32,129 nt of DNA from Bacillota bacterium (GTDB taxonomy: Bacteria; Bacillota; Bacilli; Alicyclobacillales; SLC66), in the NCBI GenBank assembly GCA_021793015.1, contig JAJYTO010000013.1:1-32129 (forward strand), read 5' to 3'. This document shows, piece after piece, positions 1 to 32,129 of the stretch. Within the stretch, counting starts at the first letter, position 1, and each line of letters opens with the position of its first letter. Under the pieces are notes generated by a model. The model saw only the letters and a program-made list of their open reading frames with translations. It made no database searches and had not been told where the DNA came from. The position numbers were made by a program, and so were the translations under genes.

Positions 1-2739
1 AAAATAGTCCACGACTGAGGCCGGATAGTCAAACTCTCCGGCTCGCTCGCGCAGTTCTTCCGGCGTCAGTCGATTCTGCACCAGAAACAGTGCGAAGTCT
101 CCCACCATTTTGGAAGAAGGCGTCACCTTGACGATGTCGCCCAACATGTCGTTCACGTCTCTATACGCCCGCTTCACCTCGTCAAATCTGTCGCCAAGAC
201 CCAGGGATTCCGCCTGGCGCTGCAGATTCGTGTATTGTCCGCCGGGCATTTCATGCTCATATACGTCAGAAGCGCCCGCCTGCAATCCGCTGTCAAATGG
301 TCGATACAGTTCGCGGACGCGCGCAAAATATTCATTGATCACAGAGAGGCGCTTGATGTCAATGTGTGTGTCGCGCGAGGAGCCTGCGAATGCGGACGCC
401 ACGGCGGTCATGTTGGGCTGGGAAGTCAGCCCCGACATGGAACTGACGGCCACGTCCGCAATGTCCAGCCCCGCTTCCGCGCCCTTGATGACAGCGGCCA
501 CGCCCGTTGACGCCGTGTCATGCGTGTGCAGATGGATGGGAATGCCCACATGTTCCTTGAGCGCCCTGACAAGCTCATGGGCGGCGAACGGTTTGAGCAA
601 GCCGGCCATATCCTTGATCGCGATGATGTGGGCGCCTGCGCGCTCCAGTTCTTTGGCCAGCTCCACGTAGTAAGACAGCGTGAATTTTGTGCGCCGCGGG
701 TCCAGAATATCACCGGTGTAGCAGATGGCGGCTTCCGCGATTTTTCCATTCTCGCGCACGCGCTCGATGGATTTTCGCATATTGGGCAACCAGTTCAAGC
801 TGTCAAAGATCCGAAACACATCGATGCCGGCAAGCCCTGCCTCATCAATGAAATGAGTCACGACATTGTCGGGATAATTGCGATACCCGACCGCGTTCGC
901 GCCGCGCAACAGCATTTGAAACAAGATATTGGGGATTTTGGTCCGCAACCGCGACAGCCTCTCCCATGGGTCCTCTTTGAGAAAGCGCATCGACGTGTCA
1001 AATGTGGCCCCGCCCCACATCTCCAGTGAGAACAGGCCGGGCGTCTCATGCGCAATCATCTCGGCAATCTGCAACAGATCATAGGTGCGCACACGCGTGG
1101 CCAGCAGGGACTGGTGAGCGTCGCGCAGCGTCGTGTCAGTCAGCCAGAGGCGGCCATCCTGCTTCATGGTCTCAAGCAGCCCGTCGACGCCCTTTTGCAG
1201 AAACACATCGCGAGTGCCGGGAAGCGGTTTGTCAGACAGAGAGTACACCGGCAGTTCCGGCCATCTCACGGCCGGTTTCTTGGCGCCCGCCTTGACGCCC
1301 TCGCCGCCGTTCACACTGACCTCTGCGATATACTCCAGAAGTTTGTTGGCGCGGTCCTGCCGTCTCTTGAACACGAACAGTTCCGGATGAGTGTCAATGA
1401 GGTTCACCGTGTACTGGCCGTTCAGGAACTGCGGATGGCGGACCACGTTATCGAGGAAGGGAATATTGGTTTTCACGCCGCGTATGCGAAACTCGGCCAA
1501 CGCGCGACGCATCTTGGCCGTCGCCGATTCAAATGTCAAGGCCCACACGCACAGTTTCTCCAGCAGAGAATCGTAGTACGGAAGCACCCTTGCGCCGCTG
1601 TACCCGTTGCTGCCGTCAAGCCGCACGCCAAAGCCGCTCGCCGGACGATAGGCGATGATCCTGCCCGTGTCGGGCGTAAAATTGTTTTGCGGATCTTCTG
1701 TTGTCAGGCGACACTGGATCGCATATCCGCGCAGCGCAACATCCTCTTGTGAGCGAATGCCAATGGCGGGAGCAGAGAGTTCCATTCCCCCGGCGACGAG
1801 AATCTGCGCCTGCACGATATCGACGCCGGTCACCAGTTCAGTGACGGTGTGCTCCACCTGAACGCGCGGATTCACTTCGATAAAATAAAATTGGCCTTGC
1901 TTGTCCAAAAGAAACTCGACCGTGCCGGCATTGTAATACCCCGCGCTCTTCATGAGCGCCAGGGCGACCTCGCACACTCTGGCCCGCCCCTCTTCCGGCA
2001 GCATCGAGGGAGCGACTTCCACCACCTTTTGATGCCGCCGCTGAATCGAACAATCACGCTCGTATAAGTGAACGATATGACCGTGTCGATCTCCCAGAAT
2101 TTGCACTTCGATATGTTTTGCATCCTCTACAAGCTTCTCCACATATACACTGGCCGCGCCAAATGATGTTTGCGCCTCTGAACTGGCGCGGGCAAATGCT
2201 TCGCCCAACTCTTCATCGCTATGCACCACACGCATGCCGCGCCCGCCGCCGCCGCTTTGCGCTTTCAAAATGAGCGGATATCCATGCCGCGCCGCGAACT
2301 CATGCGCCTGTTCGACCGTCACTGCGCCATCGCTGCCCGGCACTACGGGCACGCCCGCCCTGATGGCCGCCTGGCGCGCGGCCGTCTTGTCTCCGAAGAG
2401 CGTGAGATGCTCAGCAGAGGGTCCGATGAAGACGATTCCCGCTTCCACGCAGGCGCGGGCAAAATCGGCGTTCTCGGACAAGAATCCATATCCAGGATGA
2501 ATCGCGTCGCACTCGTGCCGCTTTGCCAGTTCGATAATGCCGGAGATGTCCAGGTATGCCTCAATCGGCCCCTTCCCCGCCCCGACAAGATACGCTTCGT
2601 CCGCTTTGTACCGATGCAGAGACAGGCTGTCCTGTTCCGAGTATATGGCGACCGTCCGGATTCCGAGTTCCGTACACGCCCGGCACACGCGGATCGCGAT
2701 CTCACCGCGATTGGCAACTAAAATCTTGCGGAACTGCAC
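1..2739 (-). CDS. pyc: Pyruvate carboxylase, 3' end beyond window (partial)
   Basis: Minus-strand translation starts GTG(2739) MQFRKILVANRGEIAIRVCRACTELGIRTVAIYSEQD, with biotin carboxylase motifs (KAQSGGGGRGMR, FIEVNPRVQVEHTVTE). It ends in frame at the window edge with VTPSSKMVGDFALFLVQNRLTPEEL, typical of the carboxyltransferase part. SD-like GAGGGGGA lies upstream. Absent from the ORF track because the stop is off-window. Confidence 0.95.
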   Translation of the reverse strand, partial: MQFRKILVANRGEIAIRVCRACTELGIRTVAIYSEQDSLSLHRYKADEAYLVGAGKGPIEAYLDISGIIELAKRHECDAIHPGYGFLSENADFARACVEAGIVFIGPSAEHLTLFGDKTAARQAAIRAGVPVVPGSDGAVTVEQAHEFAARHGYPLILKAQSGGGGRGMRVVHSDEELGEAFARASSEAQTSFGAASVYVEKLVEDAKHIEVQILGDRHGHIVHLYERDCSIQRRHQKVVEVAPSMLPEEGRARVCEVALALMKSAGYYNAGTVEFLLDKQGQFYFIEVNPRVQVEHTVTELVTGVDIVQAQILVAGGMELSAPAIGIRSQEDVALRGYAIQCRLTTEDPQNNFTPDTGRIIAYRPASGFGVRLDGSNGYSGARVLPYYDSLLEKLCVWALTFESATAKMRRALAEFRIRGVKTNIPFLDNVVRHPQFLNGQYTVNLIDTHPELFVFKRRQDRANKLLEYIAEVSVNGGEGVKAGAKKPAVRWPELPVYSLSDKPLPGTRDVFLQKGVDGLLETMKQDGRLWLTDTTLRDAHQSLLATRVRTYDLLQIAEMIAHETPGLFSLEMWGGATFDTSMRFLKEDPWERLSRLRTKIPNILFQMLLRGANAVGYRNYPDNVVTHFIDEAGLAGIDVFRIFDSLNWLPNMRKSIERVRENGKIAEAAICYTGDILDPRRTKFTLSYYVELAKELERAGAHIIAIKDMAGLLKPFAAHELVRALKEHVGIPIHLHTHDTASTGVAAVIKGAEAGLDIADVAVSSMSGLTSQPNMTAVASAFAGSSRDTHIDIKRLSVINEYFARVRELYRPFDSGLQAGASDVYEHEMPGGQYTNLQRQAESLGLGDRFDEVKRAYRDVNDMLGDIVKVTPSSKMVGDFALFLVQNRLTPEELRERAGEFDYPASVVDYF

Positions 2740-2999
2740 GGTTCGTCCCCCTCTGTGAGCGCCCTGCGGCCCATGGCCGCCTGTGGCCCGCCGATTATCC
2801 CTATTCAGATGCTATTGTATCACAATCATGAACCTTCCCCGGCCTAAGCAAGCCCAGAACAAAGACAAGAGCCAAAAGACAGTCCGCAGGAAGTTTACCC
2901 CGTTCACCGCCCCCCGCGCGCGCCGGCCGCGGCCGCGATCCCATCCGATCTCGTTCCTTCCGCTCTGAACCGTATCATGTCCTGATTATATCGCGCGAA

Positions 3000-3026
3000 A
3001 AATATCAAGTTACTTACTTGATATTT
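3000..3026. promoter_or_regulatory. Palindromic operator-like site upstream of yceI-like gene
   Basis: Perfect 11-bp inverted repeat AAATATCAAGT-tactt-ACTTGATATTT, about 100 bp upstream of the YceI start in an AT-rich promoter region. Confidence 0.5.
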
Positions 3027-3126
3027 GTACCTTTCATATTGTAATATAAATGTGGCGCAGTCAACGGGAATGTATTGACGTGTCGCAATTCGTTTTACAT
3101 ACACCATACCCCAGGAGGTTGACAAG

Positions 3127-3660
3127 ATGGCTGTTTCCAATTGGACGCTTGACGAAGCGCACAGCAGTGTAGGCTTCACCGTCCGTCACATGATGATCTC
3201 AAATGTTCGCGGCTACTTTACCAGGTTCACCACAACGGTGACCGCCGATCCGGACAATCTCGCCACGGCCAACATTGCGGTCAGCATCGACCCGACCAGC
3301 ATCGACACTCGCAATGAACAACGCGATGGTCATCTCCGTTCCGCTGACTTTTTCGATGCAGAGAATCACCCGAAGATTGCGTTTCAAAGTTCCAGACTGC
3401 AAAGCGCAGGCGATGGGCAGCACAAACTGGAAGGTGATTTGACGATTCGCGGCGTGACCAAACCGCTGACGCTCGAATGTGAAATCATGGGCCCCGCCAA
3501 GGACCCCTGGGGCAACGACCGGATCGGCGTGACTGCCGCCGGGAAACTGGACCGCAGCGACTTCGGTTTGACATACAATTCGGTGCTGGAAACCGGCGGA
3601 GTTTTGATTGGGGACACGATCAAACTGAACATCGAGATGGAATTCGTAAAGCAGGCCTGA
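3127..3660 (+). CDS. YceI family protein
   Basis: ORF 177 aa: WTLDEAHSSVGFTVRHMMISNVRGYF...FQSSRLQSAGDGQHKLEGDLTIRGVTKPLTLECE...; strong SD AGGAGG just upstream. Confidence 0.93.
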   Translation: MAVSNWTLDEAHSSVGFTVRHMMISNVRGYFTRFTTTVTADPDNLATANIAVSIDPTSIDTRNEQRDGHLRSADFFDAENHPKIAFQSSRLQSAGDGQHKLEGDLTIRGVTKPLTLECEIMGPAKDPWGNDRIGVTAAGKLDRSDFGLTYNSVLETGGVLIGDTIKLNIEMEFVKQA

Positions 3661-3780
3661 CACAAGACCCGCGTGTCGGCAGCAAAAAAAGCGCTCTGAA
3701 CCTCCCCGGAGGCTTTGACCGGGGCATTGCGCCGGGGGCTTTACAGCCCTTTCGGACAAAAGTGCAAAGAAGCTTTGCCA

Positions 3781-3812
3781 GAGGCCATCCTCCATACACT
3801 GGGGATGGCCTC
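3781..3812 (+). terminator. Possible hairpin downstream of yceI-like gene
   Basis: 10-bp perfect stem GAGGCCATCC...GGATGGCCTC with 12-nt loop; no clear U-tract, so terminator function is tentative. Confidence 0.3.
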
Positions 3813-3924
3813 ATTGGCGTTAAATTCCAAGAGACTTTCGAAATTCCGTTCAGATATATGTTACAATAAATTTTATCCAAGCCAGAAGATGCGTAGGACG
3901 TCGACAGAAAGGCAGAGTGGCCGC

Positions 3925-4665
3925 ATGCTATCTCTGGAGAGAGTCTGCGTGGCAAAGGAGGAACGGGCGATCCTGCGCGATGTCTCCTTCGCCGTTGCAG
4001 CCGGCTCGATTCACGGACTGATCGGGCGCAACGGCGCAGGCAAAAGCACCACTGTGCGCGCCATTCTGGGCCTGCAACCGCTGAATTCAGGAACAATCCG
4101 GGTTCTTGGCCGCACATTGGCGGAAGATGCAGCGACGTACAAATCCCCGCTCGCTTACATTCCAGAACTTCCGATGCTGTACCAGGGACTCACAGTGACC
4201 GAGTATCTGCAGTTTACCGCGATGGCCTATGACGTTCCCGAAGCGGAGTTTCACAAGCGCCTGCCACTGCTGCTTGAGCGGTTTGACATGGCGGCGCACG
4301 CCCATGACATCCCGCTGCGCTTCTCCAAAGGAATGCGGCAGAAGATGAATGTGATGGCAGCCCTCATGCATGATGGACGCGTGTTTGTGGTGGATGAACC
4401 CTTCAATGGGCTGGACCCGCTCGCCATCCGCGCGCTCAAAGAAGAACTGCGAGCCGTCGCCGATCACGACGGATGCGTTCTGTTGACCACACACGCACTC
4501 GACATTGCGGAGGCGATGTGCGATTCCTTCACCGTGTTGGAACAGGGTCAGGTGCTGACCACCGGAAACGGCGCACAGATACGCGACGAATTCGGCGTTC
4601 CCGAGGGCAGTTCTCTGGAAGATGTATACATGAAAGTGTTGGGCAGACGCGGGGAGAATTCATGA
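3925..4665 (+). CDS. ABC transporter ATP-binding protein, EcsA-like
   Basis: MLSLERVCVAKEERAILRDVSF...GLIGRNGAGKST (Walker A), LRFSKGMRQKM signature, VFVVDEPFNGLDPLAIRAL (Walker B). The ORF track start at 3715 is probably too far upstream. Confidence 0.88.
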   Translation: MLSLERVCVAKEERAILRDVSFAVAAGSIHGLIGRNGAGKSTTVRAILGLQPLNSGTIRVLGRTLAEDAATYKSPLAYIPELPMLYQGLTVTEYLQFTAMAYDVPEAEFHKRLPLLLERFDMAAHAHDIPLRFSKGMRQKMNVMAALMHDGRVFVVDEPFNGLDPLAIRALKEELRAVADHDGCVLLTTHALDIAEAMCDSFTVLEQGQVLTTGNGAQIRDEFGVPEGSSLEDVYMKVLGRRGENS

Positions 4666-6212
4666 AACGGCGAGCAAAAGACCCAGCCCTGAGCCGCAAG
4701 ACAACAGACAGGACGGCGGCTGCGCCGCCTGGCTATGAGTTGGGCCCTGCGGCCATTGTGCGCCAGGCGCGATTCGCCCGCAGGCGGTTGTTTGATCTGC
4801 ATCTGCGGCGTCTGATCGACACGTCCAGTGTTTTCACGGCGCTCCTGGCCCTGACCGTGGCCGTCCTGTGGACTCAGGGACATCTGCAAGACATGGCGAC
4901 GCTTCCGGGAGCAGCGGCGATGTTGCGTTCCCTGACCACTCTGCTGTTTGCAGTGGCGTTATTGGCCGACTCCGCGAAGGTATGGGTGCGGCCCAGCCCG
5001 GCGATCTGGCCGGAACCAGGCGATGTGGTGACGCTGTCAGGAGCCCCTGCCCTGACAACCGCGGTGACGCGCCCGTTGCGTCTGCGCGCACTCGCCTATT
5101 CGCTGCTTTGGCGCTGGCCTGCAACGCTTTTATTGGCGTTTATCATCAGCGGTTATGAGACAATCACTCCGTTTGGGTTGGCGGCGGCTCTCATCTTCGT
5201 GACCGCGCACGCCTACTTGAGAGAGTCGATTGGCTGGCGAAGGTTTCACCGTCATGCCCGTCGCGCGGAGCACAGACAGACAAAATGGCGACGATCGCAA
5301 CCGGGGCGCGCCAATCAGGACGATCCGATCGACTGGACGGCGTTTGCACGCCATGGCGACATTCACCTGGAAACATGGGAAGCGCTCAGCATTGGGCAAT
5401 TGCACCTGTTGCCAGCGGCAAAACGCTTGCGTTCCGGACCGTATTCCCCAACGAACACCACCATGGGCGCCATGGGCGGGCGCTCATCCGGACAAAGAGA
5501 CCTGCCGCAATCGCCGACGGCAGCAGGGGCTCAGCCATCCAAGACTCGAAACTACTCCCCAACCGGCCGCAACATGCGCTACAGCCTGCGTCTGCCGCTG
5601 CTCTCCTACGCAGCCGTCCAGCTTGATCGAACGCGGGCGCATTACCTGTTGATGGGAGCCATGGTTATCGGGGTTCTCGTCATCCACAATGTGTCTGCGC
5701 TCGGAAGCGCTCTGTATGCAGGCATGAGTCAAGTCCTGATCGTCTGGCTCCTCACGTCTGCGGCGCTGCGCGAACAGCACGCTCTCCCCTGGCTGGCGTT
5801 ATTCCCCTGGCGCCCGGAACGGATGCGGGCACAGGTGTTTGTCGGTGGACTCGCGGTCGTACTGGCACAGGTTCTGGTATTTACGTTGTTCGCGATACAA
5901 AGCGGATCCGCCAACGCGGGCGAGCTCGCGGCAGGGCTGCTTGTCCTGGGTCTGGTCGAGACGGAACTCGCAACCAGAGGGGCGCTTGCAGGTCGCTCGC
6001 GCATGGAGTGGAATGTGTTGCTTGGCTTGCTGCCATGGCTCGGACAAATGCTCATATCAATCTGGCGGGAACCTTTCATTCACCTTGCATGGCTGCAGCA
6101 GGGCGCTGCGGGCGGTTGGACGCTGACCGCGGCGGTCTGCGCCGTGATCATGCTCGCGCGAATTCGGCAATGGCTCGCGCTGCTTCGGGCGGTATATAAA
6201 CTGCTGTCATAA
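4662..6212 (+). CDS. ABC transporter permease, EcsB-like multi-pass membrane protein
   Basis: ATG at 4662 overlaps the stop of the ATP-binding gene (ATGA). Multiple hydrophobic segments (VFTALLALTVAVLW, LLMGAMVIGVLVIHNV, FVGGLAVVLAQVLVFTLF). N-terminal part of the tracked ORF (4473-4661) is out-of-frame shadow of the upstream gene. Confidence 0.7.
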   Translation: MKRRAKDPALSRKTTDRTAAAPPGYELGPAAIVRQARFARRRLFDLHLRRLIDTSSVFTALLALTVAVLWTQGHLQDMATLPGAAAMLRSLTTLLFAVALLADSAKVWVRPSPAIWPEPGDVVTLSGAPALTTAVTRPLRLRALAYSLLWRWPATLLLAFIISGYETITPFGLAAALIFVTAHAYLRESIGWRRFHRHARRAEHRQTKWRRSQPGRANQDDPIDWTAFARHGDIHLETWEALSIGQLHLLPAAKRLRSGPYSPTNTTMGAMGGRSSGQRDLPQSPTAAGAQPSKTRNYSPTGRNMRYSLRLPLLSYAAVQLDRTRAHYLLMGAMVIGVLVIHNVSALGSALYAGMSQVLIVWLLTSAALREQHALPWLALFPWRPERMRAQVFVGGLAVVLAQVLVFTLFAIQSGSANAGELAAGLLVLGLVETELATRGALAGRSRMEWNVLLGLLPWLGQMLISIWREPFIHLAWLQQGAAGGWTLTAAVCAVIMLARIRQWLALLRAVYKLLS

Positions 6213-6318
6213 CGCGGTGATCTGAATGGGAATGCATACACCCCCATTCACGTGGAATCGATCTGTCGCAATCCGCGCAGCGCGCGACAACCGCTCCGCC
6301 TGACGCATCACGCCCGGC

Positions 6319-6376
6319 GCGGCATCATGACACGAACAGCGCCCGATGCGGCATCGCGACACGGACAACGCCCGAC
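6319..6376. repeat. Two imperfect 29-bp tandem units
   Basis: GCGGCATCATGACACGAACAGCGCCCGAT / GCGGCATCGCGACACGGACAACGCCCGAC (24/29 identical), between ecsB-like and niaR. Confidence 0.6.
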
Positions 6377-6385
6377 GGCGGCCGC

Positions 6386-6910
6386 TCAGCGTTCGTCCAA
6401 AATGATAAACCCTTTGTGAAGGAGGTTCTGCACCGCCTCGTCGATCGCCGTTTCCTCCCTGGCGGCGAGCGTATGCCGATGGACGCCGCCAGACAGACTG
6501 AGCAAAAGGGGAGCGGCGTATTCCCGCACCGACTTGGTGAACGCCAGCACATCGCGGCGTGAGCTGAACATGAGACTGGCCACGAATTCGCCATAGATCG
6601 GATGATCTACGGAGACGTCCAGCACCTCAATGCCAGCATCCACAAGCGTCAGCAACTCCTCCTCCGTTTTCTCCGGCGTATGCCGAATCGTCAGAACCCG
6701 GAAAACGCGCTCTGTTCTCTGATGCGGATGCTGTTTCGGTTGAAAATACCCCTGCGGCGTCGCCACGATCGCGAACCCTTTGGCGCGCAAGACAGCGATA
6801 TCCTTGACAATCACCTGCCTCGTTACGCCAAAGCGCCGCGCGAGATCAGCCCCAGTGATCGGTTCTTCGCCCTCGCCAAGGATGTTGATCAACGCCTCTC
6901 GCCGGTCCAC
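6386..6910 (-). CDS. niaR: NiaR/YrxA-type transcriptional repressor (HTH + 3H domain)
   Basis: RREALINILGEGEEPITGADLARRFGVTRQVIVKDIAVLRAKG (HTH) and 3H-domain histidines (IRHTPEKTEEEL, VDHPIYGEF, GGVHRHTL). Confidence 0.85.
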   Translation of the reverse strand: MDRREALINILGEGEEPITGADLARRFGVTRQVIVKDIAVLRAKGFAIVATPQGYFQPKQHPHQRTERVFRVLTIRHTPEKTEEELLTLVDAGIEVLDVSVDHPIYGEFVASLMFSSRRDVLAFTKSVREYAAPLLLSLSGGVHRHTLAAREETAIDEAVQNLLHKGFIILDER

Positions 6911-6932
6911 CGGCCACTCACCTCGCCCCCGG

Positions 6933-8027
6933 TCAGATCACAATCAGTTCACGAGTAAACTGAGTCAGGATCTCCGCTCCGCTTTCTGTCACCAAGATAT
7001 CGTCTTCGATGCGCACCCCAAATCGCTCAGGAAGGTAGACGCCTGGCTCAATGGTGAACACCATGCCCGGGAGCAGCGTTACATCGCTGCCCTGAACGAT
7101 ACTCGGGTGCTCATGGACATCAAGTCCCAGACCGTGTCCTGTTCGGTGGGTGAAATACTCCCCTAAACCAGCTTCTGCGATCATGTCACGGGCGATTCGA
7201 TCGATGTCAGCCACGGCCATTCCCGGACCGACAGCCGCCGCTGCGGCCGCCTGCGCCTTCTTCACCACCCCGTAGACGCGCTTTGCATCCGCTGCCGGCT
7301 CGCCAAATGCCACCGTTCGCGTCGTATCGGCCGCATACCCGAACTGGCGGGCTCCGTAGTCCAGCACAACGAGTTCCCCCTGCTGGATCTTCCGATCCGT
7401 CGGACCGCCGTGCGGCAACGCGCCGCGCGGACCAGAACCGACGATCGTGCCGAACGGAACTCCGGCAGATCCCAATCTGCGCATCTGATACTCCAGTTCC
7501 GCCGCCACTTCGAGTTCAGACATGCCCACCCGCAACAAAGGGATCGTGGACGCAAGCGCATCGTCCACGATCTTCGCGGCCGCCCGAATCAGGCGGATCT
7601 CATCCTGATCCTTGCGCACGCGCAGAGACATGACAACATCGTCGCCGGGCAGAAGAACGCATCCCAATTCACGGAGATGGTCGGCCTCAAACAAACGCAT
7701 CTGACCCTTTTCAACGCCCACCCGACTGTTTTCGCGAATACCCAGAGCGCGCGCGAACTCCTGAACGGCCGCCTGCGGCCCCGCCGCATCTTCGTACGCG
7801 CAGATGGTTCCATACTTCACGCCGGCCGCGGCGCTGGCCTCCAGACGCGGAAGCAGCAGGGCGACTCTTCCGTCCTGCCCCAGACCCAGCAGTGTCAGCC
7901 GTTCACTCTGATGTGCGCCAAGTCCGGTCAGATAGCGAAAACTGGCCCCCGGCGCAAACACCATGTGCGTCAGGCCGCGTTGCTGCAACGATGACGGCAA
8001 ACGCGCCAAGCGTTCCATACGATCCAC
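6933..8027 (-). CDS. M24 family Xaa-Pro peptidase
   Basis: Creatinase N-domain plus M24 motifs VLDYGARQFGYAADTTRT, HRTGHGLGLDVHEHP, MVFTIEPGVYLPERFGVRIEDDILV. Confidence 0.92.
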   Translation of the reverse strand: MDRMERLARLPSSLQQRGLTHMVFAPGASFRYLTGLGAHQSERLTLLGLGQDGRVALLLPRLEASAAAGVKYGTICAYEDAAGPQAAVQEFARALGIRENSRVGVEKGQMRLFEADHLRELGCVLLPGDDVVMSLRVRKDQDEIRLIRAAAKIVDDALASTIPLLRVGMSELEVAAELEYQMRRLGSAGVPFGTIVGSGPRGALPHGGPTDRKIQQGELVVLDYGARQFGYAADTTRTVAFGEPAADAKRVYGVVKKAQAAAAAAVGPGMAVADIDRIARDMIAEAGLGEYFTHRTGHGLGLDVHEHPSIVQGSDVTLLPGMVFTIEPGVYLPERFGVRIEDDILVTESGAEILTQFTRELIVI

Positions 8028-8060
8028 TCCCCAAGATCATTTATTACGAGAAGTTGTTCA

Positions 8061-8125
8061 AAAAGGGGTCAGAACCCCCGGCGCATTGCCGCGCCAGCGC
8101 CAAGGGGAGTTCTGACCCCTTTTTA
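8061..8125. repeat. Nested palindromic element / possible bidirectional terminator
   Basis: AAAAAGGGGTCAGAAC (8061-8076) pairs with GTTCTGACCCCTTTTT (8110-8125); inner CCCC/GGGG and GGCGC/GCGCC stems. A/T tracts at both ends. Confidence 0.8.
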
Positions 8126-8204
8126 TACGGCAACTTGCCTGCCGCTTCCGGGAAGCTGCCATAGCTGGCGGTGGCCGTCAGGCCATGTTGGTTTTGAACA
8201 GGCA

Positions 8205-10454
8205 CTACGAGACCTGCAAACTGACGGTCTGGCCCGCAAACGAGGCCACCAACTGAAGCGAGCCGCCTGGGCTTGGCAACAGCGGTGTACCCACAGGCTC
8301 CAGATACTGTCCATCCACCAGAACGACAGATTGCGCGACACCTGACGAAGTGACGAGTCTCCAGGTTGCAAGCGATGCCACATCCAACACCTTGCCATTC
8401 GCATAATGCGCTATAAGATCGGGCAGCGCCACAAGAACGCGCCCGTTTTGCACGACTTCCTGCGCGGGCCCCGCCACCAGTCCTTTGAGTGCAACGACTC
8501 TGAAATACGCCAAAGCGGGCAATCCATGATTCCAAATGGACACTGTAACCAGTCCTGGCGTACGGAAATCAGCAGTCGCTCCATGCCAAGTCACAGAATC
8601 ATAAGGCGCAAACCACCCGGTGGCGTTGGTCAACGTGTCAGTCTTCCCTCCGTGCTGAAACTGCGCGACCAGCGCAATCTTCTGACCCTGATATACGGTC
8701 ATCCCCGTTGGCGGTGGAACGATGATGAGCGAGGAACCGGACTGTGCATCGCGCACATCAAAGGTCGCCACGCCATTTTTTTGCACGGCGATATGAGTGA
8801 CGTCCATGCCCAGAGACTGACCGTTCCACAAATCGTTGTTCGGATTGCTGGTCGCGGTGAAGGCGTTATTGCCGCTTGAACTGGGATACGTGTCGTTATA
8901 CGTTCCCGCAGTGTCCAGGGGCGCATGCAGATCGCCTGTATGTCCAGCCTCCACGATCGCAATATCGTCATGATGCGTCTTGTTTTGACTGGGGGTGTTA
9001 AGAACGTCGTTTCGCCAGTCATAGCTTGCCGGGATCGCTTGCGCCCCGTCAATATGCCAGATCAGCACGCCGGATTCCGGCAGCGCCCGATCGTAACTGA
9101 TCTGCTGCTCGTTGGAGATCAGGAAATAGTCCGATTGATTCCCGGTCGGGCGCAGTTCATACACGACAGGGCTTGTTTCGATCGGCGGTAAAATAACGCC
9201 CGTTTCGCTCTCTGAAATCACTTGAGGATCGATCCATCCAAGAAAGATCCGCGAAAATGGATCCAACTCTGCAGGTGAACTGCCGGCGGGGTAGCCATTC
9301 CAGTTGCCGTCTCCCATCAACGACCACGGACCCACGCCTTGCCCTGCTTTGGGCGAACTCGACGTGTCATACAGGTCGTCAAGACCCAGAATGTGCCCCA
9401 ATTCATGCGCCAACACACCGATCGTCGTCGGAGTCATGCTGGCATCAGAGAGTTCCGGAACAAGATCGTATGCACTGACCGTCGCCACTGCGGCGCCATT
9501 TCCCCCGTTGGCGCCGCCTCCTGAACCACCCGACTGTCCTTGTCCACCACTGCCTGCACCACTGCCTGCACTGCTCCCTGCACCGCTTCCTGCGCTGCTC
9601 CCTGCACCGCTTCCTGCACTGCTCCCTGCGCTGCTGCCTGCACTGTTCCCTGCACCACTGCCGGTGCTGCTGCCCGCGCCGGTCAGAGGCACCCGCAACG
9701 GCGTGGGAAGTTGATCTTCCACCGGCCAGATCAACCTGGTGTCGGTCGGCTGGACATCCGCGCCGTAACCGGTGAAAACGAACGCAAGATACTGAACGGC
9801 GCCGTTCGCCACATACGGGGAGAAATTGAAGTGGTCGGCCACCAACTGATGGATGACATCGACGACGATTGCGTTGTCATTGTGCGGATACGGGCTGCCT
9901 GTCCCATTGTCTTTCCCCGCATAGTAAGCCTCGGAATGAGGCAGTGTGAGAAAGGCGCCGGGATGCAGGGGATCTCCAATCACAGTTCCCGTCAATTGAA
10001 ACTTCCCGTACGACACTTGTCGATAATAGTCGGCGACCGATCCTGTTTTGCCGAAGTAGAGGCGCCTGTAGACAGACAACGGCTCAGTCGCCGGCTTCCC
10101 CTTGAACGCCACACACACAACGAGCATCTTGGCGAGCGCCGTCGTCGTCGGCAAAGTGTACGCGCCGGCCTTCTGTGTGTGTGCGGCGCCGAGCCGCCTC
10201 TGCGTCCGTTTCCGCGCCAAGGCAGCCTGCGGCGTCAACCCGCTTGCCCGCGCAATCCCTCTTGCAGTCTCCCCCGCGGCAGTGCCTGGGATTGTCAACC
10301 CGGTTGCCTTGGCAGTCGCCCCGGTGTTTGCCATAGCGCTTGTCCGCAGCGCAGGCGGCGCCTTCATGGCCGCAGCATGGTCCATCCAGGACAGATTCAC
10401 AGTCATGCCAATCATGAGAATAACCAAAAATGATCCAATATAGCGTTCCCGCAT
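8205..10454 (-). CDS. Secreted M6 family (immune inhibitor A-like) metalloprotease
   Basis: Signal-peptide-like N-terminus (MRERYIGSFLVILMIGMTVNLSW), zinc motif IGVLAHELGHILGLDDLYD (HExxHxxGxxD), SLMGDGNWNGYPAGSSPAELDPFSRIFLGWI. Confidence 0.9.
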   Translation of the reverse strand: MRERYIGSFLVILMIGMTVNLSWMDHAAAMKAPPALRTSAMANTGATAKATGLTIPGTAAGETARGIARASGLTPQAALARKRTQRRLGAAHTQKAGAYTLPTTTALAKMLVVCVAFKGKPATEPLSVYRRLYFGKTGSVADYYRQVSYGKFQLTGTVIGDPLHPGAFLTLPHSEAYYAGKDNGTGSPYPHNDNAIVVDVIHQLVADHFNFSPYVANGAVQYLAFVFTGYGADVQPTDTRLIWPVEDQLPTPLRVPLTGAGSSTGSGAGNSAGSSAGSSAGSGAGSSAGSGAGSSAGSGAGSGGQGQSGGSGGGANGGNGAAVATVSAYDLVPELSDASMTPTTIGVLAHELGHILGLDDLYDTSSSPKAGQGVGPWSLMGDGNWNGYPAGSSPAELDPFSRIFLGWIDPQVISESETGVILPPIETSPVVYELRPTGNQSDYFLISNEQQISYDRALPESGVLIWHIDGAQAIPASYDWRNDVLNTPSQNKTHHDDIAIVEAGHTGDLHAPLDTAGTYNDTYPSSSGNNAFTATSNPNNDLWNGQSLGMDVTHIAVQKNGVATFDVRDAQSGSSLIIVPPPTGMTVYQGQKIALVAQFQHGGKTDTLTNATGWFAPYDSVTWHGATADFRTPGLVTVSIWNHGLPALAYFRVVALKGLVAGPAQEVVQNGRVLVALPDLIAHYANGKVLDVASLATWRLVTSSGVAQSVVLVDGQYLEPVGTPLLPSPGGSLQLVASFAGQTVSLQVS
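9541..9680 (-). repeat. Gly/Ser/Ala low-complexity coding repeat inside M6 protease
   Basis: Encodes GAGSSTGSGAGNSAGSSAGSSAGSGAGSSAGSGAGSSAGSGAGSG; 12-bp/24-bp near-tandem units. Confidence 0.85.
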
Positions 10455-10463
10455 CCGGCCTGA

Positions 10464-10506
10464 GACACTCCCCCGTGTATGATTTGATCATACACGGGGG
10501 AGTGTC
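10464..10506. repeat. Perfect 20-bp inverted repeat with 3-nt loop
   Basis: GACACTCCCCCGTGTATGAT-ttg-ATCATACACGGGGGAGTGTC, checked base by base. Lies immediately 5' of the M6 protease start. Confidence 0.95.
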
Positions 10507-10592
10507 GGCTTACAAGCCTATGAACCTTCCAACAGTTTCATGCCGCAGACTTACTGCCGTCAGTGGAATCATTCGCTGTGCGCCTGTCCCGC

Positions 10593-11027
10593 TCACTTCG
10601 TGCTTTGATCCTGTGAGAGACGGGCCCACAGCGTCTTTGCGGCACTCTCCCCCACCAGCGCGAATGCCTTGCGCAGCACAGCACTCGCAGCATGTTCACC
10701 AAGGTCGGCGAGGCTCTCGCAAAACAACTGCAAGGACCCGTACTCACTGCGAAGTTCCAGGCAGGTGCGAGCGTTTGCGATCGTGGCTCGCACTTTCCGA
10801 ACATTTCGGATGATGCCGGAGTCATGTTCGAGCATCTTTTCCACGATCACTTCGTCAAACGCGGCCACATCTTCGATCCGAAATCCCTGAAAGGCGCCGC
10901 GAAACGCTTCCCACCGCTTTTCGACAACGGATCGACTGAATCCGGTCATAAACACCACTTTCGTAAGCAGTTCGAAAAACTCTTCGTCCGTACCGCTCCA
11001 CCACAGCCTGTCCACAGCCATCGCCAT
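10593..11027 (-). CDS. DNA-3-methyladenine glycosylase I (Tag)-like protein
   Basis: MAMAVDRLWWSGTDEEFFELLTKVVFMTGFSRSVVEKRWEAFRGAFQGFRIEDVAAF...GIIRNVRKVRATIANARTCLEL; SD GGGGGGAG upstream of ATG 11027. The tracked ORF start (11369) overlaps the next gene. Confidence 0.7.
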   Translation of the reverse strand: MAMAVDRLWWSGTDEEFFELLTKVVFMTGFSRSVVEKRWEAFRGAFQGFRIEDVAAFDEVIVEKMLEHDSGIIRNVRKVRATIANARTCLELRSEYGSLQLFCESLADLGEHAASAVLRKAFALVGESAAKTLWARLSQDQSTK

Positions 11028-11185
11028 ACCGCTCCCCCCACCCGCAAGTGATGGGATGAGCGTAACGAACAAACGCGGTTTGCACCATGCCGCTTTGCAT
11101 AGAAACAAAACGCATGACAGAAAGGACGCCCTATCCCGTCGCATGATCGCGATGGCAACACATCGCCGTGACTGCCTGCTCGAGT

Positions 11186-12451
11186 CTACTTCCAAGTTAG
11201 ACCTCCGTTTATTGTTTTCAATACTCTGGTAGATACTGCTGAACTGATTCCGTTTACGTTCTCCACCATCATCCACCCGACTTCCGGCGTCACCATATTC
11301 AACTGTTGAACGCTGTAACCATCGTAAAGCATGCTGGCCAAAGCGCCCGTGACCGGAACCGACGACCATGACTGTCCGGCATTATGCGTACGCACGAGAT
11401 CAGTTCCCGTACTGCCGACAATCCAGCCGATGTTCGGGTTCAAAAAGCACGATACCAAAGGCAACTGATTCCCGAGCGAGACCGTCGTCCCGGCCGTCCA
11501 CGCTTTTCCGCCATTTGTCGTATGATAGCTCACAAGTGCATTGGGACGGCCCATGAACTCAAACGGAATGGTTCCCGACTCACCTGAAAACACGGGCTGG
11601 TATCCAACCGTGGCAAAAAATTTGCGCTGAAACGGCCTGGGAACAGGAAGCCGAATCGGATACCAGGTCCTGCCCGCCGTTGTCGAATGGTACAACATGG
11701 CAATAGACTTTTGCGTCAGCATGAAATTCCCTGTCGCAATCCAACCTTCATTGGCGTTCGTGAACACCATGGGCATGGGAACGTCGAACTCCGGCAAAGC
11801 ATGCGGAGTAGCCTTCTTGTTCGGGACGTATCCGCCAGTTGACGACATAAGCTTCCACGACTGACCCCTATTGGTTGTCCCGAAGATAGAGGTATCGCCC
11901 TGGTTCATCGCTCCACCGGAAAAAGTCCGGATCCATCCATTTTGATCAGAACTGAAACTGATTTGCTGGACGTAGTTGGCAACCGGCAGAACTTCCTGCA
12001 TATGCCGCGTCCAAGTGCGACCGCCATCCGTGGTTCGAAGCACGGTGAGCCTGTTGACTTGGCCCACTTTCGCAATCCAGGCAATCCAGCCCATTTTCGT
12101 CGACACAAAGAGAACCGTCGGCGCCGGACTACCCTGATTGGGGTCGTACTTCGGAACCCAGGGCACCGCATGACGAACCCAGCGAGAACCTCCGTCGTCC
12201 GTTGTCCATACGCTGAATCGGTTATGCCAGTACCCCGCATCGAATCCCGTTTGAGGATCCGTCATGTCGATAGCGGTCAGAAACGATGCTTGAGTGGCTG
12301 ACGACAAACTGCCTTGCAAGGCTAAGGGAGGAGGAGTTGCGGACATGGCGGTATCTTGCGCCAATTGGTATCTTGGCACCCCTCCAGTGGTAAGAACGCT
12401 ACAGGCAAGCAAAGGGCAAAGCAATCCTACTGCCCAGGATGTCCAACTCAT
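11186..12451 (-). CDS. BNR-repeat / Ycf48-like beta-propeller lipoprotein
   Basis: Repeated TTDGGRTWTRHM, TTNRGQSWKLM, TTAGRTWYPI, TTNGGKAWTAG, THNAGQSWSSV, TINGGLTWK motifs; N-terminal hydrophobic stretch with LLAC lipobox-like sequence. Start chosen at ATG 12451 (SD GAGGTG). Confidence 0.8.
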   Translation of the reverse strand: MSWTSWAVGLLCPLLACSVLTTGGVPRYQLAQDTAMSATPPPLALQGSLSSATQASFLTAIDMTDPQTGFDAGYWHNRFSVWTTDDGGSRWVRHAVPWVPKYDPNQGSPAPTVLFVSTKMGWIAWIAKVGQVNRLTVLRTTDGGRTWTRHMQEVLPVANYVQQISFSSDQNGWIRTFSGGAMNQGDTSIFGTTNRGQSWKLMSSTGGYVPNKKATPHALPEFDVPMPMVFTNANEGWIATGNFMLTQKSIAMLYHSTTAGRTWYPIRLPVPRPFQRKFFATVGYQPVFSGESGTIPFEFMGRPNALVSYHTTNGGKAWTAGTTVSLGNQLPLVSCFLNPNIGWIVGSTGTDLVRTHNAGQSWSSVPVTGALASMLYDGYSVQQLNMVTPEVGWMMVENVNGISSAVSTRVLKTINGGLTWK

Positions 12452-12556
12452 GTCAATCACCTCAACCATCTGACGATGCGGACGGTCCTGAGGTTACGTC
12501 AACCAATTCTGCGTAACTGATTGCCGCACCTTCCTGCCCCAGCGACATCACGCTGG

Positions 12557-12594
12557 CCAAGCGGGAACACCTATTCATGCAATTACCCGCTTGG
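12557..12594. repeat. Inverted repeat (9-bp stem, 20-nt loop)
   Basis: CCAAGCGGG...CCCGCTTGG in the BNR/isochorismatase intergenic region; no T-tract. Confidence 0.5.
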
Positions 12595-12643
12595 CGGGCT
12601 TATTCAGCATTTGCACCCAATAGCGACATAGAACGTGCTGCAT

Positions 12644-13204
12644 TCAGCGCGACACGTGGCTGAAACTGTCCAGGAATTCTTGGGAAGCCACAATCCGAGC
12701 CCCCCACCTTTTTAGGTTCACAAGAGCCTTGTCTCGTTTAAAATCAGAAGCGCCAGCAACGGCATCACTTAGCACCGTAACTTCAAACCCACTCTTCAGA
12801 GCGTGTTTTGCCGTAGCCGACACGCATCCTTCCGCGAACAAACCTACAATTACGAGACGGCGAAGTTTGTTTTTCGTGAGGTATTCAAGCAAGAGTGGGT
12901 TAGTTAGCGCACTACCCACCTTCTTGGTGAAGTACACGTCATTGATGACATGTAGACGATCATCCAGTTTGGTGCCTGATGACCCTTTGATAGCCGCGTT
13001 ATTACGAAATAGGTTTGAAATCCACTGCACTCGTTCAAATTCATTCCTAATATAGATGATGAGGAATTGATTGCTATGCGAATAGTCAATCACCCTGTTT
13101 ATTTGTTGTAGCATTGAAATACCTTGATGTTTTGCAACAGGCATCCGTGCATTATTAGCCAAGAAATCATTCTGAACATCTATAACAAGGACTGCTGTAT
13201 TCAC
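12644..13204 (-). CDS. Isochorismatase-like cysteine hydrolase
   Basis: MNTAVLVIDVQNDFL...FTKKVGSALTNPLLLEYLTKNKLRRLVIVGLFAEGCVSATAKHALKSGFEVTVLSDAVAG. Confidence 0.88.
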   Translation of the reverse strand: MNTAVLVIDVQNDFLANNARMPVAKHQGISMLQQINRVIDYSHSNQFLIIYIRNEFERVQWISNLFRNNAAIKGSSGTKLDDRLHVINDVYFTKKVGSALTNPLLLEYLTKNKLRRLVIVGLFAEGCVSATAKHALKSGFEVTVLSDAVAGASDFKRDKALVNLKRWGARIVASQEFLDSFSHVSR

Positions 13205-13383
13205 TTGCCCTATCCGCCCATCCCGTACGTAATGTAACCGTATTAGAAAAAACCCAACTATACCTATTTATAGCAATAGACTCGATATTGCACACTTCTC
13301 CCGAATGCGCACACAACGGTCTGTTCCCATTCTACTGCATTTTTGCACCCATTACCTGAAGAAGGGAGCCAATACTATCCGAC

Positions 13384-13854
13384 TTAATCCCATATGTTCG
13401 GGCGTGATATTCCTGTACTTCTCATACATTGAAGGAACTGACCTGTATGCACGGATTCATGGTACGCAATGCGATTCAACATATCCCCATAAGTTCTAAC
13501 GTATCCAACGTTCGAACGGTCAAGTTCCCGTGTCATTAACTCTTCTTCAGAAAGGCTTCGGACAAAAGAGATAAAGTCCTCAAAATACCGGATAGACCTG
13601 GATATTTCAATCTCTACGCTTGTTATAGGATCATGTTCGAATGGTTCCTCATAATGCGGTAATGACCGACCCAACTTTAGCGATTCATGATAGTACACTT
13701 GGCTTGTCCAAACATGGCGAATGGTCTCACCAAAAGAAAACGCCTCGTCATCTGGCTTCCATGTCAACCATTCATCGGGCAGGGCTCGCCACAGTTTGAT
13801 TGACCTTCTTCGAACCTCTTGGAAATTTAACACTGCCAGTTCACTCGCATTCAT
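13384..13854 (-). CDS. DinB-superfamily protein
   Basis: Helical-bundle pattern with FGETIRHVWTSQVYY and RIAYHESVHTGQFLQCMR; SD GGAGG upstream of ATG 13854. Confidence 0.75.
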   Translation of the reverse strand: MNASELAVLNFQEVRRRSIKLWRALPDEWLTWKPDDEAFSFGETIRHVWTSQVYYHESLKLGRSLPHYEEPFEHDPITSVEIEISRSIRYFEDFISFVRSLSEEELMTRELDRSNVGYVRTYGDMLNRIAYHESVHTGQFLQCMRSTGISRPNIWD

Positions 13855-13926
13855 CTTAACTTGCCTCCATTCCACCCCGTCTTATAAAATACTAAGGGAA
13901 TTTACCTCACATGCTGGGCGCAGGAA

Positions 13927-14337
13927 CTAGGGCCCGGTGTTTTGTGGGGGAGTCGATTCCCCCACAAATTGACGCGCATGATCCAGAATTGTTTCGGCGT
14001 AGCTAATAGCCGCCTTGGCTTCCTCCAAATCAACATCGGTGAGCACCTCGGGCTCGTAACGCATATCTATGGAGTACTCATTTAAGACGGCCGATTCTAA
14101 CGTGTATTCCGGAAACGCAGGCTGGGAGACGCGGATGGCATCGACCAATCGACTCAAGTCATGCGTCTTCGGAAAGGTTGTGATTTCGTGCAACAACACC
14201 GCCTTCAAAGCTTTCTCGGCGGCTTGTTGAGCGTGATAACACGCGTTATGGTAAAGACCCGGAACGAGCAGTCGACGGGCGGTTTCCAGGTCCGCCGTCG
14301 CTAGATCAAGAAGGCCGGAAGGCACGGGATTCGCCAT
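13927..14337 (-). CDS. HEPN domain protein (putative toxin of HEPN/MNT pair)
   Basis: DLETARRLLVPGLYHNACYHAQQAAEKALKAVLL...KTHDLSRLVDAI; start overlaps the 3' end of the MNT gene. Confidence 0.85.
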   Translation of the reverse strand: MANPVPSGLLDLATADLETARRLLVPGLYHNACYHAQQAAEKALKAVLLHEITTFPKTHDLSRLVDAIRVSQPAFPEYTLESAVLNEYSIDMRYEPEVLTDVDLEEAKAAISYAETILDHARQFVGESTPPQNTGP

Positions 14338-14641
14338 ACACCCAACATCCTTTTTGAAGAATTTCTTGAATCACGGGATGTCCTTCGGATACCGCCTTTT
14401 GAAGTTCTTCCGGCGTGCGCACCAAAATGTCCGCCGCGATGACTCGCGGCCGGAGCGCCATTTGATATTTGATTCCCCGCTGCCGACGGATGTCTGCTTT
14501 GCGTTCGATAACCAGGAAATCGAAGTCGCTGTCGTCATTTGCCGCGAGGCTCGCTTCCGACCCGAAAAGAACAATGGCTTCCGGGTGCCCCGCTGCCACC
14601 ATCTTTTGGACATAGTCGTTGAGAATCGCTGCGCGGTCCAT
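14306..14641 (-). CDS. MNT-type nucleotidyltransferase (putative antitoxin of HEPN/MNT pair)
   Basis: AIVLFGSEASLAANDDSDFDFLVIE matches GSx10DxD; VIAADILVRTPEEL. Overlaps HEPN ORF by 32 bp. Confidence 0.85.
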   Translation of the reverse strand: MDRAAILNDYVQKMVAAGHPEAIVLFGSEASLAANDDSDFDFLVIERKADIRRQRGIKYQMALRPRVIAADILVRTPEELQKAVSEGHPVIQEILQKGCWVYGESRAFRPS

Positions 14642-14692
14642 TAAGACACCTCCCTGCGCCTTAGTATAGCATGCGCAGTCAAAAACGCATGT

Positions 14693-15832
14693 TCATTTGT
14701 GCATCCTGATCTGTCTCTTTCCTTCAGCTACAGAGCAGGCGAAGCGCGGCCAGCGACGGCTGACCGCTCCGCTGGAGGAGACAAGCGGATGAGGCAACGG
14801 TCGGCCGCACGCCACGTCCAGCAGGGTGCCGAAGATGGACGGGTTCTCCACCACGAAGAGATGCGCGGGCGCTTGGCAAAAAGTCAGGCGTTCCACCTCC
14901 CACAGGGTCAAGGCAACCGGGTGCTCCGCGATCTCCGGGAAACCGGCAATCCACACGATGGAACAGATGTCGTCCAGCACCAGTCCAAATCGGGCATACA
15001 GCGTGCGGACAGCATCGCTGTCCAACTCCGGGCCGGGAGTGCCCCCCGCCGCAGCGTCATCGCGGTCCCTCTCCGTTTCTGCACGAGCATCGCCTGGCCC
15101 ATCCTCCATCTCCCGCAGCGCAACCAAGCCCCAGAAGAACATGCGCCCCGCCAACCCCGACCGATCCAACCCATGCGCGTCCCCGGTCGTCTTCGCCGCA
15201 AACACCGGAAGGCGAACACCGCTACGGCGCCCGCCTGGTCGACGGAGCAATGCCTCAAGTGCCGCGATGGCGGCGGTCCAACCGAGAGAGTCGCCACGCT
15301 GTAAGAACTCCTGCCAGCACTCCCGAAACGCCCGATACCCGGGTCCGCTGCCTCCAGCCAGCGCCTGCCACCAGACAGTCAGCGGCGGGTTCGAAGTCCG
15401 CGCGCCCGCCCATGCACAGAACGTGTCCCATGCCGCAACTTCCGTTTCGCGCTGGCGCCTCCTGCTGATAAATTCGCCCGGGTAGAGAACGTGCATGCAG
15501 TCCTCCAGCGACACGTCAAACCGTGTCCGCCGCAGCGCTTCGTCCAGGCGTTTCAGATCCACGTCGACGCTGCTCTCGCCGTGCAGGTTGTCGGTGAGCA
15601 CCTCGAGATCGCGCTGACACAGTTCCTCCGTGTAATCCGCCAACAGTCCCCAGGCCATGACGTCGGCAAACACGTCTTCCGTCTTCAGCCAATACTTCAT
15701 CTTGCTGTGATTCTCATAGAAGAGCCGCATGATCAAGCGATACCGCGCTACGTGGTCCGCGTTCAGATACTTTAGTTCCGGTACGGGTTTTATCCAGAGC
15801 TCACTCGCCTGGTTTCGGCTCAAGGCACTCAT
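14693..15832 (-). pseudogene. Decayed Wadjet-type chimera: JetA (DUF2397) N-terminus fused to JetD (DUF2399) with frameshifted C-terminus
   Basis: N-part KYLNADHVARYRLIMRLFYENHSKMKYWLKTEDVFADV...YTEELCQRDLEVLTDNL resembles the TIGR02677/DUF2397 start. From SSVDVDLKRLDEALRRTRFDVSLEDCMHVL on, including LPVFAAKTTGDAHGLDRSGLAGRMF, LDDICSIVWIAGFP and LFVVENPSIFGTLL, it resembles TIGR02679/DUF2399. No JetB or JetC in between. Confidence 0.7.
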
Positions 15833-15915
15833 CCTCTGCAATACGACCGACTCCACATCACCAGTATAGTGAATGCTTAACACACCCGCCCCCCTATGCA
15901 ATGGAAAGTATAGGA

Positions 15916-16461
15916 TCAGTGTGGACCGGCGGCAGCCCCATGCATACGTCTACACACGTCGGATTCGCCCCGCCCGAAAATCCGGGCACTGTCCATCCCA
16001 CGGCGGAGATGTCTGTCCGCCGCTGTGATCCGGGTGAAGAATGCGCGCGTACGCTTCGTATCCCGGCGGCACGACCGAGTTTTCCAGTTGAGTGTTGAAC
16101 GGATAGAGACGGTTGACAAGCCAGTCCGCAACCGACACTTCTTCTGACGGAACTCCATGTCACACAGCGCCCGCGCCGCCTCTGTCGCATATCCCTGTCC
16201 CCAGAAGTCGGGGTGCAGGCAATAGCCGAGCGAACCCTGGGCGTGCGGGTGAACATCCAGTTTGCGCCTGCCAATGAATCTCCCATCAGTTCGCATAGAA
16301 AAGTGGCATCGTGGACGATTGGTTCGTGGTACAATGCTTGGCAAGTAGTGTCTCTGACGGTCACTGGGATCGAACTCGGCGCATAGCCGACCGATGAACG
16401 CCACCACAGGAACTGAGGGAATTCCCATGCTGAATCCGGGATTGTATGAGCAGGTCGTCAA
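15916..16461 (-). pseudogene. Degenerate GNAT acetyltransferase fragment joined to another gene fragment
   Basis: GNAT-like GRFIGRRKLDVHPHAQGSLGYCLHPDFWGQGYATEAARALCDMEF, then coding sense shifts to another frame reading VSVADWLVNRLYPFNTQLENSVVPPGYEAYARILHPDHSGG. Confidence 0.55.
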
Positions 16462-19400
16462 TCAGTTGATAAGGACCGGACTGGACAAATTGGACAAGCA
16501 GTCCCTATACGCCGAAACGGATCGACTGGACGAGGCTGAATCTGCAGGAGCATTGGCACAGTACATGGGCGAGGTCGTGAAGGCGGCCCTTTCCGGTGTA
16601 AATCGCGGCAATGCGCTTCACGACCGCATCGACCTTTGCAACCGGATGATCCATCTGCTCGCAGAAAGGACAGGCGACCCACGTCTGCGCGACTATCTCA
16701 TTCACGCAGATGCACAACTCCTGCTCGCTTTGCTGAACAGGCGCGACACCGCCCAAGGTATCGTACGCGGCGCGGACATGGCCAAGATCCGGCCTGTCAC
16801 GTCCATTGCCCACAGTTCCCTGTTCACCGGCGCCCCGAGTGAACCGAGCATGGTGGTCGAGCTCAAGAGAGAAATCCTGACGAGCGATCGGATTGACATG
16901 CTGGTCTCCTTCATCAAATGGAGCGGACTGCGACTTCTGATGGACGAACTCCGTGAATTCGCGAAGTCGCGTCCCCTGCGCATCATCACCACTCCCTACA
17001 TGGGCGCGACTGACATCAAGGCAATCGACGAGTTGCATGGTCTTCCGAACACGTCCATTCGCATTTCCTACGATACCGGCCGCACCCGCCTTCACGCCAA
17101 GACTTACATCTTTCATCGGATCACGGGTTTTTCGACCGCCTATGTGGGATCGTCCAACCTGTCCAATGCAGCGCTCTCCAGCGGACTGGAATGGAACGTC
17201 AAGGTCACAGCCAAAGATCTGCCGGAGACGTTCGACAAGATCGAGAAGACATTTGACAGCTACTGGCACGACGAACAGTTCACTGCGTATGGCGACGCCC
17301 AGCGGCCATTGCTTGTACATGCACTGCGGGCGGAGAACCGTCAGGGCGAGAATGCTGCAGGTTTCACGTTCGATATCACGCCATACGGATATCAGAAAGA
17401 GATCCTTGAGGCGCTGGACGCCGAGCGGCGCATCCGCGGACATCATCGCAACCTGATCGTAGCCGCTACGGGTACTGGCAAGACGGTCATCTCGGCATTC
17501 GACTACAGGAGGTTCTGCGAAACGCACCGCTCCAGTGCCAACCGCCTCCTGTTTGTAGCGCATCGCGAGGAAATACTGACGCAGAGTCGCGACTGTTTCC
17601 GCACCGTCCTGCGCGACCAGAACTTCGGCGAACTGTTTGTCGGCGGTCACGAACCATCCAGTCTCGACCACCTGTTCGTCTCGATCCAGATGATGAACGC
17701 GCGGGACTTCACCGCCGCCACATCGCCAAAGCACTTTGACTTCATCATCGTCGACGAATTCCATCACGCCGCAGCGGACACGTACCAGAAGCTACTCGCC
17801 TACTACCAGCCGTCCGTACTGCTTGGCTTGACCGCCACACCCGAACGCCTGGATGCTAGAGACGTAACCGGGTACTTTGACGGACGCATCACCGCGGAGA
17901 TTCGCCTGCCGGAGGCGATCGACAGGAACCTGCTTGCCCCTTTTCAATATTTCGGCGTGTCGGATAGCGTCGACCTGCGCAACCTGACGTGGCGACGGGG
18001 CGGCTACGACGCAGGCGAACTGAGCCATCTCTATACGGGCAATCGGCAGCGCGCCGACCTGGTGCTGCGTTCGCTCCACCGCTACGTCTCTGACCTCTGT
18101 GCCGTCATTGGCCTCGGCTTTTGTGCGTCCATCAAACACGCGGAATTCATGGCCGCCTTCATGAACCGGCATGGCATCCCATCCCGGGCGCTTCATGCCG
18201 GATCGCCTGCCGCAGAGAGAGTAACCGCAAGACAGGCGCTGGCGCGCGGAGATCTGAAGTTCATTTTCGTCGTCGATCTGTACAACGAGGGGATTGACAT
18301 CCCTGAGATCAACACGATTCTCTTCCTGCGCCCCACCGCGAGTCTGACGGTCTTCCTGCAGCAACTCGGCCGGGGCCTGCGCCATGCCGCGGGAAAGGAC
18401 TGCCTTACAGTCCTCGATTTCATCGGCCAGTCCCACCGCAAATACCGCTTTGAAGAGAAACTGGCCGCGCTTCTGGAACGCTCCCGGCGCAGATCACTCC
18501 TCGCCGAGGTCAGAGACGGATTCCTGAACGTTCCCCGCGCCTGTCACATCCAATTGGAAAGACAGGCGCGGGAATACGTGCTCGAGAACATCCGGCACGC
18601 GATCGGTTCGCGTCAGGGGATTATCGAGCGCGTTCGCACGTTTGCAGAGGATACAGGCGAGCCGATCACGATCGCCAATTTCGTCCGGTACTACCACATG
18701 ACGGCGAGAGATCTGTACCGCGGCGCGTCTCCCCTCAGTTTTGCGCGCCTGTGCGTGCAAGTCGGGGTTCGTGACAAATTTGCAGATCCAGATGAATCCG
18801 TCCTCGCCAGAGCCCTCTCCCGCATCAGCGCGATCAATTCCCGCCCCTGGATCGATTTTCTCCTGAACTGCCTAGAGGGACCGTCCATGTCAGGGCGTGA
18901 CGCATTCAGCCCGCTTGAGAGACAGATGCTTCTGATGTTCCACTACACGGTCTGGCAAAAACCGCTGAACCAGTGCGGCTTCGGCTCTATGTCCGAAACG
19001 GTGGAGTCGACGCGCAATAATCCTGTGCTCTGCGCCGAAATCTGTGAGATTCTGCGGTTGAACCTTCTGCAGATCGACTTCGTGGAGGAACCGGTTGAAC
19101 TGGGATACGAGAGCATCCTCAATCTTCACTGCAGCTACACGCGCGACCAGATCCTCGCCGCGCTCGGATTTTACACCGAAGACAGGATGCCGGCCATGCG
19201 CGAGGGCGTCAAGCGTCTTGAGGAGAAAAAACTCGACGTGTTTTTCATCACTCTGAACAAGTCCGACAAGGACTACTCTCCGACCACCATGTACCAGGAC
19301 TACGCGATCAGCGACGTACTGTTCCACTGGCAATCGCAAAGCACCACGCCCGCCGATTCGCCGACCGGACAGCGCTACATCCACCACAGGGAGACGGGTG

Positions 19401-19585
19401 ACCGCGTTCTCCTGTTTGTGCGCGAATGGAAATCCGACGGATCAGGATCGCTCCCCTACACCTTCCTTGGGACAGCGAGCTATGTGCAGCACAGCGGATC
19501 ACGACCCATGAACATCACCTGGCGCCTGCACCGCCCGATGCCTGCGTCCATGCTGCGCAAGGCCAATCAGCTTGTCGTCGGATGA
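16427..19585 (+). CDS. PLD-like domain + DEAD/DEAH (SF2) helicase + DUF3427 protein
   Basis: PLD-like RLHAKTYIFHRITGFSTAYVGSSNLSNAAL; Walker A AATGTGKTVISAFDY; IIVDEFHHAAADTY; helicase C FLQQLGRGLRHAAGKDCLTVLDFIG; C-terminal DYSPTTMYQDYAISDVLFHWQSQS (DUF3427-like). Start ATG 16427 preferred (SD GAGGGA). Confidence 0.9.
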   Translation: MLNPGLYEQVVNQLIRTGLDKLDKQSLYAETDRLDEAESAGALAQYMGEVVKAALSGVNRGNALHDRIDLCNRMIHLLAERTGDPRLRDYLIHADAQLLLALLNRRDTAQGIVRGADMAKIRPVTSIAHSSLFTGAPSEPSMVVELKREILTSDRIDMLVSFIKWSGLRLLMDELREFAKSRPLRIITTPYMGATDIKAIDELHGLPNTSIRISYDTGRTRLHAKTYIFHRITGFSTAYVGSSNLSNAALSSGLEWNVKVTAKDLPETFDKIEKTFDSYWHDEQFTAYGDAQRPLLVHALRAENRQGENAAGFTFDITPYGYQKEILEALDAERRIRGHHRNLIVAATGTGKTVISAFDYRRFCETHRSSANRLLFVAHREEILTQSRDCFRTVLRDQNFGELFVGGHEPSSLDHLFVSIQMMNARDFTAATSPKHFDFIIVDEFHHAAADTYQKLLAYYQPSVLLGLTATPERLDARDVTGYFDGRITAEIRLPEAIDRNLLAPFQYFGVSDSVDLRNLTWRRGGYDAGELSHLYTGNRQRADLVLRSLHRYVSDLCAVIGLGFCASIKHAEFMAAFMNRHGIPSRALHAGSPAAERVTARQALARGDLKFIFVVDLYNEGIDIPEINTILFLRPTASLTVFLQQLGRGLRHAAGKDCLTVLDFIGQSHRKYRFEEKLAALLERSRRRSLLAEVRDGFLNVPRACHIQLERQAREYVLENIRHAIGSRQGIIERVRTFAEDTGEPITIANFVRYYHMTARDLYRGASPLSFARLCVQVGVRDKFADPDESVLARALSRISAINSRPWIDFLLNCLEGPSMSGRDAFSPLERQMLLMFHYTVWQKPLNQCGFGSMSETVESTRNNPVLCAEICEILRLNLLQIDFVEEPVELGYESILNLHCSYTRDQILAALGFYTEDRMPAMREGVKRLEEKKLDVFFITLNKSDKDYSPTTMYQDYAISDVLFHWQSQSTTPADSPTGQRYIHHRETGDRVLLFVREWKSDGSGSLPYTFLGTASYVQHSGSRPMNITWRLHRPMPASMLRKANQLVVG

Positions 19586-19828
19586 CCCCTGCTCCTTAGA
19601 CGCTGGCGAAACTCCCGCACCTCATCAGATCTCCCGCCCCCAATGCAGACGGACACGTCACAGCGCCAACTCGCGCCTAAGAAAAACGGCGATGGCCATA
19701 ACGCGCAGGACCACGGTCAGGACCGCCCGTAAAACCGAAGCGGCGGAAAAACGCTCGTGACCATGAAGCAGGTTCTACGGATCGAACACGGTGAACAGGA
19801 ACAGAGGAAGACACAGCTCATGCCGGCC

Positions 19829-20320
19829 TTATCTGCGAAAGCGGGCAGACTTGGCGCGCGTGCGAAAGCGGCTGGCCGTTGAACTGCGATGATGACCGCC
19901 GCGCCAGAAGGCGACGACGCCCGCCGTCGCGAGGAGTCCTATCCAGAGAGCTATCGCAGGCCCGATCGTCTGCGATTCATAAGCGGGTTCAAACGTAATC
20001 GTCGTGGGCGTGTGCGCTTCAATGCTCACGAATTGGCCATCCGCCGCAAACGTCCTCGCGTCGCCGGGCAACAGCACCGATTGGTAGGCGTCATAGAACT
20101 TCATCTGCCCTGACGAGTCCGTCCCGCCATAACGCCAGTCTCCGAGCACACCCTGCCCAATCGTTGTTTGCCGCAAAAATGGGTTGGCCGTTTGAAACGG
20201 GTCGGCGGCGATAAACATCCACAGCAAAAAAGCCAGAATCGCCCCGCCCAGGAGCATTAAAGACAAATGTGGACGCGAACCGGCTTTTTTTACACGTTTC
20301 TGTTGCGGACGACGAAGCAT
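19829..20320 (-). CDS. Hypothetical protein with two predicted transmembrane segments
   Basis: Start MLRRPQQKRVKKAGSR with G-rich SD; hydrophobic LSLMLLGGAILAFLLWMFIA and IGPAIALWIGLLATAGVVAFW. Confidence 0.6.
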   Translation of the reverse strand: MLRRPQQKRVKKAGSRPHLSLMLLGGAILAFLLWMFIAADPFQTANPFLRQTTIGQGVLGDWRYGGTDSSGQMKFYDAYQSVLLPGDARTFAADGQFVSIEAHTPTTITFEPAYESQTIGPAIALWIGLLATAGVVAFWRGGHHRSSTASRFRTRAKSARFRR

Positions 20321-20543
20321 TTTTCCCGCCCCCTGCCATTCATCAGAGACAGGCGCCACAGCGCGGCGCCTATGAATACTCTATGACAGGGGGCGGCCGC
20401 ATATCCTCTCCATTTGACATACCTATGGCCCTGCGACGCGACACACATTCGGTCCTTCATACCCTTGCGGCTAAAAATCGACGCCTCCGCAGTGACACGG
20501 AAGAATAGACGATTCGGGCCAGTCCGGACCTTGGAACAATCAA

Positions 20544-20801
20544 TCAGTCCTCGGCGCTGACCATTGCAGACAGACGTTCCACCGCCTGTTCTCCATCGCT
20601 TCCCACCGCGCGCAGTGTGACCACCGCGCCCCGTGGAATGACCAATGACATGACGCCCATAATGCTTTTGGCATTCACCGACTTGCCGTCTTTCTCCAGA
20701 ATCACATCACTGCTAAACTTGTTGGCCTCTTGCACAAACAGCGCTGCGGGCCGGGCTTGCAAGCCCGCCTTTAGATGAACCGTCACCGTACGTTCCGCCA
20801 T
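20544..20801 (-). CDS. crh: Catabolite repression HPr-like protein Crh
   Basis: MAERTVTVHLKAGLQARPAALFVQEANKFSSDVILEKDGKSVNAKSIMGVMSL; Gln at the HPr His15 position with Ser46 region retained. Adjacent to whiA-yvcK-rapZ as in Bacillus. SD AGGAGG. Confidence 0.92.
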   Translation of the reverse strand: MAERTVTVHLKAGLQARPAALFVQEANKFSSDVILEKDGKSVNAKSIMGVMSLVIPRGAVVTLRAVGSDGEQAVERLSAMVSAED

Positions 20802-20828
20802 GGATTGAAACCTCCTGTTCAACACTGT

Positions 20829-20957
20829 CTAGGGGACATGTGATAAACCAAATTTCGGCAGGCGCAGCGCGGTGCATATAGTGTTTGATTAAAGCCTCAA
20901 ACACTATATGTGAGATCATAGCGCCTGCTGTACGGACTTTATCACATGTCCCCCTAG
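20829..20957. mobile_element. Putative palindromic MITE/REP-like element with three nested inverted repeats
   Basis: Outer CTAGGGGACATGTGATAAA (20829-20847) / TTTATCACATGTCCCCCTAG (20938-20957); middle GCAGGCGC (20858-20865) / GCGCCTGC (20921-20928); inner CATATAGTGTTTGA (20875-20888) / TCAAACACTATATG (20897-20910). Confidence 0.7.
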
Positions 20958-21010
20958 GTCGCCCTTTGTTGTTTTCACATTATACCAAAACGGCCAGTTC
21001 CATGCTACGA

Positions 21011-21955
21011 TCAATCGGGAATCCCGCGTTCTGCACGAATCTTTTGAGCCATTTCGTCCAGTTTTCTAAGCCGATGATTGAGTCCAGACTTGCTCATGCG
21101 GTCGGAGAGCAATGCACACAGTTCCTGCAGTGTCACATCCGGATACTGCAAACGCTTCTCAGCCACTTCGCGCAATTTGAGCGGCAACTGCCCAAAGCCA
21201 ATCTCCTTCTCCAGCAATCGGATATTGTCCAACTGTCGAACCGCCGCCAGAATCGTCTTGTTAAGATTGGCCGTTTCGCAGTTGACGAGACGATTGACCT
21301 GATTGCGCATCCCTTTGACGATACGCACCTCTTCAAAATGCAGAAGCGCCTTGTGCGCCCCGATGATGCCCAGAAACTCGATAATCTTGTCGCCCTCTTT
21401 AATATACAGGATGTGGCCCTTCTTGCGCTCGATCATTTTCGCGTGCAAACGAAACGCCCGCAATATGCCAAGCAGGTCCGTCGCCTGTTCGGACGTCTTG
21501 TTCGTCAGTTCCAGATGGTACGAATGACTGTCCGGATCATTCACTGACCCGCCCGCCAGAAAAGCGCCGCGCATGTACGCCTTTTTGCAACAGGGAAGGG
21601 CCACCGTGTCCGGCGGTATGTGGCCGCCGATGTCTTCATCTTCTGTCCACACGCCCAGATTGCTCAGAAATCCCCGTGGATCATGGCGCATACGCACGAT
21701 GTACACGTTGTTTTTCTTGAGTCGCATCTTGCGCTGAACCAGCACCTCCAGGGGATGGCCTGCGCCAGCCTTCAGCAGCGTGTACATGCGACGGGCGATC
21801 GCAGCGTTTTCAGTGGCGAGTTCGAGCACCGGCGGCTCCATGTCATTGTTCAGTCTGCCGCTGTGCTGGACAAAGGCGGTCAACTCGGCCCGGTCGCAGC
21901 ACGGTTTCGCCGCCACCTGAGTCAATTCCTTTTTTGTTTGGGCAGCAAACGACAC
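21011..21955 (-). CDS. whiA: Sporulation/cell-division transcription factor WhiA
   Basis: MSFAAQTKKELTQV...CCKKAYMRGAFLAGGSVNDPDSHSYHLEL...LREVAEKRLQYPDVTLQELCALL...SKSGLNHRLRKLDEMA. Confidence 0.96.
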   Translation of the reverse strand: MSFAAQTKKELTQVAAKPCCDRAELTAFVQHSGRLNNDMEPPVLELATENAAIARRMYTLLKAGAGHPLEVLVQRKMRLKKNNVYIVRMRHDPRGFLSNLGVWTEDEDIGGHIPPDTVALPCCKKAYMRGAFLAGGSVNDPDSHSYHLELTNKTSEQATDLLGILRAFRLHAKMIERKKGHILYIKEGDKIIEFLGIIGAHKALLHFEEVRIVKGMRNQVNRLVNCETANLNKTILAAVRQLDNIRLLEKEIGFGQLPLKLREVAEKRLQYPDVTLQELCALLSDRMSKSGLNHRLRKLDEMAQKIRAERGIPD

Positions 21956-21992
21956 ACCGCATTCCTCCCCGTCTTCAGCCAGCCATCAGCGC

Positions 21993-23153
21993 TCATTTGC
22001 GCTTATGTTCCCGGCCGATCAGAGACAGCACCTGCATCGCGACCATATCCGCGTCGTGACGCGCATACATGGAGTAGTGCAAAAAGTTGCGGGCAATCAC
22101 GGTCAGTCCCAGCGCATGCAACTTCTCGACATCGGCGAGTACGGGATGCGACCCTTTCGATTCATACTGATCGATGACCGACTGCGGAATGGCCGCCGAG
22201 TTCACGATGATCATATCGAAAAAACGGGCGCCCACGTGATCGTAGATGGCTTTCACATGCTGCGACGCCGAATACCCGTCGGTCTCGCCAGGTTGGGTCA
22301 TGACGTTGCAGACGTAAATGGCCTTGGCGCGACTGTTCCTGATGGCGTCCGCAATCCCCGGAACCAGCAGATTGGGCAAAATGCTCGTGTACAGACTGCC
22401 CGGCCCGACCACGATCGCATCGGCCTCCGAGATCGCCGCGAGCACCTCTGGCAAGGGTTCGACATCGTGGGGAATGAGCTCCACTCTCTCAATATTCTTA
22501 TGGCTAAGCGGAATCTGCGATTCTCCTACCACTCGCGTGCCGTCGGAAAATGTGGCCGCAAGCGTAATGGCCCGCCTTGCCGCCGGAAGCACGCGGCCGC
22601 GCACCGCCAGAACGCGGCTGGTCTCCTTGACGGCCGTTTCAAAATCGCCCGTGATGTTGGTCATGGCGGCCAGAAAAAGATTTCCAAAACTATGGCCGCT
22701 AAGTTCCGAGCGCACATCGAAACGATACTGGAGCAATTCGGCCAACAGCGGTTCCGTATCAGCCAACGCGATGAGGCAATTGCGGATGTCGCCCGGCGGG
22801 GGCATGAACAGGTCAGAGCGCAGACGGCCTGAACTCCCCCCGTCATCGGCGACCGTCACAATCGCGGTAATCTCCGCGTCCAGTCCCTTGAGTCCCCGCA
22901 GCAGCACCGGCTGTCCCGTACCACCTCCGATGACGACAACGCGCGGTCTGCGGTCAAGTTTGATTTGCTGCAGTTTCTCTCTCGTGCGGTCGCGCACCCG
23001 CAGCAGAAGCAGGACTGCGCCGCCGATAACGACGCAAAAAAGGCCGATGATCCACCAACGCAGTGCGCCAGTCCGTCCCGCATAGTTACCGATCAACAGT
23101 CCGACGCCCAGTGCGAGCAGCAGCCAGGGCCACTGGCGGAAATGAGTTCTCAT
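21993..23153 (-). CDS. yvcK: YvcK/CofD-like gluconeogenesis factor with N-terminal membrane segments
   Basis: VVVIGGGTGQPVLLRGLKG...VADDGGSSGRLRSDL..PPPGDIRNCL...GPGSLYTSILPNLLV; N-terminal hydrophobic LLLALGVGLLIGNYAG and WWIIGLFCVVIGGAVLLLL. Confidence 0.93.
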   Translation of the reverse strand: MRTHFRQWPWLLLALGVGLLIGNYAGRTGALRWWIIGLFCVVIGGAVLLLLRVRDRTREKLQQIKLDRRPRVVVIGGGTGQPVLLRGLKGLDAEITAIVTVADDGGSSGRLRSDLFMPPPGDIRNCLIALADTEPLLAELLQYRFDVRSELSGHSFGNLFLAAMTNITGDFETAVKETSRVLAVRGRVLPAARRAITLAATFSDGTRVVGESQIPLSHKNIERVELIPHDVEPLPEVLAAISEADAIVVGPGSLYTSILPNLLVPGIADAIRNSRAKAIYVCNVMTQPGETDGYSASQHVKAIYDHVGARFFDMIIVNSAAIPQSVIDQYESKGSHPVLADVEKLHALGLTVIARNFLHYSMYARHDADMVAMQVLSLIGREHKRK

Positions 23154-24031
23154 CGCTCATCGTCCTTTCCCAGATCCCTATGTGCCACGGACACCGCAAA
23201 AGATCTCTGCAGATGTTCTCTGAGATTCTCCGCGATCGCCACTGAGCGGTGGCGGCCGCCTGTGCAGCCAACGGCCACCACGATCTGCTTCTTGCCTTCC
23301 TTCACGTATTGCGGCAACAGGAAATCGGTCAGATCAAACAATTTTTCCATAAATTTTTTTGTTGTGGGCCATTTCATCACATAATCGTAAACATCCGGAT
23401 CCCGCCCTGATCGAAAGCGCAATGTGTCGATATAGTATGGATTGGGCAAAAAACGCACATCAAACACCAGGTCCGCGTCGATGGGAATGCCATATTTGAA
23501 TCCAAAGGAGATCACGTTCACCGACAGGGTTTCCCCATCGTCCATTCCCCGGTACCGATTGGCGAGGATCTCCTTCAATTCGAGGGGCCGCAGACGGCTG
23601 GTGTTCAGCACCAAGTTCGCCCGGTTGCGCATGTCGGCGAGCATATCGCGCTCACGCGCTATGCCGTCGACGATGCGGCCGTGATCCGGCGCCAGTGGAT
23701 GCTTGCGGCGCGACGCCTTGTAGCGGCGGACCAATGTCTCATCGTCGGCCTCCAGAAAGATAATCTGGTACTCCAACTGATTTTGTTCTTCAAGATCCTT
23801 TAACGCGTCAAATAACGCGGAAAAAAACTCGCCTCCCCGCAAGTCGCAGACAAGAGCCACGCGCCTGACACTGCCGTCAGACTGGCGAACAAGCTCACTG
23901 AACTTGGGAATCAAGGCAGGCGGCAAGTTGTCCACGCAGAAAAAACCCATGTCTTCAAGACACTGCACCGCAACGGTTTTCCCAGCGCCTGACATGCCTG
24001 TGATGATCAACATTCGGATCGCCTGCGCCAT
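23150..24031 (-). CDS. rapZ: RNase adapter protein RapZ (YvcJ)
   Basis: RMLIITGMSGAGKTVAVQCLEDMGFFCVDNLPP...VGCTGGRHRSVAIAENL; 4-bp overlap with yvcK. Confidence 0.96.
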   Translation of the reverse strand: MAQAIRMLIITGMSGAGKTVAVQCLEDMGFFCVDNLPPALIPKFSELVRQSDGSVRRVALVCDLRGGEFFSALFDALKDLEEQNQLEYQIIFLEADDETLVRRYKASRRKHPLAPDHGRIVDGIARERDMLADMRNRANLVLNTSRLRPLELKEILANRYRGMDDGETLSVNVISFGFKYGIPIDADLVFDVRFLPNPYYIDTLRFRSGRDPDVYDYVMKWPTTKKFMEKLFDLTDFLLPQYVKEGKKQIVVAVGCTGGRHRSVAIAENLREHLQRSFAVSVAHRDLGKDDER

Positions 24032-24046
24032 GCGACACCTCTCCTC

Positions 24047-24982
24047 TCAGGGAAAGAGCGCGAGTTTGCTCGCGCCAACGACGCCGGCGTCGTTGCCCAG
24101 CGTTGCCGGAACGATTGTCACAACATCGGCCACGCGTCCAAGCGCATACCGGCCGAACGCTTCCCGCAGAGGCCGGAAGAGCGCCTCACCCGCACGGGCC
24201 ATGCCGCCGCCCACCACGATGATGACTGGATTGACAATATTGGCGCCGATCGCGAGTCCGCGTCCAAGATCTTCGACGGCCTTCGCGACCACGGCCTGCG
24301 CCACGCTGTCACCTCGCGAAGCCGCGGCAAACACATCCGCCGCGGTGAGGTTTGCCTTCTGCAATTCCGTTTTCTCTCCGCGTTCGATCCGTTCTGTCGC
24401 CAGCCGGACCACCCCTGTTGCAGACGCCACCGTTTCCAGACACCCCCGGTGACCACAATTGCACGCCGCCCCGTCCGGGTACATGACAATATGCCCGATC
24501 TCGCCCGCCATGTGACTTGCGCCGCGCAGAACCTGGCCATCAAGGATCACGCCGCCGCCGATGCCCGTGCCCAGAGTGATGCAAAGAGCGCTCTCGCACC
24601 CTTTTGCTGCGCCCGCAAACGCCTCGCCGAGAGCCGCTGCGTTGGCGTCATTCTCCATGTGGACGGGAAGCCCCAGGGCCTGCGCGAGCGGGTCGCGCAC
24701 ACGCACATTTTTCCACCCGATGTTGACCACTTCGACCGCAACACCCGCGTCTGTATCGATGAACCCGGGAATTCCGACACCCACTCCGGCGCAAGCGGCG
24801 GGCGCGATTCCCGTCCGTTCGATCAGGGATCGCACCAGTTCTTCCATGCGGCGCAAAATGTCATCGGGACCCCGTTCTGCATGCGTCGGTATCTCTTCCT
24901 TGACCACTATCGTTCCCTCTTCGTCAACGACTGCCCCTTTAATGAATGTGCCGCCCAAATCGATGCCAACCGCTGTACGCAA
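24047..24982 (-). CDS. ROK family glucokinase
   Basis: LRTAVGIDLGGTFIKGAVVDEEG...CNCGHRGCLETVAS. Likely TTG start at 24982 with GGGGGAG upstream; tracked ORF start (25117) runs through a palindrome. Confidence 0.92.
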   Translation of the reverse strand: MRTAVGIDLGGTFIKGAVVDEEGTIVVKEEIPTHAERGPDDILRRMEELVRSLIERTGIAPAACAGVGVGIPGFIDTDAGVAVEVVNIGWKNVRVRDPLAQALGLPVHMENDANAAALGEAFAGAAKGCESALCITLGTGIGGGVILDGQVLRGASHMAGEIGHIVMYPDGAACNCGHRGCLETVASATGVVRLATERIERGEKTELQKANLTAADVFAAASRGDSVAQAVVAKAVEDLGRGLAIGANIVNPVIIVVGGGMARAGEALFRPLREAFGRYALGRVADVVTIVPATLGNDAGVVGASKLALFP

Positions 24983-25027
24983 CGATGCTCCCCCTATTCC
25001 CGGAAATATTGATCGTCCCTGCCGGTC

Positions 25028-25097
25028 GGAGTCATATATTGTGCCCCTGCTCGAACACGTCTGCGCCAAACTCGCGACGGGCACAATATATGACTCC
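25028..25097. repeat. Palindromic element (19-bp perfect inverted repeats, 32-nt centre)
   Basis: GGAGTCATATATTGTGCCC (25028-25046) / GGGCACAATATATGACTCC (25079-25097). Confidence 0.9.
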
Positions 25098-25316
25098 TCC
25101 CTGAGCGGACCTTGCATCTGCGAAGATCATCGCAGCGCCTTTTTCTCATAATAAGCATTGTAACATGCGCAGAAAAAAAAGACGCGACGTGAGGCAATCG
25201 CCTACGCCACGCAGAAACAATCATCAAAAGGGGGTCAAATGTGCTACGGTCTCATCGTAAGCCAAGGAGATTGCATCCCCATTACATCAAGATGAAGATA
25301 TGATTACCGTTTTCTT

Positions 25317-26612
25317 TCATTTTCGTATGGCTTGTTCCAGATCCCGAAAAAAATCCGGATAGGTTTTCGCCGTACACCCCGGATTCTCGATCAATGTGCC
25401 TGGCACCCGCAAACCGAGAATCGAGAATGCCATGGCAATCCGATGATCGTCGTAGGTGTGAACTGATACACCCGATTGCAGTGATGCGCACGGTTCGATG
25501 CGCAGTCCGTCCGCGAACTCGCTCACGCTCACGCCGAACCGCCGCAGTTCAGTGACGCAGGCGCGAATGCGATCCGTTTCTTTCAGGCGAATATTGGCCA
25601 CATTGCGGATGATCACCGGTTCCTTTGCGAGAGGAGCAATGGCGGCCAGCGTAGGCGTCATATCCGACATTGCAAACAGATCCACGTCGATGCCGCAGAG
25701 GCCGTCTGTCGGCCCGGTGAGGCTGATTGTCCCGTGCCTGTACCGGACACTGCAACCCATGCGTTCCAACACCTGGGCAAATCCCGCGTCACCTTGAAGC
25801 GAATGATCGGACAGACCGGCGATCTCCACCGTGCCTCCGCAAACAGCCGCAGCCGCAAGAAAATAGGATGCTCCCGAAGCGTCCGGTTCTATCTCGTAAT
25901 CGCGAGCCTGATACGGTTTGGTGTACACCGTATAGCGTTGTCCCGATGCGTCCACATGCGCCCCAAACTGTCGCATCATGGCCACAGTCATGTCCACGTA
26001 AGGTTTGGACACCAGTTCGCCCCGAACCTCCAGTTGGACTGGCGATCTGGCATACGGTGCGGCGATCAGCAACCCGGACACGAACTGGCTGCTGTCCTTG
26101 CCGCCGACGACGACCTCCCCGCCGCCCAGGCCGGACGCCTCAACCACGAGCGGCGGACATCCCGTCCCCATCTCATCGCAGGCGTCTACGCCCATCTGGG
26201 TTAACGCCTCCACCATGGCGGCCATCGGACGTTCGCGCATGCGCTTCACTCCGTCCACGCGATAACGCCCCTGCCCGAGACTGACTAACGCGGTCACAAA
26301 CCGGGCTGTGGTTCCTGAATTGCCCACAAACAGGTCGAGACCGCCTGGATGGACAAGCGGTCTGACGCCCGCTCCCTGTACGGTTACTGCGGCCTGCTGT
26401 TCATCAGTCTCTATTGTGTATCCCAAACGGCGCAAGCAATCGATGAAATAGCGACTGTCGTCGGAAAACAGAGCGCCGCTCAGATGTGACTCTCCAAGCG
26501 CCAGAGCCGCCATGGGCAAAGCGCGGTTCGTGATGGATTTGGAACCGGGCACGCGCACGGCGGCGCGCAACGGATGATGGCAAACTGGCACGCGATAGAC
26601 ATCTTGGGTCAT
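25317..26612 (-). CDS. aroA: 3-phosphoshikimate 1-carboxyvinyltransferase (EPSP synthase)
   Basis: VPGSKSITNRALPMAALA, GNSGTTARFV, RMRERPMAAMVEAL, RLKETDRI, TYDDHRIAMAFSILGL. Confidence 0.95.
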   Translation of the reverse strand: MTQDVYRVPVCHHPLRAAVRVPGSKSITNRALPMAALALGESHLSGALFSDDSRYFIDCLRRLGYTIETDEQQAAVTVQGAGVRPLVHPGGLDLFVGNSGTTARFVTALVSLGQGRYRVDGVKRMRERPMAAMVEALTQMGVDACDEMGTGCPPLVVEASGLGGGEVVVGGKDSSQFVSGLLIAAPYARSPVQLEVRGELVSKPYVDMTVAMMRQFGAHVDASGQRYTVYTKPYQARDYEIEPDASGASYFLAAAAVCGGTVEIAGLSDHSLQGDAGFAQVLERMGCSVRYRHGTISLTGPTDGLCGIDVDLFAMSDMTPTLAAIAPLAKEPVIIRNVANIRLKETDRIRACVTELRRFGVSVSEFADGLRIEPCASLQSGVSVHTYDDHRIAMAFSILGLRVPGTLIENPGCTAKTYPDFFRDLEQAIRK

Positions 26613-26815
26613 CCGAGGAAACATCCTCTCTCGTGTTTCTGCGCGGCGGCAGGGCTGTCCCGAAAATCGTCGCAGATGTATTTTCTTCCCGGTTGTTGGC
26701 GGCGCGTGAGCGCCATGAGGGTCGATCCCGAAAATGCGGGGGTCCGTGCCGGTCGGACGGATCATGCATGCCTCTGCCGGCGCTTTTTTCATTTATTGAT
26801 GGCGGCGCGGGGGCC

Positions 26816-28714
26816 TCAGAGGCACTCTCGTGTGTCTCCGTTGCGCCGCGTGATTTTTTGGCGATCGAGATACTCCAGAACAGCAACGGCGAATTTGCGG
26901 CTTGTCCCAATTCGGTCCCGGAAATCGGCGACAGCAAAGCCGCCCCGCTCCGCGCCCAGTTGTTGCGCGACTTCGACCGACCTTGCGACGGCGTGGACGC
27001 TGGCGTACATGTCGGGACCGATCGCGATGATCGCGTCTTCCTGGATCAGCAAATGAAGAATATTGCGCACCATGCGTTCCCTGCCCTTAAACCACCCGTC
27101 CATTTCCGACAGACCGGGCGGAGCGAAGGGGTGTTCCCGGAATTCCTCCACGATTTTCGCCTTGACCTCCAGTTCGGGGGAAGACAATGCAACGCGGCGG
27201 TCCTTTGTGCGCAGCCGATCAGCCTGAACGTCCAGATCATCATGTTTGGCCGCGTCCGCGATGACCGCCTCCGCCAACCGAACCTCTGCCCCAAGAGCCT
27301 TAAGGGCATTCTGCACCACTGATCGGGGCACCCACACGTCATATCTATTTTTCTGATAATAGCCGTCGACAGCCCGCCGAAGACCATCCTTCCACAAGCG
27401 AACCGTGTGGAGAGACGCCAGTATGGGCGGTTGGCCGACATACTTCGCCGCGCCGAAAGCAAGGAGATCCTGCAGCGCCTGCTCGACGGTCTCTTCCGAT
27501 TCGCCCACCACGGCTGCCAGATCGTGAGCGCTCGCGCCCGGTTTCGCCGTCAGTGCGTCGAGCGTTCGTTCACTGGGAGTCCCGCTCTCCTTGCGCCGCA
27601 ACTTTTCAAGAATCGCCGGACTGTGGCGACGATGGTTCCGCCCCGGATGCGGGTCGATCACCTGACCGCCGCCAATGGTATGCATGGGTGAATAGCTCCG
27701 CAACACAAAATGGTCGCGCGCCTCCACCGCAACCTGCTGCTCCAGGCTCACCTGCACCAGCGCGTCGTCGCCAGGCGCGATGTGCGCGCCGTCAAGCAAC
27801 AGCACTCGACCGATTGCCTCGGCAGTGCCAGTATAAAATCGCACCCGCAGTCGATGCGTCAACGCAAACGGCGCATCGGGCAGCACCCTGACCCGCGCAT
27901 CAAGCAGCATGGTGGCGCTGAGCGTCCCAGGGGCGCCCAGCGCCATACCACGCCGGACCTCCGTTTTCACGCCCGCAAGAGCCACGGCGGCGCGCTGGCC
28001 GGCAACCGCCGCCTCCACCGCTTCGCCATGCACCTGCACGGAACGCACCCTGGCCGTCTCGCCGCCAGGCCACACCTGCAGACTGTCTCCGACTGACGCG
28101 GCGCCGCGCCAAATGGTTCCCGTCACAACCGTTCCAATCCCCGGAACGGAAAACACCCTGTCAATCGGCAGTCGCAAGGGACCCGCGCGCGGTTTGGGAC
28201 GAACGAGAGGCAACATCTTTTCAATGACAGCTTTGAGATCTTCCATGCCAGCTCCTGTGACAGCCGACACATTGACCATCGGCGCAGTGGCCAGAAACGT
28301 CCCCTGGAGTTCTGCCGCCACTTCCTCGCGCACAAGTTCGAGCCATTCGGCGTCCACCAGATCGATCTTCGTGATCACGACAATACCGCTGGATACATCG
28401 AGCATCTGCAGAATCGCCAGATGTTCCCTGGTCTGCGGCATGACGCCTTCCCGCGCGTCGATCACCAGCAGGATCAGATCGATGCCGCCGGCCCCCGCCA
28501 GCATGTTGCGGATAAAGCGTTCGTGACCGGGAACATCGACAACCCCCAGACGCCTCCCGCTGCCGAGCACAAGAGGGGCAAAACCCAAATCAATGGAGAT
28601 GCCCCGCTCCCGCTCCTCCCGCGTACGATCGGTATCCGCACCCGTCAACGCTTTGACCAAAGCCGTTTTGCCATGGTCAATATGGCCGGCGGTCCCCACG
28701 ATGACAAAATCCAC
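26816..28714 (-). CDS. selB: Selenocysteine-specific translation elongation factor SelB
   Basis: [64 protein letters not shown]-terminal winged-helix-like end [30 protein letters not shown]. Start GTG 28714 or upstream ATG 28756. Confidence 0.93.
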
Positions 28715-28740
28715 GTCGTCAACACCCGTCCTTTGCGCGA

Positions 28741-28779
28741 GGATTACCCTATTCATCCAAGTTGGTCAAGCTGTTTCGC
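28741..28779. repeat. 39-bp direct repeat, copy 1
   Basis: GGATTACCCTATTCATCCAAGTTGGTCAAGCTGTTTCGC; exact match to copy at 28846-28884. Confidence 0.97.
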
Positions 28780-28842
28780 ATGTTCGGCGTCTTGATCCAC
28801 CGGATACCCACGATTCCTAGGCGGGCGGTGGACGCCGATCAT
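28753..28842 (-). other. Candidate 29-aa small ORF overlapping the selB upstream ATG
   Basis: ATG...TGA: MIGVHRPPRNRGYPVDQDAEHAKQLDQLG*; stop overlaps ATG(28756) as ATGA. No clear SD or homology. Confidence 0.25.
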
Positions 28843-28845
28843 GCC

Positions 28846-28884
28846 GGATTACCCTATTCATCCAAGTTGGTCAAGCTGTTTCGC
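28846..28884. repeat. 39-bp direct repeat, copy 2
   Basis: Identical to 28741-28779; begins at the TPR gene stop codon on the minus strand. Confidence 0.97.
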
Positions 28885-30574
28885 TTCAGAGTGTGAGTGT
28901 GATTGCCTGCGCCGCTTTTGCGAGCGCCTTGACCGACACGTCGCAACGTCGGGCCACAACAGCCTGCGGCTCCGTGCGCCCGGCGGTCCGCCGGACCACG
29001 TATTCGAGAGCGGCCGACCATACACTGCGCTTCACGATCTTTGGCAGATCCGTATAGGAAAACATGAGATAACGCAACCAAATATCATAGGCCATGTCCG
29101 CCAGATCCGGATCGCGAGACGCAAGAGCCGTCTGAACGTCCCGCAAGATCGCCTCAAACGTCGGATTCCAGGCCAACATGCGACTGTCGCGGGTTGGCAG
29201 ATCAATCGCTGTGAGTTCCCCCGCCAGTTGAACCTCCACCGGGCCAGTCACACGCAACAGTTGCAGCACAAACACGCCGTTCCACACCAGATCGTCGCTT
29301 TGCGTCGGGTCACGGACAAACTCCTTCAAAATATGCAGGGACTCTGCGTCATTCAGGACAGCCAAAGCCTGAAGGGCCTCCCGCTTCGTGGATCGCGGTC
29401 CCCGAAACAGCGCAAAATACACGGATGACCGAACGCCGGGATCTTTCGCCCAGGCGCCCAGCTTCGCGAATCCGGACGTCTTTGCCGGCCCGCTGCCGTG
29501 CGATCGCAGATGGAACGGCAACTGATAGCTGTAACTGAAAAACATCCGGTCGCCTTTCGCCAAAGCGCGCTCCAATTCCTCCAGATAATAGTCGGCAATC
29601 CCGCTGTCCGGATCAAGAGCCTGCACCTCAAGCAGCCACTGTATGGCGCGCTTTGGCCGATTCATGTTGGCGCTTGCGGCGCAAAGAGCAAAATACAATG
29701 TCGGATCATGCCGATCCCCAAACTGGACCAATTGCAAAAAAATGCGGTAGGCAGCCTTGTGTTCTCCCAGAATGCCGAGTGTCGTGGCCAGTTTGTAGCC
29801 CTGGTCAAATTGCAGCGGCATCAGCTTGCGCAATAGTCCAATGAGTTGCTTATACTCTTCGTGATCGCGTCCCTGATGGCGGATAAACACAGCCAAATTG
29901 CACAAGGCGTGAATGTTGCGCGGTTCCAGTTCAAGCACCTGACGCGTGATGGCCACCGCTTCTTCCATATGTCCCAGATAATACTTCGCCAGAGCGAGAT
30001 TGTTCCTGGCTGCAGTGGCCTCCGGTTGCCGTTCAATCTCTTTCTCAAGCAGCAGACTCGCCTCATGAAATTTGCCTTCCTCAAGCATGCCGCGCGCGAC
30101 GTCCCGTTCCCGGTTGGATTCGAGTTGCTTGCGCCGGCTCTCGCGCAAAATCTCGCCGCCGCCATATTCATGAATCAGAACATCGAGCATCTCATCCGCA
30201 TCCGGCGCAAACTCGCCAGTCGGATCGACTTCCAGATACTTGACCACATGCACTTCCGCTAGCTCATATTCCCCGAGATTGGCATAATTGTTGGCCATAT
30301 AAAAGTAGCATTCCGCCATATCCGGCGCAATGTCTGCCAAGACGCCCTGCAACACTTCATTCGACTTTTCGAAATCGCCCAGTTCCGACAGCACACCGGC
30401 AAGATTGCAATGGTTCACCGCATTGGACGGTTCGCATTCAACCGCGCGCTCAAACGAGTGAAGCGCGCGAGACAGATCGTGCCGATTCAGGAAACGGACC
30501 CCCCGTTCAAAAAAGAACGCGGCGTCTGGCTGAAACGGCAATACCTTCGTCGAGCCTTTCTCCCGTCTGTCCAT
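28884..30574 (-). CDS. TPR-repeat protein
   Basis: MDRREKGSTKVLPFQPDAAFFFERGVRFLNRHDLSRALHSFERAVECEPSNAVNHCNLAGVLSELGDFEKSNEVL...AARNNLALAKYYLGHMEEAVAITRQVLELEPRN; SD GGAGG upstream of ATG 30574. Confidence 0.85.
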
Positions 30575-30750
30575 GGAATACCTCCTCACTGGTTTCCTGG
30601 GAGCCTGCACAATCAGGTATAAGCGCAGTATAGCACAGCCGGTTGGCACTGTCATGCCTCGACAACAGAGCGAATTGCGGCGCAAAATTGCCGATTGTGC
30701 ACTATTTGTCTATAATAATGAATACTTTACCACGAAGGGACTGACTGGCA

Positions 30751-32129
30751 GTGCACCGCATGAAAGGCATCATTGCAGGGGAACTCGCCGAGTATCTGCC
30801 GGCAAGCCGGGCCATGCTCGAAGACTGGCTGGAGATCCCTCCGGACTCAGGCATGGGAGATCTCGCCCTCCCCTGTTTTCGGTTGGCCAAGGAACTGCGC
30901 CAGGCGCCGGCGGCAATCGCAGGCGATATCGCAGCGCGCATCGCCTTGAGTGACTTCCTGCAGGGAGCGGAGGCGGCCGGACCCTACGTGAACATGCGTT
31001 TGCGGCGCGATTATGCCTGTTCACTCTGGTTGCAGGCGATCGAACGGAATGACGCTTTTTTTTCGAGTGGCAACGGCGCCGGACAGACGGTTGCGATCGA
31101 CCTCTCGTCGCCAAACATCGCCAAGCCGTTTGGGGTGGGACATCTTCGCTCCACCATTATCGGAACAGCCCTGGCAAACCTCTTTGAGTCTGACGGATTC
31201 GCCGCGCTGCGGATCAATCACATCGGTGATTGGGGCACGCAGTTTGGCAAAATCATTGTCGCCTATCACCGTTACGGCGATCCGGAGCGGGTGCGGGCCA
31301 ATCCGATCCAGGAGCTGAACAGCCTCTACGTGCGTTTTCATGAGGAGGAAAAGACAAGCCCGGAACTGGAAGCCGAGGGGCGTGCCGCGTTCAAACGTCT
31401 GGAGGATGGCGAGCCCGCTGAGACCGCCCTATGGCAATGGATCGTCGATGTCAGTCTGGAAGATTTCAACCGCACATATACACTGCTTGGCACAAAGTTC
31501 ACCCATGTCCTAGGCGAAAGTTTTTATAACGACAAGATGGACGACGTGGTTGACGAACTGAGCGCAAAGGGGCTGCTGACGCGCAGCGAAGGCGCTGAGG
31601 TCGTGTCACTGGAGGATGTGGATCTTCCCCCCTGTCTGATTCGCAAATCAGACGGCGCCACCCTCTACGCGACCCGGGATCTCGCCGCCGCGCTGTATCG
31701 GTATAATGTGCTGGGCGCAAACCGCCTGACCTATGTTGTCGGCGGCGAGCAGCGTCTGCATTTTAAACAGCTCTTTGCCGTTCTCGAACGCATGGGATAT
31801 GAGTTTGCGGCGCACTGTTCACATGTGGCTTTTGGCATGATGACCATCGGCGGCAAAAAGATGTCCACCCGCAAAGGACACATCGTCCGTTTGCAGGATG
31901 TTCTCGACGAAGCCATTTCCCGCGCCCGTTCCATCATCGCGCAAAAGAGTCCTGACCTGACAAACGCTGAGGAAGTGGCCAAAGCAATCGGGGTGGGGGC
32001 CGTCATCTTTAATGACCTGAAAACAAACCGGCTCCACGACATCGAATTCGCCATGGACCAGGCGGTTGCCTTTGACGGAGAGACCGGCCCGTACGTGCAG
32101 TACACGCACGCGCGTGCGTGCTCTGTGCT
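30751..32129 (+). CDS. argS: Arginyl-tRNA synthetase (partial, runs off window)
   Basis: MKGIIAGELAEYLPASRAMLEDWLEIPPDSGMGDLALPCFRLAKELRQAP...SSPNIAKPFGVGHLRSTIIG (HIGH-like)...INHIGDWGTQFGKIIVAY...KKMSTRKG. Start GTG 30751 or ATG 30760. Absent from ORF track because it has no stop in window. Confidence 0.96.
   Translation, partial: MHRMKGIIAGELAEYLPASRAMLEDWLEIPPDSGMGDLALPCFRLAKELRQAPAAIAGDIAARIALSDFLQGAEAAGPYVNMRLRRDYACSLWLQAIERNDAFFSSGNGAGQTVAIDLSSPNIAKPFGVGHLRSTIIGTALANLFESDGFAALRINHIGDWGTQFGKIIVAYHRYGDPERVRANPIQELNSLYVRFHEEEKTSPELEAEGRAAFKRLEDGEPAETALWQWIVDVSLEDFNRTYTLLGTKFTHVLGESFYNDKMDDVVDELSAKGLLTRSEGAEVVSLEDVDLPPCLIRKSDGATLYATRDLAAALYRYNVLGANRLTYVVGGEQRLHFKQLFAVLERMGYEFAAHCSHVAFGMMTIGGKKMSTRKGHIVRLQDVLDEAISRARSIIAQKSPDLTNAEEVAKAIGVGAVIFNDLKTNRLHDIEFAMDQAVAFDGETGPYVQYTHARACSV

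Follow-up and report, generated by a model that had tools for sequence, protein, structure and literature searches.

A fused jetA-jetD reading frame as the probable deletion scar of a type II Wadjet operon in a Bacillota genome

Introduction

Wadjet is a four-gene bacterial defence system against plasmids. Its type II form is JetA2-JetB2-JetC2-JetD2, the products being, in order, a DUF2397/TIGR02677 protein, a DUF2398 protein, a MukB-like protein and a DUF2399/TIGR02679 protein; JetC is the SMC motor of the system. In contig JAJYTO010000013.1 of a Bacillota bacterium (assembly GCA_021793015.1), whose 32,129 nucleotides are the whole stretch analysed here and are called the window, one minus-strand reading frame starts as JetA and continues as JetD. 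Is this fusion ORF a protein in use, a relic of a lost operon, or a product of faulty assembly? The comparisons below make it very probable that it is a pseudogene, left behind when an internal deletion took out most of a type II Wadjet operon (jetABCD). Its parts are as follows.

15590-15883, minus strand: jetA 5' end, 98 codons beginning with the GTG at 15883, which encode the JetA2/DUF2397 N-terminus (PADLOC, Pfam, tblastn)
15577-15602, minus strand: putative jetA/jetD deletion junction, at about 15590/15589 with an uncertainty of about 12 nucleotides (JetA DNA and protein homology ends at 15590; JetD homology starts at 15601-15589)
14759-15589, minus strand: internal jetD, in frame with the jetA start, with DUF3323 and the first third of DUF2399/TOPRIM, VENP glutamate kept (PADLOC, Pfam, tblastn, alignment)
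14759-14772, minus strand, position approximate: tandem 5-bp duplication (AGCGG doubled, AGCGGAGCGG) that shifts the reading frame
14724-14733, minus strand: second break point, where JetD homology ends, with a stop in JetD's own frame (LRLL-CS, then stop; alignment, tblastn)
14693-14758, minus strand: tail of the ORF, read out of frame and without homology as far as the TGA

Composition of the fusion frame

The fusion ORF runs from 15883 to its TGA stop at 14693 on the minus strand, in a frame that is open from 15901, has normal codon-position composition, and stays open for about 370 codons as far as the duplication. The GTG at 15883 is the likely start, because the intact JetA of relatives begins with matching sequence (VHYTDEVESVVLQRMSA) and because AGGGGGGC, a ribosome-binding site, lies just ahead of it. 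A promoter scan returned no sigma-70-like site near the ORF, a result of no weight for either reading. An earlier reading made from the sequence only had begun the frame at the ATG at 15832, which is 17 codons downstream of the GTG and inside the ORF; the alignment to intact JetA moves the start accordingly, and residue numbers of the two parts are counted here from that ATG.

Residues 10-81 match positions 4-75 of the 496 in the JetA2 profile (PADLOC PDLC00540, E=8.8e-26), and the JetA part also matches positions 2-62 of 483 in Pfam PF09660 (E=1.7e-15). Residues 74-357 match positions 49-313 of the 423 in the JetD2 profile (PADLOC PDLC00557, E=1.4e-34); the JetD part matches PF11796 (DUF3323, E=8.1e-32) as well and, weakly, PF09664 (0.0071, positions 2-56 of 152). 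The JetA2 and JetD2 matches are far beyond chance. Models TIGR02677 and TIGR02679 both hit the fusion ORF, each with a score far below cutoff, as fragments would be expected to give. The claim of the sequence-only reading that a JetA N-terminus is fused in frame to JetD is thereby borne out: each half matches a family of its own.

The junction and the missing genes

In tblastn comparisons with genome G052, the closest relative with an intact operon, JetA residues 4-98 align at 15874-15590 with 76% identity, and the JetD part shows 51% identity to the G052 JetD; the JetD of other relatives aligns from 15601 or 15589 onward. DNA similarity to jetA ends at one base, 15590-15591, across several relatives, and JetD is joined in frame from about its residue 69 onward, after about 98 JetA residues. 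All four genes of the G052 operon match the PADLOC type II profiles (JetA2-B2-C2-D2) along most or almost the whole of their length, and there the two break points lie about 7.0 kb apart, with jetB and jetC in between; in G070 the distance is about 6.9 kb. Because the break points are separated by some 7 kb in intact relatives, a deletion of about 6.9-7.0 kb is the simple account; it would have removed jetB and jetC entirely, the greater part of jetA, and some 68 codons from the start of jetD. The exact ends are fixed to about 12 nucleotides at best, and no microhomology is claimed; no intact allele at the same locus was found. Both the multi-kilobase deletion of these same genes and a junction near 15565-15600 had been proposed from the sequence only, and both agree with what the relatives show.

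What remains of DUF2397 is N-terminal profile positions only, JetB (DUF2398) has no significant match within the window, and JetC has only chance-level matches in the window and, at E<=0.01, none in the rest of the assembly. As a fragmented draft of 321 contigs, the assembly is about 92% complete, and JetC could lie in the missing sequence, a point that counts against the pseudogene. That the two parts are homologous to JetA2 and JetD2, in an order and on a strand that fit the operon, indicates descent from Wadjet type II.

Further damage in the 3' part of jetD

Where the fusion has the doubled AGCGG, the JetD of relatives runs on as ..SGQPSLAALRLLDELAGAGAILHYSGDFD.. The JetD frame returns, shifted, as SGQPSLAALRLL at 14768-14733, identical at 12 of 12 residues to positions 340-351 of the G052 JetD, and the last 20-odd codons of the fusion ORF are out-of-frame sequence. 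The fusion keeps the VENP glutamate but lacks the C-terminus and the TOPRIM aspartate motif, which reads YSGDFD in relatives, and so has no complete TOPRIM metal site of glutamate plus aspartate motif. Since homology ends before the aspartates, the fusion cannot be a JetD-type nuclease. The sequence-only reading had overlooked this frameshift and the loss of the TOPRIM aspartates. In MksG, a related nuclease, the substitutions E236A and D279A drastically impair cleavage (PMC10123090); we infer that the glutamate kept in the fusion and the aspartates lost from it may be the equivalents of MksG E236 and D279. A model of insertion, with the JetD C-terminus surviving past the neighbouring MNT/HEPN pair, was rejected, as tblastn found no JetD match there.

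Genomic surroundings

11120-20086, no strand: variable segment of about 9 kb containing the scar, absent from G001 and G002 (same genus)
13927-14641, minus strand: apparently intact MNT nucleotidyltransferase/HEPN pair, abutting the 3' side of the scar (Pfam HEPN 9.4e-25, Polbeta 1.1e-05)
15916-16461, minus strand: partial GNAT acetyltransferase gene, close upstream of the scar (Pfam PF13302, 7.3e-11, profile positions 49-112 of 138 only)
16394-19585, plus strand: full-length DUF3427 helicase/PLD type IV restriction-like protein (PADLOC mREase_IV, 3e-235)

Genomes G001 and G002 go nearly straight from the equivalent of 11119 to the equivalent of 20087 or 20548, and the segment is also absent from G006, which belongs to another genus. 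Gain of the segment in the lineage of the scar-bearing genome is the simplest reading; loss from the other genomes instead may still be the explanation. The DUF3427 helicase has a full-length relative, 63% identical, in G006. The scar appears to sit in a variable, defence-rich stretch with some debris around it. At 15950-16140, on the minus strand, a short piece reads VADWLVNRLYPFNTQLENSVVPPGYEAYARILHP in a frame that differs from that of the adjacent GNAT fragment; it has no Pfam match and is possibly a remnant of a further gene. A 69-residue upstream piece (VADWLVNRLYPF..) has neither a Pfam nor a plasmid match.

Beyond the segment, the sequence at 20087-20434 also occurs in G006, with weak DNA similarity, and short remnants of it are kept in G001 and G002. 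Positions 20832-20955 hold a near-perfect palindromic element of about 124 bp, with terminal GGGGACATGTGATAAA and CTAG on its flanks; G001 and G002 lack it at the corresponding position and show the empty site. Its 16-base terminus has 49 exact copies in the genome, against 0 for a reversed control. The element looks like a MITE, and its NCTAGN target presumably recalls IS481-type elements.

Relic, retained protein or assembly error

The pseudogene reading draws on the abrupt switch between two families within one frame, on the GNAT gene fragment that adjoins the scar, and on the occurrence of the fusion in a single genome. The same fusion is found in none of 59 genomes of the order, none of 399 of the phylum, and nowhere in viral, phage and plasmid collections; a related-locus search with the fusion as query returned nothing in genome or viral contigs, and a degenerate junction pattern run against 85,000 genomes hit 32 chance stretches, 0 of them related. 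As the searches of the order, the phylum and the viral, phage and plasmid collections yielded no further example, a conserved, normal two-domain protein is rejected, in keeping with the sequence-only reading, to which wide conservation would have run counter. The single plasmid match spanning into both halves proved to be the ordinary JetD of Alicyclobacillus dauci.

About 370 open codons with no excess of broken conserved columns count against a pseudogene, yet a young deletion predicts the same. In a simulation of neutral change by substitutions only, no indels, a 370-codon frame survives in 48% of runs when divergence is 2%, in 16% when it is 5% and in 1% when it is 13%, a half-life of about 2% divergence. 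Since the frame often survives neutrally at low divergence, a young deletion suffices to explain it. The JetD part breaks 3 of 32 invariant columns (1/33 for G052, 3/35 each for G008 and G013), a breakage no higher than in intact JetDs on similar branches and no signal of relaxed constraint; this fits young deletion and retention alike.

It is quite improbable that the fusion is instead a two-domain protein kept in a new role, such as a regulator that binds DNA or JetD and has no nuclease activity. Such a protein would have the in-frame junction, the long open frame, the ribosome-binding site before the GTG, the normal codon-position composition and the lack of excess breakage among conserved residues seen here. 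However, an in-frame join arises by chance in one case of three, the neutral survival just described accounts for the frame, the C-terminus is frameshifted, the partner proteins are gone, and one genome alone carries the fusion. Between the relic and the retained protein that the sequence-only reading had left side by side, the relic is favoured, while retention is still allowed with nothing that positively supports it.

Less probable again is an error of assembly or binning at the junction in a strain with a full operon. The fragmentation of the draft would permit one, but to either side of the variable segment the contig keeps synteny with same-genus genomes, the jetA and jetD of relatives have no long common repeat at the junction to mislead an assembler, no jetC sequence occurs elsewhere in the assembly, and the 3' lesion is a separate event. 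Least probable of all is that a truncated, nuclease-dead JetA-JetD is made and kept, for example as a DNA-binding regulator or to interfere with an incoming Wadjet.

On the deletion reading, a type II operon would have lost about 7 kb internally, from about codon 98 of jetA to about codon 69 of jetD, and the 5-bp duplication and loss of the jetD 3' end beside the MNT/HEPN pair may have come before or after. Since JetC and JetB have gone, together with most of JetA and JetD's metal-binding aspartates, the locus would be unable to extrude plasmid DNA and cut it, and as regards Wadjet the host would be open to small plasmids. The fusion ORF is then probably a decaying relic without function. In itself such a relic is ordinary, and it offers a clear view of a plasmid-restricting operon being dismantled. 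Gene-by-gene annotation would call it JetD or a DUF3323 protein, and the strain could be miscounted as Wadjet-positive.

Wadjet decay elsewhere and comparison with known systems

Leaving aside one locus at a contig end and one below cutoff, the 399-genome phylum sample holds 60 full-length DUF2397 loci and 8 clearly broken ones (G000, two in G178, G183, G279, G308, G383 and G465), or about 8 of 68. This would put the broken share of DUF2397 loci in the phylum at about one in eight, several of them cut by internal deletion. Three broken Wadjet loci, in G465 (L091 2790-3900), G178 (L090 1700-5800) and G279 (L092 1600-3800), are missing jetB and go from a jetA start, at once or nearly so, to the C-terminal part of jetC; they look like independent internal deletions of jetA-to-jetC, of the same general type as the scar. 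In G053 (L025 9493-12900) about 2 kb with a 537-residue ORF, by its look an insertion element, splits jetD. For Clostridium cellulovorans, the spontaneous loss from a laboratory strain of some 23 kb that took in jetABCD is documented, and targeted deletion of jetABCD raised conjugative plasmid uptake by about five orders of magnitude (PMC12287153). Given these other broken loci and the loss in C. cellulovorans, Wadjet decay is ordinary.

Compared with Wadjet type II itself, the fusion has two halves homologous to JetA2 and JetD2, with jetA first, jetD last and both on the same strand, but jetB and jetC are gone from it, and so are four fifths of jetA, the first part of jetD, and the C-terminus with the TOPRIM aspartates. 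The loci of G465, G178 and G279 resemble it in having a jetA start joined to, or beside, a later gene of the operon; they differ in that jetC takes the place of jetD at the join and the cut in jetA lies further inside the gene. In C. cellulovorans, as at the scar, Wadjet was lost by deletion, there as a segment of about 23 kb that carried the operon with it.
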